Source: Tepidiforma bonchosmolovskayae (GTDB lineage Bacteria; Chloroflexota; Dehalococcoidia; Tepidiformales; Tepidiformaceae). From it: 64,000 nt of DNA. Below, piece after piece: positions 1 through 64,000 of the stretch (positions are counted from its first letter, which is position 1; the number at the start of each line of letters is the position of its first letter). Made by a program: the position numbers and the translations under genes. The stretch is taken from contig NZ_CP042829.1 of assembly GCF_008838325.1 (NCBI RefSeq), positions 62,001 through 126,000 of the forward strand, in the 5' to 3' direction. The notes below the pieces were generated by a model, which saw only the letters and a list, made by a program, of their open reading frames with translations, made no database searches and had not been told where the DNA came from.

Positions 1-1830
1 GTGCGCAAGGGTGCCGCGCAGGAGGGCCTACTCACCGAGCGAAACGGCCGGAAGGTGATCCCGGTGCGGTCCGACAGCCGGTCGGCTGTCCCCGGCATCG
101 TCCACGACGTCTCGTCCAGCGGCGCCACGCTGTTCATTGAGCCGTTCGCCGTGGTGGAGGCGGGCAATGCCGTGCGGGAGCTCCGGCTGGCTGAGGAGCG
201 GGAGGTCCGCAGGGTCCTGCAGCGGCTGACGGACCTGCTCGGCATTCGCGCCGAGGAAGCCCTTCGCTCGGTCGAGGCACTCGGCGACCTCGACCTGATC
301 CATGCCAGGGCGCGCCTTGCGCGGAAGATGGGCGCCGCCCTCCCGCCGGCCGGCGAGGTCGAACGATGGTTCGGGCCGGGAGGGTCGACCCAGCTGCGCC
401 GCGCCCGGCATCCGCTGCTGCGCGGCAACGTCGTCCCCATTGACGTGACCGTTGGGGAGTCGCCGCAGGGGATCCTCATCACCGGCCCCAACACAGGCGG
501 CAAGACCGTCGCCCTCAAGACCATCGGCCTGCTCACGCTCATGGCACAGGCAGGTATGGGCGTGCCGTGCGACGACGGGAGCCGGGTCCGGTTCTTCCCG
601 CGCATCTACGCAGACATCGGCGACGAACAGTCGATCGAGCAGAGCCTCTCTACCTTCTCGTCGCATCTGCGGAACATCATCAGCATCCTCGGGGAGGCCG
701 ACCGCGATACCCTCGTGCTGCTCGACGAACTCGGCGCAGGGACTGACCCGGCCGAAGGAGCGGCCATCGCCCGGGCTGTCATTGAAGAGCTGCTCGACCG
801 CGGGACCACCATCGTCGCAACAACCCACCACGGCGAGCTGAAGGTCTTCGCGCACAGCGACCCGCGGCTTGAGAACGCCTCGGTGGAATTCGACCTCGAA
901 ACGCTCAGCCCTACGTATCACCTGGTCGTCGGTCTCCCCGGGCAGTCGAACGCGCTGGCGATCGCCCGGCGTCTCGGTCTCGACGAGCATGTGGTCGAGC
1001 GGGCTTCGGAACAGCTTTCACCGGGGCACTTTGAGCTGGAGGAGCTGCTTGCGGAGATTCGCAGCCAGCGGCGCGAAGCCGAAGCAGCCCGTGCTGCTGC
1101 AGAGGCTGCCCGCCAGGATGCCGAGCGGCTCCGCCGCGAACTCGCGCTGGAGCGGGAGGCGATTGAGCACGAGCGCGCCGCACTCCTCGCCGAAGCGAAA
1201 CGCGAGGCCGACGACACCCTCGCCCGGATGCGCCGGGAGCTCGAGCAGCTGCGGAGGCGCGCAGCGGAGCGCCAGTTCGACCCGGTGGCTGCCCAGGAGG
1301 CGCTCCGGCAGGCAGAGCGCGAACGGGAGCAGCTCGCGCGCGCGGCCGTGGCGCGGCGGGCCGCAACTGCCTCACCCGTCATCACCCGGGAGGTAGAGCC
1401 CGGCGACCTCGTTCACGTGCGGGATATCCCGCAGCTCGGCGAGGCGCTGACCGCGCCCGGGGAGGATGGCCGGCTCGAAGTGCAGTTCGGCAGCCTCCGG
1501 ATGAAGGTGAGCATCGACCGGATTGACCGGATCGAGAAGCCCAACCCGTCCGGCGGCCGGGTGGTTGTCCCCGCGGGTCCGCAGGTCAGCCACGAGCTCG
1601 ACCTGCGCGGGCAGCGCGCTGAAGCCGCGCTGGAGCGGTTCGAGAGCTACCTCGACGCGGCATACCGCGCGGGGTTGCCGTTCGTGCGGATCATCCACGG
1701 GAAAGGGACGGGGGCACTCCGGGCTGCGATCCGCGAGGCCCTGGCGAAGCACCCGCTCGTCCGGAGTTACGAATCGGCGCCGGCCGCGGAAGGCGGCGAT
1801 GGCGTCACCATCGCCCTGCTTGCGGGCTAG
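1..1830 (+). CDS. mutS2: MutS2-family ATPase/endonuclease (5' truncated)
   Basis: This is the C-terminal 609 residues of MutS2, an ATP-dependent DNA-binding protein that acts on branched DNA and, in some bacteria, on collided ribosomes. The visible part has the MutS ATPase core with Walker A GPNTGGKT at residues 162-169 and a Walker B/D-loop region LLDELGAGTDP near 239-249. A long charged coiled coil (about 345-450) follows. A C-terminal Smr nuclease domain begins at ELDLRGQ and contains HGKGTGAL. Family members are usually about 780 residues, so roughly 170 N-terminal residues lie upstream of the window, and the GTG at position 1 is probably internal. rarA follows after 5 bp, so the two are likely cotranscribed. 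The family call is secure. Confidence 0.95.
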   Translation: MRKGAAQEGLLTERNGRKVIPVRSDSRSAVPGIVHDVSSSGATLFIEPFAVVEAGNAVRELRLAEEREVRRVLQRLTDLLGIRAEEALRSVEALGDLDLIHARARLARKMGAALPPAGEVERWFGPGGSTQLRRARHPLLRGNVVPIDVTVGESPQGILITGPNTGGKTVALKTIGLLTLMAQAGMGVPCDDGSRVRFFPRIYADIGDEQSIEQSLSTFSSHLRNIISILGEADRDTLVLLDELGAGTDPAEGAAIARAVIEELLDRGTTIVATTHHGELKVFAHSDPRLENASVEFDLETLSPTYHLVVGLPGQSNALAIARRLGLDEHVVERASEQLSPGHFELEELLAEIRSQRREAEAARAAAEAARQDAERLRRELALEREAIEHERAALLAEAKREADDTLARMRRELEQLRRRAAERQFDPVAAQEALRQAEREREQLARAAVARRAATASPVITREVEPGDLVHVRDIPQLGEALTAPGEDGRLEVQFGSLRMKVSIDRIDRIEKPNPSGGRVVVPAGPQVSHELDLRGQRAEAALERFESYLDAAYRAGLPFVRIIHGKGTGALRAAIREALAKHPLVRSYESAPAAEGGDGVTIALLAG

Positions 1831-1835
1831 CGGCC

Positions 1836-3239
1836 GTGGATCGCCCGCCGCTGCAATCCGGCTTCGATTTCGGCAACGACGAGCCGGCCGCCGCGGGAGG
1901 GGCCGATGCCCCGCTTGCCGCACGGATGCGGCCCCGGACGCTCGACGAGGTGTACGGGCAGGATGCTGCGGTCGGGCCGGGGTCGATGCTCCGCGAGCTG
2001 ACCCGCCGCGGCAGGTTGCCGTCCGTGATCCTCTGGGGGCCGCCCGGCTGCGGGAAGACGACGATTGCCCGGCTGCTGGCCCGGTCCACCGACGCTGCCT
2101 TCGTTCCGCTCTCGGCAGTCACCTCGGGTGTGGCCGATCTTCGGCGGATCATCGGCGACGCCGAACGCGCCCGCCGCGCCGGGCGGCGGACCGTCGTCTT
2201 CATCGATGAAATTCACCGCTTCAACCGCGCGCAGCAGGATGTGGTGCTTCCGCACGTGGAGGAGGGGACCATCACGCTCATCGGGGCGACCACCGAGAAC
2301 CCGTCGTTCGAAGTTGTCGCACCGCTGCTGAGCCGGGTCCGCGTCGTTCGGCTGCAGGCGCTCAGCGAGGACGCCATCGCCAAGCTGGTCGACCGGGCCC
2401 TGGCCGACCAGGAGCGCGGGCTCGGCAACCTCGGCCTGGCTCTCGACCCGGAAGCACGGGCGCTGCTGACGCGGAGCGTGAATGGAGATGCCCGCGCAGC
2501 CCTGACGGCCCTGGAGATCGCGGCAGACCTCGCGCTCGCGCGCGGGAGCGCAACGATTGACCCCGGGGATATCGCCGGCGCGCTGCAGGACCGGCGCCCG
2601 TACCACGACCGACAGGGCGACGCCCACTACGACACCATTTCGGCATTCATCAAGTCAGTGCGGGGGAGCGACCCGCAGGCTGCGCTCTACTGGCTCGCGC
2701 GATTAATCGAAGCCGGCGAGGACCCGCTGTTCATCGTGCGCCGCATGGTCATCCTCGCGGCCGAGGACATCGGGCTGGCCGACCCGCAGGCGCTGGTCGT
2801 CGCCACCGCCTGCCAGCAGGCCGTTCACTTCGTGGGCATGCCCGAGGGCGCCATCCCGATGGCGGAGTGCGCGGTGTACCTCGCCCTCGCTCCAAAGAGC
2901 AACAGCGCCTACGCCGCTCTCGGCCGGGCGCTCGAGGATGCCCGCTCGACCGCGGCAGAACCGGTCCCTCTCCACCTGCGCAATGCGGCAACGGGGCTGA
3001 TGGCCGCGTTCGGCTACGGCGCAAGTTACCGGTACGACCACGACGAGCCGGGCCACGTTGCCCGCGGACAGGCGCATTTGCCGGAACGGCTCGCTGGCAG
3101 GGAGTATTACCAGCCGGGAGCAACCGGATGGGAAGCGACCGCGTCTCAGCGATGGCGCAACCTGCTTGCCGGGCTTCCGCAACCCGACGCACCACTCCCG
3201 GAAGGAGCCGAATCGACGCCCGATGACTGTGAAGATTGA
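1836..3239 (+). CDS. rarA: Replication-associated recombination protein A (RarA/MgsA AAA+ ATPase)
   Basis: The 467-residue protein is a clamp-loader-like AAA+ ATPase of the RarA/MgsA/WRNIP1 family, which acts at stalled replication forks. Walker A GPPGCGKT is at residues 68-75, Walker B is VVFIDEIHRF, and sensor 1 lies in GATTENPSFE. The C-terminal half has the family tetramerisation region, with RRMVILAAEDIGLADP and the late YRYDHDEPGHVARGQ motif. The start is a GTG 5 bp after the mutS2 stop, with no convincing Shine-Dalgarno, so translation may depend on coupling to mutS2. The 3' end overlaps the next gene by 17 bp. The neighbours suggest a small DNA-maintenance operon. Confidence 0.95.
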   Translation: MDRPPLQSGFDFGNDEPAAAGGADAPLAARMRPRTLDEVYGQDAAVGPGSMLRELTRRGRLPSVILWGPPGCGKTTIARLLARSTDAAFVPLSAVTSGVADLRRIIGDAERARRAGRRTVVFIDEIHRFNRAQQDVVLPHVEEGTITLIGATTENPSFEVVAPLLSRVRVVRLQALSEDAIAKLVDRALADQERGLGNLGLALDPEARALLTRSVNGDARAALTALEIAADLALARGSATIDPGDIAGALQDRRPYHDRQGDAHYDTISAFIKSVRGSDPQAALYWLARLIEAGEDPLFIVRRMVILAAEDIGLADPQALVVATACQQAVHFVGMPEGAIPMAECAVYLALAPKSNSAYAALGRALEDARSTAAEPVPLHLRNAATGLMAAFGYGASYRYDHDEPGHVARGQAHLPERLAGREYYQPGATGWEATASQRWRNLLAGLPQPDAPLPEGAESTPDDCED

Positions 3240-3555
3240 ATTCCTGTTTTCGAAAGCCACAGGCCGGAGCCCCGAAGCGGAAGAGGCGCTCCGCCTCGCG
3301 CTTGAGGCGACCGACCCGTCCATCGAGGTGACGTACGTCGAAGTCGACGGGATGGAGGATGCGCGTGCGAAGCGATTCCTCGGCTCACCGTCCATCCGTG
3401 TCAACGGCATCGACGTCGAGTACGGCGAGCGGGAGCCGGACGAGTACCAGAGCGGCACGCGCTACTACAACACGCCGCAGGGATGGAAGCCGTACCCGCA
3501 CGCGCGGCTCATCGCCAACGCAATTCTCGAAGCGCAGACGCGCGCAGGCCGGTAG
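3223..3555 (+). CDS. Thioredoxin-fold protein lacking the active-site cysteines
   Basis: The 110-residue protein matches the small thioredoxin-like family related to DF-family (seleno)proteins. It has a first beta strand (VKIEFLFS), a long helix, a second strand (IEVTYVEVDG) and the conserved FLGSPSIRVNGIDVE block with cis-Pro. Relatives have Cys-Pro-x-x-Cys or a selenocysteine variant right after strand 1. Here that site reads SKATGRS and the whole protein has no cysteine. Redox catalysis is therefore unlikely, and a binding or scaffold role is an inference. I chose the ATG at 3223, inside the end of rarA, because it starts exactly at the family N-terminus. A purine-rich GGAAGGAG lies about 15 bp upstream. 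It is likely cotranscribed with rarA. Confidence 0.8.
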   Translation: MTVKIEFLFSKATGRSPEAEEALRLALEATDPSIEVTYVEVDGMEDARAKRFLGSPSIRVNGIDVEYGEREPDEYQSGTRYYNTPQGWKPYPHARLIANAILEAQTRAGR

Positions 3556-3559
3556 CCGG

Positions 3560-4183
3560 TCAGCCAGTGTCGAACGCGGTCGCCAGTCCATCAAGATGGC
3601 AGCCGTCGTTGTGCCGGGCGAGGACGAGCCGACCGCGACGGTCGCGCTCGATGACGGTCAGCGAGCAGTTGCCGACGTGAAAGACACCGCGCCGCACGAG
3701 GTCGACGCCGGTCACCATATGGCAGACGGCAGAGACGACCCCGCCATGCGTGACCGCGACGACGTCCCCATCGAATGCGGTCAGGAAGTCGAGCGCTCGG
3801 CGGACCCGCGACTGGAACTGTTCCCGACCCTCCTCGCCGGGGAATTCGACGCGCTCCCCTCGCCGCTGCGCCTCGAGGATGCCCGGGTACCGCTCGCGGA
3901 CCTCGGCAACGGTCAGCCCGGACGGCTCGCCGATGTCGTACTCCGAAAGCTCCGGCAGCGGAACGGCGGTGCGGCCGAGGGTCGAGCCGAGGATCTCGGC
4001 CGTCAGGCGCGCCCGGCGCTGGGGACTGGTCGCAAAGTGGACCACCTCCATGCCGGACAGCCTCCCTGCCAGGCTGCGGGCCTGCAGCTCGCCGCGGGGC
4101 GTGAGTCCGTAGTCGAGCCGGCCCTGGAAAACCCGGCGCGCATTCCCCTCCGATTCGCCGTGGCGGACGAGGAACAGGCGCAT
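3560..4183 (-). CDS. Histidine phosphatase family protein (phosphoglycerate-mutase fold)
   Basis: The 207-residue protein begins with the catalytic motif LVRHGE, with the phospho-accepting His at residue 8 and the neighbouring Arg at 7. Later it has SPQRRARLTAEIL, the EYDIGEPSGLT acid/Glu region and the second-His motif VTHGG. Such enzymes remove phosphate from small metabolites, and the substrate cannot be read from sequence. It is the last gene of the coaE operon and starts 2 bp after the stop of the VWA gene, so coupled translation is likely. The ATG at 4183 was chosen because residues upstream of MRLFLVRHGE do not belong to the family and lie in the preceding gene. Confidence 0.9.
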   Translation of the reverse strand: MRLFLVRHGESEGNARRVFQGRLDYGLTPRGELQARSLAGRLSGMEVVHFATSPQRRARLTAEILGSTLGRTAVPLPELSEYDIGEPSGLTVAEVRERYPGILEAQRRGERVEFPGEEGREQFQSRVRRALDFLTAFDGDVVAVTHGGVVSAVCHMVTGVDLVRRGVFHVGNCSLTVIERDRRGRLVLARHNDGCHLDGLATAFDTG

Positions 4184-4185
4184 TG

Positions 4186-7100
4186 CTACTCCGTGAGCCG
4201 GCGGTAGAGCGTGGGCAGGCGGCTGGGCAGCGACTCGATGTCTGCGACCACCTCGTACCCCATGTCTTCGCACATCGTCTTCAGGTAGTCGTGCCCGGCG
4301 CGGTCGACGGTGAGCGCGAATGGGGTGATGCCCTCGCGCTTCGCCTCGTTCAGCGCCTGCTTGGTGTCGTGGATGGCGTATTCCTTCTCAGTCCGGTCGC
4401 GGCCGTAGCCGTGGTCCTGCGGGCGGCCATCGCTCAGCAGGAAGAGGATTTTCACCTTGGCATCGGTCTGGAGGAGCTTGTAGGTGGCGTGGCGGATCGC
4501 CGGCCCCATTCGTGTTGAGCGGATCGGGGTGATCTTGTCGAGCCGCATCTTGATCTTCTGGTCGAGCGTCTCGTCGAAATCCTTGATGACGAAGAACTCG
4601 ACGTTATCGCGGCCGTATCCCGAGAAGCCGTAAATGCCGTACTGGTCACCGATGGTCTCGAGCGCCGTCATCAGGAGCACCGTCGACTCCTTCTCGAGGT
4701 CGATGATTCGCTTCGGGGGCGACGTCAGCTCCTGCCGGCGCTTGGAGACCCACCAGCTCAGGTACTTCCGGGGGTCGTCGTAATCGTCATCGTCGAACTG
4801 CTTGTCGCGCTTGTTGATCTCCTCATCCGTGCTGGCGGACATGTCGATGAGGAACGCCACAGCGACGTCGCGCTCGATTTTGTTGCGGCGCCAGTAGATC
4901 TTCTCGGTCGGGTTGGCGCCGGTGCGCTTCTCGACCATCCATTCGATCGCTGCGTCGAGGTCGAAGTCTTCGCCATCCGGAAGGCGCTTGATTTTCCGGA
5001 ACATCTCCGGCTTCATCAGCTCGAACTGCTTGCGGGTCTGGGCGACCAGCCCGGCGTGCTCGCGCAGAGCCTTCTCGTAGAAGTCCTCGTCGCCTTCCTC
5101 CAGCTTCGCCTCTTTTACCGCGCACCAGCGCGGCTTGTAATCCTGGGCGCGGAAGTCCCATTCGTCGTAGTAGTAGACCGTCACCACCGGCTTGAGGGGC
5201 TCTTCGCCTTCGCCCTCGCCGGTCGACTGGTCGCTTGTCGGCTGGCCGCCCTGCTCGCCCTTCTCCGAAGCCGGTGTTCCGGCCTCCTTCAGAAGGTTGG
5301 AGAGGAACATCCCGGTGGAGGCGTCGAGGTCGCCCTCGTCCATGGCGTCGAGGTCGATTTCGACGCTCTTGGCGAGGAGCTCCGCGAGCTGCTCCGGGGT
5401 GAGGGGCACCGTCTGCTGCTTGCCGGCCTGGCCGCCCTGGGCGTTCTCGCGCAGCTTCATCAACAGGTCGACGAGCTCGGGCTTGAAATCTCCGCGGAAG
5501 TCGATCTCCTGCGGGCTCTCGTACTCCTCCTCGCCCTCGCCGCTGCCGCCGAGCTGCGCCTGTGTGCCCTGTCCGCCCTCCTCCCCGGCTGCCTCCATCG
5601 GCATCGCCTGCCCGGCCTCCATCGGCTCGACGGAATCCCAGTCGGCGGGGTCGAGATCTTCGTGGATGTTCGGGATGGCGATGGCGATTTCGTACAGCGC
5701 CAGGGCCGCCTCCGCAGCGTCCTCCACGGTCGCCGCTGGCTGCTGCACGGCACGGAGGATGCCGAGCGCACGGCTCATTTCATCGGCGCGCTCGCGCGGC
5801 CACCGCACCCGGTGGAGGCCGTCGAGGCTGGCGCGGACAAGGTTCTCGACGAACGCGTTGCGGAGCGGCATCAGCTCCACAGGCGGCCGGCGCTCGAGTT
5901 CTTCGGCCTGCATGCGCACCAGCTGCCGCCGGATGCCGCCGTACTCATCCTTGACCCGGGCGTCGATGCGGGCATCCTCGGCGATGGTGAACAGGTCGCT
6001 GGCAAGCTGCCGGTCCGGGAAAAGGTCGAAGAACTCTTCCATGTCAGTCGTCGCCGGCCGCTCGCGTTCGCGCGCGAAGGCAAGGCGCCGCAGCGGGAAC
6101 ACGTTGCCCGGCCGGCGGAACTCGAAGGCGAAGCTCCCGAATTCGATGTGGGCCGCCTGGTGGGTGGCAAAGACCTTCATGGCGGCGAAGTTGTCTTCCT
6201 TCGCAGGGAACCGCTCCATCAGCTCGGGCAGAAAGATGGTTGTCCCGTCGGTGCTGGCGCGGTGCTCGTCGACCCAGCCGATGCCCTTCTCGGCGAGCGA
6301 TTCCGCTGTCTGGATGCTCACGTTGCGGCCGGTGAGCGCCTTGCAGTACAGCCGCAGCACCTCGCCGATGCGTGACAGCTCGACACGGGCCGAAAGGTTC
6401 TCGAGGATGTCCTCGGCGCGGGTCGACTGGAGGCGGAAGTACGCCTCGCCGCCCTCTTGGCTGACCTGGAGGATGCGCAGTCCGGCCTGCTGCCAGGCTT
6501 CGAGCTCGTCGATGCGGATCCGCTGGAGGACGGTGGGCATGACGGTGATGAAGTCCATCGCGGCGAACGGCGAGTACGGGGCGAGCTGCTCGGCCAGCAT
6601 GATGACCTGCTGATGGTCGGTCGGCTCGAGTTCGCCGAGCGCGTTGGCGGCATCCTCGAAGTACTGGAATACCGAGCGCTGGTGGCCCCGGGCTGCCTGG
6701 GCTGCGAGCAGCAGGAACCGTTCCCGAAGGGGGGCGTGGACCTTTTCGAGGAGCGGAACGCCGCGGTCGAAATAGAGGCGCGAGTCGGCCCACGAGCTCT
6801 GGGCCAGCTCGGTCGCGAAGGTGATGAACGGGAGCCGGTCGTCCTCTTCCAGCCGGGCGAGCACCGCCGGTGCCGAGGCGAGGCAGGCGCTCGCGAGCTC
6901 ATAGCTGTGGCGCGCGAGTTCATCGATGAAGATGACGAGGCGGGAGGCCTGCCCCATGCGGATGATGCGGAAGAGCTCGGGCGCGACCTCGTAGAACTGG
7001 GCAGCGAGAGAAGAGCTTTTCCAGTTGCCCTTGTAGAGCCGTCGGCCGAGCTCGGCCCAGGCGTGCATGTGGCCCGGCCCGATTGCCTGCATGGCGGCCG

Positions 7101-7422
7101 GAGCGGCCCGGAGGAACGAAACAGCCAGCGGCGCTGATTCGGCCGCCATCTGCAGGGCGTCACGTCCGACGGTCTCGATCGCATCCCAGGTCGCCGACTC
7201 GGGATAGGCCGTACCGGCCTTGAAGTACTCAACCGCGGCCTCCCAGCTGCGGAGGCTGAGCGCAGTCAGCTCCATGCCGGTTTCGGCCCAGGCCTGGAGC
7301 TGCGAGGGGCTGAGCCGGCCGGCCAGGGCACGGAGGCCGGCTTCGAACTGCTGCTGGAGCGGCGCGGGGAAGCCGGAAAGGCGTTCCTGGTGGCGGGCGA
7401 GGAGTTCGGTCACGATGGACAT
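4186..7422 (-). CDS. Long VWA-domain protein of the CbbO/NorD type
   Basis: This 1078-residue protein is the partner of the AAA ATPase encoded two genes upstream. Residues 1-390 are helical and novel to me. Residues 399-430 hold the NorD/CbbO signature LPELMERFPAKEDNF followed by ATHQAAHIEFG, with HQAAH at 421-425. Residues 600-745 are a low-complexity acidic linker rich in Glu, Gly and Gln. The C-terminal VWA domain has the MIDAS motif DMSAS at about 860-864. In known NorQ/NorD and CbbQ/CbbO systems, the ATPase and VWA protein together remodel or metallate a client enzyme (nitric oxide reductase or Rubisco). No such client is present here. CbbO/NorD proteins are clearly shorter, so the N-terminal third is an added module. 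The ATG at 7422 avoids overlap with the metallophosphoesterase gene. Confidence 0.85.
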   Translation of the reverse strand: MSIVTELLARHQERLSGFPAPLQQQFEAGLRALAGRLSPSQLQAWAETGMELTALSLRSWEAAVEYFKAGTAYPESATWDAIETVGRDALQMAAESAPLAVSFLRAAPAAMQAIGPGHMHAWAELGRRLYKGNWKSSSLAAQFYEVAPELFRIIRMGQASRLVIFIDELARHSYELASACLASAPAVLARLEEDDRLPFITFATELAQSSWADSRLYFDRGVPLLEKVHAPLRERFLLLAAQAARGHQRSVFQYFEDAANALGELEPTDHQQVIMLAEQLAPYSPFAAMDFITVMPTVLQRIRIDELEAWQQAGLRILQVSQEGGEAYFRLQSTRAEDILENLSARVELSRIGEVLRLYCKALTGRNVSIQTAESLAEKGIGWVDEHRASTDGTTIFLPELMERFPAKEDNFAAMKVFATHQAAHIEFGSFAFEFRRPGNVFPLRRLAFARERERPATTDMEEFFDLFPDRQLASDLFTIAEDARIDARVKDEYGGIRRQLVRMQAEELERRPPVELMPLRNAFVENLVRASLDGLHRVRWPRERADEMSRALGILRAVQQPAATVEDAAEAALALYEIAIAIPNIHEDLDPADWDSVEPMEAGQAMPMEAAGEEGGQGTQAQLGGSGEGEEEYESPQEIDFRGDFKPELVDLLMKLRENAQGGQAGKQQTVPLTPEQLAELLAKSVEIDLDAMDEGDLDASTGMFLSNLLKEAGTPASEKGEQGGQPTSDQSTGEGEGEEPLKPVVTVYYYDEWDFRAQDYKPRWCAVKEAKLEEGDEDFYEKALREHAGLVAQTRKQFELMKPEMFRKIKRLPDGEDFDLDAAIEWMVEKRTGANPTEKIYWRRNKIERDVAVAFLIDMSASTDEEINKRDKQFDDDDYDDPRKYLSWWVSKRRQELTSPPKRIIDLEKESTVLLMTALETIGDQYGIYGFSGYGRDNVEFFVIKDFDETLDQKIKMRLDKITPIRSTRMGPAIRHATYKLLQTDAKVKILFLLSDGRPQDHGYGRDRTEKEYAIHDTKQALNEAKREGITPFALTVDRAGHDYLKTMCEDMGYEVVADIESLPSRLPTLYRRLTE

Positions 7423-7504
7423 AGGGCGGCTTCGGCGACGACCTCCTTGCCGTGGCGATGCGCTGGACCTGCGAATTTCTGAGGGGATGCGGGGACGGTG
7501 CGGG

Positions 7505-8116
7505 TCACTGCTCCCCCGAATGGCGGACAAAGTTGCGGGTCGGGTCAGGATAATCGTAGAAGACGACTTCCCCGGTTGTCGTGTCCCAGGTCGCGCAGGA
7601 GAGCTGGAAATCGTTGCGGTGGTCGCGGGGGTCCCCCGCGGACCCGGGATTGATGACAAGAACATCCCCCACGCGGAGCGCCATCTTGTAGTGCGTGTGG
7701 CCCACGATGAGCACGTCGCAGGGCAGCTCCGCGGCCCGCGCCCAGATCGGCTCATGCGGGTAGTGGTAGTCCTTCCAGGGCTCCCACGGGGAACCGTGGG
7801 TCATCATGACCTTCTTGCCGTCGACCATCCGCTCGACCCGGTACGGCTGCTGCCGAAGCCAGGCCACGAGGTCCTGGTCGACCTTTGGGCTGGAGAGCGC
7901 GCGCTGGCCATCGGGGCCGAGCAGCGTCTCTTCGTGATTGCCAAGCACGACCACGGCATCCAGCTCGCGAAGCCGGGCGACCACCTCGTTCGACCAGCGG
8001 AACTGGAACACGCTGTCTCCTGCACACCAGAGCTGGTCGAACGGCGTCATCAGCTCAAGCGCCCGTTCGAGGCCCTGGATGTTGCAGTGGATATCGGACA
8101 CGATGCCGAGGCGCAC
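7505..8116 (-). CDS. Calcineurin-like metallophosphoesterase (YfcE type)
   Basis: The 203-residue protein has all the expected metal-binding blocks of a calcineurin-like phosphodiesterase. These are DIH at residues 8-10, GDSVF, GNHE, the MTHGSP block and GHTHY near the C-terminus. It probably hydrolyses a phosphoester or phosphodiester using two metal ions, and the substrate is unknown. The start is GTG, 8 bp after the stop of the AAA ATPase gene, inside the five-gene minus-strand operon. Its position between the ATPase and its VWA partner is unusual because those two are normally adjacent. This suggests a role in the same process, which is inference only. Confidence 0.9.
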   Translation of the reverse strand: MRLGIVSDIHCNIQGLERALELMTPFDQLWCAGDSVFQFRWSNEVVARLRELDAVVVLGNHEETLLGPDGQRALSSPKVDQDLVAWLRQQPYRVERMVDGKKVMMTHGSPWEPWKDYHYPHEPIWARAAELPCDVLIVGHTHYKMALRVGDVLVINPGSAGDPRDHRNDFQLSCATWDTTTGEVVFYDYPDPTRNFVRHSGEQ

Positions 8117-8124
8117 AGCTGCCC

Positions 8125-9012
8125 CTACTCGAAGATGCTCGTCACCACCTCTTCGATGGAGCGCTGCACTTCGGAGTCATCGGTCAACGCCCAGGTGATG
8201 GCGACCTGGCAGGCGCGCCGGGGGGCAATCCCCTGCGCGATGAGGCGGCCGGCGTAGACGAGGAGGCGGGTGCTCACGCCCTCGCCGAGGCCATGCTCCT
8301 TCAGGTTGCGGACCTTCTCGCCGAGGCGGGCGAGGTCCATCGCAGTGCGCTCATCGCAGCCGGACTCGTGTGCGATGATCTGGGCCTCCGCCTCCCGTGG
8401 TGGGTAGTTGAACTCGATCGCGATGAAGCGCTGCCGCGTCGAGTGCTTCAGGTCCTTGAGCGCGCTCTGGTAGCCGGGGTTGTAGCTGATCACCAGCAGG
8501 AAGCCGTCGGCGGCTTCGATAACCTGCCCGAGCTTCTCAATCGGGAGGAGGCGGCGGTAGTCGGTCAGCGGGTGAATGAGGACGGTGGTGTCCTTCCGCG
8601 CTTCGACCACCTCGTCGAGGTAACAGATGGCGCCGACTTTGACCGCCCGGGTCAGCGGCCCGTCGACCCAGCGGGTGCCGTCGGTGTCGAGGAGATACCG
8701 CCCCACCAGGTCGCTCGCGGTGAGGTCCTCGTGGCAGGCGACGGTGATAAGGGGCATCCGGTGCTCGACTTCCTCGCCGGTGCGGGAGGAGATTTTCATC
8801 ATTGGGCGACCGAGCCGGTAGGCCATGTTTTCGACGAAGCGGGTCTTGCCGGCGCCGGTCGGGCCCTTCAGGAGGACCGGGATACGCTGGCGGTACGCTG
8901 TTTCGAACAGCTGCACTTCATCGCCGATTGGGAGGTAGTACGGCTCCTCATGGACGCTGTACTCCTCCACGGCGTAGATGGTTGCTCCCTGGACGGACCC
9001 GTTGTCAGCCAC
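8125..9012 (-). CDS. MoxR-class AAA+ ATPase (CbbQ/NorQ/GvpN type)
   Basis: The 295-residue protein is an AAA+ chaperone of the CbbQ/NorQ branch. Walker A GPTGAGKT is at residues 50-57 and the Walker B region [11 protein letters not shown] lies near 128-138. The sensor-1 region is [15 protein letters not shown] and the arginine-finger segment is STRQRF. These ATPases form rings and work with a VWA protein to activate a metalloenzyme. The partner is the 1078-residue VWA gene downstream. The start is GTG, 3 bp after the coaE stop. The subfamily call rests on the pairing and on the NPGYQ and STRQRF motifs. The client enzyme is not visible. Confidence 0.9.
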
Positions 9013-9015
9013 TGG

Positions 9016-9636
9016 CTAGTTCCTCCCGGCTGCTGCCCGCAGCCGTTCCTGAAGTGAATCCCAGGCCTGCTGGATGCGCGCATTCAGCTCTTCCAGCGTG
9101 CCGTTGTTTTCGATGATGACGTCGCCCCGGGCAATGCGCTCCTCGTTCGTGAGCTGCGAGGCGATGCGCGCGCGCGCGGCATCCGGGTCGAGCCCGTTGC
9201 GGGCGGCCAGGCGCTGAACGGCGATTTCCGGGTCGACCACGACGACCCAAATCTCGTCGACGAGGTCCTCCCAGCCCGCCTCCAGGAGCACCGCCGCCTC
9301 GAGGACAACGATGTCGTTCCCCGCGGCCTCGAATTCGGCGAGCTGCTCGCTGGCAAGCCGCCGGATGCCGGGCCAGACAATGTCAGTAAGCTTCTTGAGC
9401 TCGTCGGGTTTGCCGAAGACCTTGCTCCCCAGCACCTTGCGGTCGATCGTGCCGTCGGGGGCGACCACCTCGGGGCCGAAGGTCTCGACCACCTTCTGGT
9501 AGGTTTCGGTGCCCGGGTCATAGGTGCGGTGGCCGAGGATGTCGGCATCGATGACGGGGATGCCGCGTTCGCGGAAAAAGCTGGTCACGGTGGATTTGCC
9601 GCTGGCGATGCCGCCCGTCAGCCCGATTACGTGCAC
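9016..9636 (-). CDS. coaE: Dephospho-CoA kinase
   Basis: CoaE phosphorylates the 3'-OH of the ribose of dephospho-CoA with ATP, the last step of coenzyme A synthesis in the cytoplasm. The 206-residue length is normal. The P-loop GGIASGKS is at residues 8-15. It is followed by the substrate-binding DADILGHRTYDPGT block, the LEAAVLLEAGW block and the lid region VQRLAARNGLDPDAARARIASQ. The start is GTG, with the family N-terminus MHVIGLTGG. It is the first gene of the minus-strand operon running down to 3560. The other genes have no obvious link to CoA, so this looks like an operon of convenience. Confidence 0.95.
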   Translation of the reverse strand: MHVIGLTGGIASGKSTVTSFFRERGIPVIDADILGHRTYDPGTETYQKVVETFGPEVVAPDGTIDRKVLGSKVFGKPDELKKLTDIVWPGIRRLASEQLAEFEAAGNDIVVLEAAVLLEAGWEDLVDEIWVVVVDPEIAVQRLAARNGLDPDAARARIASQLTNEERIARGDVIIENNGTLEELNARIQQAWDSLQERLRAAAGRN

Positions 9637-9704
9637 AAGGGACTCCGGCTGCGATGTCTGAATCTTCAGTCTACCGCGATGGTAAGGGGCTCACAAACGA
9701 AGCG

Positions 9705-9929
9705 TTATCGGCGGACGGGGTTCCCATCTTTGTCGTAGAGCACCTCGGGGGTCCCGAACTTCCGGTTCAGGTATCCGTACCCCACGAGCGCCAGGACGCC
9801 GCCCACGGCCCCGATGACCACGCCCAGGACCACATCAGAAGCGTTGAACCGCACGAAGAGGAAGGCGATGAAGGTCGCGATGAAGCCGAGGAGGAAGGCG
9901 TTGACGTAGGGCCGGAGCAGGCGGGGCAT
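9705..9929 (-). CDS. Small two-helix membrane protein
   Basis: The 74-residue protein has two hydrophobic segments, about residues 10-27 (AFLLGFIATFIAFLFV) and 32-53 (VVLGVVIGAVGGVLALVGYGYL). A short polar C-terminal tail containing YDKDGNPV follows. I do not recognise a family or function. It lies between coaE and a DUF402 gene on the same strand, 9 bp after the latter's stop, so it is probably cotranscribed with the DUF402 gene. The start is ATG with no clear Shine-Dalgarno. The coding call rests on the clean hydrophobic pattern and the tight spacing. Confidence 0.7.
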   Translation of the reverse strand: MPRLLRPYVNAFLLGFIATFIAFLFVRFNASDVVLGVVIGAVGGVLALVGYGYLNRKFGTPEVLYDKDGNPVRR

Positions 9930-9938
9930 GGGTGCATT

Positions 9939-10445
9939 CTACGCCTTGCGGGCGGGGGCGTAGCGGGCCTCGAGCCGGGCGGCTTCATCGATGATGTGGC
10001 GATAGCGGGCGTGGACCTCGCGGTCTGCTGCACGGGCGGATTCCAGGTCCGACGGGGTGAGCAGGCCCGCTTCGGCGAGCGTTTCGAACTCGTCGCGGTC
10101 TTCCTCGAGCAGGATGTCGCCCGGGAGCACCCACCAGTCGAGCACGAGGTCGCGGTAGGTGACGCTTTCCGGGGCGATGGCGACGTCGGCCACAGCGTCG
10201 AAGCGGTGCGCAATCAGCCGGCCGAGCGGGTCGCGCCAGCGGTAGAGGTTGTAGGGCCGGCGCGCCCAGAAATAGCCGAGCGAGATGGAGCCGGGCGGCA
10301 CGGTAACCGGGATATCAGGCGGGCCGCCTCCGCGCTGCATGTCGAATCGGACGATGACAACGCCGCGGCCGAGGTGAACCAGCTGCGTGGCGTACTCGCG
10401 GCGCTCGCCGCCCGGCTTCAGCTTTACTTCGAGGTAGACATCCAT
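9939..10445 (-). CDS. DUF402 domain protein
   Basis: The 168-residue protein resembles the DUF402 family. It has a beta-rich core with an ARRPYNLYRWRDPLGRL block (compare the family WxxRPYxxYRW pattern). A VTYRDLVLDWWVLPG strand pair with conserved acidic residues follows, then DEDRDEF-like acids. Some DUF402 proteins are nucleoside di-/triphosphatases and others are fused to RNA-binding domains, so a nucleotide hydrolase role is possible but unproven. The C-terminal 60 residues are helical and charged. It is transcribed divergently from the enoyl-CoA hydratase across a 56 bp gap. Confidence 0.75.
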   Translation of the reverse strand: MDVYLEVKLKPGGERREYATQLVHLGRGVVIVRFDMQRGGGPPDIPVTVPPGSISLGYFWARRPYNLYRWRDPLGRLIAHRFDAVADVAIAPESVTYRDLVLDWWVLPGDILLEEDRDEFETLAEAGLLTPSDLESARAADREVHARYRHIIDEAARLEARYAPARKA

Positions 10446-10501
10446 CGCAAGGGCGACTCCCGCGGAGTATTCTGCCGCCGAAGACCTCCAGGAGCCCGAC
10501 G

Positions 10502-11290
10502 ATGACCGATTCCGGCTTCTCGAACATCCGTTATGAAAAGCGCGATGCCATTGCCATCATCACCATCAATCGCGAGCAGGCCCTGAATGCCATCGATATG
10601 AAGACCTCGAGCGAGATGTACCGCGCCTGGTGCGACTTCCGGGATGACGACGCGCTCCGGGTCGCAATCCTGACCGGCGCCGGGGAGAAGGCCTTCTCGA
10701 CCGGAATGGATCTCGTCGCGACTGCACGGGGAGAGAACCAGTTCGATGGCGGGAAACCGGTTCCCTTCGGCGGCTTCACCCGGCGGATGACGATTGACAA
10801 GCCGATCATCGCCGCCATCAACGGCTACTGCCTTGCCGGCGGCCTCGAACTCGCCCTCGCCTGCGATATCCGCATCTGCACCCCAGATGCCCGGTTCGGC
10901 CTTCCTGAAGTGCGGTGGGCGATTATGCCGGGCGCCGGAGGAACGCAGCGGCTGCCGCGGGCGGTCCCGGCGGCGTGGGCAAACTACATGATCCTGACGG
11001 GAGAACAGATCGACGCCGAGACCGCGCTCCGCATCGGCCTCGTTTCGCACATCGTGCCGAAGGACGAGCTGATGGACCGCGCCCTGCAGATCGCGGGCGT
11101 CATCTGCGAGCGCGGCCCGCTCGCCGTCCGGGCGGCGAAGGAGGCGATCCGGCGGGGGCTCGACATGCCGCTCGACCACGGTCTCGCGTTCGAAGAGCTG
11201 CTGTTTACGCGCCTCATGGCCACCGAGGACGCGAAGGAAGGGCCGCGCGCCTTCGCCGAGAAGCGGAAGCCCAACTACCAGGGGCGATGA
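10502..11290 (+). CDS. Enoyl-CoA hydratase/isomerase family protein
   Basis: The 262-residue crotonase-fold protein has the oxyanion-hole region GEKAFSTGMDL and the second block INGYCLAGGLELALACDIRI. The helix GLPEVRWAIMPGAGGTQRLPR carries the position of one catalytic Glu (E in LPEV). The usual second catalytic Glu position reads A in IMPGAGG, so the exact chemistry (hydratase, isomerase or other crotonase reaction) is uncertain. It probably works on acyl-CoA intermediates in fatty acid or other carboxylic acid breakdown. The ATG start has an AGGAG about 8 bp upstream. The next gene begins 1 bp after its stop, yet looks functionally unrelated. Confidence 0.9.
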   Translation: MTDSGFSNIRYEKRDAIAIITINREQALNAIDMKTSSEMYRAWCDFRDDDALRVAILTGAGEKAFSTGMDLVATARGENQFDGGKPVPFGGFTRRMTIDKPIIAAINGYCLAGGLELALACDIRICTPDARFGLPEVRWAIMPGAGGTQRLPRAVPAAWANYMILTGEQIDAETALRIGLVSHIVPKDELMDRALQIAGVICERGPLAVRAAKEAIRRGLDMPLDHGLAFEELLFTRLMATEDAKEGPRAFAEKRKPNYQGR

Positions 11291-11291
11291 C

Positions 11292-12671
11292 ATGGACCGG
11301 CCCGGCGCCCGCCGTGTTGCCGGGCTGAGCGGAGGGGTCCTGCTGCTCTCGCTGCTCCTCCTGGCCGCCTGCACAGCGGAACGCCAGGCTCCGGCGGTGC
11401 CCGGCATCGTGGCCGTGACCGCCGAGCGCATCCGTGACGAGCATGGCCTCGCCACCACACGGAGCAGGGTGACGGTCACGTTCGACGGCCCGGTGGTCCC
11501 CGCCCAGTCCCGGATTCCGCTCGCATCCCATTTCGAGTTTGATGTGCTGCAGGCCGACGGCAGCGCGAAGCGCGTGCTGGTCAAGACGGCAGAACGAAGC
11601 CCGGCCGACCGGCGGCAGGTGGTCCTCGAGGTTGACGCCCTCGTGACGAGAGGGAGCACGCTGCGGGTTTCGCGCCGGGCGTTCAACCCGGCCGCCCCGG
11701 GGGTGGTCGAAGCGGAGGTGGGCGCCGGGCTCGAGCCCGTGGCAGCACTGCTCGCCTCCGTCGCGCTGGCCCCGGCCGACCCGGCCTTCTTCGACCCCCC
11801 GGCGCCGCGGGCGACAGACCCGGCCGACGACGACCCTGCGGCGATGCGCGCGGCGCTTGCGCGGCACCTGCGGCAGCGGGGAACAGACGCGGCGACCATC
11901 GCCGATGCCCTCGCGGTCTACGACGCGATCCCGCCGGCGACGGTCCCGGCCCCAAAGCTCCGGGCCGCGCTCGCCGCGCTCGTCGGCACCTTCGCGGAAC
12001 CGGCCCTCACCGACCTCCTGACAGCGCAGAACTGCACCGGGCTGCCGGCGGCGTCCATCGACTTCCGCACGCCGCCGGGGAATGAACGGCTGCTTGCCCG
12101 GGTTACCTACACCGGCAACGGGGCCCGCGTGGTTTCGGTCGAGCCGGGCCTGCGGGATGAGCGGTTCGAGCTGCTGATGCCGCTCCTTGCGCACGAGGCC
12201 GTGCACTGCGACCAGGCCGACAGCCGGGTCGAAGAGATTGTCACCACGGCCTTCGACACGCTGCTCTTCCTGCAGCTGGTGGCCGCCGACCCGTCGCTCG
12301 CCCAAGAGCGCTCCCGGCTGGCGCGCGAGCTGCGGATCGACGCGCTGGCACTAATCAACAGCGGCGGCGTGTGGCCCGAATCGATCGGCGTACTCCGCTC
12401 GCCCGGCGTGGTGCAGGCGCTGCCCGGTACGAACGCGGACCACCGGTCGTTCGCCGAGTTTGTGGTGCGGTCGTACCCCTCCGTGAGGGAGCTTCAATCG
12501 CCGACAGAGCCGCTGGCGGCGGCATACATGGCGGGGCTTGCATCCGGGGCGGGCGTCACCGCGGGCGACCCGTTCGACCTTCGCCAGCTCGACGACCTGC
12601 TGGGCCGGGCGCTGGATATCGGGGACCTCTTGGAGGTCATCCGCGCTTTCGGGCTCGAGCCTGCGGGCTGA
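11292..12671 (+). CDS. Putative lipoprotein with an HExxH motif
   Basis: The 459-residue protein starts with a basic n-region, a hydrophobic stretch and a lipobox ending LLAAC, with the lipidated Cys at residue 27. It is probably exported and membrane-anchored. Residues 35-140 look like a beta-rich domain. Residues 295-310 contain LMPLLAHEAVHCDQAD, with HEAVH at 301-305, a typical zinc-metallopeptidase helix. An acidic pair further on (RVEEIV) could supply a third ligand. I do not recognise a named family, and peptidase activity is inferred from the motif alone. It lies 1 bp after the enoyl-CoA hydratase stop and is probably cotranscribed with it. The SAM riboswitch region follows. Confidence 0.75.
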   Translation: MDRPGARRVAGLSGGVLLLSLLLLAACTAERQAPAVPGIVAVTAERIRDEHGLATTRSRVTVTFDGPVVPAQSRIPLASHFEFDVLQADGSAKRVLVKTAERSPADRRQVVLEVDALVTRGSTLRVSRRAFNPAAPGVVEAEVGAGLEPVAALLASVALAPADPAFFDPPAPRATDPADDDPAAMRAALARHLRQRGTDAATIADALAVYDAIPPATVPAPKLRAALAALVGTFAEPALTDLLTAQNCTGLPAASIDFRTPPGNERLLARVTYTGNGARVVSVEPGLRDERFELLMPLLAHEAVHCDQADSRVEEIVTTAFDTLLFLQLVAADPSLAQERSRLARELRIDALALINSGGVWPESIGVLRSPGVVQALPGTNADHRSFAEFVVRSYPSVRELQSPTEPLAAAYMAGLASGAGVTAGDPFDLRQLDDLLGRALDIGDLLEVIRAFGLEPAG

Positions 12672-12682
12672 CCAATAACGGG

Positions 12683-12713
12683 TTGTCGCCTTACGGCACT
12701 GTCGTGCTAGCAT
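12683..12713 (+). promoter_or_regulatory. Possible promoter of the methionine operon
   Basis: TTGTCG at 12683-12688 could serve as a -35 box. TAGCAT at 12708-12713, preceded by TGC, could serve as an extended -10. The spacing of 19 bp is long and the match is only moderate. The position, about 25 bp before the riboswitch, fits a promoter driving the riboswitch and the genes after it. Confidence 0.35.
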
Positions 12714-12737
12714 TGGCACAATCCCGCGAACGTGGCC

Positions 12738-12851
12738 GCTCGTATCGAGATGGGGTTGAGGGACCGGCCCGATGAAACCCCGGCAACCTGCCCGGCAGGG
12801 TAAGGTGCCAAGTCCGGCCTCCCGGGTTTTCCCTGGGGGAAAGATGAGAGC
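12738..12851 (+). ncRNA. SAM-I (S-box) riboswitch
   Basis: The RNA matches the SAM-I aptamer. The 5' P1 strand is GCTCGTATC at 12738-12746 and its partner is GATGAGAGC at 12843-12851. Between them are the conserved GAGGGACCGGCCC and GATGAAACCCCGGCAACC blocks and the GGTGCCAAGTCC block. These form the four-way junction and the SAM pocket. SAM binding normally lowers expression of methionine-pathway genes. It lies 185 bp before the ThrC-like gene and so assigns that operon to methionine supply. The expression platform is not a classical U-tract terminator (see the leader ORF and hairpin). Confidence 0.95.
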
Positions 12852-12897
12852 GACTTCGCTCCGAAACACGGCCCACGCGGAACGAGGAGTTGCCGAG

Positions 12898-12933
12898 ATG
12901 GTTGAGTTCCTGGGCCGAATGGTCATGCTCTAG
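12898..12933 (+). CDS. Candidate 11-residue leader peptide (MVEFLGRMVML)
   Basis: A short ORF of 11 codons starts with ATG at 12898 and ends with TAG at 12931-12933. It has an excellent Shine-Dalgarno, GAGGAG at 12884-12889, 8 nt before the start. Three of the 11 codons are ATG. Its stop codon abuts the left arm of the GCCCCT/AGGGGC hairpin. Placed between a SAM riboswitch and a methionine-pathway gene, it could be an attenuator peptide that senses methionyl-tRNA, or a coupling ORF. Chance occurrence of so short an ORF cannot be excluded. Confidence 0.4.
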   Translation: MVEFLGRMVML

Positions 12934-12951
12934 CCCCTCACCAGAAGGGGC
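12933..12951 (+). promoter_or_regulatory. Hairpin between riboswitch and metM-like gene
   Basis: GCCCCT (12933-12938) can pair with AGGGGC (12946-12951) around a 7-nt loop, and the first G is the last base of the leader ORF stop codon. No run of T follows, so it is not a classical intrinsic terminator. A second hairpin, CTGCGC/GCGCAG, lies near 12985-13001, shortly before the ribosome-binding site GGGAGG at 13025-13030. Together they may form the expression platform. Confidence 0.45.
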
Positions 12952-13036
12952 CTCCCGCACCGTCGTCGCCGTTGCCCGCCGAGCGCTGCGCAGCCGCGCA
13001 GAGCTGTTGCGGGCCCACCGCTCAGGGAGGAAGAGC

Positions 13037-14281
13037 ATGAGCTTTGCAAAGAATCTCCGCTGCCGTGAATGTCACCGCGAGTACCCGCTCGAAGCGCGGC
13101 ATGTGTGCGACTTCTGCTTCGGGCCGGTTGAAGTTACCTACGACTACGAGGCCATCCAGAAGAATGTTTCGAGGGAGCGGATCGAACGGGGGCCGGCCTC
13201 GCTCTGGCGGTACCGGGATTTCCTGCCCTGTGACCCCGACTCCGCAATCGATATCGGCGCCGGGTTCACGCCGCTGGTCCGCGCGAAGAACCTGGGCAGG
13301 GCCCTCGGGCTGAACAACCTCTGGATCAAGAACGACACGGTCAACCCGACCTGGTCGTTCAAGGACCGTGTCGTCGCGGTCGCTGCGAGCCGCGCGCGGG
13401 AGCTGGGATACGACAAGCTGGCCTGCGCCAGCACGGGCAACCTGGCGAACAGCGTGAGCGCGCACGCCGCTGCGGCCGGGATGGAGGCAGTGGTCTTCAT
13501 CCCGCACGACCTCGAACTCGGAAAGGTGCTCGGCTCGAGCATCTACGGGCCGACGCTGGTGAAGGTACGCGGCAACTACGATGCGGTGAACCGCCTCTGC
13601 GCCGAGCTGGCCGGCTCGTACAACTGGGCGTTCGTCAATGTGAATGTCCGCCCGTACTACTCGGAAGGCTCGAAGACGCTCGGCTTCGAGGTTGCAGAGC
13701 AGCTTGGCTGGCGGGCCCCTGACCACTGTGTCGTGCCGATCGCCAGCGGTTCGCTCTTCGTGAAGATTCGAAAGGGGCTCCTGGAGCTCTGGAAGACCGG
13801 CCTAATCGATGAGCCGAAGACACGGATGAGCGGGGCGCAGGCCGCCGGCTGCTCGCCGGTCGCGACCGCATGGCAGGAAGGCTCGATGAACTTCCGCCCG
13901 CAGCGCCCCAACACGATCGCCAAGTCGCTCGCAATCGGGAACCCGGCCGACGGCTACTACAGCCTCGTCCAGCTGAAGGAGACGGGCGGCGCCTGCGGCA
14001 GCGTGACCGACGACGAGATCGTCGCCGGCATGAAGCTGCTGGCCGAGACGGAAGGCATCTTTGCCGAGACGGCCGGCGGCGTCACGATCGCTTCGCTGAA
14101 GCAGCTCGCCGAACAGGGCAGAATCCATCCTGACGAGCTCACCGTCGCGTTCATCACGGGCGCCGGGTTCAAGACGGTCGAAGCGGTGGCCGAGGCGCTC
14201 AACCCGCCGCTCGAGATTGACGCGACGATTGAGAGCTTCGAAGCTGCCTACGGTGCCCGCGTGGCACAGGGAGTCGCCTGA
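13037..14281 (+). CDS. metM (thrC-like): ThrC-family PLP enzyme, probable MetM-type homocysteine synthase (or threonine synthase)
   Basis: The 414-residue fold-type II PLP enzyme has an N-terminal zinc ribbon (Cys 9, 12, 24, 27). The PLP lysine is K109 in WSFKDR, the phosphate loop is STGNLANSV, and other blocks are RPYYSEGSKT and AETAGGVT. Sequence alone would suggest threonine synthase. However, it lies under a SAM-I riboswitch and is followed directly by a NIL-domain gene and a MoaD-like carrier. In Streptomyces, the ThrC homolog MetM takes sulfur from a thiocarboxylated carrier (MetO) and converts O-phosphohomoserine to homocysteine. The same gene pairing and the N-terminal zinc ribbon favour that role here. 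The ATG at 13037 has GGGAGG 6 bp upstream. It overlaps the next gene by 1 bp. Confidence 0.85.
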   Translation: MSFAKNLRCRECHREYPLEARHVCDFCFGPVEVTYDYEAIQKNVSRERIERGPASLWRYRDFLPCDPDSAIDIGAGFTPLVRAKNLGRALGLNNLWIKNDTVNPTWSFKDRVVAVAASRARELGYDKLACASTGNLANSVSAHAAAAGMEAVVFIPHDLELGKVLGSSIYGPTLVKVRGNYDAVNRLCAELAGSYNWAFVNVNVRPYYSEGSKTLGFEVAEQLGWRAPDHCVVPIASGSLFVKIRKGLLELWKTGLIDEPKTRMSGAQAAGCSPVATAWQEGSMNFRPQRPNTIAKSLAIGNPADGYYSLVQLKETGGACGSVTDDEIVAGMKLLAETEGIFAETAGGVTIASLKQLAEQGRIHPDELTVAFITGAGFKTVEAVAEALNPPLEIDATIESFEAAYGARVAQGVA

Positions 14282-14523
14282 TGGCCGTCAAACGCGTCCG
14301 GTTTACCTTCCCGGAGAACCTGATCCGGGAGCCGATTATTTACCGGCTCGGCCACGAGTTCCGGGTCATCACCAACGTGCGGATGGCCGATGTCGACGAA
14401 AAGACCGGGTGGGTTGTCCTCGAACTCGAGGGTGAGCCCGACGAGATCGAACGGAGCCTCGCCTGGGCACAGGAGCGTGGTGTCCGCGTCGACCCGGTGA
14501 CCGGGGACATCGTCGAAGGCTAG
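14281..14523 (+). CDS. NIL domain protein
   Basis: The 80-residue protein is a stand-alone NIL domain, the small ferredoxin-like fold found at the C-terminus of the methionine transporter ATPase MetN and in sulfur-assimilation proteins of methanogens. It contains FPENLIREPIIYRLGHEF and the VLELEGEPDEIERSLAW strand-helix pair. In MetN the domain binds methionine and inhibits transport. Here it may sense methionine or assist sulfur transfer, which is inference. Its ATG shares one base with the stop of the ThrC-like gene (TGATG), so translation is coupled. It lies under the same SAM riboswitch. Confidence 0.9.
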   Translation: MAVKRVRFTFPENLIREPIIYRLGHEFRVITNVRMADVDEKTGWVVLELEGEPDEIERSLAWAQERGVRVDPVTGDIVEG

Positions 14524-14603
14524 CCGGCATCGAAGGCACCGCACCCGCTGCCAGCCGCTGCAACCTGCAACCGAAACCTGCACCTGCAAGGAAGGATGAC
14601 ACC

Positions 14604-14885
14604 GTGCCCATCAATGTCCGCATTCCCCAGCCGCTCCGCCCGCTCACGGGCAACCAGCCGACGGTCACTGCCGAGGGTACGACCCTCGCGCTGCTCGTCG
14701 ACAACCTCGAACGTGCCTACCCGGGCATCAAGGAGCGGATGGTCGACGAAGCCGGGCAGATCCGTCGGTTCGTCAACATTTACGTCAATGGCGACGACGT
14801 CCGGTTCCTGGACGGCCTCGAGACGGCCCTGAAAGACGGGGACGAGGTGAGCATCGTACCCGCAGTCGCGGGCGGCGCGTACTGA
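14604..14885 (+). CDS. MoaD/ThiS-family sulfur carrier protein (MetO-like)
   Basis: The 93-residue ubiquitin-like protein has the beta-grasp pattern of MoaD/ThiS/CysO. It starts INVRIPQPLRPLTG and has a VDNLERAYPGIKERMVDE helix, a FVNIYVNGDDVRF strand pair and a DEVSIVPAVAGGAY C-terminus. Carriers of this type receive sulfur as a thiocarboxylate on a terminal Gly-Gly. Here two extra residues, Ala-Tyr, follow the Gly-Gly, so a peptidase would have to remove them first, as JAMM-type proteases do for some carriers. The start is GTG at 14604, with GGAAGGA 7 bp upstream. The ATG at 14596 is out of frame. It is the third gene of the riboswitch-controlled operon and the likely sulfur donor to the ThrC-like enzyme. 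Confidence 0.9.
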   Translation: MPINVRIPQPLRPLTGNQPTVTAEGTTLALLVDNLERAYPGIKERMVDEAGQIRRFVNIYVNGDDVRFLDGLETALKDGDEVSIVPAVAGGAY

Positions 14886-14895
14886 GGCCGCACGC

Positions 14896-17346
14896 TCAGG
14901 CGTTCCGGACCGCTTCTTCCAGCCGCCGCGTTGCCTCCTGGTAGGAGGTGCCGGGCTCGAACCGGATGGGCTCGCCGATGCTGACGCGGACCCGCGCCCG
15001 CGGGTGGGGCAGCCATTTGCCTTCGTAGAAGCCCGGCCGGAGCACATCAATCCGCATCGGCAGGACGGGCACCCCGGTCTCGACCGCCAGCAGGCCCGTG
15101 CCCGACTTGAAGGGCTGCATCGGACCGATGACGGTCAGCTTCCCCTCGGGGAAGATCAACACGTTCCACCCCTCGCCAAGCATCTTCGCGACGTATTCCA
15201 GGCTCTCGCGGACCCCGGACCCCTCTTTCGCGAACGGGAAGGCGTTCCCGAGCAGACTGGCGAAAAAGCCCCGCAGCCGGTTTCCGAAGATGTCACTGGC
15301 GGCGGCTGCGATCGCAACCCGGCGCCGGAAGCCGGGGGGCATGCTCCGCAGGAGCATCGCCTGGTCGAGGTGCATGTTGTGGTTGGAGATGATGAGACAG
15401 GGCTGCTGAACGGTCGCGAAACGCTCCCGGCCGCGGACCTCCACGCTATAGCCGACGCGAAGCAGCGGGAACACGAAGAAGGAGAGGAGGGCATGGCGGA
15501 GCCACTGGACCGTGCGCCAGCGCGGCCAGGTGGGGAACCTTCGGATGCGCACCTTCCGTTCGCCTTTGGCTACCATGCGCCGAAGCTCACCGATGGTAGT
15601 CTGCGGGCCGACGTCGGCATCGTCCACGTAGACGCCCAGCTCGTCTTCGACGGCAGAGAGCAGCTCGACCCGAGCCAGCGAATCGAGCCCGAGGTCTGCC
15701 CCAAGGTTCGTTGCATCGTCGAGCGGTGCGTCGGTGCGGCGGAGCGCCGCGATGATGCGGAGGAGCGGGTCGGCAACTTCCTGCTGCGGGGCCGCTGGCG
15801 GCGGCCGGTGTTCACGGAGGTACGCCTCGACGAGCGGCCGGCGCACCTTCAGCGTGTGCGTCCGCGGGAAGTCCGGCTCCGGCCACGTGCTCCAGCCGAG
15901 AATCTGCTGGCGGGCGTCGAGCTGCTGGTTCGCCCGCCGGACCGCTTCCGCCGCTGAGCCGGGCTCGGCCTCCGCGATGACCGCGTGGAGGCGCACCTGC
16001 CCATCGACCGCGAGCCCGAGCACGACGGCGTCCGTCACGCCCGGCTGCCGCCGGAGGACAGCCTCGATGTCCTCGGGGTACACGTTCTGGCCGTCGGCGA
16101 GGACGATGAGGTCCTTCTTCCGGCCCTTGAGGTACAGGTAGCCATCCTGCAGGTAGCCAAGGTCGCCGGTGCGGTACCAGTCGCCATCGAATGCCGCCGC
16201 GGTCGCCTCGGCTGCCTGCCAGTACCCAACGAAAACGTTCTCGCCGCGGGTGAGCACCTCGCCGTCATCGGCGATGCGGACCTGCTGGCCGGGCAGGGGC
16301 CGGCCGACGCTGCCGACGCGGCGGTCTTCGCGCGGGTTGATGGTGACGATCGGGGCGCACTCGGTCGTTCCGTAGCCTTCAACGACGGCGATGCCCATCG
16401 CCTCCCACTTCAGCTGCACCTCGGGGTCGAGCGGAGCGCCGCCGCTTGCAACGAAATCGAGGGCGCCCCCAAAGCGCGAGAGGACGGGGCGGAAGACGAA
16501 CCGGCGCCCGCGCGCGGGGAGCGGCTGGGCGATCCGGCGCATCATCTTGAGGAGGCCCATGCGGCCGTGGGCCGCCGCCTCCCGTTCGATACCGGCCATC
16601 AGCAGGCTGAGCACCTGCGGCACGCCGATGATCACGGTCGGCTTCCACTCCTGCATGACGCGGCTCAGGGATGCGGGCTGCCGGCTGGCCGGGTAACAGA
16701 CTGCGGCGCCGGCCGCAATGGGCGCGAAGCAGCCGGCAGTCTGTTCGAACATGTGGCTCAGGGGAAGCAGCGACAGCATGCGCGTCCCCGGGCCGATATC
16801 GATGACCGACAGGCCGGATTCGACGTTCGCCACGATGTTCCGGTGGGTCAGCATCACGCCCTTCGGGTCGCCGGTCGTGCCGGAGGTGAAGATAATCTCG
16901 GCCAGGTCGCTCCCCGAAAGCGGCGGGCCGGCAAAGGGACCATCGAGCGGCGGGCGCACGTCCTCGAGGACGAAGGCGGGCACCTCGAGCCGGGCAAGCT
17001 CCTCGGCCTGGCTTCGCCCTGCGAAGGCTGCCTTCGGCTCCACCCTTGCCACAACGCGGGCAACGAACTCCGGCGAGCTGCGGACATCGAGCGGCACCAG
17101 CACGCCGCCGGCGATGAACGTGCCGAACATCGCAGCGACCCATTCGGGCTGGTTCGGGGCCCAGGCGATGACACGGTCCCCCTTGCTCACTCCGCTGCTG
17201 GCCATGAGGCGGGCCCAGGCGTGGGAGCGCCGCAGCAGGTCGGCATAGGTGTAGCGTGTGGTGCGCACGCCGGCCCGCATCGTCACTGCCACCCGGTCCG
17301 GGTAGCGCGCTGCCGAAGTTTCGAGCAGCTCGACGAGCGTGTTCAT
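14896..17346 (-). CDS. Acyl-AMP ligase / acyl carrier / PlsC acyltransferase fusion
   Basis: The 816-residue protein joins three domains. Residues 1-510 are an ANL-superfamily adenylation domain: TSGTTGDPKG at 154-163, YGTTE near 325, YRTGDLG near 391 and a catalytic Lys at 500. Residues 530-590 are an acyl carrier domain, with the phosphopantetheine serine S556 in LGLDSL. Residues 610-816 are a PlsC-type glycerolipid acyltransferase with NHNMHLD at 655-661 and FPEG at 732-735. The design suggests fatty acid activation, loading on the fused carrier and direct transfer to a lysophospholipid or related acceptor at the membrane. Its ATG overlaps the upstream hydrolase gene by 4 bp. It is convergent with the sulfur carrier gene, with a 10 bp gap. 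Confidence 0.9.
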   Translation of the reverse strand: MNTLVELLETSAARYPDRVAVTMRAGVRTTRYTYADLLRRSHAWARLMASSGVSKGDRVIAWAPNQPEWVAAMFGTFIAGGVLVPLDVRSSPEFVARVVARVEPKAAFAGRSQAEELARLEVPAFVLEDVRPPLDGPFAGPPLSGSDLAEIIFTSGTTGDPKGVMLTHRNIVANVESGLSVIDIGPGTRMLSLLPLSHMFEQTAGCFAPIAAGAAVCYPASRQPASLSRVMQEWKPTVIIGVPQVLSLLMAGIEREAAAHGRMGLLKMMRRIAQPLPARGRRFVFRPVLSRFGGALDFVASGGAPLDPEVQLKWEAMGIAVVEGYGTTECAPIVTINPREDRRVGSVGRPLPGQQVRIADDGEVLTRGENVFVGYWQAAEATAAAFDGDWYRTGDLGYLQDGYLYLKGRKKDLIVLADGQNVYPEDIEAVLRRQPGVTDAVVLGLAVDGQVRLHAVIAEAEPGSAAEAVRRANQQLDARQQILGWSTWPEPDFPRTHTLKVRRPLVEAYLREHRPPPAAPQQEVADPLLRIIAALRRTDAPLDDATNLGADLGLDSLARVELLSAVEDELGVYVDDADVGPQTTIGELRRMVAKGERKVRIRRFPTWPRWRTVQWLRHALLSFFVFPLLRVGYSVEVRGRERFATVQQPCLIISNHNMHLDQAMLLRSMPPGFRRRVAIAAAASDIFGNRLRGFFASLLGNAFPFAKEGSGVRESLEYVAKMLGEGWNVLIFPEGKLTVIGPMQPFKSGTGLLAVETGVPVLPMRIDVLRPGFYEGKWLPHPRARVRVSIGEPIRFEPGTSYQEATRRLEEAVRNA

Positions 17347-18113
17347 GCAGGCAGGGAGCGCGCGAACTCGCGCACCTTCAGGTCGGCATCACGGACGATG
17401 GGCCGGAAGTGGCTGAAGCAGAGGGTGTCGAAGTCCAGCTCCGCCAGCCTGCGGATGGAGGCGGCGGCCTGGGCCATGTCCCGGGTGAACAGGCGGTGCG
17501 GCGGCATGAGCCTGCCGAAGCGATACTGCATGGCATCGCCGACGATCAGCACGCCGCGCTCCGGGAAGTGGAGCGCGATGGAGCCCGGCGTGTGACCGGG
17601 GACGTGGATGATGCGCATCCCGCCAAGCGCCGGGAATTCGTCACCATCGCGGAGGTAGACGTCGATGCGCGCCGGGCCGGGGTCGACCCGCAACAGATAC
17701 GGCTCGCAGATCCGCGCGAGAAGGGCATGGGCGAACGGGCTCGGGAGCGGTCCGTCGCCTTCGACGTCGCGGGCTTCGGCCAGGTGGATCCCGGTCCGCG
17801 CGGGCACCCACCGCTGAAGTTCGGGGAGGCCGCCCACGTGGTCGAGGTGGGCGTGGGTGATTATGATGTCGCGAATGTCGTCCGGCGAGCGGCCGATCTC
17901 GCGCACAGCTGTAAGGATCCGCTCACCTGAGCCCGGAGCACCGGTGTCGACCACCGTGATGCCGTCATCAACGAGCAGGTAGGCGCGCGAGGCGCGGGTA
18001 CGTACCTGGTAAAGCCCGGGAACCACTTCGACGCAGGGGCGGAGCGGGAGCGGTTTCAATTCGTTCCAGCGCTCCTGCCACACCGGCCGGCGGTTGAGGG
18101 CGGGGTTGGTCAT
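17343..18113 (-). CDS. Metallo-beta-lactamase-fold hydrolase
   Basis: The 256-residue protein has the dinuclear zinc motif ITHAHLDHVGG (HxHxDH) near the middle, followed by the HVPGHTPGS block, the GDAMQY block and a late SHFRP histidine. This places it in the metallo-beta-lactamase hydrolase superfamily, closest in layout to MBL-fold thioesterase or glyoxalase II-like enzymes. Its stop overlaps the start of the ligase-ACP-acyltransferase gene by 4 bp, so the two are coupled. A thioesterase or lactonase role in the same lipid pathway is plausible but inferred. The ATG at 18113 is chosen because upstream residues look non-coding. A TATCCT hexamer lies 9 bp before it. Confidence 0.88.
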   Translation of the reverse strand: MTNPALNRRPVWQERWNELKPLPLRPCVEVVPGLYQVRTRASRAYLLVDDGITVVDTGAPGSGERILTAVREIGRSPDDIRDIIITHAHLDHVGGLPELQRWVPARTGIHLAEARDVEGDGPLPSPFAHALLARICEPYLLRVDPGPARIDVYLRDGDEFPALGGMRIIHVPGHTPGSIALHFPERGVLIVGDAMQYRFGRLMPPHRLFTRDMAQAAASIRRLAELDFDTLCFSHFRPIVRDADLKVREFARSLPA

Positions 18114-18415
18114 GCCTGGGGAAGGATACCAGAAGGGGGGCGGTGCGGTGGCCGGCCGGAGGGCAGATGGAAGCAGAGCAGTAGGAGAAGGGACAGAACC
18201 AATGCCGGCCACCGCACCCGGGTGGGACAATGTGAAGACTATCACGAGCGCGGGGAGCCGGGAAGGCGGCAGCCATCGAAGTTTCCACGGGGTGCTATCG
18301 AGAGCGCGCTGAGAGAATTCGAACGCCGTTCGCTTGCGGGCCGGGGACCGGTCCTCCACAATCGGGAAACGGAACTCCCATTCCGGGAGACACGACAGCA
18401 GCAAAGGAACGACGC
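18114..18415. other. Divergent intergenic region
   Basis: This 302 bp region separates the minus-strand hydrolase from the plus-strand acyl-CoA dehydrogenase and must hold both promoters. I see AAAGGA about 7 bp before the dehydrogenase start. A small CTCCC/GGGAG hairpin lies near 18380-18395, and a TATCCT hexamer lies just before the hydrolase start. No RNA gene or riboswitch is recognisable. Confidence 0.5.
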
Positions 18416-19576
18416 ATGGCGATCAATCTCGGCGACAACGAACGCGAAGCGGCATGGCGCAAGGAGGTCCGCGAGTTTATTGAGAAGGAGGCCCCGGCTG
18501 CACTTCGCGCCGGCAGCGAGGGCGGCGGCGAAGGCGGCCTCTTCGCGCGGATGGGCGCCATCAAAGAATGGCGCGATAAGCTCGCGGCCAAGGGCTGGAT
18601 TGCGCCGGCCTGGCCAAAGAAGTACGGCGGCGCCGATATGAGCGTCGTCGAGCAGTTCATCATGAACGAGGAGTTCGCCGAGGCCGGGCTGCCCGCCAAC
18701 GTTGGCGGGTTCGGCGTGATGATGATCGGGCCGACCCTCATCGAGCATGGCACCGAGGAGCAGAAAGAAGAGCACCTCGGAAAAATCCTGCGGGGCGAGG
18801 TGATCTGGTGCCAGGGCTACAGCGAACCCGGCGCCGGCTCCGACCTCGCCAGCCTTCAGACCCGCGCCGTCCGCGATGGGGATGATTATGTCATTAATGG
18901 CCAGAAAATCTGGACGACGGGCGCCCAGTTCGCGGACTGGATGTACATGCTGGTGCGCACCGACCCGGACGCGCCCAAGCACCGCGGCATCACCTACCTG
19001 CTCGTCGACATGAAATCACCCGGCATCACCGTGCGGCCGCTGACCACGCTCGCCGGCACCCAAACATTCAACGAGGTCTTTTTCGAGGACGTCCGCGTCC
19101 CGGTGAAGAACCGGGTCGGCGAAGAGAACCGCGGCTGGTACGTCGGCACCACCACGCTGGACTTCGAACGCTCGTCGATCGGGTCGGCCGTGGGTATCCG
19201 CAAGCAGCTCGAGGGGCTGATGCGCCAGGCGAAGCAGGGCAAGGAAGCGAAGTTCCACAGCGACAGCGTGCGGCGCGAGTTCGCCGACCGCTGGATCGAG
19301 GCTGAGGTGGCCAAGATGCTGAGCTACCGGGTCGTCTCGATGCAGGCTGCCGGCAAGATCCCGAACTACGAGGCGAGCATGTGCAAGCTTTTCACCAGCG
19401 AGCTCAGCCAGCGCATCGCGAACCTCTCGATGCACCTCTACGGGATGTACGGCAACATCCGGAACCGCGCGTCGATGGGCTACATGCAGGCAGTCTCCGC
19501 GACCATCGCCGGCGGCACCACGGAGGTGCAGAAGAACATCATCGCGACGCGGGGCCTCGGACTGCCCCGCGGCTAA
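18416..19576 (+). CDS. Acyl-CoA dehydrogenase
   Basis: The 386-residue flavoprotein follows the acyl-CoA dehydrogenase layout. It has a helical N-terminal domain, then CQGYSEPGAGSDLASLQTRA (FAD and substrate loop) and GQKIWTTGAQFADWMYMLVRT. The C-terminal helical domain ends YMQAVSATIAGGTTEVQKN, followed by IIATRGLGLPRG. It would oxidise an acyl-CoA to the 2-enoyl-CoA and pass electrons to ETF. The C-terminal GGTTEVQKNIIA block is that of the FadE-like branch common in steroid and branched-chain degradation, so the substrate may not be a simple fatty acid. The ATG has AAAGGA upstream. A strong GC hairpin at 19611-19636 follows. Confidence 0.92.
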   Translation: MAINLGDNEREAAWRKEVREFIEKEAPAALRAGSEGGGEGGLFARMGAIKEWRDKLAAKGWIAPAWPKKYGGADMSVVEQFIMNEEFAEAGLPANVGGFGVMMIGPTLIEHGTEEQKEEHLGKILRGEVIWCQGYSEPGAGSDLASLQTRAVRDGDDYVINGQKIWTTGAQFADWMYMLVRTDPDAPKHRGITYLLVDMKSPGITVRPLTTLAGTQTFNEVFFEDVRVPVKNRVGEENRGWYVGTTTLDFERSSIGSAVGIRKQLEGLMRQAKQGKEAKFHSDSVRREFADRWIEAEVAKMLSYRVVSMQAAGKIPNYEASMCKLFTSELSQRIANLSMHLYGMYGNIRNRASMGYMQAVSATIAGGTTEVQKNIIATRGLGLPRG

Positions 19577-19610
19577 CGGCGCCCAATCCTCCCTGCATCG
19601 ATACCGCGCG

Positions 19611-19636
19611 CGGCCCCGGGCCTGGACCCGGGGCCG
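19611..19636 (+). terminator. GC-rich hairpin after the acyl-CoA dehydrogenase
   Basis: CGGCCCCGGG (19611-19620) is followed by a 6-nt loop and its exact complement CCCGGGGCCG (19627-19636). The 10 bp all-GC stem lies 35 bp after the dehydrogenase stop. Only TT follows, so termination would rely on the stem. The placement between two same-strand transcription units supports a terminator. Confidence 0.6.
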
Positions 19637-19696
19637 TTGCCGTCGGCGCCCAACCCCCGATCGACGGAAGCCGGAAGGCGGGCATAATGACCGGAC

Positions 19697-20929
19697 GTGG
19701 GCAGGCTACGCTCCGCCACAGTCCTGGCGTCCAGGACGGCAGAATTGCTGGTCCTCGCGGTCTCGGCGTACCAGTCGGCAGTAACCCTGGGCGGTTACCT
19801 CAAGCGGAGGGGGAAAGACGCGCCGGCCGGGCCGCCGCCCGCCTGGCGGCCCCGCTTCGCCCTGGTCGTGTGCGCCCGCGACGAGGAGCGCGTCGTAGGA
19901 CGCATCGTCGGTGACCTGCTCGGGCAGGAGTATCCCTCCGAACTGCGCGACGTCTTCGTTGCGGCGCACAACTGCACCGACCGCACGGCCGAGGTCGCGC
20001 GGGCCAGCGGCGCGGAGGTGATCGACGTGCACTCGGCGGTCCCCGGGAAGGCGCTGGCCATCCGGGCCGCGCTGGAGCGTCTCGGTGACGGCTACGACTT
20101 CGTCGGCGTCTTCGACGCGGATGCGCGGGCTGAGCCGGGCCTCCTGCGCGCGATCGCCGGGCGCGGCCCCGGGGCCGACTGCCTCCAGGCGGAGACGGTC
20201 CCCATCGGCGACCCGGAGTGGATTGCGGAGGGGTACGGGTTCGGCCGTAAGGCGCGGAATCTTTTTTGGTGGCAGCCCCGCGACGCGCTGGGGCTCGGCA
20301 CGACCATCAGCGGCTGCGGTTGGTTTGTCAGGCCAGCGCTGCTCCGGGCAGAGCTGCCAAACGTGACGACGCTGACCGAGGACCTCGAACTGAGCGTCCG
20401 GCTCGCGCTGCGTGGCGTGCCGGTTACGTATGTATCGGATGCGCGGGTGGCGGTCGGGGAGGCCCGGGACCTGCGGACCTCGGTCCGGCAGCGGCTCCGG
20501 TGGGTTCGCGGCCATCTCCTCGTCGTCGCACGGTACTGGCCTGCGCTCGCCTGGCGGGCGGCACGGGGCGACGTGCGCGCCCTCGACCTCGCGGTTTACC
20601 TGCTTGTTCCCACGAGGATGCTGACCCGCCTGGGCGCCAGCCTCGTGGCGCTGCACGCGCTGACGCGGCGCGCCGGGGCGCTCCCGATGGCTGTCGCCCT
20701 GCCGGTAGCAGCGGCGGAATGGCTGGTGCCCGGCATCATCGCCATCCGGGAGCGCCTGCTCACACTGAACCGCCGCGGCATCGAACTCGCGCTGCGGCAC
20801 GGCGTGCTCAGCCTGCTCTGGTTCCCCATCGGCATCTGGGCTCTCCTGACGGCCCGGGTGCAGGCGTGGGACCATTCGCGAAGAACCCCGGAGGAGGTGC
20901 CGGATGGCGAACGCGCGGCCGGCCGCTGA
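19697..20929 (+). CDS. Family 2 glycosyltransferase, membrane-bound
   Basis: The 410-residue protein has the GT-A fold of family 2 processive-type transferases. Its motifs are VVCARDEERVVGRIV, the DxD-type FDADA motif, TEDLELSVRLA and QRLRWVRG (QxxRW). Hydrophobic segments near the N-terminus (about 12-30) and C-terminus (about 300-400) anchor it in the membrane with the catalytic domain in the cytoplasm. It probably extends or primes a surface polysaccharide, with unknown sugar. The start is GTG at 19697. CATAAT at 19683-19688 lies 8 bp before it with no Shine-Dalgarno, so the mRNA may be leaderless. The downstream membrane protein gene overlaps its 3' end by 26 bp. Confidence 0.9.
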   Translation: MGRLRSATVLASRTAELLVLAVSAYQSAVTLGGYLKRRGKDAPAGPPPAWRPRFALVVCARDEERVVGRIVGDLLGQEYPSELRDVFVAAHNCTDRTAEVARASGAEVIDVHSAVPGKALAIRAALERLGDGYDFVGVFDADARAEPGLLRAIAGRGPGADCLQAETVPIGDPEWIAEGYGFGRKARNLFWWQPRDALGLGTTISGCGWFVRPALLRAELPNVTTLTEDLELSVRLALRGVPVTYVSDARVAVGEARDLRTSVRQRLRWVRGHLLVVARYWPALAWRAARGDVRALDLAVYLLVPTRMLTRLGASLVALHALTRRAGALPMAVALPVAAAEWLVPGIIAIRERLLTLNRRGIELALRHGVLSLLWFPIGIWALLTARVQAWDHSRRTPEEVPDGERAAGR

Positions 20930-22445
20930 GCCGGCAGATGCCGGGTGGACGGCCGCCGTGTTTGCAGGGGGCGTAACGCTCCTCGCCGCCGTGCTCTTCT
21001 TCGGCATCGCCACGCGGGTGAGCCTGGCCAACGACATCGACGTCGTGGCGCGGGCCGGCATCTCGCGGGTCCTGCGGGGCGGCATCCCCGACCTGGTCGA
21101 CACGTTCGTGCTGATCGTCCTGATGTTCGTCGGGTACGCCGCGGCGCTCTGGGCGCTGGCGCAGGGGTTCCGGCGGGCGTTGCCGGCCACTCTCGGCGGC
21201 ATTGTCCTGTGCAGCCTGGCGATGCTCCCGGCAATGCCGCTCACCTCGCCCGATGCTGTCCACCTTGCGGCCGACGTACGGACGTTCTGGCTGCACGGCA
21301 AGTGGCCGGCCGACTTCGGCGGCACCCCCGACAAGGTCGATGACCCGGTCGCAAACGAGGTGCGGGTCTACCGGGACAGCCCCAGCGGGTACGGCCCGCT
21401 CGCGTACATCATCGGCGGGGCGCCGCTCCCGTTCGTCGGCGATGGATTCCGGGCCAACCTCCTCGGCCAAAAGGTCGTCGCCGGCGCGTTTCTCCTCGCC
21501 ACGGCCGTCGCCGCGGCCCTGGTCGCCCGGCGGCTCGGAGGGAACCCGGCCTTCACCGCCGGGTTCATCGGGCTCAACCCGATGATGCTCTGGCAGTATC
21601 CCGGCGATGGGCACAACGACACGCTCATGGCGTTCTTCGGGGTCGTCGCGCTCGGCCTGGCGGTCGAGCCGGGCTGGCGCAGCCGGGCCGGGGCAATCGC
21701 TGCCGGGGTCGCCTCGGTGCTTTGCAAGTACGCCCTTCTGCTGGCCGCCCCGCTCGTGGTGGCCTACTGGTTTCCTCGCTGGCGGCGGGCGGTCGCCGGG
21801 GTTGCGGCCGGGCTGGGACTGCTGCTGTTGGCAGCCTATGCGTTCGACTTTGCCCCGGTCCGCAACGGCACGCTGGGGCCGGCAACCGCGGTCGCGCCAT
21901 CGAACCCGTGGGGCGTCGTCGCGGGGCTCTTCTCGCTCGGCGCCCGCGGCAACGACCGGCTCGTCTTTTTCAGCTACGTCATCGCACTGGCCATTCTCGC
22001 CGCCGTTGCCGCCCGTCATCCGCTCCAGACGGGCCGCGACCTCGCCCGGGCGGTTGCGCTGGTCATGGGGCTCTTCCTCTTCGCGGCGTCGCCGGGGTTT
22101 CTCCCGTGGTACCTCATCTGGTTCCTGCCCTTCGCGGCAATTGGCGCGAGCCGCTGGCAGCTGTGGTGGGCAGGCAGCTGGAGCGCGGCTGCCTTCCTGC
22201 CCGTGCTCGCGCTGAACTGGCAGATCTCCATCAACCGGGCGTGGAACATCCCGGAACCGGTCCGCTGGTCGGTCGTACTGGCCTGGACCCTGACCCTCGT
22301 CGCAACCTGGCTCGGGGCACAGATCGGCGCCGGGGGAGCGCCCCGGCCGATAGCCGCCCGCCGGAGCACCGGTCCGAGGTTCGCACCGCGCAAACGGACT
22401 GACCGCTCCGCCCGCCGGCGCACCGCCCAGACATCCAGCCGCTAA
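20904..22445 (+). CDS. Polytopic membrane protein, GT-C-like glycosyltransferase candidate
   Basis: The 513-residue protein has about 11-12 hydrophobic segments and a long first periplasmic loop. This is typical of GT-C polyprenyl-phosphate-dependent mannosyl- or glucosyltransferases (DUF2029/PMT-like). Recognisable features are a TSPDAVHLAADVR segment in the first loop, YPGDGHNDTLMAFFG between helices and SPGFLPWYLIWFLPF near the C-terminus. It probably adds a sugar from a lipid-linked donor outside the membrane. This is inferred from topology, and the substrate is unknown. The ATG is preceded by GGAGGAGGT at good spacing and lies inside the end of the GT2 gene. The C-terminal 60 residues are very basic and cytoplasmic. 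Confidence 0.8.
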   Translation: MANARPAAEPADAGWTAAVFAGGVTLLAAVLFFGIATRVSLANDIDVVARAGISRVLRGGIPDLVDTFVLIVLMFVGYAAALWALAQGFRRALPATLGGIVLCSLAMLPAMPLTSPDAVHLAADVRTFWLHGKWPADFGGTPDKVDDPVANEVRVYRDSPSGYGPLAYIIGGAPLPFVGDGFRANLLGQKVVAGAFLLATAVAAALVARRLGGNPAFTAGFIGLNPMMLWQYPGDGHNDTLMAFFGVVALGLAVEPGWRSRAGAIAAGVASVLCKYALLLAAPLVVAYWFPRWRRAVAGVAAGLGLLLLAAYAFDFAPVRNGTLGPATAVAPSNPWGVVAGLFSLGARGNDRLVFFSYVIALAILAAVAARHPLQTGRDLARAVALVMGLFLFAASPGFLPWYLIWFLPFAAIGASRWQLWWAGSWSAAAFLPVLALNWQISINRAWNIPEPVRWSVVLAWTLTLVATWLGAQIGAGGAPRPIAARRSTGPRFAPRKRTDRSARRRTAQTSSR

Positions 22446-23749
22446 CCGCCGACGCGCCGGGCGCGCATGGCAAGTTCACGTGCAAGCCGGGGATACCGGG
22501 CAAGGTCCTCGCGCCGCAGCCGCCAGAGGTCGGGCCACCGGGCCGGCGCCAGCCAGAGGAACAGCCCGATCGCCACGAACCCGGAAACGAGGTAGCTGAG
22601 CGTGGTTGCCCAGGCGGCCCCGACGAACCCATACACAGGAATGAGGACAAGCCCTGCGGCCACACTGATCGCCAGCGACGTGAGGCCGAGCACGAGGGTG
22701 ATGGCCGGGCGGCCGAGCTGGTTCGAAAAGTAGTTGTTCAGGAGCGACTGGGGCGCATAGAGCAAGGTGCCGATGCACAGGACCCGGAGCGGCAGCGCGG
22801 CCGGCCGGTAGTCCGGCCCGAACAGGACTACGACAGCCCAAGGCGCGACGAGCGCGAGCACCGCCGCGCCGGCCGCAACGATGAGCAACGTGTGGCGGAC
22901 CCCGGCGGCGGTGATCCGCGCGGCCTCCTCGCGCGCCTCGGCGCCCACCCGTGCGAAGGAGGCCATCGCGATGGACGACGAGAACAGCCAGAGCGCCTCG
23001 GCGCCGGCGATTGCAGAGGCATAGATGCCGGCCCCCTCGCGGCTGTCGAGCGAGACGACGAGCAGGAGGTCGACGCGGTAGTTCAGCAGGCCGACCACAC
23101 CGGCAAGCCCGCTAACAGCCGTAAAGCGCAGCAAGCCGGTCACGAGGTCCCGCCGCGGCCGGTGGCGGAGGGGCCAGAGCAGCCAGGAGCGGCCCCAGTG
23201 CAGGAACGGCAGGAGGCCGAGATACTGGGCGACCGTCCAGGCAGCGAGTGCGGCCTCCGCCGTCCGTCGCGACCATCCGAGCAGCACCAGCGCAAGAAGA
23301 ACGAAGCCGATAACGACCGGGAGGTTGGCCACGAGGTTGAACCGCACGAGGCGGCCCTGGCCGAGGACCACCCCGTTCAAGCTGTTGCGGATGATGTTCG
23401 GCGGCATGAGCAGCCCTGCGAGCAGGCCGAGCCGCCCGATTTCGCCAGGGACAAGAAGCCAGACCGCCGCCCCGCAGAGCGCTGACACCGCCGAGGCGAC
23501 CAGCGACAGGACGAGCGCATGACCGGCGACCTCGGCGGGGTCCGTTTTTCGATTGGCCACGAAGTAGCCCGTGGCCGCGCCAAGGCTCGTGATTCCGCCC
23601 ACGGCCGAAGTGAAGACAACGGCGGACGCATAGGCGCCCCGGTCTTCGACCGGGAGGGTGCGCGCTGTGAGCACCCCGATGACGGCCCAGAGGAAGGTCG
23701 AACCGAAGCGAAAGAGGAGCGCGACGAGACTGCCGGCTGCGATACCCAC
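22442..23749 (-). CDS. Oligosaccharide flippase (Wzx/MATE-like)
   Basis: The 435-residue protein has 12-14 predicted membrane helices in the polysaccharide-transporter pattern of the MOP superfamily. The N-terminus is LVALLFRFGSTFLWAVIGVL with the conserved ARTLPVEDRGAYA after helix 1. A later PLRVLCIGTLLYAPQSLLNN block and GFVGAAWATTLSYLVSG block are also present. It should move lipid-linked sugar units across the membrane. The start is GTG at 23749. On the minus strand a TACCAT hexamer (23756-23761) lies 6 bp before it, with no Shine-Dalgarno, consistent with a leaderless transcript. Its 3' end overlaps the convergent GT-C gene by 4 bp. With the flanking glycosyltransferases it forms a glycan assembly cluster. 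Confidence 0.9.
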   Translation of the reverse strand: MGIAAGSLVALLFRFGSTFLWAVIGVLTARTLPVEDRGAYASAVVFTSAVGGITSLGAATGYFVANRKTDPAEVAGHALVLSLVASAVSALCGAAVWLLVPGEIGRLGLLAGLLMPPNIIRNSLNGVVLGQGRLVRFNLVANLPVVIGFVLLALVLLGWSRRTAEAALAAWTVAQYLGLLPFLHWGRSWLLWPLRHRPRRDLVTGLLRFTAVSGLAGVVGLLNYRVDLLLVVSLDSREGAGIYASAIAGAEALWLFSSSIAMASFARVGAEAREEAARITAAGVRHTLLIVAAGAAVLALVAPWAVVVLFGPDYRPAALPLRVLCIGTLLYAPQSLLNNYFSNQLGRPAITLVLGLTSLAISVAAGLVLIPVYGFVGAAWATTLSYLVSGFVAIGLFLWLAPARWPDLWRLRREDLARYPRLARELAMRARRVGG

Positions 23750-23779
23750 GCCGGCATGGTAGCGCCGGCCGCCCTTACG

Positions 23780-24871
23780 CTATGGCGGAGCCAGGGCTGC
23801 ACACAGCAGGGGCGCAACTCTTGCGGGAGCGAACCGCTCGACGTTGTTCCAGCCCGCGCGACGCAAGCGCTCGGCCAGTGCCCGGTCATTGATCACAGCG
23901 GCAAGCGCCCGGGCGAACTCCGCCGCGGGCGCGGCCGACCTCTGCGGAACGACGATCGCGGTCTCGCCCGCGGTTTCCGGCAGTGCGCCGCCGTCGCTGC
24001 AGACAACCGGCAGACCGCACGCCTGCGCCTCGATGACGGGGTAGCCGAAACCTTCGGCCACACTGGGCTGAGCCAAGACGTCGCACGCGGAATAGGCGGC
24101 CGACAGGCAGGGACCCGAGAGGGGACCAAGCTCAACGAGGCGGCCTTCAGCAATGAGCCGGCGCGCCTGTTTTCTGAGGCGGGGCCCGAACCGTTCCCCT
24201 GCGCGAACCAGGAAGGCGCCGTCTAGGGCGGGCTGCATCATCGCGTCGATGAGCAAGGGAAGGTTCTTGTACGCCACCGTGTGGCCGACTGAGAGGACCC
24301 GGGCGCCCGCGGGTAACGAATGCCCGGCCTGCGCGAGGACCTGTTCAGCCGCACCGCGTGGCAGGCGGGAAATCCCGACGGGAAGCGCGTTCGGCACGAC
24401 GCGGATGCGGTCGGGCGGCACGGCGAGCCGGTCTTCGAGGTCTCGGGCGACGCAGTCGGATACGGCGAGGAGCCGGTCGGCCTCCAGCATCCGTGAAAGC
24501 GGAGCCCGCAGGGCAAGGGACTTCGTCAGCCGCTCGAGCCGCCCGGCCCAGTACCGCTCGGGGTCAAGGGCGAGGAGGCCGTGAACCGCCACCACTACGT
24601 GGGTTTTTCGAAAGAGCGGGGCGTGGTGCGCAAGCGCCAGGTCGGCAATGAGGACCGTATCCGCATGGCCTCTGCGAGCTGCCTGGACAGCGGGGTCCCG
24701 CGTCCATAACGCTGCGGAAGGATGACGGATCAGGGACCAGCCCCACCAGGGTGCCCGGGCTCGCGTCACAGTGACACCGGCATCTCTCAGGAGCGCCGCG
24801 ACGGTTTCGGCGTACCGGGTAATGCTGACCCACCGCCAGCCGGGGTACGGCTCAAGGATCAGGACGCGCAC
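23780..24871 (-). CDS. Family 4 glycosyltransferase
   Basis: The 363-residue GT-B-fold protein has the family 4 C-terminal signature AEGFGYPVIEAQACGLPVVCSDGGALPE, in which the two Glu of the E-x7-E motif bind the nucleotide-sugar. It also has VLSVGHTVAYKNLPLLIDA at the start of the second Rossmann domain. A retaining glycosyltransferase acting on a lipid-linked glycan is likely, with unknown donor and acceptor. The start is GTG at 24871. TACGAT (24880-24885 on the minus strand) lies 8 bp before it, and no Shine-Dalgarno is seen. The flippase gene follows 30 bp downstream on the same strand. Confidence 0.9.
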   Translation of the reverse strand: MRVLILEPYPGWRWVSITRYAETVAALLRDAGVTVTRARAPWWGWSLIRHPSAALWTRDPAVQAARRGHADTVLIADLALAHHAPLFRKTHVVVAVHGLLALDPERYWAGRLERLTKSLALRAPLSRMLEADRLLAVSDCVARDLEDRLAVPPDRIRVVPNALPVGISRLPRGAAEQVLAQAGHSLPAGARVLSVGHTVAYKNLPLLIDAMMQPALDGAFLVRAGERFGPRLRKQARRLIAEGRLVELGPLSGPCLSAAYSACDVLAQPSVAEGFGYPVIEAQACGLPVVCSDGGALPETAGETAIVVPQRSAAPAAEFARALAAVINDRALAERLRRAGWNNVERFAPARVAPLLCAALAPP

Positions 24872-24961
24872 GTTTCCGAATCGTACAATCGGTGCACAAC
24901 GCGTGCCCAGGGCGCAGGTCTGGTAGCATCGTGGCGAGCGGACCGGGGAGTCCCGGCGTAT
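24872..24961. promoter_or_regulatory. Bidirectional promoter region (GT4 gene and tRNA-Gly)
   Basis: Between the GT4 start and tRNA-Gly, the minus strand has TACGAT at 24880-24885 and the plus strand has TACAAT at 24884-24889 and TAGCAT near 24924-24929. These -10-like hexamers point both ways. No coding potential is seen. Confidence 0.4.
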
Positions 24962-25035
24962 GCGGGCGTGGCGTAGTGGCAGCGCGCGACCCTTCCAAGG
25001 TTGAGGTGCGGGTTCGATTCCCGCCGCCCGCTCCA
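24962..25035 (+). tRNA. tRNA-Gly(TCC)
   Basis: A full cloverleaf is present: acceptor GCGGGCG/CGCCCGC, D stem GCGT/GCGC, anticodon stem CGACC/GGTTG with loop CTTCCAA (anticodon TCC) and T arm GCGGG-TTCGATT-CCCGC. The discriminator is T and the CCA end is encoded. The following 160 bp up to miaB holds nothing recognisable. Confidence 0.95.
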
Positions 25036-25196
25036 GTTTCTCTCAAATCGGTCGCTTCCCAGCGGGGCACACAGATTCGGGGCGCGCTCATCCGGCGTGC
25101 GACAGCCGCGGCCCCGCCTGGGTTGCCAAAGACCTTTCAGAGCCCCCTGCTGCCCGGGCCTTCCGGCGGCTCCAGGTGAGTTCCAGGTCCGGACCC

Positions 25197-26489
25197 TCAG
25201 ACGAGGGCGAGGGCATCAACCGGTGTGCCGCGCAGCGAGAACGGCCCGGCATGGTCGATCCGCACCCGGACGATCTCGCCGATGCGGGCCGGTGCGTCGA
25301 GATGCGTCAGCTTGCCGGTCCGGGTCCGGCCGAAAGGCTGCCCGTTCCGGATGCCCTCGACCAGGATCTCCTGTTCCGTGCCGACGTACGCGCGGTTCAG
25401 CTCCTCCGAGATGCGAGCTTCGAGCGCTTCCACGCGGTGCAGGCGCTCCGACTTGACCTCGGCCGGCACATCATCGGGAAGCTTGCGCCAGGCGATGGTT
25501 CCCGGCCGCGGCGAGTAGGCCGCCACGTGCACTTTGTCGAACCGCACCTCTTCGAGGAGCGAAAGCGTTTGCTCGAAATCGGCCTCGGTCTCGCCCGGGT
25601 AGCCGACAATGACGTCCGTCGTGATGCCGGCCCCGGGCATCAGCTCGCGGACCTCGCGGATCTTCTCGAGGTACTCCTCCCGCGTGTACCCGCGGCGCAT
25701 CGATTCGAGGACGGCACTGCTGCCCGCCTGGACGGGGAGCGAGAAGCACTCCATGACCTTCGGCAGCTCGGCGACGGCCTCGAGAATGCGGCGGGTCATG
25801 TCCTTCGGATACGACGTGAGGAAGCGGATACGGTCCAGCCGTTCGAGCTTCGAGAGTTCGCGCATGAGGTCACCGAGGTCCGGCTGGCCGGGGAGGTCGT
25901 GCCCGTATGCCTCGACGGTTTGCCCGAGGAGGGTGACCTCGCGCACGCCGTGGGCCGTGAGATAGGCCACCTCGCGCACGATTTCTTCGACCGGCCGGCT
26001 CCGCTCCCGCCCGCGCCGGTACGGGACGATGCAGTAGGTGCAGAACTTGTTGCAGCCGTGGACCACGGGAACGTACGCCGTGGGGCCTTCGGGGACGGCG
26101 TAGGTGCGCGGCCAGAACTCTCCGCCGAGGTCTTCGGCGGGCTCTTCGACGAGCGCCATGATGGGGTCGAACTGCTGGGGCCGGGCGAAGACATCGACCT
26201 GCGGGAACCGCTTCTCGAGTTCGTCGGTCTTGAGTCCGACCATGCAGCCCATGACGGCGACCTTGATGCCGGGGCGCTCCGCCTTCAATTGCCGGATGCG
26301 GCCCAGTTTGGAGTAGGCCCGGTCTTCAGCATGCTGGCGGACGCTGCAGGTGTTCAGGACGATGATGTCCGCCCGCTCCATGCGGTCGACCTGCTTCAGC
26401 CCGAGGCGCAGAAAGCCGGCGGCGAGCTTTTCGCTGTCCGCCTTGTTCATCTGACAACCGACCGTCCAGAGGTAGAAGCGCTGAGTCAT
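25197..26489 (-). CDS. miaB: tRNA-2-methylthio-N6-dimethylallyladenosine synthase
   Basis: MiaB adds a methylthio group to N6-isopentenyl-A37 of tRNAs that read U-starting codons. The 430-residue protein has the three N-terminal cluster cysteines C12, C48 and C82 (GCQMN, NTCSVR, GCM). The radical-SAM triad is C146, C150 and C153 in GCNKFCTYC, the core includes SLPVQAGSSAVLESMRRGY, and a TRAM domain ends the protein. The length is normal. The ATG at 26489 begins MTQRFYLWTVGCQMN, as expected. It is flanked by two tRNA genes, which is thematically fitting but may be chance. Confidence 0.95.
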   Translation of the reverse strand: MTQRFYLWTVGCQMNKADSEKLAAGFLRLGLKQVDRMERADIIVLNTCSVRQHAEDRAYSKLGRIRQLKAERPGIKVAVMGCMVGLKTDELEKRFPQVDVFARPQQFDPIMALVEEPAEDLGGEFWPRTYAVPEGPTAYVPVVHGCNKFCTYCIVPYRRGRERSRPVEEIVREVAYLTAHGVREVTLLGQTVEAYGHDLPGQPDLGDLMRELSKLERLDRIRFLTSYPKDMTRRILEAVAELPKVMECFSLPVQAGSSAVLESMRRGYTREEYLEKIREVRELMPGAGITTDVIVGYPGETEADFEQTLSLLEEVRFDKVHVAAYSPRPGTIAWRKLPDDVPAEVKSERLHRVEALEARISEELNRAYVGTEQEILVEGIRNGQPFGRTRTGKLTHLDAPARIGEIVRVRIDHAGPFSLRGTPVDALALV

Positions 26490-26506
26490 GGGCAGGGAGT
26501 GAAACG

Positions 26507-26596
26507 TGGCGGAGGGGGAGGGATTCGAACCCTCGACCGAGTTACCCCGGAACCCGCTTAGCAGGCGGGCGCACTAGACCACTATGCGACCCCTCC
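26507..26596 (-). tRNA. tRNA-Ser(GCT)
   Basis: The minus strand gives acceptor GGAGGGG/CCCCTCC, anticodon loop CTGCTAA (anticodon GCT), a long class II variable arm of about 18 nt and T arm GAGGG-TTCGAAT-CCCTC. The discriminator is G and CCA is encoded. The long variable arm confirms serine. Confidence 0.95.
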
Positions 26597-26688
26597 AGTG
26601 CCGCCGGAATTCCATTGTAGGGCGGCCCGGGGAGTACCGTCACCAGCAGCAGGGCAGACCGTTGCGCAGGCCGGGATACACTCCATCC

Positions 26689-27315
26689 GTGGCCGTTGCC
26701 GTCGTCGTCGTTATCTTCACGGTCCGACAGGACCGCCTCAACGTTCTGCTCATCGAACGGGCGGCGGAGCCGTGCAAAGGAGAATGGGCACTCCCCGGCG
26801 GCCTGCTCCTGCCCGGCGAGACACTCGACGCAGCGGCCCGCCGGAAGCTGGAGGACGAAACGGGCGTTTCCGACGTCTTCCTCGAGCAGCTGTACACCTT
26901 CGACCGCCTGGGCGAAGGGAAGGCAGAGGTGGTCGTTTCGTATTTCGCGCTGGTCGACATAGGGCGGACACGGCTGCGCAGCGAAAGCGAATGGCGCCCG
27001 GCATGGCATCCGGTCCACCCGACGCCGCCGACCGCCTTCGAGAACGACAGGGTCATCGCCTATGCCGAGGAGCGGCTTCGCAACAAGCTGGAGTACACGA
27101 ACGTGGTGTACAGCCTCCTCCCCGAGCGGTTCACGTTGACGCGCATGCAGCAAACCTACGAGGCGATCCTCGGCGAACGGCTGGACAAGCGGAATTTCCG
27201 GCGCCGTGTCGTAGGGCTCGGCATTGTGCGGCCGACCGGGCGGTTTGAAAAGCAGGGCGCGCACCGGCCCGCAATGCTGTACGAGTTCACGAGCCGGAAG
27301 CCGATGATTCTGTAG
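26689..27315 (+). CDS. NrtR-like Nudix-fold transcriptional regulator (or Nudix hydrolase)
   Basis: The 208-residue protein has an N-terminal Nudix domain and a C-terminal winged helix (about 140-205: EYTNVVYSLLPERFTLTRM, then RMQQTYEAILGERLDKRNFRR). This is the layout of NrtR, the regulator of NAD metabolism. The Nudix box at 38-60 is partly degenerate. The consensus RExxEE reads R52-K53-L-E-D56-E57, so the first catalytic Glu is Lys and another is Asp, which fits a sensor rather than an enzyme. The GTG at 26689 was chosen because any longer form would run into the tRNA gene. TACACT at 26677-26682 lies 6 bp before it, suggesting a leaderless transcript. No NAD genes are adjacent. Confidence 0.8.
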   Translation: MAVAVVVVIFTVRQDRLNVLLIERAAEPCKGEWALPGGLLLPGETLDAAARRKLEDETGVSDVFLEQLYTFDRLGEGKAEVVVSYFALVDIGRTRLRSESEWRPAWHPVHPTPPTAFENDRVIAYAEERLRNKLEYTNVVYSLLPERFTLTRMQQTYEAILGERLDKRNFRRRVVGLGIVRPTGRFEKQGAHRPAMLYEFTSRKPMIL

Positions 27316-27318
27316 CGA

Positions 27319-27337
27319 ATACCCGGACTCCGGGTAT
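27319..27337. promoter_or_regulatory. Perfect palindrome before the PadR gene (likely operator)
   Basis: ATACCCGG-ACT-CCGGGTAT is an exact 8 bp inverted repeat with a 3 bp spacer. It starts 4 bp after the NrtR-like stop and ends 3 bp before the GTG at 27341. Its right arm overlaps TATGCT (27335-27340), a -10-like hexamer. An operator for the adjacent PadR-type regulator is the simplest reading. As RNA it could also fold into a hairpin that ends the upstream transcript. Confidence 0.6.
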
Positions 27338-27340
27338 GCT

Positions 27341-27889
27341 GTGCCCGTGCAGAGCTGCCCCGACAGTCGGCTCTCCCCGGGGGAAGCGGCGGTGCTGGCC
27401 GCGCTGCTGCTGGGACCGCGGCACGGCTACGAGCTCGCAAACCTGTTCGCCGAGCTCGGCATTACCGAAGTGCTCCCGATGGAACAGCCGACGCTCTACG
27501 GCTACCTGCGGTCGCTCGAAGCAGCAGGGCACGTGGCGTGGCGCGAGGAGCGTACGGGCAGCAGGCCCCCGCGCAAGGTGTACTCGACGACAGAGCGCGG
27601 ACGAGAAGCGGCAGAGGCGTGGCTCGCACAGCCGGTCGAGCGGCTCCGACAGGTGCGGCAGGAGTTTCTCGTGAAGCTGGCCCTCCTCGATGCGCTCGGC
27701 CGGGCGTCGCAGCGCCGCGCCCTCATCGCGGCCCAGGTCGACGCCTGCCGCGCCTACCTCGAACGGGTGAACGGCGAGCGCCCGGCATCGCCCGTTGCGA
27801 AGCTGAGCCGGTCTTCCCGGGCCTCCGCCGCGGCCGCCGCCATCACCTGGCTCGAATCGCTCCTCGCAAGACCCGGGGTAGAGCCATGA
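27341..27889 (+). CDS. PadR-family transcriptional regulator
   Basis: The 182-residue protein has an N-terminal winged helix of the PadR type. It has LSPGEAAVLAALLLGPRHGYEL, a PTLYGYLRSLEAAGHV recognition region and a wing ending RKVYSTTERGREA. A helical C-terminal dimerisation region of about 85 residues follows, as in PadR subfamily 2 or the longer PadR/Vir group. Two in-frame GTG codons, at 27341 and 27347, could start it. The second lies 6 bp after TATGCT, fitting a leaderless mRNA. Its stop overlaps the modA start by 4 bp (ATGA), so it is cotranscribed with the molybdate transporter. It probably regulates its own operon through the palindrome at 27319-27337, and the inducer is unknown. 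Confidence 0.85.
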   Translation: MPVQSCPDSRLSPGEAAVLAALLLGPRHGYELANLFAELGITEVLPMEQPTLYGYLRSLEAAGHVAWREERTGSRPPRKVYSTTERGREAAEAWLAQPVERLRQVRQEFLVKLALLDALGRASQRRALIAAQVDACRAYLERVNGERPASPVAKLSRSSRASAAAAAITWLESLLARPGVEP

Positions 27890-28722
27890 GACGCCGGCTG
27901 GCAGTTGCGAGCCTGGCCATTCTGCTCCTGGGCGCCGTGCTGACCGGCTGCGTCTCCGGGGACGAGGGCGCTGACCGGCCGGGCACGTACACGCGGGACG
28001 TCGAAGCCGGGGCTGCAGTCGGCGAAGGAACATCGCCCCGGCTCACCATCGCCGCGGCGGCCGACCTCCGGTTCGCGCTCGAGGCGCTGCGGCCCGCCAT
28101 CGAGGCACACTGCGACACGGTCATCACGACGACGTACGGCTCCTCGGGCCAGCTGGCGCGGCAGCTCACAGCCGGCGCGCCGTTCGACCTCTTCCTCTCC
28201 GCCGACACCACCTACGTGGAGGAGGTTCTCCGTGCCGGCCGGGCGGCGCCGGCCTCCGCGGCGGTCTACGGGCGAGGCCGGCTCGCGGTCATCACGCGGG
28301 CCGGCGTCCCCCTGCCGGCAGCCTTCGCCGAACTTGGCGATGGGGCCTACGGGACAATCTCCATCGCCAACCCCGCCCACGCCCCGTACGGCAGGGCGGC
28401 GCGCGAAGCCCTCCGCAGCGCCGGCATCCTCGACCGGGTGGAGGGCCGCCTCGTCCAGGGTGAAAACGTCCGCCAGGCGGTGGAGTACGTCGACAACGGG
28501 AGTGCAGATGCCGGGATTGTCGCCCTCGCGCTTGTGATCGACCGTGGCGCTGACCGGTACCTGCTGGTCGACGCCGCCCTGCACGCGCCGATCACCCAGG
28601 CGGGGGTTGTGACCAGGGGCACGGGCGCCGAACGCACGGCCCGCTGCGCCCTGCAGTACCTGCTGAGCGAGGACGGCCAGAACGCCCTGTCGACGTTCGG
28701 TTTCGAGCCGGCGCAGGAGTAG
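27886..28722 (+). CDS. modA: Molybdate ABC transporter substrate-binding lipoprotein
   Basis: The 278-residue protein has a lipoprotein signal peptide with lipobox LTGC (Cys 22). After a 30-residue linker comes the ModA fold: LTIAAAADLRFALEAL, TTTYGSSGQLARQLTAGAPFDLFLSAD and ANPAHAPYGRAAREAL. Later blocks are GENVRQAVEYVDNGSADAGIVAL and a C-terminal LLSEDGQNALSTFGF. The Ser and Tyr/Asn positions that contact the oxyanion in ModA are in these blocks. It captures molybdate or tungstate outside the membrane for ModB/ModC. The ATG overlaps the padR stop. Molybdate is the family expectation, and tungstate cannot be ruled out. Confidence 0.95.
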   Translation: MRRRLAVASLAILLLGAVLTGCVSGDEGADRPGTYTRDVEAGAAVGEGTSPRLTIAAAADLRFALEALRPAIEAHCDTVITTTYGSSGQLARQLTAGAPFDLFLSADTTYVEEVLRAGRAAPASAAVYGRGRLAVITRAGVPLPAAFAELGDGAYGTISIANPAHAPYGRAAREALRSAGILDRVEGRLVQGENVRQAVEYVDNGSADAGIVALALVIDRGADRYLLVDAALHAPITQAGVVTRGTGAERTARCALQYLLSEDGQNALSTFGFEPAQE

Positions 28723-28726
28723 CCGC

Positions 28727-29401
28727 ATGGACGCATGGGCCGACCCGCTCCGCATCTCCCTGCTCGTGGCGGCCTCGGCCACGGCGGTGTGCGTTGCAGT
28801 CGGCACGCCGCTCGCCTGGCTGATTGCGCGTGCACGGCCGCCGGTTGCGCAGGTGCTTTCCGCGATCAGCCTGCTGCCGCTGGTGCTGCCGCCGACTGCA
28901 GTGGGCTACTACCTGCTCTGGCTCCTGGGCCGGCAGAGCCCCACCGGGCGATTCCTGCTGGACGGGCTCGGCATCCAGCTCGTCTTCACCTGGCCGGGCG
29001 CCGCCCTCGCTGCCGCCGTGGTCTCGCTGCCGCTCTACGTCCGGACCGCCACAGCCGGGTTCGAGCAGCTCGATGAGGAGCTCCTGCTTGCTGGTCGGAC
29101 GCTCGCGGGGCCGTGGCGAGTGTTCTTCCTGGTGGTCGTGCCGCTGGCCTGGCCGTCGCTGGTGGCGGCATCGCTGATCGCATTCGCCCGCGCCCTGGGC
29201 GAATTCGGCGCCACCGTGGTTGTTGCGTCCAGCATCCCGGGCAGAACACGGACCCTGCCGGCGGCCATCTACGACGCGAACCTGGCCGGCGATGACCGGC
29301 TCGCGAATGAGCTTTCGCTCGTCGCGCTGCTCATCGGGTTCGTGCTGGTCACGCTGCTGACGGTTGCCCTCCACGCAGCAGTCCAGCGGGGGCGCGGCTG
29401 A
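28727..29401 (+). CDS. modB: Molybdate ABC transporter permease
   Basis: The 224-residue protein has five to six membrane helices and the ABC permease EAA loop AFARALGEFGATVVVASSIPG, which is diagnostic for ModB/CysT-type permeases. LLPLVLPPTAVGYYLLWLLG matches the second-helix region of ModB. It forms the membrane channel for oxyanion uptake with ModA and ModC. CAGGAG lies about 8 bp before the ATG, 4 bp after the modA stop. modC starts 1 bp after its stop. Confidence 0.95.
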   Translation: MDAWADPLRISLLVAASATAVCVAVGTPLAWLIARARPPVAQVLSAISLLPLVLPPTAVGYYLLWLLGRQSPTGRFLLDGLGIQLVFTWPGAALAAAVVSLPLYVRTATAGFEQLDEELLLAGRTLAGPWRVFFLVVVPLAWPSLVAASLIAFARALGEFGATVVVASSIPGRTRTLPAAIYDANLAGDDRLANELSLVALLIGFVLVTLLTVALHAAVQRGRG

Positions 29402-29402
29402 C

Positions 29403-30491
29403 GTGCTGGAGGCAAGCTTTCGGCTGGCGAAGGGGACGTTCGTACTTGAGCTGGATCTCGCCGCTGAACCGGGCATTACAGTCCTGTTCGGGCCCTCGGG
29501 CTCGGGGAAATCGCTCACTCTGCGGGCAATCGCCGGGATGGTCGAACCCGACGCGGGGCGCATCGCCGTTGACGGGGCCGCAGTGTTCGACCGCGCGGCG
29601 GGCATTTCCGTTCCCCCGCACCGGCGGGGCTTTGGGTATGCCGGCCAGCGTCCCGCGCTCTTCCCCCACCTGACGGTGCGCCAGAACGTCGCCTTTGGAC
29701 TGCGGGACCACAGCCGGGCGGACAGGGATGCGGTGACCTCGGCGCTGCTGGCGCGGTTCGGCCTGGCCGGATTCGAACAGCGGCGGGTCGGGTCGCTGAG
29801 CGGAGGCCAGGCGCAGCGTGTCGCGCTGGCCAGGGCGCTTGCCCCCGGTCACCGGGTGCTCCTCCTGGATGAGCCGTTCTCAGCCCTGGACGAGGCGCTC
29901 CGGCAGGACCTGCGGGCGCTCTTGAACGACCTGGCCCGGGAGCGCGAACTGGTCATCATCTTCGTGACCCACGACCTGCGGGAAGCGCACCTGCTCGCCG
30001 ACCGGCTGGCGGTCCTCGATGGCGGCCGGGTGCTCCAGGCCGGGCCCCGCGACGCGGTCTTCCGGGCGCCCTCAAACCGGCGGGTAGCCGAGCTGCTTGG
30101 GGCGGTGAACGTTTTCCCGGCCACTGTCATCCGCCGCGACGACTCGACGCTGGTCTTCACCGCCGGCGGCTGGGAGGGGCTGGCGGCGAGCTGGAGCGGC
30201 GACCCGGTGCCGGGCCAGGCGGTGGACGTGATGATTCGGCCAGAGCGCGTGGTAATGCGTCGCGGCGCTCCGACCGTCAATGCGCTGCCGGCGCGCATCG
30301 TGCGGGAGTTTGACTACGGGAACAGCCGCGTCCTTCATTTCGAACCAGACGGCGCAGGCCCGCGCCTCGTGGTCGAACTCGCCTCGCGGCCGTACGACGT
30401 GCTCGATGTCCGCTCGCGGAAGAGCTGGACGCTCGAGCTACCGCCGGAGGACCTCCACGTTATGCCGGCACTGGCTCGCGCTGCGCGATGA
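29403..30491 (+). CDS. modC: Molybdate ABC transporter ATP-binding protein
   Basis: The 362-residue protein is an ABC ATPase with Walker A GPSGSGKS, Q-loop YAGQRPALFPHLTVRQNV, signature LSGGQAQRVALARAL, Walker B VLLLDEPFSALD and H-loop VTHD. After residue 220 there is a TOBE/MOP-like domain (VNVFPATVIRRDD, DVMIRPERVV) that in ModC can bind oxyanion and regulate transport. The GTG at 29403, 1 bp after the modB stop, starts exactly at the family N-terminus VLEASFRL. An upstream in-frame ATG inside modB is less likely. The 3' end overlaps the convergent methyltransferase gene by 32 bp. Confidence 0.93.
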   Translation: MLEASFRLAKGTFVLELDLAAEPGITVLFGPSGSGKSLTLRAIAGMVEPDAGRIAVDGAAVFDRAAGISVPPHRRGFGYAGQRPALFPHLTVRQNVAFGLRDHSRADRDAVTSALLARFGLAGFEQRRVGSLSGGQAQRVALARALAPGHRVLLLDEPFSALDEALRQDLRALLNDLARERELVIIFVTHDLREAHLLADRLAVLDGGRVLQAGPRDAVFRAPSNRRVAELLGAVNVFPATVIRRDDSTLVFTAGGWEGLAASWSGDPVPGQAVDVMIRPERVVMRRGAPTVNALPARIVREFDYGNSRVLHFEPDGAGPRLVVELASRPYDVLDVRSRKSWTLELPPEDLHVMPALARAAR

Positions 30492-31110
30492 CGCAGTAGA
30501 GCGGGTCTGCACCCGGTCCGGGGCTGAGGTCAAACGCCCGGGGCTGCCCGAACCCCCCGGCATGGGCCAGGTAGAGCGCGATCAGCTCGGCGTGGTCGCG
30601 GTCATTGAGGGCGCGCCAGACCGCCACCGCTTTCGTCGGGAAGCATCGGTTCGAATAGGCCACAGCAACAATGCCGCCCGGGACAAGGACCCGGGCGACC
30701 TCGGCGAACACTTCCGCCGGCCTGGTGAGGTACTGGACCGAGAGCGAGCAGATGACGGCGTGGAAGGTGGCATCTGGCCACGGGAGCGTCGGCTCGCGGT
30801 TGAGGTCCTGCACGACCCGCTCGGTGAGGCGGGGGTTCTCTTCCAGCTCGACCCGATTCAGTCCGAGCCCGGCCACCGGACCGAGCTGGAGCTCCTCCGG
30901 AAGGTGGGAGACCCAGCTCGACATCAGGTCGAGCACCTGGCTGCCGGGCGGAATAATGCGCCCATAGAACGCGGTGAGGGCGGCAGTGGCCGCGTCGTCG
31001 AGGTGGGTGACCAGCCGGGGCTCACGGTAGAAGAGCGCGTCGTCGGACTCGTCCTCGCGGGCGAAGTACTCGGGGCGCAGTTCGGGAAGTTCTTCGGAGA
31101 CGTCAGGCAC
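30460..31110 (-). CDS. Class I SAM-dependent methyltransferase
   Basis: The 216-residue protein has a methyltransferase type 11 core. It has VLDLMSSWVSHLPEEL at motif I (a variant of the usual GxGxG), LGLNRVELEENPRL, an FHAVICSLSVQYLTRPAE motif and EVARVLVPGGIVAVAYSNRCFP. The glycine-poor motif I together with SWVSHLPEE is typical of a conserved bacterial subgroup of unknown substrate. The GTG at 31110 overlaps the stop of the upstream monooxygenase-fold gene by 8 bp, so the two are probably cotranscribed. The alternative longer reading has no family match. Confidence 0.8.
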   Translation of the reverse strand: MPDVSEELPELRPEYFAREDESDDALFYREPRLVTHLDDAATAALTAFYGRIIPPGSQVLDLMSSWVSHLPEELQLGPVAGLGLNRVELEENPRLTERVVQDLNREPTLPWPDATFHAVICSLSVQYLTRPAEVFAEVARVLVPGGIVAVAYSNRCFPTKAVAVWRALNDRDHAELIALYLAHAGGFGQPRAFDLSPGPGADPLYCVIAQREPVPA

Positions 31111-31426
31111 GGGAAGCCGCCAGCGGGGCACCCTGCTCCAGCACGGCCTCGTAGAAGCGGGCGCGCGGGTGAGTGGCGAGGATGCCGTCGGGCATGCCAC
31201 CGGCGTGCGCCCTGCGGAAGGCGTCGGACTGGGTCCAGTTGACGAACGCCTGCCGCGATTCCCAGATAGTATGCGAAATATAGTCGCCCGGCTCGTCGCC
31301 CTTGAGCAGGGCGAAGTGGATGAAGCCCGGGACTTCGGAAAGATAGCTCTCACGGGTGCGCCAGCCGGCTTCGAAGTCGGCCTCACGCCCGGGGTTAACC
31401 TTGAACTGGTTCATCGCGATGAACAC
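31103..31426 (-). CDS. Antibiotic-biosynthesis-monooxygenase-fold protein (HmoA/IsdG-like)
   Basis: The 107-residue protein has the dimeric ferredoxin-like fold of the ABM family: FIAMNQFKVNPGREADFEAGWRTR, PGFIHFALLKGDE, and YISHTIWESRQAFVNWTQSDAFRRAH. The pattern W-ES-x-FxxWxxSxxFxxAH is typical of heme-degrading monooxygenases of the IsdG/HmoA group, and the last His is the usual heme ligand. Heme turnover is therefore likely but not certain. The GTG at 31426 has GGGAGG 6 bp upstream. A second possible start is the ATG at 31414. The methyltransferase gene overlaps its 3' end. Confidence 0.85.
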   Translation of the reverse strand: MFIAMNQFKVNPGREADFEAGWRTRESYLSEVPGFIHFALLKGDEPGDYISHTIWESRQAFVNWTQSDAFRRAHAGGMPDGILATHPRARFYEAVLEQGAPLAASRA

Positions 31427-31453
31427 AACACACCTCCCAGTGCCGCGATGGAG

Positions 31454-31957
31454 CTAGTGTATCCCAAGGAGTGCGGCACAGTTCGCCCAGCCTCCTTCGC
31501 CGCCGAATCGGCCCCGCACCGTACGCAGCCAGAGCGCCGTCCGCAAATTGACCACCGGGTCGGACCAGCGGCGGAAGTCTTCGCCGGCGCGATCGAAGTG
31601 GTAGCGGCCGTTGAGCTGGGCGAGGCCATAGCTGCCGCCGTTGGGGTCGGCGGGGTTGTAGGCCATTGTGTCGAGCGATGCCGTCTCGCACAGGATGATG
31701 CGGCGCATTTCGGGCCACCACCCCGGCTCATCAGGCCAGCCGGCCATCCGGCCGTAGGCATCGAGCAGCTCGGGTGTCAGGTAACGCGGCGACGGACCGA
31801 CAGGAATGCTGTCACTGGCCGCCCTCTCGTCGGGAGGCGCCGGAGCAGGTTCGACCGACATCGCCGCCGAGACGGCCGCCGAGGCGAGCAGCACGCCGGC
31901 CGCGGCCAACCCCAGCGCGAGACGGCGGGCTCGGCGGACGCAGGCGTGCGGTCCCAT
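31454..31957 (-). CDS. Exported lytic-transglycosylase-like protein
   Basis: The 167-residue protein has an N-terminal signal sequence (RRARRLALGLAAAGVLLASAAVSA) and a Pro/Ala linker. It ends in a lysozyme-like domain of the SLT group: IILCETASLDTMAYNPADPN followed by GGSYGLAQLNGRYHFDRAG. The catalytic Glu is E91, just after a Cys that could pair with the Cys near the C-terminus. It probably cuts or binds peptidoglycan outside the membrane. The next gene on the strand is a beta-lactamase-like protein, so both may act on the cell wall, although the 47 bp gap does not prove an operon. Confidence 0.82.
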   Translation of the reverse strand: MGPHACVRRARRLALGLAAAGVLLASAAVSAAMSVEPAPAPPDERAASDSIPVGPSPRYLTPELLDAYGRMAGWPDEPGWWPEMRRIILCETASLDTMAYNPADPNGGSYGLAQLNGRYHFDRAGEDFRRWSDPVVNLRTALWLRTVRGRFGGEGGWANCAALLGIH

Positions 31958-32004
31958 CGTCCCGGAGTGTGGGCCGGCGCCCGGGCGTTTTCATCGCCTC
32001 CGCG

Positions 32005-32997
32005 TTAGCGTGACGTCAACTGTTCGTGAACCGCGCGGGCAACCCGCCTGACCAGCTCCCAGTTCCAATCGCCTTCGGCCATGACAGCGACCACGTAGGT
32101 ACCGCGCCCGGTCTCGACGAACGCAGCATCGCGGGTGGCACCGGGCCAGGTACCGGTCTTGTTCCCGACGCGGCGCACCCCCGGCATGCCGTCGAGCGCG
32201 GCGGGGATGCCGGACCGCACCTCCTGTGCGGTGAGCAGCCCCAGGGCGTGGTCGCGCTGCGCCGCTGACATCCTGTCGCCGCGGGCAATGGCCGCAAGGA
32301 CGCGCGCCAGGTCGCGAGCAGTCACCGGGAGCCCGGGGTCGTTGACCGAGAACAGCTCAGCCCCGAGCACGCGCAGTGAAGCGTCGATTTCCGCCGGGCC
32401 GAGGAGCCGCAGCAGGGCCACCGCGGAGGCGTTGTCGGAGAAGGTGACCATGGCCTCCAACGCCTCACCAAGGGAGACGGTCCCATCGGGCGCAACGGGC
32501 AACCGGTCGATGGTGCCGAGGTCTTCAGCGCGGGCCTCCTCGGTGACCGGTACGCGGTCGGTGTAGCTGAGTGCGCCGGCGCTGACGCGGCGCTCGGCTT
32601 CCAGCAGGACAGCGAGCTTGAAGGTGCTGGCGGCGTACCCCGGCAGGTCGGGGTTGAGCCCGCCAATCCAGTCGCCTGCCGGGGTCATCACCGCGACGCC
32701 GGTGGATGCCGCTTCTTCGGGCGCGAGGACGCCCCGGATGGCCGCTTCGAGCGCTGCAGCCTGGTCGCCGCTGGACGGACCAGCGCCGCGGGAGCCGTCA
32801 ACCGAAATCACGGCAGGCGGGCCTGTGCCAGTGGCGCGCACTTCAGTGTCGGCAGCGTGGTGCGCCGCGTGCCCGGCGACGACGGCGAGCAGGTAGACGA
32901 AGGCGGCGGTCGCAGCGGCTACGGCCAGCAGGAACTCCCACGGTGTCCGCTCAGCTGGGTCGCCCGGAAGCCCGGTATGGTGCACCGGCAGGGCCAT
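32005..32997 (-). CDS. Membrane-anchored serine hydrolase of the class A beta-lactamase family
   Basis: The 330-residue protein has one transmembrane helix (about 20-41) and an extracytoplasmic domain with the three class A beta-lactamase/penicillin-binding motifs. These are STFK (S124-K127), SDN (187-189) and KTG (280-282). A clear omega-loop Glu-x-x-x-Asn is not evident to me, so true beta-lactamase activity is doubtful. A peptidase or esterase role in the cell envelope is equally possible. The ATG at 32997 precedes a short cytoplasmic segment and the helix. It is divergent from the threonine dehydratase gene across 97 bp that contains a small CGCTGG/CCAGCG hairpin. Confidence 0.85.
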   Translation of the reverse strand: MALPVHHTGLPGDPAERTPWEFLLAVAAATAAFVYLLAVVAGHAAHHAADTEVRATGTGPPAVISVDGSRGAGPSSGDQAAALEAAIRGVLAPEEAASTGVAVMTPAGDWIGGLNPDLPGYAASTFKLAVLLEAERRVSAGALSYTDRVPVTEEARAEDLGTIDRLPVAPDGTVSLGEALEAMVTFSDNASAVALLRLLGPAEIDASLRVLGAELFSVNDPGLPVTARDLARVLAAIARGDRMSAAQRDHALGLLTAQEVRSGIPAALDGMPGVRRVGNKTGTWPGATRDAAFVETGRGTYVVAVMAEGDWNWELVRRVARAVHEQLTSR

Positions 32998-33094
32998 GGT
33001 TCGCCCTCTGAAAAGCCCCCGCCGACGGGATATTACCGCACCGGGCGCCGGAGCGCTGGCGATCCAGCGGAGGCGGCCGTAGCCTTCGGGGACA

Positions 33095-34069
33095 GTGAAA
33101 CCGTTGCCGCTCCAGTTCAGCGACGTCCTGCGGGCGTACGACCGGGTAGCGCCGGTGGTGCACCGCACCCGGGTCGCGACGAGTCGCCAGCTGGACGAAC
33201 TGACAGGGCTGCGGGTGTTCCTGAAGTGCGAGAACGAGCAGCGGACCGGTTCGTTCAAGATTCGCGGTGCATACAACCGGCTCGCGCAGCTCACGGCCAG
33301 CGAACGCGCCCGCGGGGTCGTGGCGGCCTCGAGCGGAAACCACGCGCAGGGAGTCGCGCTGGCCGCACGGCTGCTGGGGGTGCGGGCGACGATCTTCATG
33401 CCAGACGACGCCCCCGCAGCGAAGCTGGATGCGGCCCGGGCCTATGGCGCATCGGTTGAACGGTACGACCGCCGCACAGCGCTCCCGGCGGACCTCGTGG
33501 CGCGGTACGCAGCCGAGACCGGCGCGGTCCCGGTCCCGGCGTTCGATGACCCGGCAATTATGGCGGGACAGGGCACGCTGGCGCTCGAATTGCTGGCGGA
33601 AACGGGCCCGGTTGACGCAGTTGTTGCCCCACTGGGCGGAGGCGGCCTCCTCTCCGGCGTCGCAACGGTCGTTCGTACGCTGGTCCCGTCGGCGAAAGTC
33701 TTCGGCGTGGAGCCGGCGGACGGCGACGACTGGGTGCGGAGCCTCGCCGCCGGCCGACCGGTGCTGATCGACCCGCCGTCGACCATCGCGGACGGGGCGC
33801 GGACCCGGCAGCCCGGGGAGCTCACCTTCACCGTTGTCTCGAAACTGGCCTCCGGGGTCGTGACCGTGACGGACGATGACATCCGGGCGGCGGTGCGGTT
33901 CCTCGCCCTGCGCGCGAAGATGGTCGTGGAGCCGACCGGAGCGCTCGGCGTGGCGGCTCTCCTGACCGGCCGGCTGGCCATTCCGCGCGGCAGCCGGGTC
34001 GGCGTCGTGATTTCGGGCGGGAATGTGGACCCCGGTGCGCTCGGGGCAATCCTCGGAGGGAGTGGGTAA
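33095..34069 (+). CDS. Threonine dehydratase/serine racemase-family PLP enzyme
   Basis: The 324-residue fold-type II PLP enzyme has the lysine motif TGSFKIRGAYN (K55), the asparagine-loop SSGNHAQGVAL, the glycine-rich phosphate loop PLGGGGLLSG and VEPTGALGVAALL. This is the catalytic core of threonine ammonia-lyase without the regulatory C-terminal domain. It would deaminate threonine or serine, or racemise serine. The short form is typical of catabolic (unregulated) enzymes. The start is GTG at 33095, and no Shine-Dalgarno is evident. Threonine-using genes also occur at 13037 and 54696, but there is no operon link. Confidence 0.9.
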   Translation: MKPLPLQFSDVLRAYDRVAPVVHRTRVATSRQLDELTGLRVFLKCENEQRTGSFKIRGAYNRLAQLTASERARGVVAASSGNHAQGVALAARLLGVRATIFMPDDAPAAKLDAARAYGASVERYDRRTALPADLVARYAAETGAVPVPAFDDPAIMAGQGTLALELLAETGPVDAVVAPLGGGGLLSGVATVVRTLVPSAKVFGVEPADGDDWVRSLAAGRPVLIDPPSTIADGARTRQPGELTFTVVSKLASGVVTVTDDDIRAAVRFLALRAKMVVEPTGALGVAALLTGRLAIPRGSRVGVVISGGNVDPGALGAILGGSG

Positions 34070-34107
34070 GGGGAATCCGCCGCTGGACGGTGAGGATGCG
34101 ATGCAGG

Positions 34108-34182
34108 TGGTACCCCCGGCAGGAATCGAACCTGCGCCTTCGGCTCCGGAGGCCGACACTCTATCCGCTGAGCTACGGGGGC
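34108..34182 (-). tRNA. tRNA-Arg(CCG)
   Basis: The minus strand folds as acceptor GCCCCCG/CGGGGGT (with a terminal G-T pair), D stem GCTC/GAGT, anticodon stem TCGGC/GCCGA with loop CTCCGGA (anticodon CCG) and T arm GCAGG-TTCGATT-CCTGC. The discriminator is A and CCA is encoded. The flanks up to 34239 hold nothing else. Confidence 0.95.
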
Positions 34183-34239
34183 CTGCGAAACATCCTAGCG
34201 CGTGGAACGTCTCCGCGCACGGGTCGCGGGGGCCTCGCG

Positions 34240-35181
34240 TCAGGCCTGCGCGAACGCGATGAGGGCGGCTGCCAGGAGGACCCCCTGGAGAAGCGCACCG
34301 CTGGCGAAGAGCCAGAGGCCGGCAGCCCGCTCGAAGGCGTGGAGCGCGGTCCCGGCAACGACGTTGCCTGCGTAGATTGCGGCGGCGAGATAGGCGATGT
34401 CCAGCAACTCAGAGCGGTCACCCACACGGACGATGCCGCCGAGCGCCGGGAACGAGAGCTCGACGACCTCCGGAAGCGACGGATAGGAGGCGAACACGTA
34501 GCCGCACACGAGCGCGCAGAGCGCTCCTCCGATGCCCACCGCCCAGAGCGCGACCCGGTCCTGCCAGAGCGGGAGGGCGGCGGGCCCGACGCCCAGCGAC
34601 CGCTGTTCGCCCCGCTCCTCCACGGGCGCGAGCGCGGCCCGCGCCTGGATCGCCTCGGCAAACGCTGCCTGGTCCTGCACCGTCAGACCGTACGCCTCGC
34701 CGTCGGTCACGACGTACAGCAGCTCCTCCGGCGTCGCATGGGTGGAGTAGAAGAGGGTATAGCCGACACGCTTGACGTCGCCGGAGCCGACGTGGCAGCC
34801 CCACCAGTTGAGGCCCTGCACCTCGGGAGGGTCGAGCGTCCGGCCGGGCACCAGCCGCTGGATGGAGGCGATCGGTACGACAACCCGGCGCCACCCCCAG
34901 CGGATCTCGAGCACGTCGGGCCGGATGACGTAGGCGAGCGAGCCGACTGCGTAGGACCAGGCGGCAAACAGCGCGGCCAGCAGGAGCGCCCCCGCCGCGA
35001 CGAGCCAGGCAAGGAACGTCTTGAACTCGGGCGACGCGCCCCAGGCGATGTTCACGGCGATAACGGCGACCGCAGCCGCCCAGGCCGCGAAGGCGCCGCC
35101 GATGATCACGCCCATTGCGCGCGGCGGCCGGACGATAGTCGCGGTCAGTTCGCGACGCGGATGCGTGCCGGCGTGCACCAT
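34240..35181 (-). CDS. Membrane protein with PH-like domain
   Basis: The 313-residue protein has two hydrophobic helices near the N-terminus (about 24-48 and 56-80). A bacterial PH-like segment follows (VIRPDVLEIRWGWRRVVVPIASIQRLVPGR). After a middle soluble region come three more helices (about 213-235, 255-275 and 290-310). Bacterial PH-domain membrane proteins are mostly uncharacterised. Function is unknown, and a scaffold or lipid-sensing role is only a guess. The first ATG (35181) overlaps ilvE by 37 bp. A later ATG at 35115 is a possible alternative start. It lies downstream of ilvE on the same strand. Confidence 0.65.
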   Translation of the reverse strand: MVHAGTHPRRELTATIVRPPRAMGVIIGGAFAAWAAAVAVIAVNIAWGASPEFKTFLAWLVAAGALLLAALFAAWSYAVGSLAYVIRPDVLEIRWGWRRVVVPIASIQRLVPGRTLDPPEVQGLNWWGCHVGSGDVKRVGYTLFYSTHATPEELLYVVTDGEAYGLTVQDQAAFAEAIQARAALAPVEERGEQRSLGVGPAALPLWQDRVALWAVGIGGALCALVCGYVFASYPSLPEVVELSFPALGGIVRVGDRSELLDIAYLAAAIYAGNVVAGTALHAFERAAGLWLFASGALLQGVLLAAALIAFAQA

Positions 35182-36071
35182 GCGCGGTACTTCGCGTTCT
35201 TGCCCCGGATACAGTCGTAGTACAGCTGGCTCAGCTTCTGGGTGATGGGGCCGGGCCGGCCGTCGCCAATGGTCCGCCGGTCGATTTCGACGACGGGGGT
35301 GAGGTGGGCGGCCGTGCCGGTCATGAAGACCTCATCGGCGATGTAGAGCTCCGTGCGGTCAATCTCCCGCTCAACCAGCTCAATGCCGAGTTCGTTCCGC
35401 GCGAGTTCGATGACACTCTTCGCGGTGATGCCTTCAAGCACGTTATCGGCCGGGGTGGGCGTAATCAGCCGGCCGTTGCGCACGATGAAGATGTTCTCGC
35501 CGCTCCCCTCAGATACATGGCCGTTTTCGTTGAGCATGATCGCCTCGTCAAACCCGTTGGCGTTGGCTTCGGTCTTGGCGAGGGCGCTGTTGACGTAGAT
35601 GCCGGTCACCTTGGCGCGGGGCGGGATGCCGGTGTCCTGGACGCGGCGCCAGGTGCTGGTATGGCAGCGCGCAACCTCGGGCAGGTAGGCCGGGAACGGC
35701 GTGAGGAAGATGAGGGTGTCGCTTTCAAGGTTGTGGAGCCGCACGCCGAGCTGTTCGCTCGACAGGTAGACCATCGGCCTGAGGTAGACATCCTCGGTAA
35801 AGCCGCTCCGCTCGACGAGCTCGACGGCGATTTCGCACAGGCGGTCAACCGAGTCGTGCATCTGGAGCATAAGGATCTTGGCGCTCTGCTGGAGCCGCTC
35901 GAAGTGTTCGCGCATGCGGAAGAGGTAGACCGTCTGGTCCTCTTCGTTCCAGTTCCCCCGGATCCCTTCGAATACCGCCGTCCCGTAGTTGAAGGCGTGG
36001 GTCATGACGCCGATCTTTGCTTCGCTCAGCGGCACGATCTTTCCCTGGAAGTACGCGTACGGTGTCGGCAT
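35145..36071 (-). CDS. ilvE: Branched-chain amino acid aminotransferase
   Basis: IlvE transfers the amino group between glutamate and the keto acids of leucine, isoleucine and valine. The 308-residue protein has the fold-type IV PLP layout: GTAVFEGIRGNW near the N-terminus, NSALAKTEANANGFDEAIMLN with catalytic K166, VSEGSGENIFIVRNG and VFMTGTAAHLTPVVEID. The length is normal for the 300-310 residue bacterial class. The ATG at 36071 has GAGGAGA about 6 bp upstream, and a TATACT hexamer further upstream could be the -10 box. It is followed directly by the PH-like membrane protein gene. Confidence 0.95.
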   Translation of the reverse strand: MPTPYAYFQGKIVPLSEAKIGVMTHAFNYGTAVFEGIRGNWNEEDQTVYLFRMREHFERLQQSAKILMLQMHDSVDRLCEIAVELVERSGFTEDVYLRPMVYLSSEQLGVRLHNLESDTLIFLTPFPAYLPEVARCHTSTWRRVQDTGIPPRAKVTGIYVNSALAKTEANANGFDEAIMLNENGHVSEGSGENIFIVRNGRLITPTPADNVLEGITAKSVIELARNELGIELVEREIDRTELYIADEVFMTGTAAHLTPVVEIDRRTIGDGRPGPITQKLSQLYYDCIRGKNAKYRAWCTPARIRVAN

Positions 36072-36138
36072 GGGTCTCCTCGTCCCGGCGAACCCGGGGT
36101 TTCCGCAAGTATACGCCGGCGCTCCGTTTCGGGGCGGC

Positions 36139-36561
36139 CTACTCGAGGCCGCGGCTGAAGAACGTGGGCTCCCGGCACTCCGGGATTTGCGGCTCAAGCT
36201 GCGCCAGCCGCCGCCGGACGTCGTCGGGCGGCAGCGGCGGAGGTGTGGTAACGACCGACGTCGGGTCTTTCAGCGCTGCCTCCAGGTAGGCGACGAACTG
36301 CCGGTTGTACTCGGTGAGGTCCGGCGGCGGGTCGATTTGCCGCATGCTCGCCGCGAATTCTTCGATCACGGCGGCGATGGCCTCCGGCGTGGTAGCGCTG
36401 ATGAGCGCGTCGGTTACCCGGTCGATTCCGACGCAGACCGCCCGGAGGTAGTCGGTGTCGTTGCCAGTGCCGCGGGGCTGGCTGCCCGCATCGTCGCCGC
36501 CGCAGGCAGCGGAAACAGCGAACACCGGGAGGAGGATGGCGGCGATAAGTCGCGAACGCAC
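36139..36561 (-). CDS. Small lipoprotein of unknown function
   Basis: The 140-residue protein begins with a lipoprotein signal peptide (SRLIAAILLPVFAVSAAC, lipobox ending SAAC with Cys 20). The rest is mostly helical with a Pro-rich linker (TTPPPLPPDDVRRRL) and two further Cys (residues 43 and about 130). I recognise no family. The start is GTG at 36561. TACCAT (36569-36574 on the minus strand) lies 7 bp before it, and there is no Shine-Dalgarno, consistent with a leaderless transcript. Confidence 0.7.
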   Translation of the reverse strand: MRSRLIAAILLPVFAVSAACGGDDAGSQPRGTGNDTDYLRAVCVGIDRVTDALISATTPEAIAAVIEEFAASMRQIDPPPDLTEYNRQFVAYLEAALKDPTSVVTTPPPLPPDDVRRRLAQLEPQIPECREPTFFSRGLE

Positions 36562-36626
36562 GGAGTGGATGGTACACCGTCCTCCGCATGCGGGCGTTCA
36601 GGCCCGTTGACGCCCCGGCAGTTCGG

Positions 36627-37484
36627 TCACAGCAGGATGCGTTTCAGGGCCGACCGCGGCTCCCGACGCCAGTTGACGATGAGCGCTCGTTCAACGCCCT
36701 CCCGCTCGACCCGCTCGATGCGGCACCGGTCGCGGCGCGCCAGCGCCGTTGCTGCGCGCCGGCACCACGCCGCAGCACCCTCCGGGGCCGCCGGCAACGG
36801 CGCTTCGCCCGGGAAGCGGTCCCAGTGCGCGATGCCGAGCCGGAGCAGCCAGCCGAGGGTGAGCTCGGCGAGCCCCAGATGGAAATCGCGGTCGCCGAAG
36901 GTGGCAAGGTAGCGCTCGCGGTTCGAATCAGAGGCGGTCAGCAGGGCTGTCGCACCCAGGTGCGGAAGGGCGAAATCAGAGGCTTCGCGGTACACCTCGC
37001 CCAGCGCAGGGACGCGCGCCAGCGACTCGGCAGAGCGGAAGGGGTGAAGCCGGAATTCTGCCGCGTGGAGGTCGGGGGCTTCGCCGACCCCATCCCCGTC
37101 CAGCCAGCCCGACCACTCTTCGGCCCCTGACTGGAGGTGCGAGAGCGCGGCGGCCTCGAAGTCGGCTGCCGCCCGCACCAGCACGGCCGCCGAGGAGTAG
37201 TCGCCCCATTCAATAGCGTGCAGGGCCTGGAGGCGTGCGAGCCAGCCGCGTGACCACGGGCCGAGGGTCGCTGCCATGACGCGGTTTCGGTACTTCGCGC
37301 CGGCGCAGGCCTCGGCGTGCTGGCCTTCGAGCTCCAGGCCTTCGATGACGAGAGCGACGTCCTCCCCAAGGACGAAGGACGTTTGGCGGTACGCATCGCT
37401 GCTCCCGGGCAGGTCGGCGGGCGGCCGCGGAGCGCGGGCGGCCCGGCCGTTCACGCGCGGCGGCGAAATCCTGCGGGCGCTCAT
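36627..37484 (-). CDS. Conserved-looking protein of unknown function
   Basis: The 285-residue soluble protein is largely helical, for example LARLQALHAIEWGDYSSAAVLVRAAADFEAAALSH split over two helices. It has a C-terminal region rich in Arg and Trp. No family, signal peptide or catalytic motif is recognised. The ATG overlaps the stop of the upstream DinB-type gene by 4 bp (ATGA), so the two are cotranslated. This supports the chosen start over longer readings. The repeated Ala-rich helices could reflect a helical-repeat or HEPN-like fold, which is a weak guess. Confidence 0.6.
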   Translation of the reverse strand: MSARRISPPRVNGRAARAPRPPADLPGSSDAYRQTSFVLGEDVALVIEGLELEGQHAEACAGAKYRNRVMAATLGPWSRGWLARLQALHAIEWGDYSSAAVLVRAAADFEAAALSHLQSGAEEWSGWLDGDGVGEAPDLHAAEFRLHPFRSAESLARVPALGEVYREASDFALPHLGATALLTASDSNRERYLATFGDRDFHLGLAELTLGWLLRLGIAHWDRFPGEAPLPAAPEGAAAWCRRAATALARRDRCRIERVEREGVERALIVNWRREPRSALKRILL

Positions 37485-38053
37485 GGCTCCGGGTTCATCG
37501 CCGCCTGGTAGCGGGCCACCACGGGGTCTTCCAGCCATGCGCCGAGCTGTTCGGCCCGGCCCGGCAGCGCCCGGCACATGTCGACCACATGCATTGGGTC
37601 GTGTTTACACCACCCCCGCAGGTAGGCGCCGAGCGGCACGGTGGTCGGGGGCCGTTTCGCGTCGCCGGCGAACCGGATCGGTCGCCCCAGGTCATCATCG
37701 GTCAGCGCAAGGAGGTCCCGCTTGAGCAGGTCGCGCTCCCGCCGCGCCTCCTCGAGGAGCGCTTCGACCGAATGCTTCCGACGCTCCCGGACGCGGTGCT
37801 CGTTCCACTCGTCAACATCGAACCGGTTGCCATCGGCGGTGCGGAGGCCGGCGTCTTCGCCCCGGCGCACAGCGCGGAACATCTCGGCAACGGGCCCGTC
37901 GATGGTGGCAAGGTGGGCGATGAAGTCGCGGACGAGCCAGGTTGAACCCGGCACGGACCGCTCAAGCTCCTCAGCGGTGAGCGAAAGGCAGAACTGTTCG
38001 AACCGTATGCGATGGGCATCCAGTTCTGCCACGATGGCTTCCAGCTGGCTCAT
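37481..38053 (-). CDS. DinB/maleylpyruvate isomerase N-terminal-type protein
   Basis: The 190-residue four-helix-bundle protein has the layout of the DinB/MDMPI superfamily. It has an N-terminal helix with VAELDAHRIRFEQF, the TWLVRDFIAHLATIDG motif carrying the first metal-ligand His, and LRGWCKHDPMHVVDMCRAL with the other two. Family members are metal-dependent thiol transferases or isomerases, and most are uncharacterised. The substrate is unknown. The ATG at 38053 lies 34 bp after the stop of another DinB-like gene. Its stop overlaps the next gene by 4 bp. Confidence 0.82.
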   Translation of the reverse strand: MSQLEAIVAELDAHRIRFEQFCLSLTAEELERSVPGSTWLVRDFIAHLATIDGPVAEMFRAVRRGEDAGLRTADGNRFDVDEWNEHRVRERRKHSVEALLEEARRERDLLKRDLLALTDDDLGRPIRFAGDAKRPPTTVPLGAYLRGWCKHDPMHVVDMCRALPGRAEQLGAWLEDPVVARYQAAMNPEP

Positions 38054-38087
38054 GGCGCAGCCTCCGGGTCTGCTGTTTCCGCGTACT

Positions 38088-38594
38088 CTACCCGCCCGGC
38101 GCCACAGCGTCGGACGGAGCACCCGCCAGCGGGGGTGCGGCAGGCGGCTCGGGGGCCTTCTTCCACCGGACGACGAGGGCGTCGTCGGCCGCCTCAGGCA
38201 GGGCCTCGAGCAGGGCGTCGCGCGCGCGGGTAAAGAGAGCAGCGCGCTGCCACAGATCAGGGAGCGGACCGTCCGGGAGCGTCTCCCGGAGCTGGCCGGC
38301 TGCGGCGAAGGCAGAGCGGAGCGCCGCGCGGAGCCGTTCGACCGTCGCATCGAGGGTGGCCAAACCCCCGGGCTGCGCCGGGGCGGACGGCCGCTCGGCG
38401 GGCATGCCGTTCCCAAGCCACGCGGCAAGCGCCTCCTCTTCCGCGGCCAGCTGCCCCACCAGTGCGGCTACCGTCGTACCGCGGGCGGGGACCGGCCGCT
38501 GCCAGGCATCGGGCGGGGCAAGGCGGAGCAGGTGGATGGTCACGGCCTGCTCGTACATCAGGCGGTCCACGGCGGAGCGGACAGCGATGTGCAT
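38088..38594 (-). CDS. DinB-like protein without obvious metal ligands
   Basis: The 168-residue protein is predicted to be helical and resembles its downstream neighbour in length and layout (TVAALVGQLAAEEEALAAWLG, then a later TRARDALLEALPE). The His residues that bind metal in DinB proteins are not present at the expected places. It may be a degenerate paralog. The C-terminus is a Pro/Ala-rich tail. The ATG at 38594 lies 1 bp after the enolase stop, so it is likely cotranscribed with enolase. Confidence 0.6.
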   Translation of the reverse strand: MHIAVRSAVDRLMYEQAVTIHLLRLAPPDAWQRPVPARGTTVAALVGQLAAEEEALAAWLGNGMPAERPSAPAQPGGLATLDATVERLRAALRSAFAAAGQLRETLPDGPLPDLWQRAALFTRARDALLEALPEAADDALVVRWKKAPEPPAAPPLAGAPSDAVAPGG

Positions 38595-38595
38595 G

Positions 38596-40456
<1,861 letters not shown>

Positions 40457-40609
40457 GTCTCCAGGGCTCCAAAGGTAGGTCGCTGCGCGCCGCTGGCCAG
40501 TGTACCGCGGCCCGGGGCTACGGGGGCAGCAAGGCCGGCCCTCTGATAGACTGGCGCTGCCCGGCCCCCGCCGGGCTTTCGTGCGCCAAGAACCATCCGG
40601 AGAAGCGAC

Positions 40610-42052
40610 GTGCCCGAAGCCCCATCCCTCGATTTCATCTTCCACCCGAAGTCGATCGCCATCGCCGGCGTCTCGGCGAAGGAGGGCGCCGGGTTCGGCG
40701 GCGGGGGGTTTGTGGCATCGCTGCAGGAGATCGGATTCCGCGGCCCGATTTACCTCATCCACCCGACAGCACCGGCGATACGCGGCCTGAAGTGCTACCC
40801 GTCGCTCCGTGATATCCCCGACGATGTGGACTACGTCATTTCCTCGGTCCCGGCCCGGTTTGTGCCGCAGCTGCTGGAGGACTGCATCGCGAAGGGCGTC
40901 CGGGTGCTCCACCTGTTCACGGCCGGGTTCACCGAGACCGGCGATGCGGAGCGGGCCAGGATGGAACAGGCAATCGTCGCCCGGGCGCGCGAGGCCGGGA
41001 TCCGCATCATCGGGCCGAACTGCATGGGGCTCTATGTGCCGGCTTCACGGCTCGCGATGATGCCGGGCCAGCCGCCCGAGCCGGGACCGGTGGGCATGGT
41101 CTCGCAATCCGGGATGAACGCCGGCGAGTTCGTGCGCTACGCCACACCGCGGGGCGTCCGCTGTTCCAAGGTCATCAGCTTCGGCAACGGCGCTGACCTC
41201 AAGGCTGCCGACTTCCTCGACTACCTCGCCGACGACCCGGAGACGGGCATCATCGTTTCCTACCTCGAAGGTATCCAGGACGGGCCCCGGCTGGCGCGCG
41301 TGATCCGGAGGACCGCGGCCCTGAAGCCGCTGGTCATCCTCAAGAGCGGGCGGACCGAGGCGGGCTCCCGGGCCGCAAACTCCCACACTGCCTCGCTCGC
41401 CGGTTCGCTCCAGGTGTTCGACGCCCTGTGCCGGCAGGCGGGAGCCATCCGGGTCGAGAGCCTCGAAGAGCTGACGGACATGGCCGTGACCTTCCAGTTC
41501 GTGAAGCGGCTCAGCGGACCGAACATCGTCGTCGTCGGCGGAGGCGGCGGTGCGAGTGTGCTGGCCGCCGATGACCTCGCTGCTGCCGGGCTGGCGCTCC
41601 CTCAGCTCCTTCCCGAGACGCAGGAAGCGCTGGCAAAGGTCACCCACGAGGCCGGCACGAGCATCCGGAACCCGATCGACACGACCTCGGTCTGGGAGGA
41701 AGAGGGGTTTGAGGCCACCTTCCGGCCGGTGGCCGAGGCCCCGAACGTCGACGTCATCCTCTACCACACCGGCTTCGGTACCGGCCCGATGGCACGCGTG
41801 GGCGACGTGCGCACCCGGATGGCGCGCCAGGCAGAAACGCTCGGGCGGGTCCAGCAGGAATCGGGCAAGCCGGTAGTGGTGGCGATCCGCCCGGCCACAA
41901 ACGTCGAAGGCTTCCAGCAGTCGCTTGACTTCCAGGAGCTTTGCTGGCGGGCCGGCCTTGCCACCTATCCGTCGATCGCCCGGGCGGGGGTTGCCCTTGG
42001 TCATCTCCTGCGCTGGCAGCGAATGCGGGGCGAAATTCCGCGAACTCTCTGA
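40610..42052 (+). CDS. NDP-forming acyl-CoA synthetase alpha-type protein (CoA-binding/ligase domains only)
   Basis: The 480-residue protein has a CoA-binding Rossmann domain (FHPKSIAIAGVSAKEG), the succinyl-CoA ligase-like domains with GIRIIGPNCMGLYVP, VGMVSQSGMNAGEF and FGNGADLKAADFLDYL, and NSHTASLAGS carrying the phospho-histidine. It lacks the ATP-grasp (beta) domain that full ADP-forming ligases have in the same chain, and no beta-subunit gene is adjacent. It either works with a subunit encoded elsewhere or has another role in acyl-CoA handling. The start is GTG at 40610 with GGAG upstream. It is followed 22 bp later by the glutamyl-tRNA reductase gene. Confidence 0.85.
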   Translation: MPEAPSLDFIFHPKSIAIAGVSAKEGAGFGGGGFVASLQEIGFRGPIYLIHPTAPAIRGLKCYPSLRDIPDDVDYVISSVPARFVPQLLEDCIAKGVRVLHLFTAGFTETGDAERARMEQAIVARAREAGIRIIGPNCMGLYVPASRLAMMPGQPPEPGPVGMVSQSGMNAGEFVRYATPRGVRCSKVISFGNGADLKAADFLDYLADDPETGIIVSYLEGIQDGPRLARVIRRTAALKPLVILKSGRTEAGSRAANSHTASLAGSLQVFDALCRQAGAIRVESLEELTDMAVTFQFVKRLSGPNIVVVGGGGGASVLAADDLAAAGLALPQLLPETQEALAKVTHEAGTSIRNPIDTTSVWEEEGFEATFRPVAEAPNVDVILYHTGFGTGPMARVGDVRTRMARQAETLGRVQQESGKPVVVAIRPATNVEGFQQSLDFQELCWRAGLATYPSIARAGVALGHLLRWQRMRGEIPRTL

Positions 42053-42074
42053 AGTTGATAGACTTGCTCGACAA

Positions 42075-43178
42075 ATGGAAGGCCCCTCCTGGCTCCCGGG
42101 GTTCCGCGTCTGCGCCTGGCGAGTCGTCTCGCTCGACGCTGTCACCATGGCTGCCCTCGAGGGCGACGTACGGACCGCGCATCCCGGCGCCGCAATCGTC
42201 ACCAGCTGCCAGCGGCTGGAGGCGTACGGGTTCGAACCGTGCGAATGCGGGGCTCCGGTGCGGCTCGCAGGGCGGGCGGCGCTCGAGCGGCTCGCGGGTG
42301 TTGCGGCCGGGCTTGATTCGGTAGTCATCGGCGAGGCGCAAATCGCTGGACAGGTTCGTGCTGCCTTCCGCGGGACGCGCGGACCGCTCCGGGCTGCCGC
42401 AGATGTGGCGCTGGCCGCAGCCCGCGACGTCCGCCGGACGTTTCCCCAGCGGAGCCATGCCGGCCACCTGCTCGACCGGGCCCTGACCACGGCACGGGTT
42501 CAGCCAGGCGGACGGCTGCTCGTGCTCGGAACGGGCGCGATGGGCCGGCTCATCGCCGCGCGCGGGCGGGAGCTGGGGTTCGAGGTCCTGCTCGCAGGCC
42601 GGCGTGACCCGGCTATTGGCGTCCCCTTCGTGCCGCTGGCCGACGTGTCCGGACTGGGACCAGTCGATATCGTTGCCGGCTGCCTCGGCTCCGGCGCAGG
42701 CGAAGTCCGCCTCGAGGCGCTGCCGCCGGCCGGCCTCGCGGTTGACCTTGGAACTCCCCGGAATTTCACGGGAGAACCCGCCGGCGTGGTCATCACGCTC
42801 GCCGACCTGCTCGCAGACGAGTCCCGCCGCCCTCACGCGGTCGCTCTGCGGTCCCGCCTGGCTCAGGCGGTCCGAGCAGCGCTGGACCGGCGGCTGGCAA
42901 GGGTTACCGAGGACTCACACCACCCGATTGGGCGATTCCGCCTGGCCCTCGAGCGCGCGCGCCAGGCAGCGCTTGCCGCCGCCCTCGCGGCACAGCCCAC
43001 GGCCGACCGGGATGCCCTCGACCGCGCCCTGCACGCGGCGGTCAACCGGCAATTTCATGACCTCACCGAGCAGCTGCGCCGGGAGCGGGCGTATGACCGG
43101 GCGCTCAGGCTCGCTGCAGCCCTCGAATCCTGGGTCACCCCTGCCGATGCCGAGCGTGCGGCGGCGGCGCTGCGCTGA
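42075..43178 (+). CDS. hemA: Divergent glutamyl-tRNA reductase
   Basis: GluTR reduces glutamyl-tRNA to glutamate-1-semialdehyde, the first step of tetrapyrrole synthesis. The 367-residue protein has the catalytic-Cys motif as TSCQRLEAYG (C45; consensus S/TCNRxExY). It also has GLDSVVIGEAQIAGQVRAAF, an NADPH Rossmann motif LVLGTGAMGRLIAARG and a helical C-terminal dimerisation region. It is shorter than the usual 410-450 residues, and the N-terminal part before the Cys motif is reduced. No hemB, hemC, hemD or hemL genes are nearby. The ATG at 42075 has no good Shine-Dalgarno. Its 3' end overlaps the convergent nei-type gene by 44 bp. Confidence 0.8.
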   Translation: MEGPSWLPGFRVCAWRVVSLDAVTMAALEGDVRTAHPGAAIVTSCQRLEAYGFEPCECGAPVRLAGRAALERLAGVAAGLDSVVIGEAQIAGQVRAAFRGTRGPLRAAADVALAAARDVRRTFPQRSHAGHLLDRALTTARVQPGGRLLVLGTGAMGRLIAARGRELGFEVLLAGRRDPAIGVPFVPLADVSGLGPVDIVAGCLGSGAGEVRLEALPPAGLAVDLGTPRNFTGEPAGVVITLADLLADESRRPHAVALRSRLAQAVRAALDRRLARVTEDSHHPIGRFRLALERARQAALAAALAAQPTADRDALDRALHAAVNRQFHDLTEQLRRERAYDRALRLAAALESWVTPADAERAAAALR

Positions 43179-43980
43179 CCGAACCGGCGGCAGGCGCCTG
43201 GCAGGTCGGGCACCAGGTGGTGTAGCGGATATCAACCCCCTGCCGCGCCGAGCGGAGCCGGGTGCCGCAGCGACGGCAGGGCTGGCCTGCCCGCATGTAG
43301 ACGTACATCTCCGGCCTGCGCTGGAGGCCGAGAGCATTCGGGCGGCCGACGCTGGCCAGCAGCAGGTTGCGCGCCGTCTCGATGAGCTGCAGCAGCTGCT
43401 CGTCGCTCAGGTCCCGGACGCGGGCCCATGGATACTGGCGGCAGCGGAAGAGCGTTTCGTGCTTCCAAATGTTGCCGACCCCGGCCATCACCCGCTGGTC
43501 CATGAGCGCGTCGCCGATGGTAAGGTCGGCGCGGAGCGGGTCGCGGAACCGCACGAGCGCCTCGGCCGCATCGAACTCCTCCGCAAGGAGGTCCGGGCCG
43601 AGGCCGGCGAGCGGCCGGTGGGCAGGGAGCGCGCGCGTTTCGAGCAACTCAATCACGGGCGCGCTGAAGTTCACGACGACGGCGTCGTCGACTTCGAGAA
43701 CGAGGCGGGCCTCCCGCTCGGGGCGGGACCACGGCTGGCCCGGCCGGTAGACGTGCCAGGTGCCGTACATCCGCAGGTGGCCCCGGAGCGAGAGCCCGTT
43801 ATCGAACTCGATCACGAGGTTCTTCCCGAGGGACCGGGCACCCAGGCAGGTCGCACCGACCAGCCGCTCGACCTGCGGAACCGGCCCCGGGCCGTGCGAC
43901 CGCGCGGTGCGGATGACCTTGCCGGCCAGAGCGCTGTGCACCCGGCCAGCGAACCGGTAGAGGGCGTCACCCTCGGGCAT
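43135..43980 (-). CDS. Formamidopyrimidine-DNA glycosylase/endonuclease VIII-family protein (Nei-type)
   Basis: The 281-residue protein has the Fpg/Nei N-terminus MPEGD, with catalytic Pro 2 and Glu 3 and a conserved Lys at position 53 in LGKNLVIEF. It also has the H2TH segment GDALMDQRVMAGVGNIWKHE and a C-terminal zinc finger CRRCGTRLRSARQ followed by YTTWCPTCQ. It removes oxidised bases from DNA and cuts the abasic site. MPEGD suggests the Nei2 side of the family rather than MutM. The ATG at 43980 overlaps the stop of the Lhr helicase gene by 14 bp. A pairing of Lhr-type helicase with Nei is common in actinobacteria, which supports coexpression. Confidence 0.9.
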   Translation of the reverse strand: MPEGDALYRFAGRVHSALAGKVIRTARSHGPGPVPQVERLVGATCLGARSLGKNLVIEFDNGLSLRGHLRMYGTWHVYRPGQPWSRPEREARLVLEVDDAVVVNFSAPVIELLETRALPAHRPLAGLGPDLLAEEFDAAEALVRFRDPLRADLTIGDALMDQRVMAGVGNIWKHETLFRCRQYPWARVRDLSDEQLLQLIETARNLLLASVGRPNALGLQRRPEMYVYMRAGQPCRRCGTRLRSARQGVDIRYTTWCPTCQAPAAGSVSAAPPPHARHRQG

Positions 43981-46900
43981 AGGCCATGGTCCCCGGGGAA
44001 GCGGTGCGGAGCGTGAGGCCCCGGTAACCTGCTGCAAAGCCGCGCCGGGCGAGGTGCTCCGCGAGCGGGGATTCGGCGGCGGGCTCCCCGTCGATACGTT
44101 CTATGGTTAGGCCGCGCGGGGCGAGCCATGGGGCGGCCCGGCAGAGACAGTCGAGTGCGACAGCCAACCGCTCCTCGCCGTCGGGGTCATCAGCCGGCAG
44201 CTGCAGGAGCGACTTTCCCCACCGTTCGAGAGCGAGCACCGGCCGGCCGTCGACAAGGATTGCGAAGTTCCCGGCAGTGCGGGCAGGTCCGCGGACGGCG
44301 GCATCGCCAGCAGCGGGCCACGGCAGCAGCTCTCCGTAGGGCTGGGCCGGGTCGACTGCGGCAACGATGACGGACTGCAGCCGGTCCGCGGGCTCCCGCT
44401 CGGCACGGAGGCGGTCCACGGTGCCGGGCAGCGCGAACTGGGCGCCGCCGACGCCCTCGACAAAGTACCCCCGCCGGACCCGGCCGCGCTCTTCCATCTC
44501 GCGGAAGACCGGGTAGAGCGCCGAGAACCCGCCGCGGACTGCCTCAGCGTTTACCGCCTCGCGGGCCGCAACACCACGGCGTTCGAGCACGGCGGAGGCC
44601 CAGGCGTGCAGCGCCCGGGTCCGGTCGAGCGCGGGCGGAAGGACGGACCACCGGCCGGCGGCCTCCGGGGGAAGGCTGCGCAGGCGGCCGCCGGGGGCTG
44701 CGCCATCCCTGCCGCGCCGGGCCCACGCGCGGAGCGGAGCGAGCGTGTCGTTGGTGATGAACCCGCCCCAGACGAGGTCCCAGAGCACGCCGAGGACGTC
44801 CCGCAGCGGGGCGCCGGTCGCGGCGACGATGTCCGTGAAGAAGAGGGCGCCGCGTTCCCGCAGGAGGTCGAGGATGCGGCCGGCAAGCGGCTCCTCCGGG
44901 AGTTCTGGCGCCGGCGGAACGAAGGCCGCGAGGCGCTCCCGGGCCGCGAGCACCACCCGGCCATCCTCAGCCCGGAGCCGGCCCGCCCCAAACCAGGCAA
45001 CCTCGCCGGTAGCGCAGAGCGCGTCGAGCATGGCCGGCGTGTAGTCCTCAACGCGGGCGGGCAGGATGACCCGTTCGAGCATCGAGGCGGGGAGCGGATA
45101 CCCCTCGAGCTGGGCAACGGCGTCGCGCAACGCGTCAAGGCCGCGGCGCGGCCGGATGAGCCCGTGCCAGCTAAGGAGGAAGCGGGTGTAGGTCGCGCCG
45201 TCGACCGGCTCCACCTCTTTCCTGAGGCTGGCAACTGCCCGGCGCTCGATGGTGCGGAGCACCCCGACGTCACACCATTCCGTCCCGGCGCTTCCCGGCC
45301 TGAACGTCCCGGCGACCATGCGGCCCTCCCGTTCGAGCTGCCGAAGGGTATCGGCAACGAGCGCGATGGGCAGATTCCAGCGGGAGGCGGGCTGCCCGGC
45401 GTGAAAGGGTCCGTGGGTGCGGGCGTACCGCGCCAGCAGCGACGCCAGTGCGCCCTCGGCCGGGGGCGCGAACGCCCCCGGCACGCCCTGCGGCAGCGCA
45501 ACCCCGACGGCATCCCGGTAGCGGGCCGCGTCCTCAGCAGGAATCCAGCGCTCCTCGCCGGCGATGCGGACGGCGCAGGCCCGGCCGGAGCGCGCGAGAG
45601 CGGCAAGCAGCGCCTCGCCGAGCCCGGGCTCGGCGATGCGGGCCGCGACCTCGTCCACCGTAAGGTCACCGAGGCGGCGAAGGAGGTCGTGGAGGGCGTC
45701 GGCATCGGCCGGTTTCCGGGCCGCCGCCAGGCCCTGGAGCTCGAGTTCGACCTCATCGATGAGGCGCGCGTCGAGGAGGTCGCGCAGGTCGGCCTCGCCG
45801 AGGAGGTCGCGGAGGAGCGACCGGTCGAGTGTCAGTGCCTGCGCCCGCCGCTCGGCGAGCGGGGCATCGCCCTCGTACATGAAGGCGGCGACATACTCGA
45901 AGACAAGCGAGCGGGCGAACGGGGACGCATCGCGGACGGCGACCTCGCGCACCTCGACCTCGCGCGCCTGGACTCGCTGGAGCAGCCGATGAAGCGCGGG
46001 AAGATCGAAGACATCCTGGAGGCACTCGCGGTAGGTCTCGAGGATGATGGGGAAGGAGCCGTACCGGCTGGCAACCGCAAGGAGGTTGGCTGCGCGGAGC
46101 CGCTGGAGCCAGAGCGGCGAGCGCGAGCCGGGCCTGCGGCGCGGGAGCAGGAGCGCCCGGGCGGCGTTCTCGCGAAAGCGGGCAGCGAACAGCGCGGTCG
46201 AACCGAGGTGCGAGACGAGGAGGTCTTCGAGTTCTTCGGGGGCAGGGAAGAACACGTCGAGCGGCGGCACTTCCTCGCCGCCGCCGAGCCGGATGGCGAT
46301 GCCATCGTCACCCCAGATGACCTGCGACTCCGGGAAGCCGGCCTCCGCGAGCCTGGCCTCGATGGTCATCGCCCACGGCGCGTGGACGCGGCCCCCGTAC
46401 GGCGAGAGGATGACGACCCGCCAGTCGCCGAGTTCATCGAGGTACCGTTCGATCACAATGCGGCGGTCGGTCGGGAGGCAGCCGGTGGCCTCTCGCTCCT
46501 CAGCGAGATACGCGACGAGGTTGCGCGCGGCGCGCTCATCGAGGTCAGTCTCGGCGGTCAGCCAGCCAACAGCCTCGTCCGGGCTGCGAAACCGTTCGAG
46601 ATGACGCGTAAAAGCGCCTACGGCCTCGCCGAGCTCAGCTGATCGACCGATACCGTCGCCCCGCCAGAACGGCATCTTGCCGGGCTGCCCAGGAGCCGGC
46701 GAGACGATCACGCGGTCGCGGGTAATCTGTTCAATCCGCCAGGTGGTTGCGCCGAGGACGAACGTTTCGCCCGGGCGGCTTTCGTAGACCATCTCTTCGT
46801 CGAGTTCGCCGACCCGCGGCCCGCCATCTCCGAGGAACACCCCGTACAGGCCGCGGTCTGGGATGGTCCCTGCGTTGACGATGGCAAGGGTCCGGGCGTC

Positions 46901-48418
46901 GCGCCGGGCGCTGATGGTGCCGGTCTCGCGGTCCCAGGTGATGCGCGGGCGAAGCTCGGCGAACTCATCCGACGGGTACTGGCCGGCCAGCATCGCGAGC
47001 ACGCCTTCGAGCTGCTCTCGGCTGAGCGAGGCGAAGGGGTACGCCCGGCGGACCATCCCGAGCAGCTCTTCGACGCTGAACTCCTCGACCGCGCAGGCCG
47101 CGACAATCTGCTGGGCGAGGACATCGAGCGGATTCTTCGGGACCCGAGTTTCCTCGATCAGGCCTTCGCGCATGCGCCGGGTCACCACCGCGCATTCGAG
47201 GAGGTCGCCGCGGTGTTTCGGCAGGAACCTGCCCCGGCTGATGCCGTCCACCTGGTGGCCTGCCCGCCCCACGCGCTGGAGGCCGCTGGCGACAGATTTC
47301 GGCGACTCGACCTGGATGACGAGGTCGACCGCGCCCATATCGATGCCAAGCTCCATCGAGCTCGTGCAGACGATGCCCGGCAGGCGGCCGGCCTTCAGCT
47401 CCTCTTCGATGGCCAGCCGCTGTTCGCGCGCGACGGAGCCGTGGTGCGCGCGGAGGAGCTCTGCCCCGGCGAGTTCGTTAACGCGGGCCGCGATGCGCTC
47501 TGCCAGGCGGCGGTTGTTCACGAAAATGAGGGTCGACCGGTGCGCCCGGACCTGGTCGAGAATCTCCTGGTAAAAGGCGGGCCAGACTGAGCTCCGCTGC
47601 TCCGGGGAGAGTTCGCTCTCGGGGACCGGGCCGGCGAATTCGGCCGGTCTGCTCAGGTCCTCGAGCGGAACCACGACCTGGAGGTCGAGCGCGCGGCGGC
47701 TGCCGGCGTCGACGATGCGGACCGGGCGGTCGCCGCCGAGGAATCGGGCGACTTCGTCGAGCGGGCGCTGTGTCGCCGAGAGGCCGATGCGCTGGAACTC
47801 CCGCCCGGTGAGCCGTTCGAGGCGCTCGAGGGTCAGCGCAAGGTGCGCCCCGCGCTTCGTGGCGGCCATCGTGTGGATTTCGTCGATGATGACCGTTTCC
47901 GCCGTTGCGAGGACCTCGCGGGCGGCCGAGGTGAGCATCAGGTAGAGCGATTCGGGCGTCGTGATCAGGATGTCGGGCGGATGGCGGCGGAGGTCGTCCC
48001 GTTCACGGGCAGGGGTGTCGCCGGTGCGCACTGCGACGTCGATTTCGGGGTCGGGCCGTCCATCGCGCAGGGCTGCGAGGCGCAGGCCGGCGAGCGGCGC
48101 GCGGAGGTTCCGCTCGATATCGTAGGAAAGCGCCCGGAGCGGCGAGACGTAGATGACGCTCACGCCGGGGCGCACCGGGCGCCCGTCGCGGCCGCGCGGG
48201 AGGGGTTCGCGCTGGACGAGGCGGTCGAGGCAGGCAAGAAACGCAGCGAGCGTCTTCCCCGAGCCGGTCGGCGCGAGCAGGAGCGTATGCTCGCCGGTCG
48301 CGATTGCCTGCCAGCCAAGCTCCTGTGCGCGGGTCGGCGCGGCAAAGGCCGAGGTGAACCAGGCCCGGGTGGCCGGGCTGAACACCGCGAGGGGCTCGGC
48401 CGCAGGCGGCGTGGCCAT
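43967..48418 (-). CDS. lhr: Lhr-type large ATP-dependent helicase
   Basis: The 1483-residue protein is a long superfamily 2 DNA helicase of the Lhr type. It has Walker A APTGSGKT (49-56), the DEIH box in VIIDEIHTMAA, LSATQRPLDEVARFLGG (motif III), STLIFVNNRRLAERI (motif IV), VCTSSMELGIDMG and QRVGRAGHQ (motifs V and VI). A long C-terminal region forms the winged-helix and Lhr core. Lhr proteins move 3'-5' on DNA or RNA-DNA and are linked to repair. The ATG at 48418 starts the family N-terminus. The nei-type gene overlaps its end, so they likely act in one repair operon. Confidence 0.93.
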   Translation of the reverse strand: MATPPAAEPLAVFSPATRAWFTSAFAAPTRAQELGWQAIATGEHTLLLAPTGSGKTLAAFLACLDRLVQREPLPRGRDGRPVRPGVSVIYVSPLRALSYDIERNLRAPLAGLRLAALRDGRPDPEIDVAVRTGDTPARERDDLRRHPPDILITTPESLYLMLTSAAREVLATAETVIIDEIHTMAATKRGAHLALTLERLERLTGREFQRIGLSATQRPLDEVARFLGGDRPVRIVDAGSRRALDLQVVVPLEDLSRPAEFAGPVPESELSPEQRSSVWPAFYQEILDQVRAHRSTLIFVNNRRLAERIAARVNELAGAELLRAHHGSVAREQRLAIEEELKAGRLPGIVCTSSMELGIDMGAVDLVIQVESPKSVASGLQRVGRAGHQVDGISRGRFLPKHRGDLLECAVVTRRMREGLIEETRVPKNPLDVLAQQIVAACAVEEFSVEELLGMVRRAYPFASLSREQLEGVLAMLAGQYPSDEFAELRPRITWDRETGTISARRDARTLAIVNAGTIPDRGLYGVFLGDGGPRVGELDEEMVYESRPGETFVLGATTWRIEQITRDRVIVSPAPGQPGKMPFWRGDGIGRSAELGEAVGAFTRHLERFRSPDEAVGWLTAETDLDERAARNLVAYLAEEREATGCLPTDRRIVIERYLDELGDWRVVILSPYGGRVHAPWAMTIEARLAEAGFPESQVIWGDDGIAIRLGGGEEVPPLDVFFPAPEELEDLLVSHLGSTALFAARFRENAARALLLPRRRPGSRSPLWLQRLRAANLLAVASRYGSFPIILETYRECLQDVFDLPALHRLLQRVQAREVEVREVAVRDASPFARSLVFEYVAAFMYEGDAPLAERRAQALTLDRSLLRDLLGEADLRDLLDARLIDEVELELQGLAAARKPADADALHDLLRRLGDLTVDEVAARIAEPGLGEALLAALARSGRACAVRIAGEERWIPAEDAARYRDAVGVALPQGVPGAFAPPAEGALASLLARYARTHGPFHAGQPASRWNLPIALVADTLRQLEREGRMVAGTFRPGSAGTEWCDVGVLRTIERRAVASLRKEVEPVDGATYTRFLLSWHGLIRPRRGLDALRDAVAQLEGYPLPASMLERVILPARVEDYTPAMLDALCATGEVAWFGAGRLRAEDGRVVLAARERLAAFVPPAPELPEEPLAGRILDLLRERGALFFTDIVAATGAPLRDVLGVLWDLVWGGFITNDTLAPLRAWARRGRDGAAPGGRLRSLPPEAAGRWSVLPPALDRTRALHAWASAVLERRGVAAREAVNAEAVRGGFSALYPVFREMEERGRVRRGYFVEGVGGAQFALPGTVDRLRAEREPADRLQSVIVAAVDPAQPYGELLPWPAAGDAAVRGPARTAGNFAILVDGRPVLALERWGKSLLQLPADDPDGEERLAVALDCLCRAAPWLAPRGLTIERIDGEPAAESPLAEHLARRGFAAGYRGLTLRTASPGTMAYARG

Positions 48419-48462
48419 GAAGCCATTCTGCCAGAGCGGGGCTGCGAACAGATGTTCGCGAA

Positions 48463-48903
48463 CTACGTCCGCCGGGCCGCGGGCCTGGATTTCGACCGCT
48501 CCGGCGCCGGCCTCTCCGCCTTTGGCGTTACCGATTCGGTAATGAACCCGAGGCGATGCCGGCGGACATCGTGCTCGGGATGAATCTCGACCCGGAAGAT
48601 CGTCTGGTAGGGAATGAAGACCTGGGTCGGGTGGTCGTGGTCGGGGCTCGACGTCTGGAGCGCGACCCACTGGTCAGCGACCCCGCTGATGCCGTTGACG
48701 TAGTGGGTGACCCCGTCGATGGTCGTGAGTTCGACCACCGGCACCTCGCAGTTGACCTGCGAGCAGAAGGCAGCGATGGCCGGCGGCAGGACGTTCTCAA
48801 AAAAGTTGCGGTCGAAGGGCGCGCCGTTGGCGGCGACAGGCGCAGCAGCAGGGATGGCGGCCACGCCCGGTGGCAGGTAGATGATGCGGGATGGCTGGGT
48901 CAC
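48463..48903 (-). CDS. Unknown protein, small beta-rich
   Basis: The 146-residue protein has a Pro/Ala-rich N-terminal region, a helix (PFDRNFFENVLPPAIAAF), and a beta-rich middle with VVELTTIDGVTHYVNGI and WVALQTSS. A strand pair VFIPYQTIFRVEI follows, and a charged C-terminal tail. The beta pattern has a faint resemblance to SH3/Sm-like barrels, but I do not recognise a family. The GTG at 48903 overlaps the stop of the HxlR regulator gene by 4 bp, so the two are coupled. That overlap fixes the start choice. Confidence 0.6.
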   Translation of the reverse strand: MTQPSRIIYLPPGVAAIPAAAPVAANGAPFDRNFFENVLPPAIAAFCSQVNCEVPVVELTTIDGVTHYVNGISGVADQWVALQTSSPDHDHPTQVFIPYQTIFRVEIHPEHDVRRHRLGFITESVTPKAERPAPERSKSRPAARRT

Positions 48904-49367
48904 CGGGGCAGCGTAGCCCCACGATCGGCGGCGGGCAACCGCGCTTCCGAGCGGCCGACGATGCGCACCCGGCGCCGCGGCGCCTGCCGTTCGCAGGTGG
49001 GGCAGTGGTAGACGACGCTGATGCCGTGGCCGCATTCGCCGTCGACGAGGGCGAGGTCGGCGTCGGCGTAGCGCTGGCCCCAGTCCGCGAGGGCCCCGAC
49101 CACGACGCCAAGCGCGTGGCCTTTGGCGGTCAGGCGGTACTCGTACCGGGGCGGGTGGTCGCTGTAGGGCCGGCGCTCGACCACGCTGGCGGCCTCGAGG
49201 GCCCGCAGGCGGGCCGTGAGCACGGCAGGGGGGATGCCTTCCACCGATTCGCGCAGTTCATTGAAGCGCCGGCGCCCGCGCAGGAGGTCGCGGACGATGA
49301 GGAGCGTCCAGCGGTCGCCGACGAGCTCGAGCGTGGCGGCAACGGGGCAGCGGACGGCGTCGGCCAC
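48900..49367 (-). CDS. HxlR-family transcriptional regulator with C-terminal zinc ribbon
   Basis: The 155-residue protein has the HxlR winged helix: CPVAATLELVGDRWTLLIVRDLLRGRRRFNEL split by its helices, GIPPAVLTARLRALEAASVV, and a wing with RYEYRLTAKGHAL. After about residue 105 it has a small zinc-ribbon-like tail (ECGHGISVVYHCPTCERQ) that may act as a metal or redox sensor. The start is GTG at 49367, with GGGAGG upstream. It overlaps the unknown gene downstream by 4 bp and is divergent from fbiC across 95 bp that must hold both promoters. Confidence 0.88.
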   Translation of the reverse strand: MADAVRCPVAATLELVGDRWTLLIVRDLLRGRRRFNELRESVEGIPPAVLTARLRALEAASVVERRPYSDHPPRYEYRLTAKGHALGVVVGALADWGQRYADADLALVDGECGHGISVVYHCPTCERQAPRRRVRIVGRSEARLPAADRGATLPR

Positions 49368-49462
49368 AGTAGCCTCCCGGGGTTGGTTGCGTTATGCTAC
49401 GCGCGCGCAGGGGTAAGTTCAAAATCTGAAGTCACCCCGAATCCCGGCGCAGAGACTGCCCC

Positions 49463-51925
49463 ATGCTGCCATCCACCCGCACCATCCTCGACCGTGCGCT
49501 CGACGGGATTCTCCCGAGCGAGGCCGAGGCGCTCGCCCTCGCCGACGAGAGCGACCTCGGGCCGCTGCTCGAGACGGCCGCAGCGCTCCGCGACCGCGCT
49601 CACCTGAACGTCATCTCCTACTCGAGAAAGGTGTTCATCCCGCTGACTCAGCTCTGCCGGGACGTGTGCCACTACTGCACCTTCGCGAAACCGCCGCGGC
49701 CCGGCCAGCGGGCCTACCTGACCCCGGAGGAGGTGCTGGAGATCGCCCGGGCCGGGGCAGCTGCCGGCTGCCATGAGGCGCTCTTCACGCTCGGCGACAA
49801 GCCCGAGCTGCGGTACCGGGTAGCGCGCCGGGAGCTCGACGAGATGGGCTATCCGTCGACCATCGCCTACCTCGCCGCCATGGCTGAGCTGGTCCACCGG
49901 GAGACGGGCCTGCTCCCGCACGCCAACCCGGGCGTCATGACGCCCGACGAGATTGCGATGCTCCGGCGCGTGTCCGTCTCGCAGGGCATCATGCTCGAGA
50001 GCGTGGCGGAGCGGCTGTACACCGAGAAGGGCGCGGTGCACTACGGATCGCCGGACAAGCGCCCGTCTGTCCGGCTGGCCACCATTGCCGAGGCCGGGCG
50101 CCAGCAGGTCCCGTTCACCTCGGGCATCCTGATCGGCATCGGTGAGACCCGCCGGGAGCGGATCGAATCGCTGCTCGCCCTGCGGCGGCTGCACCAGGAG
50201 TACGGCCACCTGCAGGAGATTATTGTCCAGAACTTCCGCGCCAAGCCGGACACGAGGATGGCGAAGGCGCCGGAGCCAGACCTTGACGATCTGCTCTGGA
50301 CGATAGCCGTGGCCCGGATCGTGTTTGGCGGGGAGATGAACATCCAGGCTCCGCCGAACCTGAGCTACGACGACTATCCGCGGCTCGTCGCAGCGGGGCT
50401 CAACGACTGGGGCGGCGTCTCGCCGGTCACTCCCGACCACGTCAATCCCGAGGCGCCGTGGCCGCACCTCGAGCAGCTTCGCCAGCGGACGGCGGAGTGC
50501 GGCAAGGTCCTTGTCGAACGCCTGCCGGTCTACCCGGCCTATGCGCTCGACGCGGAGCGGTGGCAGGACCCCGCGATGCGGACCGCGGTCATCCGCGCTA
50601 TCGACGCCGACGGCTTCGCGCGGATGGACCGGTGGTCGCCGGGCGACCCGGACACGCCGCCGCCCGCGGCAGATATTCCGCGCCGTCTCGCGCCAGACCG
50701 TCCCACCGACACCTCGACGGCGGAGGTGCGCGAGATTCTCGCGTGGCGGGCGGCCGGAAACGACCTGACCGAAGCACAAATTGAACGGCTGTTCCGCGCC
50801 CGCGGCGACGACTACCACCTCGTCTGCGAAGCGGCCGACGAGCTGCGCCGTGCGGTGAACGGCGACGTCGTCAGTTATGTCGTTAACCGGAACATCAACT
50901 ACACGAATATCTGTTACTTCCGCTGCCAGTTTTGCGCCTTCGCAAAGGGGAAGCTGAGCGAAAGCCTGCGGGGCATCCCGTACGACCTGGACACGGCGGA
51001 GGTCGCCCGTCGGGCGCGCGAGGCCTGGGAGCGCGGCGCGACCGAGGTGTGCATGCAGGGCGGCATCCACCCGGAGTACACCGGCGAGACCTACCTGAAT
51101 CTGCTGCGGGCGGTGAAAACGGCCGTCCCGGAGATGCACATCCACGCATTTTCCCCGCTCGAGGTTGCGCAGGGCGCCGAGACGCTGGGTATCCCGGTTC
51201 GCGAGTTCCTCCTCCGTCTTCGTGAGGCTGGGCTGGGGACGCTCCCGGGCACCGCGGCCGAAATCCTCGATGACGAAGTTCGCGTGACCCTCTGCCCGGA
51301 CAAGCTTTCGACGGAGCAGTGGCTCCGCGTCGTGGAGGAGGCCCACCGGGTCGGCTTCAGGACGACGTCGACGATTATGTACGGACACATCGACCGGGCG
51401 CGGAACTGGGCGCGCCATCTCGTGCGGCTCCGGGAGCTGCAGAAACGCACCGGGGGATTCACGGAGTTCGTGCCGCTGCCGTTCGTCCACATGGAAGCGC
51501 CCATCTACCTCAAGGGCCGGGCGCGCCGGGGTCCCACGTTCCGGGAGGCGGTGCTGATGCACGCCGTAGCCCGTCTGGCGCTCCACCCGTACATCACGAA
51601 CATCCAGGTCTCCTGGGTGAAGATGGGCGTGGAGGGCGTCCGCGCCTGCCTGAATGCGGGCGTGAACGACATGGGCGGGACGCTGATGAACGAGAGCATC
51701 TCGCGCGCCGCCGGCGCCGGGTTCGGGCAGGAGCTGCCCCCGGAAGAGATGGAGCGCACGATCCGCGGGATGGGCCGGACGCCCCGGCAGCGCACAACGA
51801 CCTACGGAAGTGCGCCCGAGGAGCGGGTGATTGCGTCGTTCGGGGCGCCGCCGCTGGCCCCCATCGTGCTCACCCCTGTCAGGAAGTACGAGCGGAAGCC
51901 GGCGGCAGCCGGAGCCGGCGATTAG
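49463..51925 (+). CDS. fbiC: 7,8-didemethyl-8-hydroxy-5-deazariboflavin (F0) synthase, CofG-CofH fusion
   Basis: FbiC makes the deazaflavin F0, the chromophore of coenzyme F420, from tyrosine and a riboflavin precursor. The 820-residue protein is two radical-SAM enzymes in one chain. The CofG half has its cluster cysteines at 65, 69 and 72 (CRDVCHYC). The CofH half has C484, C488 and C491 (CYFRCQFC). The fused form is usual in actinobacteria and some Chloroflexota, while archaea have two genes. The ATG at 49463 starts [13 protein letters not shown]. The convergent LLM oxidoreductase gene overlaps its stop by 4 bp and probably uses F420. Confidence 0.96.
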
Positions 51926-52968
51926 ACCGCTGCGCCACGGCTGGCGCCGGTCAGCTCAGCCATGAGCTTCAGCGCCTCCGGGTCGCGCGACTGGACGAGC
52001 AGCGTGGTCACGCCGGCATCTTCCCAGTCGCGGAATCGCTCGCGGATGCGGGCCACCGGGCCGACGAGGGACATCTCATCGGCGAGCTCGTCGGGCACCG
52101 CCTCCTCTGCCTCGCGCTTCCGGCCGGCAAGGTACAGCTCCTGGATGCGCTTCGCGGCGTCACCGTAGCCGTATTTGACGGCCATCTCGTTATGGAAGTT
52201 CTTCTCGCGGGCGCCCATGCCGCCGATGTAGAGGGCAAGGAATGGCTTCTGCGCGGCGAGCAGGTCGCCGACATCGTCGCCGATGGCGACCGTGCACCCT
52301 GCCGCAATGTCGAAGTCCTTCCAGCTCTTGCCGTTCCCGGCGCGCCGGAAGCCCTCCTCGAGGTGGGGGCGGAACATCGGCATGCGGCGCGGCGAAAACC
52401 AGATCGGCAGCCAGCCGTCGGCGAGCTCGGCGGTCGTGCGGATGTTCACGGGCCCCATGGTCGCCAGGTAGATGGGCAGCTGCCGCCCGTGAAGGATGCT
52501 CTTGAGCGGCTTGCCGAGCCCGGTCGCGCCGGGACCGCGGTAGGGGAGCAGATACTCCTCGCCGTCGAAGGTCACCGGCTCCTCGCGGGCCCAGATTTTG
52601 CGCAGGATCTGCACGTATTCGCGCATCCGCACCGCCGGTTTGCCGTACGGCACTCCGTGCCAGCCTTCCACGACCTGGGGACCGCTGAGCCCGAGGCCGA
52701 CCATCACGCGCCCGCCGGAGAGGGCGTCGAGGGTCGACATAGTCATTGCCGTCATGGCCGGCGTGCGGGCCGGGATCTGCATCACCGCCGTGCCGAGCCG
52801 GATTCGGCTGGTGAGGGCCGCGATATACGCCAGCGGCGTGACAGCGTCGGAGCCGTACGCCTCGGCGGTCCAGACGGAGTCATAGCCGAGCGATTCGGCG
52901 TAGCGGATGAGGTCGATGGGGAGGTCGAGGCGGGAGCCGGAGTAGCCGATGTTGATGCCGAGTTTCAT
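51922..52968 (-). CDS. LLM-class flavin/F420-dependent oxidoreductase
   Basis: The 348-residue luciferase-like TIM-barrel protein begins [20 protein letters not shown] and has [29 protein letters not shown], a [15 protein letters not shown] block, [23 protein letters not shown] and [24 protein letters not shown]. This pattern is that of F420-dependent members such as the mycobacterial LLM proteins, and the fbiC neighbour supports F420 use. The substrate is unknown. The ATG at 52968 fits the family N-terminus. Confidence 0.9.
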
Positions 52969-53029
52969 GCCGTCAATCTTTCCACATTCTGGCTCATCGG
53001 CCAAGAAATTGTTCTCGCTGCCAGTTCTG

Positions 53030-53704
53030 TCAGGCGATGAACCGGTAGCCCTTGCCGCGGATCGTCTGGATGGCGTCTGAGGTGCCGAGGACCTCCCGCA
53101 GCTTGCGGCGGAGGTTGCTCACGTGGGCACGTACGAGCGTGCTGGCCCCGGCGGCGTCGTGGTACTGCCATACATCGACGAGGAGGTCGCGCGGGTGCAG
53201 GGTCTCGCCCTCGTGCTCCATCAGGTACGCGAGAAGCGTCGCCTCGATGTTCGTGAGGTGCACCTGCCGCTCGCCGCAGCGGAGGGTGTTCGAGGCGAGG
53301 TCGAGGTCGAGGCCGCGTTCATTGCCGGGATGCCGTGGGAGGCCGATGCGTTCACGCAGGGCCTCGCCGATGGCTTCAAGGGGAAACGGTTTCTTGATGA
53401 CGGCGCCCTCAATGCGGAACTGCGGACGCCGCGCGCCCTTGTGGAGCAGATAGATCATTGCCGGGCGCTGGCTCTGGAGGGCCTGAGCGAGCCAGTGGTT
53501 GAACTGCGCGAAGGTGGCCCCGTTCTCTCCGCGCGGGAGCCCCTGGACATCGACGATGAGCGCATCGAAGACGTACTCGCCCAGGGTCTCCATGGCGCGG
53601 TCGTAGCTGTCGGCGGTGGCCGCGTCGTATCCGCGCTCCCGGACGTAGTCGGCGACGGCGGAACGGGTACGGGGCTCGCGACTTATGACGAATACAGATG
53701 GCAT
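53030..53704 (-). CDS. Atypical OmpR-type response regulator
   Basis: The 224-residue protein has an N-terminal receiver-like domain and a C-terminal OmpR/PhoB winged helix ([19 protein letters not shown], then ending [14 protein letters not shown]). The receiver keeps the phospho-acceptor-like D52 (ALIVDVQG) and a Lys in IKKPF. The usual acidic pair near residues 8-10 reads SRE ([10 protein letters not shown]), so Mg binding and phosphorylation may be lost. No sensor kinase gene is adjacent. It could be a phosphorylation-independent regulator. The ATG at 53704 starts MPSVFVIS. Confidence 0.85.
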
Positions 53705-53928
53705 ACTGGCTATTCGAAATCCTGCCTGACCGGCTGGTAAAGGCGTTGCAGCATCTTCGTGACCGGACGGGCCCGTGTCAAGGAAACGGGACCCCCAAAG
53801 CTGCGGTGCATGGACAACTCCCCGAAGGCGGCCAGGCCGCCGTTCACCCTGCGTGTCGGCCTGGGGGCGACGCCGACCGCGGGTGCGAGGATACCCTTCC
53901 CGCCTTCGCGTGGTCCTGCATGCTTTCG
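53705..53928. other. Intergenic region before the atypical response regulator
   Basis: These 224 bp separate two minus-strand genes and probably hold the response regulator promoter. I see no RNA gene, strong repeat or clear terminator. Confidence 0.4.
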
Positions 53929-54699
53929 TTAGGGTGCGCCGGTCCCGCTCAGCACGTAATCGACGTCCTGGAGCCCGTGCACGCGGGCCTTAATCACGCG
54001 GTGCGGGGCCTCCGCCTCAACCCACGCAAACTGGGTGATCGTCGATGTGCTGATGCGAATCTTCCAGGTGCGGAACGTCCCGGCAGGGACCGTGACGGTC
54101 TCTTCGCCCTCCACCCGCAGCGTCACGTCGAAGACGGCGCCGGTCGCGGCGGACACGTTCCGGTACGTACCCTCGTACCCGGTGCGGAGTTCGATGCCGC
54201 GCACGAGCCAGAGCATGGATTCATCGTCGTAATAGGCAGGGTCCGGGTTCGTGCCCGTCGGCTGCGGGAGATCGCGCTCGGTCCGCCGGATCTTGCCGTT
54301 ATCGTCGGCCTCGAACTTGACCACCGGGTAGGCGTAGGTCGCCGTGAACGAAATCCGGCGATTCTTCTCGGCGTCCACCTGAACGCGCGTCGAGCTGATC
54401 GGCTCCAGGGTCTGGGCCTCCACGGTCGCGGTGCCGTCGTCGCGGTGCGGGCCCGGTTCGTCGCTGCAGAGCCTGCTGAGCCGGGTCACGCCCGGCTGGA
54501 ATTCGACGTCGGTCTCGAGGACGCAGGAGCCATACGGTTCGCGCCCGCTGGCGAGGAGGTCGTACGTGAACCGTTCGTCAGCGGTCCAGGGCGGGCCGAG
54601 GAAGACGCGCTCGGCCGGCGGGTCTTCGGATCCGGCGCAGCCGGCGAGGAGAACGCCCGCGACAGCGGCGGGCAGGGCGACCAGGAACATGCGGTTCAA
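53929..54699 (-). CDS. Lipoprotein of unknown function (DUF3108-like)
   Basis: The 256-residue protein has a lipoprotein signal peptide with lipobox LLAGC (Cys 21) and a beta-rich mature domain. It has repeated strands such as RRISFTATYAYPVVKFEAD and TVTVPAGTFRTWKI. The last phrase is a pattern of DUF3108-like periplasmic proteins, in which a value is scaled by a converted sugar or outer-surface ligand. Function is not known. Its ATG overlaps the threonine aldolase stop by 4 bp (ATGA), so expression is coupled. Confidence 0.72.
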   Translation of the reverse strand: MNRMFLVALPAAVAGVLLAGCAGSEDPPAERVFLGPPWTADERFTYDLLASGREPYGSCVLETDVEFQPGVTRLSRLCSDEPGPHRDDGTATVEAQTLEPISSTRVQVDAEKNRRISFTATYAYPVVKFEADDNGKIRRTERDLPQPTGTNPDPAYYDDESMLWLVRGIELRTGYEGTYRNVSAATGAVFDVTLRVEGEETVTVPAGTFRTWKIRISTSTITQFAWVEAEAPHRVIKARVHGLQDVDYVLSGTGAP

Positions 54700-55733
54700 T
54701 GGGCGGTTGCTCCAGCGATACGTGAGATTCTGGCGAGCGCCTCTTCGATGTCTGCGCGGTCGACATCCAGGTGCGTCACCATGCGGAACCGGCCAGGCCC
54801 GAAGCCGACGGCGAGAACGCCCGCCTGTTCGAACTTCCGCAGCCAGTCATCGACATCGCCCCGGAGGACATCGACGACCACAATGTTGGTCTGCGGAGGA
54901 ACGGGGCGGAACGGCCCGATGGAGGCGAGACCTTCGGCCAGGCGGCGGGCGTTTTCATGGTCGTGCACCAGCCGGTCGATGTGATGGTCCAGCGCGTAGA
55001 GGGCAGCTGCAGCAAGCACGCCCGCCTGCCGCATGCCGCCGCCCAGCAGCTTGCGGAATCGCCGGGCACGGGCGATGAACTCGCGGCTCCCGCAAAGGAC
55101 GGACCCGACGGGCGCCCCTAGCCCTTTGGAGAAGCAAAAGGAAACTGAATCGCATGGCGCCGCGAGGACGTCGACGGGCGTCCTCAGCGCAACCGACGCG
55201 TTGAAGATGCGGGCGCCGTCGAGGTGGACCGCCACGCCGCGGGCGCGAGCGACCCCGGCGAGTTCGGCCGTGGTCGCAGCGGAGAGCGCCGCGCCGCCGC
55301 AGCGGTTGTGGGTGTTCTCGAGGCAGAGCAGGCGGGTCCCGGGCGAGTGGATCGTTTGCGGGCGGATGGCCCGCTCGACGTCGGCCGACGCCAGACTTCC
55401 GTCGTCGAGGTTGGGCAGCGTCCGGGTGACGAGGCCGGCGATGCGGGCCACGCCGCCGACCTCGTAGTGGAGAATGTGCGACTGGTCGCCGAGGATGACC
55501 TCATCGCCCGGGCCGGTATGCGCCAGGAGAGCGACCAGGTTCGCCATCGTTCCGCTTGGCACGAAGAGCGCGGCCTCTTTGCCGACCATCTCGGCAGCCC
55601 GCGCCTCGAGGCGGTTGACCGTCGGGTCATCGCCGAACACGTCGTCGCCCACCTCTGCAGCGGCCATCGCGGCGCGCATGGGCGGGGTGGGTCGGGTGAC
55701 GGTATCGCTCCGGAGGTCGATGGGGCGGGTCAC
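54696..55733 (-). CDS. ltaE: Low-specificity L-threonine aldolase
   Basis: LtaE splits L-threonine or L-allo-threonine to glycine and acetaldehyde with PLP. The 345-residue fold-type I enzyme has [47 protein letters not shown]-like [15 protein letters not shown], the PLP-aspartate D172 in [10 protein letters not shown] and the PLP-lysine K203 in [13 protein letters not shown]. The start is GTG at 55733 and it overlaps the upstream unknown gene by 4 bp. Downstream it overlaps the lipoprotein gene by 4 bp, giving a three-gene coupled run. Confidence 0.93.
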
Positions 55734-56173
55734 GGGGAGCGGCGCTCCCAGAGCGTCTGGTAATGCGAAGCCCCGGTAATGGCGGCGAGCACCTCTTTCC
55801 GTTCGAGGGCCATCAGCTCCTCGAGGGCGCGGGCACAGGCATCGGTCGTTTCGTCCGAGCCGAGCGCAGAGGCCCGGTCGACGAGCCGCTGCCAGGCGCC
55901 GCTCGCGAGCAGGACCGGCACTGACCGGGGCCAGTGGAAGGTCATCACGCGCTCAGGGAGCGGGAACTCGGGGCGGAGCCGCTTAATGGAGCGGAACCGC
56001 TCTTCGACCGATTCGGCGCGGGGCACCACCCGGATGAGCGGTGCAATGCCAGGCCGGGTGCGGAAGTCGACGAGGAGGCGGCGGTCGATGAAGTGGAACC
56101 GGACGACGAGGACATCGGCGGTATCGATGACCCGGAAGACTTCGTCGAGGTCGACGCCGTACTCGTCACTCAT
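55730..56173 (-). CDS. Protein of unknown function
   Basis: The 147-residue soluble protein has an N-terminal alpha/beta segment ([31 protein letters not shown]) and a helical C-terminal half with a cluster of Cys, Glu and Arg residues ([22 protein letters not shown]). No family is recognised. The ATG at 56173 was chosen because the longer frame would overlap two tRNA genes. Its stop overlaps the threonine aldolase start by 4 bp, so it is the first gene of that coupled run. Confidence 0.65.
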
Positions 56174-56230
56174 GTCAGTGCCCCGCAGGCGGCCGAGGGG
56201 GCCCTTGCGGGCGGCCTGGCCGCGATCCAG

Positions 56231-56307
56231 TGGTCGGGGTGCCGCGATTCGAACGCGGGACCTCCTGGCCCCAAACCAGGCGCTCTGCCAGGCTGAGCTA
56301 CACCCCG
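56231..56307 (-). tRNA. tRNA-Pro(TGG)
   Basis: The minus strand gives acceptor CGGGGTG/CACCCCG, anticodon stem CCTGG/CCAGG with loop TTTGGGG (anticodon TGG) and T arm CCGCG-TTCGAAT-CGCGG. The discriminator is A and CCA is encoded. This is the wobble-reading proline tRNA. Confidence 0.95.
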
Positions 56308-56361
56308 CTGCAGACAAGGGTACGCTGGCAGCGGGTTCCGCGCGAAAGAACGCCGGCATGG

Positions 56362-56449
<88 letters not shown>

Positions 56450-56487
56450 GCCGGCAATTGTAGCTGGCCGGGGCCCCTTGCGCCCGG

Positions 56488-56514
56488 TTAGCACTCTTGA
56501 CATGGGAGTGCTAA
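56488..56514 (+). promoter_or_regulatory. CIRCE element (HrcA operator)
   Basis: TTAGCACTC (56488-56496), a 9-nt spacer and GAGTGCTAA (56506-56514) form the exact consensus CIRCE inverted repeat bound by the heat-shock repressor HrcA. The spacer begins with TTGACA (56497-56502), a perfect -35 box. GATCAT at 56521-56526, 18 bp on, could be the -10 box. The operator is thus placed inside the promoter of the downstream FmdB-type gene. It is not followed by groESL or dnaK in this window. Confidence 0.93.
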
Positions 56515-56562
56515 GCCCGGGATCATGGAGGCAGTCTTATCCCTTCCCCTCGAGGTGCGCCG

Positions 56563-56838
56563 TTGCCGACCTACGAGTACCACTGCCCGGCCTGCGATGC
56601 GACCTATGAGCTGCGCCAGGGCTTCGATGCGCCAACCACGCATCCCTGCGAAGAGTGCGGCAAGGGCACGGCAAAGCGCGTGCTCCACGCACCGCCGATC
56701 GTGTTCAAGGGAAGCGGCTGGTACATCACCGATAGCCGGAACAAATCGTCCGCGTTGAGCGACACGACGTCCTCGAGCAGCGAGTCGTCGGAAAGCACGG
56801 CATCGGAATCGACCGGCGAAGCCGCTGCGGCGTCCTGA
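56563..56838 (+). CDS. FmdB-family zinc-ribbon protein under CIRCE
   Basis: The 91-residue protein begins PTYEYHCPACDATYELRQGF and has two CxxC pairs (CPAC, CEEC) of the FmdB/putative regulatory zinc-ribbon family. A Ser/Glu-rich tail (about 60-90) is probably disordered. The family is named for a gene near formamidase, and its molecular role is poorly known. The start is TTG at 56563, preceded by GAGGTG with 5 bp spacing, which is convincing. The perfect CIRCE element 49 bp upstream implies HrcA-controlled, heat-inducible expression, suggesting a stress role. The TetR gene follows 57 bp later. Confidence 0.88.
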   Translation: MPTYEYHCPACDATYELRQGFDAPTTHPCEECGKGTAKRVLHAPPIVFKGSGWYITDSRNKSSALSDTTSSSSESSESTASESTGEAAAAS

Positions 56839-56895
56839 GCCGGGCGACGGGGGTCGGACCTTCGCCAGCCCACCGGCGGCAGCTATACTGCGCCC

Positions 56896-57504
56896 ATGGC
56901 GAGTGAGGCCCAGCCGATTCGCGAACCCAAGACGCCTGAGGCCATCGCCACCCGCAACCGCATCCTCCAGGCAGCACGCGAGCTGTTCAGCGAACGCGGC
57001 TTCGACGCGACATCGGTGCGGATGATCGCCAACCGCGCCGGCGTGAGCGACCCGGCCGTGCACTACTACTTCCCCAGCAAGTACGACCTCTTCCGGGCGC
57101 TGATGGTCCAGCCCGACTACCGCACCCCGCCGGTGGCGCAGTCGCTGGATGAGGCGGTTGACGTGCTCTCCGCGATGTTCGACTGGTGGGCCGAAAACGC
57201 CCCGCTCGTCCGCATCCTGACCCAGCAACAGCTCAGAGGCGACCCGGAGGCCCTTGAGTACCTCCGCGACGGGGAAAGCCGCTACCGGGCTGAGGTGGCG
57301 TCCATCCTGGGCTCGGCCGGGTACGAGGGGGATTGCGAGACGGCGGCGGACCTCCTCTTCCACACCCTTTCAGGGTTCATGTGGGACGCGGTTATGACGT
57401 ACGGCAACGCCGCCAGGGAGGTGCTGGCCCAGCCCGTGTTCAAAGACCGCATCCGGTTCGCCATCCGCTGCGCCCTCGGGATGGAGGGCTGCTGTGGCGG
57501 GTGA
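56896..57504 (+). CDS. TetR-family transcriptional regulator
   Basis: The 202-residue protein has an N-terminal TetR helix-turn-helix (RILQAARELFSERGFDATSVRMIA, then NRAGVSDPAVHYYFPSKYDLFRA). The C-terminal ligand-binding domain has no recognisable ligand signature. TATACT at 56884-56889 lies 6 bp before the ATG, so the mRNA is probably leaderless. The next gene, another TetR, overlaps it by 11 bp. The two share nearly the same HTH, indicating a tandem duplication. Confidence 0.92.
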   Translation: MASEAQPIREPKTPEAIATRNRILQAARELFSERGFDATSVRMIANRAGVSDPAVHYYFPSKYDLFRALMVQPDYRTPPVAQSLDEAVDVLSAMFDWWAENAPLVRILTQQQLRGDPEALEYLRDGESRYRAEVASILGSAGYEGDCETAADLLFHTLSGFMWDAVMTYGNAAREVLAQPVFKDRIRFAIRCALGMEGCCGG

Positions 57505-58129
57505 ACGCGAACCTCCCGCCGGCCAGGCCCCCGGGGAGGCCGCGCCGCGGGATGACACGCGCGCACGCATCCTCGCAGCGGCCATGGAGGCGTTCGCCCG
57601 GGACGGCTTCGACGCGACCTCGGTCCGCTCGATTGCGCGGCGCTGCGGCATCTCGGACGCGGGCGTGTTCTACTACTTCCCAACGAAGCGTCACCTCCTC
57701 GAGGCGCTCTGGAACGAGGCCCCGGCAGGTTCGTTCCCGGTGGGCGACCCGGCTGCTCCGCTGACAGCTGAACGGCTGGCGGAGCTGGTGCGCGCGACGA
57801 TTCACATCTCGGCCGAGAATTTCACCTACCTGCGGCTGGTTGCGCGGCAGGCGCTCGCCTCAGACGAAACGGCGATTGCACTCCGCAACGCGTCGCGCGC
57901 ACGATGGCGGACAGCACTCGCGAGACACTTCCAAGCGGCAGGTCCGCGCGCGGCTGAGCTGGTCGAAACGTTCGCCGCCGCGGTGACGGGGTATCTCCTG
58001 CGGCTCGAGATGGAGACCGGTGACGCGTACCCCGAGGCGGTCCGCGACGATGCATTCCAGGAGCGGGTCATCCGCGCAGTCCAGCGTCTGCTCCCGGTGG
58101 AGCGCGCCGATTCCCCGGCTGCGGGCTGA
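57494..58129 (+). CDS. Second TetR-family transcriptional regulator
   Basis: The 211-residue protein has an HTH (RILAAAMEAFARDGFDATSV, then RSIARRCGISDAGVFYYFPTKRHLLEAL) very close to that of its upstream neighbour, with a divergent C-terminal domain. The GTG at 57494 lies in the end of the first TetR gene. Its stop shares a base with the dtd start (TGATG), so all three genes are one translationally linked unit. Ligand and targets are unknown. An earlier ATG would cut the HTH, so the GTG is preferred. Confidence 0.9.
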   Translation: MAGEREPPAGQAPGEAAPRDDTRARILAAAMEAFARDGFDATSVRSIARRCGISDAGVFYYFPTKRHLLEALWNEAPAGSFPVGDPAAPLTAERLAELVRATIHISAENFTYLRLVARQALASDETAIALRNASRARWRTALARHFQAAGPRAAELVETFAAAVTGYLLRLEMETGDAYPEAVRDDAFQERVIRAVQRLLPVERADSPAAG

Positions 58130-58593
58130 TGCGGGCGGTCATCCAGCGCGTCCAGCGCGCTGCCGTATCGGTCGCGGGGGCACAGGTCGCGGGTATCGGA
58201 CCGGGCATGGTCGTGCTGCTCGGCATCGCCCGGGATGACGACGCGGCGACGGCCGCGCGACTGGCAGAGCGGGTTGCAGGGCTCCGAATCTTCGATGATG
58301 GCGCCGGGCGCATGAACCTCGACGTGGCCACCATCGGCGGGGCCGTGCTCTGCATCAGCCAGTTCACCCTGTACGGGGACGTTCGCCGCGGGCGCCGGCC
58401 GTCGTTCGAGGCCGCCGCGCCGGCGGCGCAGGCGCAGCCGCTGTACGAGGCATTCGTCGCGGCGGTCCGCGGGGCGGGCATTCCCTGTGCAACCGGCGTC
58501 TTCGGTGCGGAGATGCAGGTCGAGCTGGTTAACGATGGCCCGGTGACCCTGTTCGTCGACTCCGCCGACCTCGAGCGGCCGCGCCGGGCTTGA
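58129..58593 (+). CDS. dtd: D-aminoacyl-tRNA deacylase
   Basis: Dtd hydrolyses D-aminoacyl-tRNA and thus keeps D-amino acids out of protein. The 154-residue protein has the two active-site motifs SQFTLYGD and NDGPVT (around residues 77-84 and 137-142), with a normal N-terminus MRAVIQRVQRAAVSV. In many relatives the first motif reads SQFTLxAD, so the Gly is a small variation. The ATG shares one base with the TetR stop. It is followed by proS, so both act on tRNA charging. Confidence 0.94.
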   Translation: MRAVIQRVQRAAVSVAGAQVAGIGPGMVVLLGIARDDDAATAARLAERVAGLRIFDDGAGRMNLDVATIGGAVLCISQFTLYGDVRRGRRPSFEAAAPAAQAQPLYEAFVAAVRGAGIPCATGVFGAEMQVELVNDGPVTLFVDSADLERPRRA

Positions 58594-58650
58594 CCGGAAC
58601 ACTGACCGGCGCCCAACGTTCACTTCGCACCTGCTGCCCGGAGGAGTTCC

Positions 58651-60366
58651 ATGCGCATACGCCAGCTGCTTGTGAAAACCCTTCGCGAGGCGCCGGCGGA
58701 GGCCGAGCTGTCCAGTCACCGCCTGCTGCTGCGGGCGGGGCTGGTCGTGCCGCTGGCGGCCGGGCTGTACTGCTTCACGCCGCTCGGCTGGCGCGTGGTC
58801 CGGAACATCGAACGGATCATCCGGGAAGAGATGAACCGCTCCGGTGCGCAGGAAGTCCACCTCCCGGCGCTGCACCCTATCGAGCTCTGGGAGCAGAGCG
58901 GCCGGGCGGCGCTCATGGGCCAGACGCTCTTCCGCCTCACCGACAGGAAGGAGCGGGAGTTCGCGCTTGGTCCGACCCACGAAGAGGTCATCTCGTACCT
59001 CGCGTCACGGACCATCCAGAGCTACCGCGACCTGCCGGTCACGCTCTACCAGATTCAGACGAAGTTCCGCGACGAACCGCGGCCGCGCGGCGGGCTGATC
59101 CGGCTGCGCGAGTTCACCATGAAGGACGCCTACAGCTTCGACACGGGCTGGGACACCCTCGACGCCTCCTACGATGCCGCCTTCGCCGCCTACCAGCGCA
59201 TCTTCCGCCGGGCCGGGGTGCCGGTCATCCCGGTCGCGGCCGATTCGGGCGCAATCGGGGGCAAGGATTCGCAGGAGTTCGTCTTCCTGACCGAGAGCGG
59301 CGAGGACACCATTCTGCTCTGCCCGGGATGCGGGTACGCCGCGAACGCGGAGAAGGCCGAGTTTGTCCCGGCCCCTGCCGTTCCCGGTGAGCCGGCGCCG
59401 GTGGAGCGCGTGCACACCCCGGGGAGGCGGACCATTGCCGAGGTCGCGGAGTTCCTCGGCGTGGAACCCCGGCAGACACTGAAGGCGGTGTTCTACAAAG
59501 CCGACGGAAGGCCGGTCTTCGTGGCGATTCGCGGCGACCTCGAGGTTAACGAGGTGAAGCTGAAGAACGCCCTCGGTGCGCGCGAGGTTGAGCCGATGGA
59601 TGAGGCAACCGTCCGGGAGCTCGGGCTGGTCGCCGGGAGCGCTTCGCCGGTCGGCGTTTCAGGCATCCCGGTTATCGCCGACCGGAGCGCCGTTGATGCC
59701 ACGAACCTGGTTGGCGGGGCGAATGAGCCCGATTACCACCTCCGGAACGTGAACCACGGCCGCGACTGGCAGGCGACGCTGGTCGCCGAGATCGCGCTGG
59801 CGCGGGCGGGCGACGCCTGCCGCACCTGCGGGCAGGCCCTCGAGACCCGCCGGGGTATCGAGATGGGCCACGTCTTTAAGCTCGGCACGCTCTACGCCGA
59901 GAAGATGGGGGTGTACTACCTCGACGAGTACGGGGAGCGCCGGCCCTGTGTGATGGGCTGCTACGGCATCGGCGTGGAGCGGCTGCTCGCAGCGATCATC
60001 GAAGCCAACCATGATGCTGACGGTATCCGCTGGCCGTGGGAGGTCAGCCCGTTCGACGTCCATGTCGTTGTTATCGGCGCCGGGGACGCGGCGATCGATG
60101 CCGCTTTGTCCGAGGTCGAACAGGCGCTCCAGGAATCGGGCCTCGAGCCGCTCATCGACGATCGCGACGATTCGCCCGGCATCAAGTTCAAGGACGCCGA
60201 CCTCCTCGGTATGCCGATGCGGGTGACGGTGAGCCCGCGGTCGCTCGAGCGCGGAGGCGTCGAGGTGCGGGACCGTGCAACGGGCGAAACCCGGGTGCTC
60301 AGCCCTGCCGAAGCGGCAGCCGCGATCGCAGCGGCCCGCTCCGGAGCGATCGAAGCGGGCCGCTGA
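58651..60366 (+). CDS. proS: Prolyl-tRNA synthetase
   Basis: ProS charges tRNA-Pro. The 571-residue protein is the bacterial class II form. Motif 2 is in the TKFRDEPRPRGGLIRLREF region, with GPTHEE before it. An editing-type YbaK insertion follows (about 240-390, with VFYKADGRPVFVAI and NEVKLKNAL), then the MGCYGIGVERLLAAI motif 3 and an anticodon-binding domain. The ATG at 58651 has GGAGGAG at good spacing. The matching tRNA-Pro is at 56231. It ends 21 bp before the convergent monooxygenase gene. Confidence 0.96.
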   Translation: MRIRQLLVKTLREAPAEAELSSHRLLLRAGLVVPLAAGLYCFTPLGWRVVRNIERIIREEMNRSGAQEVHLPALHPIELWEQSGRAALMGQTLFRLTDRKEREFALGPTHEEVISYLASRTIQSYRDLPVTLYQIQTKFRDEPRPRGGLIRLREFTMKDAYSFDTGWDTLDASYDAAFAAYQRIFRRAGVPVIPVAADSGAIGGKDSQEFVFLTESGEDTILLCPGCGYAANAEKAEFVPAPAVPGEPAPVERVHTPGRRTIAEVAEFLGVEPRQTLKAVFYKADGRPVFVAIRGDLEVNEVKLKNALGAREVEPMDEATVRELGLVAGSASPVGVSGIPVIADRSAVDATNLVGGANEPDYHLRNVNHGRDWQATLVAEIALARAGDACRTCGQALETRRGIEMGHVFKLGTLYAEKMGVYYLDEYGERRPCVMGCYGIGVERLLAAIIEANHDADGIRWPWEVSPFDVHVVVIGAGDAAIDAALSEVEQALQESGLEPLIDDRDDSPGIKFKDADLLGMPMRVTVSPRSLERGGVEVRDRATGETRVLSPAEAAAAIAAARSGAIEAGR

Positions 60367-60387
60367 GGCGTCCGGGGAAGGCCGGGG

Positions 60388-62331
60388 TCAGTCGCCGCCG
60401 GCCAGCGCCGGCTGACGGATGAACTCGTAGTCGTCGGGGTTCGGCTCGCGCGTCAGCTGCCAGTACTCAATGAGGTTGAACGGCCAGTTCTGGGCCGACC
60501 GACCCTTCTCGTTGCGGTACCAGCTGTTGACGGTGGCCACCCCCCAGACGCGCTCGAGGTTGCCGCGGTCGATTCGCTCGTTATAGGCATCGTGGACCTC
60601 CTTGCGGACGTCCAGGGCGCGCTCGCCGCGGTCAAAGAGCATCTTGAGGCAGCCCATGACGTACTGCACTTCGCACTCGGAGAAGTAGATGATGCTGCCG
60701 TTGACGACGATGTTGGTGTTCGGCCCGTAGAGCATGAAGAAGTTGGGGAAGCCCGGCACGGTGATGCCGAGGTAGGCGCGGGCGTCGCCATCCCACTCGC
60801 GGTGGAGGTCCTTGCCGTCGCGTCCGAGCACGCGCATGGGCGTGAGGAACTTCGAGGCCTGAAAGCCTGTGCCGTAGATGAGCACGTCGGCCTCGTAGAG
60901 GGTTCCGTCCACGGTCACGACGCCGGTTTCGGTCACCTCGCGAATCTTGTCGGTCACGAGGCGGACATTGGGGCGCTTGAGCGTCGCCGCCCAGATACCG
61001 TTGTCGAGAATCAGGCGCTTGGCTGCAGGCGGGTAGTCCGGCATCACCTTGGGCAGCAGGTCGGGCCGGTCGGCGAACTGCATCTGGAGGTAGGCCGTCA
61101 GCAGCTGGCGAAGGTTCTCGTTCTCGGGGCCGACCGAGCGGGATTTGTCGGGCCAGGTGGGGTCGACCTTCGCGGCAGCGAGCAGGCCGTCGGTGGTGTT
61201 CCAGAAGAGCCAGAATCGGTACCAGTGGGCGTAATGGGGCACGTGCGTGAAGAGCCACCGGAGGCCGGCCGGGACCTCATCGTGGTAGTGCGGCACGGGC
61301 ACATACCAGTTGGGCGTCCGCTGGAAGATGGTGACTTCGCCGGCGACCTTCGCGACCTCGGGGATGAACTGCGCGGCGCTCGCCCCGGTACCGATGACGG
61401 CGACCCGCTTGCCGGCGAGGTCGACGGAGTGGTCCCAGCGGGCAGAGTGGAACTGCGGACCGCGGAACCGCCCGAGGCCCGGGATATCGGGAATCTTGGG
61501 GCGATTCAGCTGGCCGACCGCGCTGATGACGGCGTTAGCGCGGAGCTCTTCTTCGGTTCCATCAGCGCGGCGGATGTGGACGACCCATTCGGCGCGGTCA
61601 TCATCCCACTGGAGGAGGGTGACCTCCGTGTTGAACTGGACGTGCTCGCGAACGCCGAACTCGCGGGCACACTCCTGGAAGTACTCGAGGAGTACGGGCT
61701 GTGTGGAGTAGTGGGTCGGCCAGTCAATCTTCTGGGCGAAGCTGTAGCTGTAAAACGCGTTCGAAACGTCGACACGCGCACCCGGATAGGTGTTCTCAAG
61801 CCAGGTGCCGCCGATGTCGTGGTTCTTCTCAAGGATGGTGAACGGTATGCCGGCCTGCTTGAGCCGAATCCCCGCGAGGATGCCGGACATCCCTGCGCCG
61901 ATGATGATGACGCTGAACGGAACCGAGGGGTCCTTCCGCCAGGCGGGAGCTCGGGGGTCCTGGCCCTCGGGCGCGAGTTCTTCGAGCAGGAGCGGGACGT
62001 AGTCCTCAGAAACCGGCGAGCCGGTCATCCACGCCGTAATCCGGAGCAGCGCCTCTTCGACCGGGACCTCGCCGGAGACCTGGCCGTCGCGGAGCCGCTT
62101 GAGGGCTTCGAAGGCGACTTCCTTCGCCTCGGCCTGCTGGGCGGGCGTCATACCGCCCTGCTGGACGCCCGGGGCAACGCCAGGAGGCCGCAGCGATTCG
62201 CGGAGGATCGAGAAGTCGCCGGTAGCCTGGGCGAGTGCAGGCAGCAGTGCAGGGAGGAAGGCGTCTTCGAGCGCTGCGCGAAGCTCGTCATCGGTTGCGA
62301 CGAGCGGCTCGACGGGGCGGCTGATTGGCAT
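60388..62331 (-). CDS. Flavin-containing monooxygenase (Baeyer-Villiger type)
   Basis: The 647-residue protein has an N-terminal helical extension of about 130 residues. It has a first FAD-binding motif VIIGAGMSGILAGIRLKQAG and a second, NADPH-binding motif VAVIGTGASAAQFIPEVA. The BVMO fingerprint is FRGPQFHSARWDHSVDL (FxGxxxHxxxWD) and the NADP-region motif is LIYGTGFQ. It would oxygenate ketones or other carbonyl compounds to esters with NADPH and oxygen, with unknown substrate. The ATG at 62331 has no clear Shine-Dalgarno. tRNA-Met lies upstream on the same strand. Confidence 0.9.
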   Translation of the reverse strand: MPISRPVEPLVATDDELRAALEDAFLPALLPALAQATGDFSILRESLRPPGVAPGVQQGGMTPAQQAEAKEVAFEALKRLRDGQVSGEVPVEEALLRITAWMTGSPVSEDYVPLLLEELAPEGQDPRAPAWRKDPSVPFSVIIIGAGMSGILAGIRLKQAGIPFTILEKNHDIGGTWLENTYPGARVDVSNAFYSYSFAQKIDWPTHYSTQPVLLEYFQECAREFGVREHVQFNTEVTLLQWDDDRAEWVVHIRRADGTEEELRANAVISAVGQLNRPKIPDIPGLGRFRGPQFHSARWDHSVDLAGKRVAVIGTGASAAQFIPEVAKVAGEVTIFQRTPNWYVPVPHYHDEVPAGLRWLFTHVPHYAHWYRFWLFWNTTDGLLAAAKVDPTWPDKSRSVGPENENLRQLLTAYLQMQFADRPDLLPKVMPDYPPAAKRLILDNGIWAATLKRPNVRLVTDKIREVTETGVVTVDGTLYEADVLIYGTGFQASKFLTPMRVLGRDGKDLHREWDGDARAYLGITVPGFPNFFMLYGPNTNIVVNGSIIYFSECEVQYVMGCLKMLFDRGERALDVRKEVHDAYNERIDRGNLERVWGVATVNSWYRNEKGRSAQNWPFNLIEYWQLTREPNPDDYEFIRQPALAGGD

Positions 62332-62484
62332 CGGTGCTGTCTCCTTCTCACGGCGGCCGGGGCCGCGGTGCTTCCGCGCAAAGGTTAGCGTCTCCCGAAG
62401 GATTTTGCTCGTGACGCGTGCCCGTGCCGGCGCTATTCCGCGCGCCGGGCCCGATTTCGCTCCTGACCCCAGCGAAACGTTTGG

Positions 62485-62560
62485 TGGTGGGCCCGCCAGG
62501 ATTCGAACCCGGGACCGATCGGTTATGAGCCGACTGCTCTCACCGCTGAGCTACGGGCCC
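62485..62560 (-). tRNA. tRNA-Met(CAT), elongator type or tRNA-Ile2
   Basis: The minus strand gives acceptor GGGCCCG/CGGGCCC, D stem GCTC/GAGC, anticodon stem GTCGG/CCGAT with loop CTCATAA (anticodon CAT) and T arm CCGGG-TTCGAAT-CCTGG. CCA is encoded. The normal G1-C72 pair and lack of three consecutive GC pairs in the anticodon stem rule out the initiator tRNA. Lysidine-modified isoleucine tRNA with the same anticodon cannot be excluded. Confidence 0.9.
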
Positions 62561-62608
62561 TCCGGCGGGCATGATAGCAGCGGCCGCCCGGGGGAGCGGA
62601 CCTGCTGG

Positions 62609-63064
62609 CTACCAGCGGCGGCCTTTTCCGCCCTTGCGGTCGTTCCAGCCGCGGCCGCCGCGGCCGCCGCCGCGCTCCATGGGCTCGAAATCGCCCCAGC
62701 TACCGAGCCCGCCGCCCGAGCGGGGCTCCCGGGGAGCACTACGGCCCCCGGAGGACGTGAGGCCGCGGGGCTGGGACTGGAAGCAGTCGCTGCAGTAGAC
62801 AGGGCGCCCGGTGGTCGGCTCGAACGGGACCTTCGCGATTTTGCCGCAGGAGGCGCAGACTGCGTCGTAGAGCTGGCGCGGCGGGCGGGAATCGGCAGCA
62901 GCGGCGCCTCCGCCCTGCTGGGCCTTGCGGGCGCGGCGGCAGGACGGGCAGCGCCGCGGCTCCTGCGTGAACCCCTTTGATGCGTGGAACTCCTGCTCGC
63001 CAGCAGTAAAGGTGAAGGACGCTCCGCAATCGATGCAGGCGAGCGACTTGTCGGCGAACGACAC
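62609..63064 (-). CDS. Double zinc-ribbon protein with Arg-Gly-rich tail
   Basis: The 151-residue protein has two zinc-ribbon-like modules. The first (residues about 10-45) has CIDC...CPSC with the zf-trcl pattern FTFTAGEQEFHASKGF between the pairs. The second has CASC...CSDC with VCASCGKIAKVPFEPTTG. The last 55 residues are Gly/Arg/Ser/Trp-rich with RGG-like repeats (GGGRGGRGW), a typical RNA-binding tail. A role as an RNA- or ribosome-associated factor is inferred. The GTG at 63064 has GGAGG 8 bp upstream. A longer TTG start at 63079 would include that Shine-Dalgarno in the coding region and is less likely. tRNA-Met lies next to it. Confidence 0.82.
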   Translation of the reverse strand: MSFADKSLACIDCGASFTFTAGEQEFHASKGFTQEPRRCPSCRRARKAQQGGGAAAADSRPPRQLYDAVCASCGKIAKVPFEPTTGRPVYCSDCFQSQPRGLTSSGGRSAPREPRSGGGLGSWGDFEPMERGGGRGGRGWNDRKGGKGRRW

Positions 63065-63520
63065 TCGATGACCCTCCAAGATGTGGTGGAACCTGCGGTC
63101 ATCGAGCGTTTCCGGGACTGGCGAGAATGACCTCTCCGTGAGGCCGATGGAACCTGGTTACCGCTTCGAGGGTAACAGGTTCAGGCGGAACGTGTCATTA
63201 GCGCGAGCCGCCTGCAGCCTGCGAGTACCAGCAATTCGGCCGGAATGCGGCTCCGGGCGTATACTTGCGATTGGCCATCTCGTTCAGTGCCGCTCCGGGC
63301 CCAACGGTCTCCTCTCCGGGAGAAGTCGCGGACTCCGGCCGGATGGCCCCCCGCGGATGGAGCGCGGGAAAGGGCCCAAGTACCGCCACACGCAAGGTGG
63401 AAGGAGGCTTGGGACATGGGCACCGGTCCGCCACGCACCCCCTGATTCGCATCGCGTCCTCGTCTCCGGCTCCGGGGACCTTCCCCACCGTCCTCGCCGC
63501 GACTTTCCCAGGAGGTCACA
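63065..63520 (+). promoter_or_regulatory. Long intergenic leader before aconitase
   Basis: This 456 bp region has no gene. TATACT at 63260-63265 could be the -10 box, which would give a leader of about 250 nt before the aconitase GTG at 63521. Within that leader CCCAAG (63375-63380) can pair with CTTGGG (63408-63413), with an inner CCAC/GTGG (63386-63389/63397-63400) hairpin. Near the other end, GAACCTGGTTACC/GGTAACAGGTTC at 63150-63182 forms a 12 bp hairpin with one bulge. No known riboswitch class fits. Confidence 0.5.
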
Positions 63521-64000
63521 GTGGCACACCCTGATTCATTCGGTTCGAAACGCCGCCTCGATGTCGACGGAACCGGCTACACCATCTTTTCCCTCGAGGC
63601 GCTGCGGGACCGCGGGTTCCCGGGCGTCGACCGGCTCCCGTTCTCGCTGAAGATTCTGCTCGAAAACCTGCTCCGGCTGGAGGACGGGCGAGCGGTCACT
63701 GCGGAGGACATCGCCGCGCTCGCCGGCTGGCAGCCGAATTCCGGCGCCGACCGCGAGATCGCCTTCACGCCGGCCCGCGTCCTGCTCCAGGACTTCACCG
63801 GGGTCCCGGTTGTCGTTGACCTCGCTTCGATGCGCGACGCGATCGTGGCCCTCGGCGGCGACCCGGCACGCATCAACCCGCTGCAGCGGGTCGACCTCGT
63901 CATCGATCACTCGGTCCAGGTGGACTACTACGGCCGTCCCGATGCGTTCGAAAAGAACGTCGAACTCGAATTCGAGCGGAACCGGGAGCGCTACCAGTTC
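63521..64000 (+). CDS. acnA: Aconitate hydratase, 5' end (runs off the window)
   Basis: Aconitase isomerises citrate to isocitrate in the TCA cycle. The visible 160 residues match the AcnA/IRP1-type N-terminus: YTIFSLEAL, LPFSLKILLENLLR, IAFTPARVLLQDFTGVPVVVDLASMRDA and VDLVIDHSVQVDYYG. The Fe-S cluster cysteines lie further on, outside the window. The start is GTG at 63521 with GGAGGT at 63511-63516, which is well spaced. A leader of about 250 nt precedes it and may control it. Confidence 0.93.
   Translation, partial: MAHPDSFGSKRRLDVDGTGYTIFSLEALRDRGFPGVDRLPFSLKILLENLLRLEDGRAVTAEDIAALAGWQPNSGADREIAFTPARVLLQDFTGVPVVVDLASMRDAIVALGGDPARINPLQRVDLVIDHSVQVDYYGRPDAFEKNVELEFERNRERYQF

What the first reader, a model, noticed from the sequence alone, without database searches (positions are those of the whole stretch)
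14896..18113. Single-chain ligase-carrier-acyltransferase coupled to a metallo-beta-lactamase-fold hydrolase
The 816-residue protein joins acyl-AMP ligase, acyl carrier and PlsC domains, each with intact key residues (TSGTTG, S556, NHNMHLD, FPEG). It would let a free fatty acid be activated, held and transferred to a lipid in one protein, independent of CoA. The coupled hydrolase could edit or release the thioester. The reaction is an inference and may describe a distinct lipid-remodelling route.
Basis: partly seen in the sequence, partly recalled or inferred. Interest (0 to 1): 0.55.

Follow-up and report, generated by a model that had tools for sequence, protein, structure and literature searches.

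The report
Fused fatty-acid-to-phospholipid salvage enzyme
A Tepidiforma-like bacterium carries one protein that probably activates a free fatty acid, holds it on a built-in carrier arm and attaches it to a one-chain membrane lipid; in some tiny host-dependent bacteria a relative of it is the only enzyme of its acyltransferase family that we found.

Summary
Window 14896-17346 (-) encodes an 816-aa acyl-AMP ligase / acyl carrier / PlsC-type acyltransferase; its start overlaps by ATGA the stop of an intact metallo-beta-lactamase-fold (MBL) gene. The genome (Tepidiforma or close kin, Chloroflexota) also has ketoacyl synthases, free ACPs, PlsX, PlsY and another PlsC. The fusion is a family: key residues of all three domains are invariant or nearly so in 42 rows. 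Best reading: Aas-like salvage (fatty acid + ATP -> acyl-carrier -> lysophospholipid), with the carrier built in, the domain order reversed and a ligase not closest to Aas. That the carrier is phosphopantetheinylated gains support: in 15 of 15 Patescibacteria/Dependentiae-type loci an AcpS gene is the nearest gene seen upstream, and in 5 of 7 Patescibacteria genomes tested (0 of 4 Dependentiae-type) the fused carrier is the only one found. In those 11 genomes the fusion is the only PF01553 acyltransferase found and PlsY was found in none. These are drafts of unstated completeness. The MBL is a Chloroflexota accessory (21 of 23 loci; 0 of 15 in the others) of unproven role. No activity has been measured. 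New variant of a known kind.

The parts
14896..17346 (-). CDS, 816 aa: ligase - acyl carrier - PlsC acyltransferase (stop codon included)
15817..17346 (-). acyl-AMP ligase domain, residues 1-510 (PF00501 8-376 plus C-terminal subdomain)
   Evidence: fold matches to FadD13, MatB, MenE
16858..16887 (-). ATP-binding loop TSGTTGDPKG, residues 154-163
   Evidence: T154-T158, P161, K162, G163 in 42/42 rows, G159 in 41/42
15847..15849 (-). K500, adenylation lysine (motif A10; label recalled)
   Evidence: 42/42 rows
15559..15768 (-). acyl carrier domain, about residues 527-596
   Evidence: PF00550 534-590; ACPs in the PDB
15679..15681 (-). S556, expected phosphopantetheine attachment serine (DSL)
   Evidence: 42/42 rows
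15451..15516 (-). predicted helix 611-632 in a basic, partly hydrophobic stretch ahead of PlsC; membrane contact is inferred
   Evidence: helix 611-632 in the model; 8 K/R and 1 D/E in residues 601-640
14899..15549 (-). PlsC-type acyltransferase part, residues 600-816
   Evidence: PF01553 635-766; only PDB sequence match at E <= 0.1 is PlsC 5kym, E 1.7e-8
15364..15381 (-). HX4D motif, H656-D661
   Evidence: H 41/41, D 40/41 rows
15142..15153 (-). FPEG motif, residues 732-735
   Evidence: P733 and E734 41/41, G735 40/41 rows
17343..18113 (-). MBL-fold hydrolase, 256 aa, overlapping the fusion gene by 4 bases
17343..17346 (-). ATGA stop/start overlap of the two genes
17838..17855 (-). HxHxDH motif of the MBL (residues 87-92)
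   Evidence: H87, H89, D91, H92 invariant in 18 homologues

Best explanation
A self-contained acyl-salvage enzyme. Step 1 (inferred): a free fatty acid is adenylated with ATP by the ligase. Step 2 (inferred): the acyl group passes to a phosphopantetheine arm on S556 of the carrier in the same chain. Step 3 (inferred): the PlsC domain, at the membrane, moves it from the carrier to a lysophospholipid or lysophosphatidate, giving back a two-chain lipid. It works like E. coli Aas, which binds a separate ACP, but with the ACP built in. In the window's organism, which has ketoacyl synthases, free ACPs, PlsX, PlsY and another PlsC, this would be repair or recycling. In the Patescibacteria that carry it (PlsY found in 0 of 7 tested, a CdsA-type piece in 1 of 11) it most likely re-acylates lysolipids taken from other cells. 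In Dependentiae-type genomes (CdsA and CDP-alcohol transferases found in 4 of 4) it most likely supplies phosphatidate from scavenged lysophosphatidate. The MBL is a Chloroflexota accessory, perhaps a thioesterase or lipid hydrolase (a guess).
For: Three domains with invariant or nearly invariant key residues in 42 rows from Chloroflexota, Patescibacteria, Dependentiae and others. AlphaFold model (mean pLDDT 83.9) aligns with carrier-loading NRPS structures: holo-EntF, thioester-forming (643 columns, rmsd 4.7, rank 17) and LgrA, thiolation state (523 residues within model 1-597, Z 44.0, rmsd 3.9, rank 50). AcpS gene upstream in 15 of 15 Patescibacteria/Dependentiae-type loci and in one Chloroflexota locus, L024; Pfam ACPS in 5 of 5 of these tested. 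The fused carrier is the only PF00550 hit in 5 of 11 such genomes, all five Patescibacteria. PF01553: one hit each in 11 of 11, at the fusion (G010: on a separate short contig); PlsY 0 of 11; PF00109 1 of 11; the nine Chloroflexota/Trueperaceae holders searched alongside, G000 included, have PlsY and PF00109 in 9 of 9. PlsC part scores best with Aas-type PRK08633 (61.9 bits), then AGP_acyltrn (52.9) and PRK06814 (50.8). A CdsA gene is the second ORF downstream in the Trueperaceae locus L028. Aas precedent: passages of PMC13170283.
Against: No biochemistry. The ligase looks like CoA ligases, so acyl-CoA formation is possible. The acceptor cannot be read from sequence. Close relatives of the PlsC part stand alone in L046 and L047, so the fusion is not obligatory. 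The two Proteobacteria-labelled genomes (G005, G012) have PF00109, PlsY and two further PF01553 each and no AcpS was found beside their fusion. All 4 Dependentiae-type genomes and 2 of 7 Patescibacteria have a second, small carrier frame. The genomes behind the absence counts are drafts of unstated completeness, and PlsX was not searched in them. Error between domains of the model was not seen.
Confidence: 0.7

Rival explanations
1. One-protein phosphatidate synthase: the PlsC domain acylates glycerol 3-phosphate as well as lysophosphatidate, standing in for PlsX/PlsY/PlsC in host-dependent genomes.
For: Dependentiae-type genomes have CdsA and CDP-alcohol transferases (4 of 4) but no PlsY and no other PF01553 hit, so phosphatidate must come from somewhere.
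Against: PlsC-type enzymes normally act on the second position (family knowledge, recalled); host lysophosphatidate or diacylglycerol could be the source; PF01148 was found in only 1 of 11 Patescibacteria genomes, a 64-position piece.
Confidence: 0.13
2. An acyl-CoA ligase with a passenger carrier: the enzyme mainly makes acyl-CoA from fatty acids, and PlsC uses acyl-CoA or free acyl-ACP.
For: Best curated and many best structural matches of the ligase are CoA ligases.
Against: S556 42/42; AcpS upstream in 15 of 15 loci and sole carrier in 5 of 11 genomes.
Confidence: 0.1
3. The acceptor is not a glycerophospholipid: acylation of a sugar, amino acid or specialised lipid.
For: PlsC-superfamily enzymes vary in acceptor (family knowledge, recalled); the acceptor here is unknown.
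Against: The adjacent genes looked at in the window (acyl-CoA dehydrogenase, ThiS, NIL, PALP) are no such cluster; partners in relatives are AcpS, MBL, alpha/beta hydrolases, MFS and CdsA; the PlsC part is nearest to Aas and PlsC.
Confidence: 0.07

Closest known systems
E. coli Aas (acyltransferase/acyl-ACP synthetase) with LplT
   Same: Ligase and PlsC in one chain; acyl group held on ACP; lysophospholipid re-acylation (passages of PMC13170283).
   Different: Aas has PlsC first and then the ligase (PlsC at 5-138 of the 719-position model PRK08043; rest recalled) and binds a separate ACP; here ligase-carrier-PlsC. Curated Aas models are not reached, and no Aas model is among the 25 of 81 families shown for the ligase. 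No LplT-type gene among the window neighbours looked at.
LplT-Aas single-chain proteins (NCBIfam PRK08633 and PRK06814; that these models are LplT-Aas fusions is inferred from their length and recalled)
   Same: The PlsC part scores 61.9 and 50.8 bits with them. Such fusions are mentioned in PMC8590670 (passage).
   Different: No transporter domain here, order reversed, carrier present; far below the cut-offs of 1221 and 1349 bits.
AasS of Vibrio and AasC of Chlamydia
   Same: Acyl-ACP synthetases that use free fatty acids (starts of the abstracts of PMC11271967 and PMC5693948, listing).
   Different: Separate ligases acting on free ACP (recalled); here carrier and acyltransferase are in the chain.
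Fatty acyl-AMP ligases (FAALs), including reported fusions with lysophospholipid acyltransferases
   Same: Activation onto a carrier. PMC8460268 says in one sentence that a few bacterial FAAL-like domains are fused with lysophospholipid acyltransferases (passages).
   Different: The ligase here matches FACL-type models best; the FAAL-specific insertion was not tested. The passages seen mention no built-in carrier, AcpS linkage or Patescibacteria.
NRPS adenylation-carrier modules (EntF, LgrA)
   Same: Predicted arrangement of ligase and carrier.
   Different: Followed here by a PlsC acyltransferase.

Membership tests
Aas (acyl-ACP synthetase / lysophospholipid acyltransferase) | Ligase and PlsC domains in one chain | tested here: met
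Aas (acyl-ACP synthetase / lysophospholipid acyltransferase) | PlsC-then-ligase order, no carrier domain (recalled) | tested here: not met
   ligase-carrier-PlsC
Aas (acyl-ACP synthetase / lysophospholipid acyltransferase) | Reaches curated Aas models | tested here: not met
   PRK08633 186.6 of 1221 bits, PRK06814 170 of 1349 (best 25 of 113 shown); PlsC part 35.2 of 886 for PRK08043
Aas (acyl-ACP synthetase / lysophospholipid acyltransferase) | LplT-type transporter fused or adjacent | tested here: not met
   window neighbours are MBL, acyl-CoA dehydrogenase, ThiS, NIL, PALP. MFS genes lie near the fusion in 6 relatives' loci; the 5 scanned with NCBIfam hit no LplT model
Aas (acyl-ACP synthetase / lysophospholipid acyltransferase) | Lysophospholipid acylation from free fatty acid and ATP | not testable with these tools
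   needs an assay
PlsC / LPLAT acyltransferases (PF01553) | HX4D and PEG motifs in a PF01553 domain | tested here: met
Acyl carrier domain (PF00550) | Serine in DSL | tested here: met
   S556 42/42 rows
Acyl carrier domain (PF00550) | Phosphopantetheine on that serine | not testable with these tools
   indirect: AcpS beside the fusion in relatives; one PF01648 hit in the window's genome, not adjacent
Adenylate-forming ligases (PF00501) | ATP loop, A5 Glu, A7 Asp, A8 Arg, A10 Lys (labels recalled) | tested here: met
   E329, D395, R409, K500 42/42
Fatty acyl-AMP ligase (FAAL) | FAAL-specific insertion and CoA-rejecting pocket | not tested
   only indirect: best matches are FACL-type
MBL-fold metallo-hydrolases (PF00753) | HxHxDH plus distal His, Asp, His | tested here: met
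   invariant in 18 rows
Subclass B3 beta-lactamases | Curated model cut-off | tested here: not met
   63.7 of 240 bits for NF033105

The most novel reading that the evidence does not exclude
In a minority of Patescibacteria, and with a second carrier perhaps also in Dependentiae-type bacteria, this single protein plus the AcpS encoded next to it is the whole enzymatic machinery for forming acyl-ester membrane lipids: scavenged fatty acids and lysolipids become two-chain phospholipids without de novo fatty-acid synthesis, PlsY or another PlsC. That would give a concrete enzyme for the unresolved lipid supply of these cells. (Lowered from 0.35 to 0.30 on recount: the sole-carrier genomes are 5 of 7 Patescibacteria but 0 of 4 Dependentiae-type, and PlsX was not searched there.)
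Probability: 0.3. Interest if true: 0.8.

Novelty: new variant of a known kind. Interest (0 to 1): 0.58.

Why it matters
How Patescibacteria and Dependentiae obtain membrane lipids is open. [quoted passage not shown] PMC6561590 (passages) found no evidence of lipid biosynthesis in a Dependentiae isolate. Here is a probably ACP-dependent enzyme with an AcpS beside it in some members of those lineages, and it can be tested in E. coli with one or two genes. For enzymology, an Aas-like reaction with the carrier covalently built in makes the hand-over from ligase to carrier to PlsC accessible in one chain. For the window's own organism it is a modest salvage enzyme.

Tried and rejected
Plain Aas homologue: rejected. 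Vestigial carrier: rejected (S556 42/42, AcpS linkage). Only acyltransferase of the window's genome: rejected; it has a second PF01553, two PlsY, one PlsX, two more PF00550 hits and PF00109 hits. MBL as obligatory partner: rejected; a relative of the window's MBL (phmmer, E <= 1e-8) lies beside the gene in 21 of 23 Chloroflexota loci (not L024, which has only 726 bases upstream, nor L026) and in 0 of 15 Patescibacteria/Dependentiae-type loci. That threshold misses diverged MBLs: L026 has another Lactamase_B gene downstream. Beta-lactamase: below the curated cut-offs. Defence: one weak PADLOC hit, for the MBL only, E 7.7e-5. LplT next door: MFS genes near the fusion in L030, L032, L040, L043, L048 (none hit an LplT model) and L038 (Pfam only).

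Led nowhere: no Tepidiforma paper in the 10 of 7,490 listed. Promoter-like sites 0, expected 0.1; terminator-like 4, expected 2.0, sd 1.8. VIA-align rows spanned the ligase and little else (model 1-513), so the PlsC part was barely tested there.

Rows dropped: the 42-row tally and the tree leave out duplicate loci (L055, L070-L073, own-genome L002 and L008) and L046/L047 (PlsC only). The second, 1060-aa fusion of L040 scored under my 600-bit limit: it is not in the tally and stands in the tree as 'L040_lig', on a long branch outside the Chloroflexota group. Alignment A1, used for the model and, holds 31 of the rows. In one search, 15 of 17 AcpS (one of them the window genome's own) show both patterns: L032 failed G.D only because 30 residues were scanned (GCD is visible), L056 failed the KEA pattern.
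Full report
What is there. Window 14896-17346 (-) is one 816-aa ORF with AMP-binding (8-376), PP-binding (534-590) and Acyltransferase (635-766) domains. Its start overlaps the stop of a 256-aa MBL-fold gene, 17343-18113 (-), in ATGA. Both look intact. In 42 aligned family rows K500 and S556 are 42/42; of the 41 rows that reach PlsC, H656 and E734 are 41/41 and D661 is 40/41. The MBL has its seven metal-ligand positions (label recalled) invariant in 18 homologues.

Where it is. The nearest named relatives are Tepidiforma proteins at 86-89% identity (L010, L011, L013), so the genome (2.75 Mb, one contig, 98.58% complete) is a Tepidiforma or close kin, phylum Chloroflexota. It has two PF01553 hits (this one and one in a 257-aa frame), two PlsY, one PlsX, three PF00550 hits (this one and two in small frames) and one PF01648 (AcpS) hit, plus eight PF00109 hits, four of them near full length. 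The rest of fatty-acid synthesis was not searched. So the organism need not depend on this protein for phospholipids.

The family. Of 45 loci, 36 encode the full fusion, one (L042) is cut by its contig end, two (L046, L047) match only the PlsC part and six (L049-L054) only the ligase. By the records' titles and the tree, holders are Chloroflexota, Patescibacteria, Dependentiae/Babeliales, one Trueperaceae and two Proteobacteria-labelled drafts. In 379 genomes drawn from the phylum of L030 (Patescibacteria by its record), 5, L030's own included, match nearly the whole profile and 10 more only its ligase part, at E <= 1e-60; so it is rare there. In the tree (quick method, midpoint root, long branches flagged) 24 Chloroflexota rows, SAR202 included, form one group (SH-aLRT 96); the Dependentiae-type and Proteobacteria-labelled rows lie inside a 13-row group with Patescibacteria (100); L056-L059 lie outside it. 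This suggests exchange between host-dependent lineages and is not a dated history.

Carrier loading. In the Patescibacteria and Dependentiae-type loci (11: L029, L030, L031, L032, L034, L035, L037, L039, L042, L043, L048; 4 more: L056-L059) an AcpS-like gene lies upstream in the same direction in 15 of 15, from a few bases of overlap to a gap of 693 bases in L035. Pfam confirmed ACPS in the four of these tested, L030, L035, L056 and L059; the others rest on a profile built from the first eleven. One Chloroflexota locus, L024, has it too (Pfam-confirmed). It was found neither beside the fusion in the two Proteobacteria-labelled loci (L033, L045) nor in the other Chloroflexota loci. L034 and L042 come from records titled only 'bacterium'; the tree puts them with Dependentiae (99).

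Gene content of host-dependent holders. The set is 11 genomes: 7 Patescibacteria (G001-G004, G008, G011, G013) and 4 Dependentiae-type (G006, G007, G009, G010). PlsY: 0 of 11. PF00109: 1 of 11 (G003). PF01553: one hit each, at the fusion, 11 of 11 (in G010 on a separate short contig; its fusion is cut by a contig end). PF00550: only the fusion in 5 of 7 Patescibacteria (G001, G002, G004, G011, G013) and 0 of 4 Dependentiae-type; the other six genomes have one further small frame. In the same calls the nine Chloroflexota/Trueperaceae holders, G000 included, gave PlsY in 9 of 9 and PF00109 in 9 of 9, each with at least two PF01553 hits, and the two Proteobacteria-labelled genomes gave one PlsY, one PF00109 and three PF01553 each; the 14 control genomes rang in 8 (PlsY), 14 (PF00109) and 10 (PF01553). 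PF01148 (CdsA type) and PF01066 (CDP-alcohol transferase) were each found in 4 of 4 Dependentiae-type genomes; in 11 Patescibacteria (the seven plus G240, G271, G277, G279) PF01148 in 1 of 11 (a 64-position piece in G240) and PF01066 in 4 of 11 (G003, G008, G013, G240). These are drafts whose completeness the tool does not state, so single absences mean little; the pattern over 11 means more. The contig of L031 carries L21, RecR and DnaB genes near the fusion, and L029 and L037 share that order, which speaks against a stray contig there.

Mechanism. The model (mean pLDDT 83.9, pTM 0.75; error between domains not seen) aligns its ligase and carrier with carrier-loading NRPS structures: holo-EntF, thioester-forming (rank 17), and LgrA, thiolation state (Z 44.0, rmsd 3.9, 523 residues, rank 50); the higher ranks are mostly free-standing ligases. 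The PlsC part matches PlsC 5kym (E 1.7e-8); its best curated match is Aas-type PRK08633 (61.9 bits), then AGP_acyltrn (52.9). The ligase's best is PRK06187, a FACL subfamily, with no Aas model among the 25 of 81 shown. So an independent assembly is likelier than a permuted Aas. Activation, loading and transfer are inferred from family knowledge. E. coli Aas has a high-affinity ACP site, forms bound acyl-ACP from free fatty acid and passes it to lysophospholipids (passages of PMC13170283); the built-in carrier is a natural covalent version of that.

Accessory genes. A relative of the MBL is beside the gene in 21 of 23 Chloroflexota loci (same strand in 17, divergent in L021, L022, L036, L044) and in 0 of 15 Patescibacteria/Dependentiae-type loci. 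The MBL model (pLDDT 90.6) matches TTHA1429, B3 lactamases, LACTB2 and PqsE, which fixes no substrate. Alpha/beta hydrolases lie near the gene in L024, L026, L043 and L048, MFS transporters in L030, L032, L038, L040, L043 and L048, and CdsA is the second ORF downstream in L028. These fit lipid recycling but are scattered.

Literature. PMC7242380 (passages): CPR lipids' source elusive, lysolipids enriched, ACP-requiring enzymes not identified in its CPR genomes, though some Nealsonbacteria have part of FAS-II, PlsY and PlsC. PMC6561590 (passages): no evidence of lipid biosynthesis in a Dependentiae isolate. PMC12455944 (passages): transfer of acpP and of a lysophospholipase gene into Patescibacteria. 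PMC8460268 (passages): one sentence on FAAL-like domains fused with lysophospholipid acyltransferases, so ligase-acyltransferase fusions as such are in print. I saw no paper on the ligase-carrier-PlsC protein, its AcpS linkage or its presence in Patescibacteria in the listings (2 of 2 papers; 20 of 141; 20 of 716; 20 of 1,078; 25 of 63; 20 of 2,224; 7 of 8; 12 of 5,418; 5 of 5). These are capped listings from a library without most subscription journals and without preprints, so the absence is weak.

Verdict. Observation confirmed; interpretation partly supported. It works like Aas, is not a member of the Aas family as curated, and is best filed as a new variant of ACP-dependent lysophospholipid salvage. 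The window's own copy is of moderate interest; being the only PF01553 enzyme found in some host-dependent bacteria raises the family.

Noticed in passing
L060 1489-3999 (-), genome G183 from the Patescibacteria sample: An alpha/beta hydrolase (Hydrolase_4) in front of an AMP-binding ligase in one 837-aa frame: lipid hydrolysis and fatty-acid activation in one chain?
   Followed up: partly
L040 1990-8553: Two tandem ligase-carrier-PlsC genes (1060-aa frame and 904-aa frame) on either side of the MBL gene, with an MFS gene following.
   Followed up: partly
L046 5752-6690, L047 5404-6591: Stand-alone PlsC genes 74% and 64% identical to the fusion's C-terminal part; tblastn found no other part of the fusion in the locus.
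   Followed up: partly
L034, L039, L042 upstream of AcpS: Two conserved ORFs (928-954 aa and 423-433 aa) precede AcpS and the fusion in Dependentiae-type loci; the L034 copies have no Pfam match at E <= 0.001.
   Followed up: no
window 13037-14885 (+): Threonine-synthase-like PALP, a NIL-domain protein and a ThiS-family protein in a row, convergent with the fusion gene.
   Followed up: no
L061-L069: Nine of the 379 sampled genomes (besides G183) have 547-592-aa ligases related to the ligase domain, without the carrier or PlsC part of the profile.
   Followed up: no

Follow-up and report, generated by a model that had tools for sequence, protein, structure and literature searches.

Collectively, our results indicate that an fmdB-type gene of Tepidiforma bonchosmolovskayae is very probably the Chloroflexota orthologue of ruc (M. 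tuberculosis Rv0991c) within the HrcA regulon, its product being, by homology, a predicted redox chaperone. The pairing of CIRCE with FmdB is widespread and already known, Ruc having been studied experimentally as a redox-regulated chaperone (PMC7448276); the additions made by the present analysis are a conserved promoter-operator design and a divergent tRNA-Ser gene located 38 nt from the operator. The operator, promoter, HrcA, regulon, conservation and domain architecture on which this assignment is built are all read from the sequence. The locus lies in a 64,000-nucleotide stretch of DNA (positions 62,001 to 126,000 of contig NZ_CP042829.1; hereafter, the window), where the following features are found:

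56231-56307, minus strand: tRNA-Pro(UGG), running leftward from CIRCE (ARAGORN)
56362-56449, minus strand: tRNA-Ser(UGA), divergent, 5' end 38 nt from CIRCE (ARAGORN)
56488-56514, plus strand: CIRCE, predicted HrcA operator, a perfect 9-9-9 inverted repeat (exact match; family conservation)
56497-56502, plus strand: TTGACA within the CIRCE spacer, likely -35 hexamer (promoter scan; TTGAC in 26/33 family sites)
56521-56526, plus strand: GATCAT, likely -10 hexamer (fixed distance from CIRCE, conserved in 26 loci)
56563-56838, plus strand: fmdB/ruc-type gene, 91 aa, TTG start, with a Cys8/11/29/32 zinc ribbon and a Ser/Glu-rich tail (ORF, profiles, alignment, model)
56896-57504 and 57494-58129, after fmdB: two tandem TetR-family genes with an 11-base overlap

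The initial annotation had correctly reported an exact CIRCE (TTAGCACTC-N9-GAGTGCTAA), which lies at 56488-56514. A pattern search of the window recovers it as TTAGCACTC TTGACATGG GAGTGCTAA with 0 mismatches, 48 nt upstream of the TTG of the fmdB-type gene, and it remains the sole match in the window when up to 3 mismatches are allowed; the TTGACA reported within its spacer is present at 56497-56502. The TTG-started gene of the FmdB family described behind it is equally real, as the product of 56563-56838 passes the curated thresholds of two models, TIGR02605 ("FmdB family zinc ribbon protein"; E 1.8e-15; 56.7 bits, cut-off 31.3) and PF09723. The start codon is supported by the relatives, which open with MPTYEY at the same codon, via TTG, GTG or ATG, and a GAGGTG located a few bases upstream fits, by eye, a ribosome-binding site. 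In an alignment of 24 orthologues, C8, C11, C29 and C32 are invariant, in a CxxC-N17-CxxC arrangement, and the Ser/Thr/Glu-rich C terminus is variable. The predicted structure of the 91-aa protein consists of a beta core extending to about residue 56 and a tail with pLDDT of about 45-50, which is below 50 over residues 66-82; no solved structure of a relative was found at E values up to 1.

Rv0991c of M. tuberculosis was named Ruc in 2020 (PMC7448276). It has been shown that M. tuberculosis HrcA directly represses four genes, namely, three Hsp60/Hsp10 genes and ruc, that the Ruc level goes up at 45 C and in the hrcA mutant, and that the SigH and HrcA sites overlap at ruc (PMC7448276). The protein carries cysteines 8, 11, 29 and 32 and a disordered tail; zinc-bound Ruc is inactive, and oxidised Ruc prevents luciferase aggregation and cooperates with the Hsp70 system, the chaperone activity being dependent on the tail (PMC7448276). 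Ruc was present in all 22 Chloroflexi genomes searched by its authors, where it is associated with chaperone genes, and it anticorrelates with Hsp33 (PMC7448276). The chaperone activity is known largely from one study, and the mutant showed no phenotype in the mouse model used (PMC7448276). Because the name FmdB is absent from that paper, the link between FmdB and Ruc is easily missed. Our literature search retrieved no paper naming FmdB together with HrcA, and a search on Chloroflexi, CIRCE and HrcA returned nothing besides work on Myxococcus.

The T. bonchosmolovskayae protein shares with Ruc the four cysteines at positions 8, 11, 29 and 32 (the Ruc positions were taken from mutant names and primers in PMC7448276, with related Actinomycetota proteins standing in for Rv0991c), as well as the combination of a short zinc ribbon with a hydrophilic tail, disordered in Ruc and predicted to be disordered here. 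The likeness extends to an HrcA site, predicted here, that overlaps the promoter. HrcA control and coregulation with the GroES/GroEL chaperonins, known for Ruc, are predicted here from the operator and the encoded HrcA, and from the shared CIRCE, respectively. Furthermore, a search of the genome for Hsp33 found none, in line with the anticorrelation described for Ruc and Hsp33. Two differences stand out: the overlapping promoter is SigH-dependent in M. tuberculosis, whereas here it is of the sigma-70 type, with TTGACA embedded in the CIRCE spacer, and dnaK-grpE and dnaJ carry CIRCE too in this genome.

Scanning 84,980 genomes, each representing one species, for the 12-base CIRCE core with an FmdB-type N terminus 20-80 bases downstream uncovered at least 119 CIRCE-FmdB loci, mostly in Actinomycetota, the FmdB-type N terminus being present in all 119 listed. 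Among the matches listed, FKGSGFY-x-(T/N)D and a Ser-rich tail come next in nearly all, although contig ends or frameshifts interrupt a few, and the 80 named ones comprise, by title, 69 Actinomycetota, nine Chloroflexota, one Armatimonadota and one Eremiobacterota; HRbin29, the title of which gives no phylum, was placed in Chloroflexota because its sequence matches locus L045 of the family. A 400-genome draw of Chloroflexota gave two CIRCE-FmdB matches, both from family members, and none in the Chloroflexota sampled outside the class, under a pattern so strict that it provides no count of absences. When five paralogues of T. bonchosmolovskayae were compared with the CIRCE-linked proteins from other phyla, the best match was the product of 56563-56838.

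These comparisons bear on the most durable of the alternatives, in which HrcA controls the gene but the product is not a Ruc-like chaperone, being instead a zinc-binding accessory factor (e.g., a metal- or ribosome-related regulator) needed after heat shock. The name FmdB itself derives from a presumed regulator, and the genome's further TIGR02605 matches lack CIRCE and end in different tails, so that the family is functionally mixed. Nevertheless, we regard this explanation as unlikely, given that this member, unlike the paralogues from the same genome, has the FKGSG[WF]Y-TD motif and the Ser-rich tail in common with the Actinomycetota CIRCE-linked forms, and that it shows the Cys positions of Ruc. 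Although the protein belongs to the FmdB family by both models, it is set apart by its operator, with CIRCE found at only one of the seven TIGR02605 matches in the genome. CIRCE as a general trait of FmdB genes was accordingly rejected, the other six matches having none within approximately 1.5 kb on the match-containing strand (best 6-8 mismatches).

In the genome, scanned as one contig of 2,746,948 bases with up to 3 mismatches allowed, there are five CIRCE-like sites, the worst with 2 mismatches, and a reversed-pattern control yielded 0. Besides the site in the window, these are (genome scan; genes confirmed with NCBIfam models):

CIRCE before hrcA-grpE-dnaK: exact
CIRCE before groES-groEL: one mismatch
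L009:2940-2966 (genome C1:1683939-1683965), CIRCE before a second groEL (groEL2): exact
L006:1559-1585 (genome C1:963158-963184), CIRCE before dnaJ: two mismatches

HrcA, on the presence of which the original proposal depended, is encoded in the genome (TIGR00331 equivalog, 296 bits versus a cut-off of 197; PF01628, E 2.8e-43). With a canonical operator, HrcA and canonical chaperone targets, this set resembles the known CIRCE/HrcA regulon (groESL, hrcA-grpE-dnaK-dnaJ), from which it differs in having ruc/fmdB as a predicted fifth target; in M. tuberculosis, ruc is among the genes repressed by HrcA. The initial annotation had assigned the FmdB gene to the HrcA regulon and suggested a protein-quality or ribosome-stress role. 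Since HrcA is encoded, the four remaining CIRCE sites all lie before chaperone operons and relatives retain CIRCE next to FmdB, the predicted regulon membership and a protein-quality role are well supported, the latter also by the studied case of Ruc; the ribosome-stress part gained no support here. At the dnaJ site, the right arm of CIRCE is changed to CACTGCTAA, a deviation that this genome shares with family members; CACTGCTAA creates TACACT, and the operator arm may therefore include a -10 element. TTGACA is also present in the groEL2 spacer, ATTGACAGG, which recurs unchanged in several family members.

A search for the same arrangement in related genomes, proposed at the outset, was productive both within the family and beyond it. 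An orthologue of the fmdB-type gene is present in nearly all family members, and CIRCE (3 mismatches or fewer) precedes it in 33 of the 34 family loci (L017-L050), at 37-78 nt from the start codon and with no more than 2 mismatches in 32 of the 33; L050 is the only locus without it. Elsewhere in the class, CIRCE is found before the orthologue in five other families, with one mismatch at L052, L057, L061 and L063, and in G051 it occupies C175:369-395, 28 nt upstream of the minus-strand orthologue at 161-340. Pairs of TetR homologues come after fmdB in many family members too. In T. bonchosmolovskayae, TATACT lies only a few bases upstream of the ATG of the first TetR gene, an arrangement that would fit a separate, leaderless transcript.

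The promoter scan of the window returned TTGACA-18-GATCAT, with 10 of 12 positions matching, versus 0.0 in shuffled sequences. The TTGACA in the CIRCE spacer is thus the likely -35 element of a sigma-70 promoter, with GATCAT as the -10 element at 18-nt spacing, from which the fmdB-type transcript is expected to start near 56533. Across the family, the spacer opens with TTGAC in 26 of the 33 CIRCE-fmdB sites. Conservation of TTGAC among these 26 loci is no evidence, because they were picked by that feature; the -10 hexamer (CIRCE positions 33-38) played no part in the choice, and there the second-position A is found in 24 of the 26, the fifth-position A in 23 and the sixth-position T in 25, with flanking bases near random. 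Given that the likely -35 hexamer is located inside the spacer, HrcA bound there should block RNA polymerase. All seven family sites without the TTGAC spacer belong to genus g13 (L040-L044, L046 and L048), in which the CIRCE spacer differs and the promoter must therefore be placed differently.

The tRNA-Ser(UGA) gene begins 38 nt left of CIRCE on the opposite strand, and 21 of the 34 family loci have tRNA-Ser in this divergent position (gap of 25-82 nt where CIRCE is present), which lends some appeal to the idea that CIRCE serves the divergent tRNA-Ser and tRNA-Pro genes instead of, or alongside, fmdB. We consider this very improbable: the remaining 13 loci have no tRNA there, an inverted one or another one, yet 12 of them keep CIRCE, the -35 in the spacer and the downstream -10 point towards fmdB, and the CIRCE-FmdB pairing recurs in other phyla. 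Those 12 CIRCE-bearing loci also make control of tRNA-Ser(UGA) unlikely as the main purpose of the operator. A variant compatible with Ruc orthology, in which the operator is divergent and HrcA at CIRCE also modulates the tRNA-Ser(UGA) promoter 38 nt away, strikes us as quite doubtful; if true, it would link heat shock to serine tRNA supply in this family. Finally, a functionless chance palindrome can be dismissed, with nothing found in its favour and, against it, an expectation from shuffles of 0.02 per window, 0 matches in the genome control and retention of CIRCE across the family.

We thus favour the assignment of the locus as a ruc orthologue under HrcA, and infer HrcA binding, heat induction and redox chaperone activity from its sequence features and by analogy with M. 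tuberculosis. In the proposed scheme, HrcA would sit on CIRCE, mask the -35 element of the sigma-70 promoter and hold down expression of the fmdB/ruc-type gene. Once heat or another proteotoxic stress had put HrcA out of action, the gene would be induced together with hrcA-grpE-dnaK, groESL, groEL2 and dnaJ. By homology to Ruc, the zinc-bound product would be inactive until oxidation of its cysteines turned it into a holdase, which would then hand its clients to DnaK-DnaJ-GrpE.

The present results extend the HrcA control of ruc, experimental in M. tuberculosis, to a distant phylum by means of sequence, and point to a design, with the likely -35 element in the CIRCE spacer and the likely -10 element at a fixed distance, which is conserved across much of the family. 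They support counting Ruc among the core members of the HrcA heat-shock response in lineages that lack Hsp33, and offer annotators a reason to name CIRCE-linked FmdB proteins probable chaperones.
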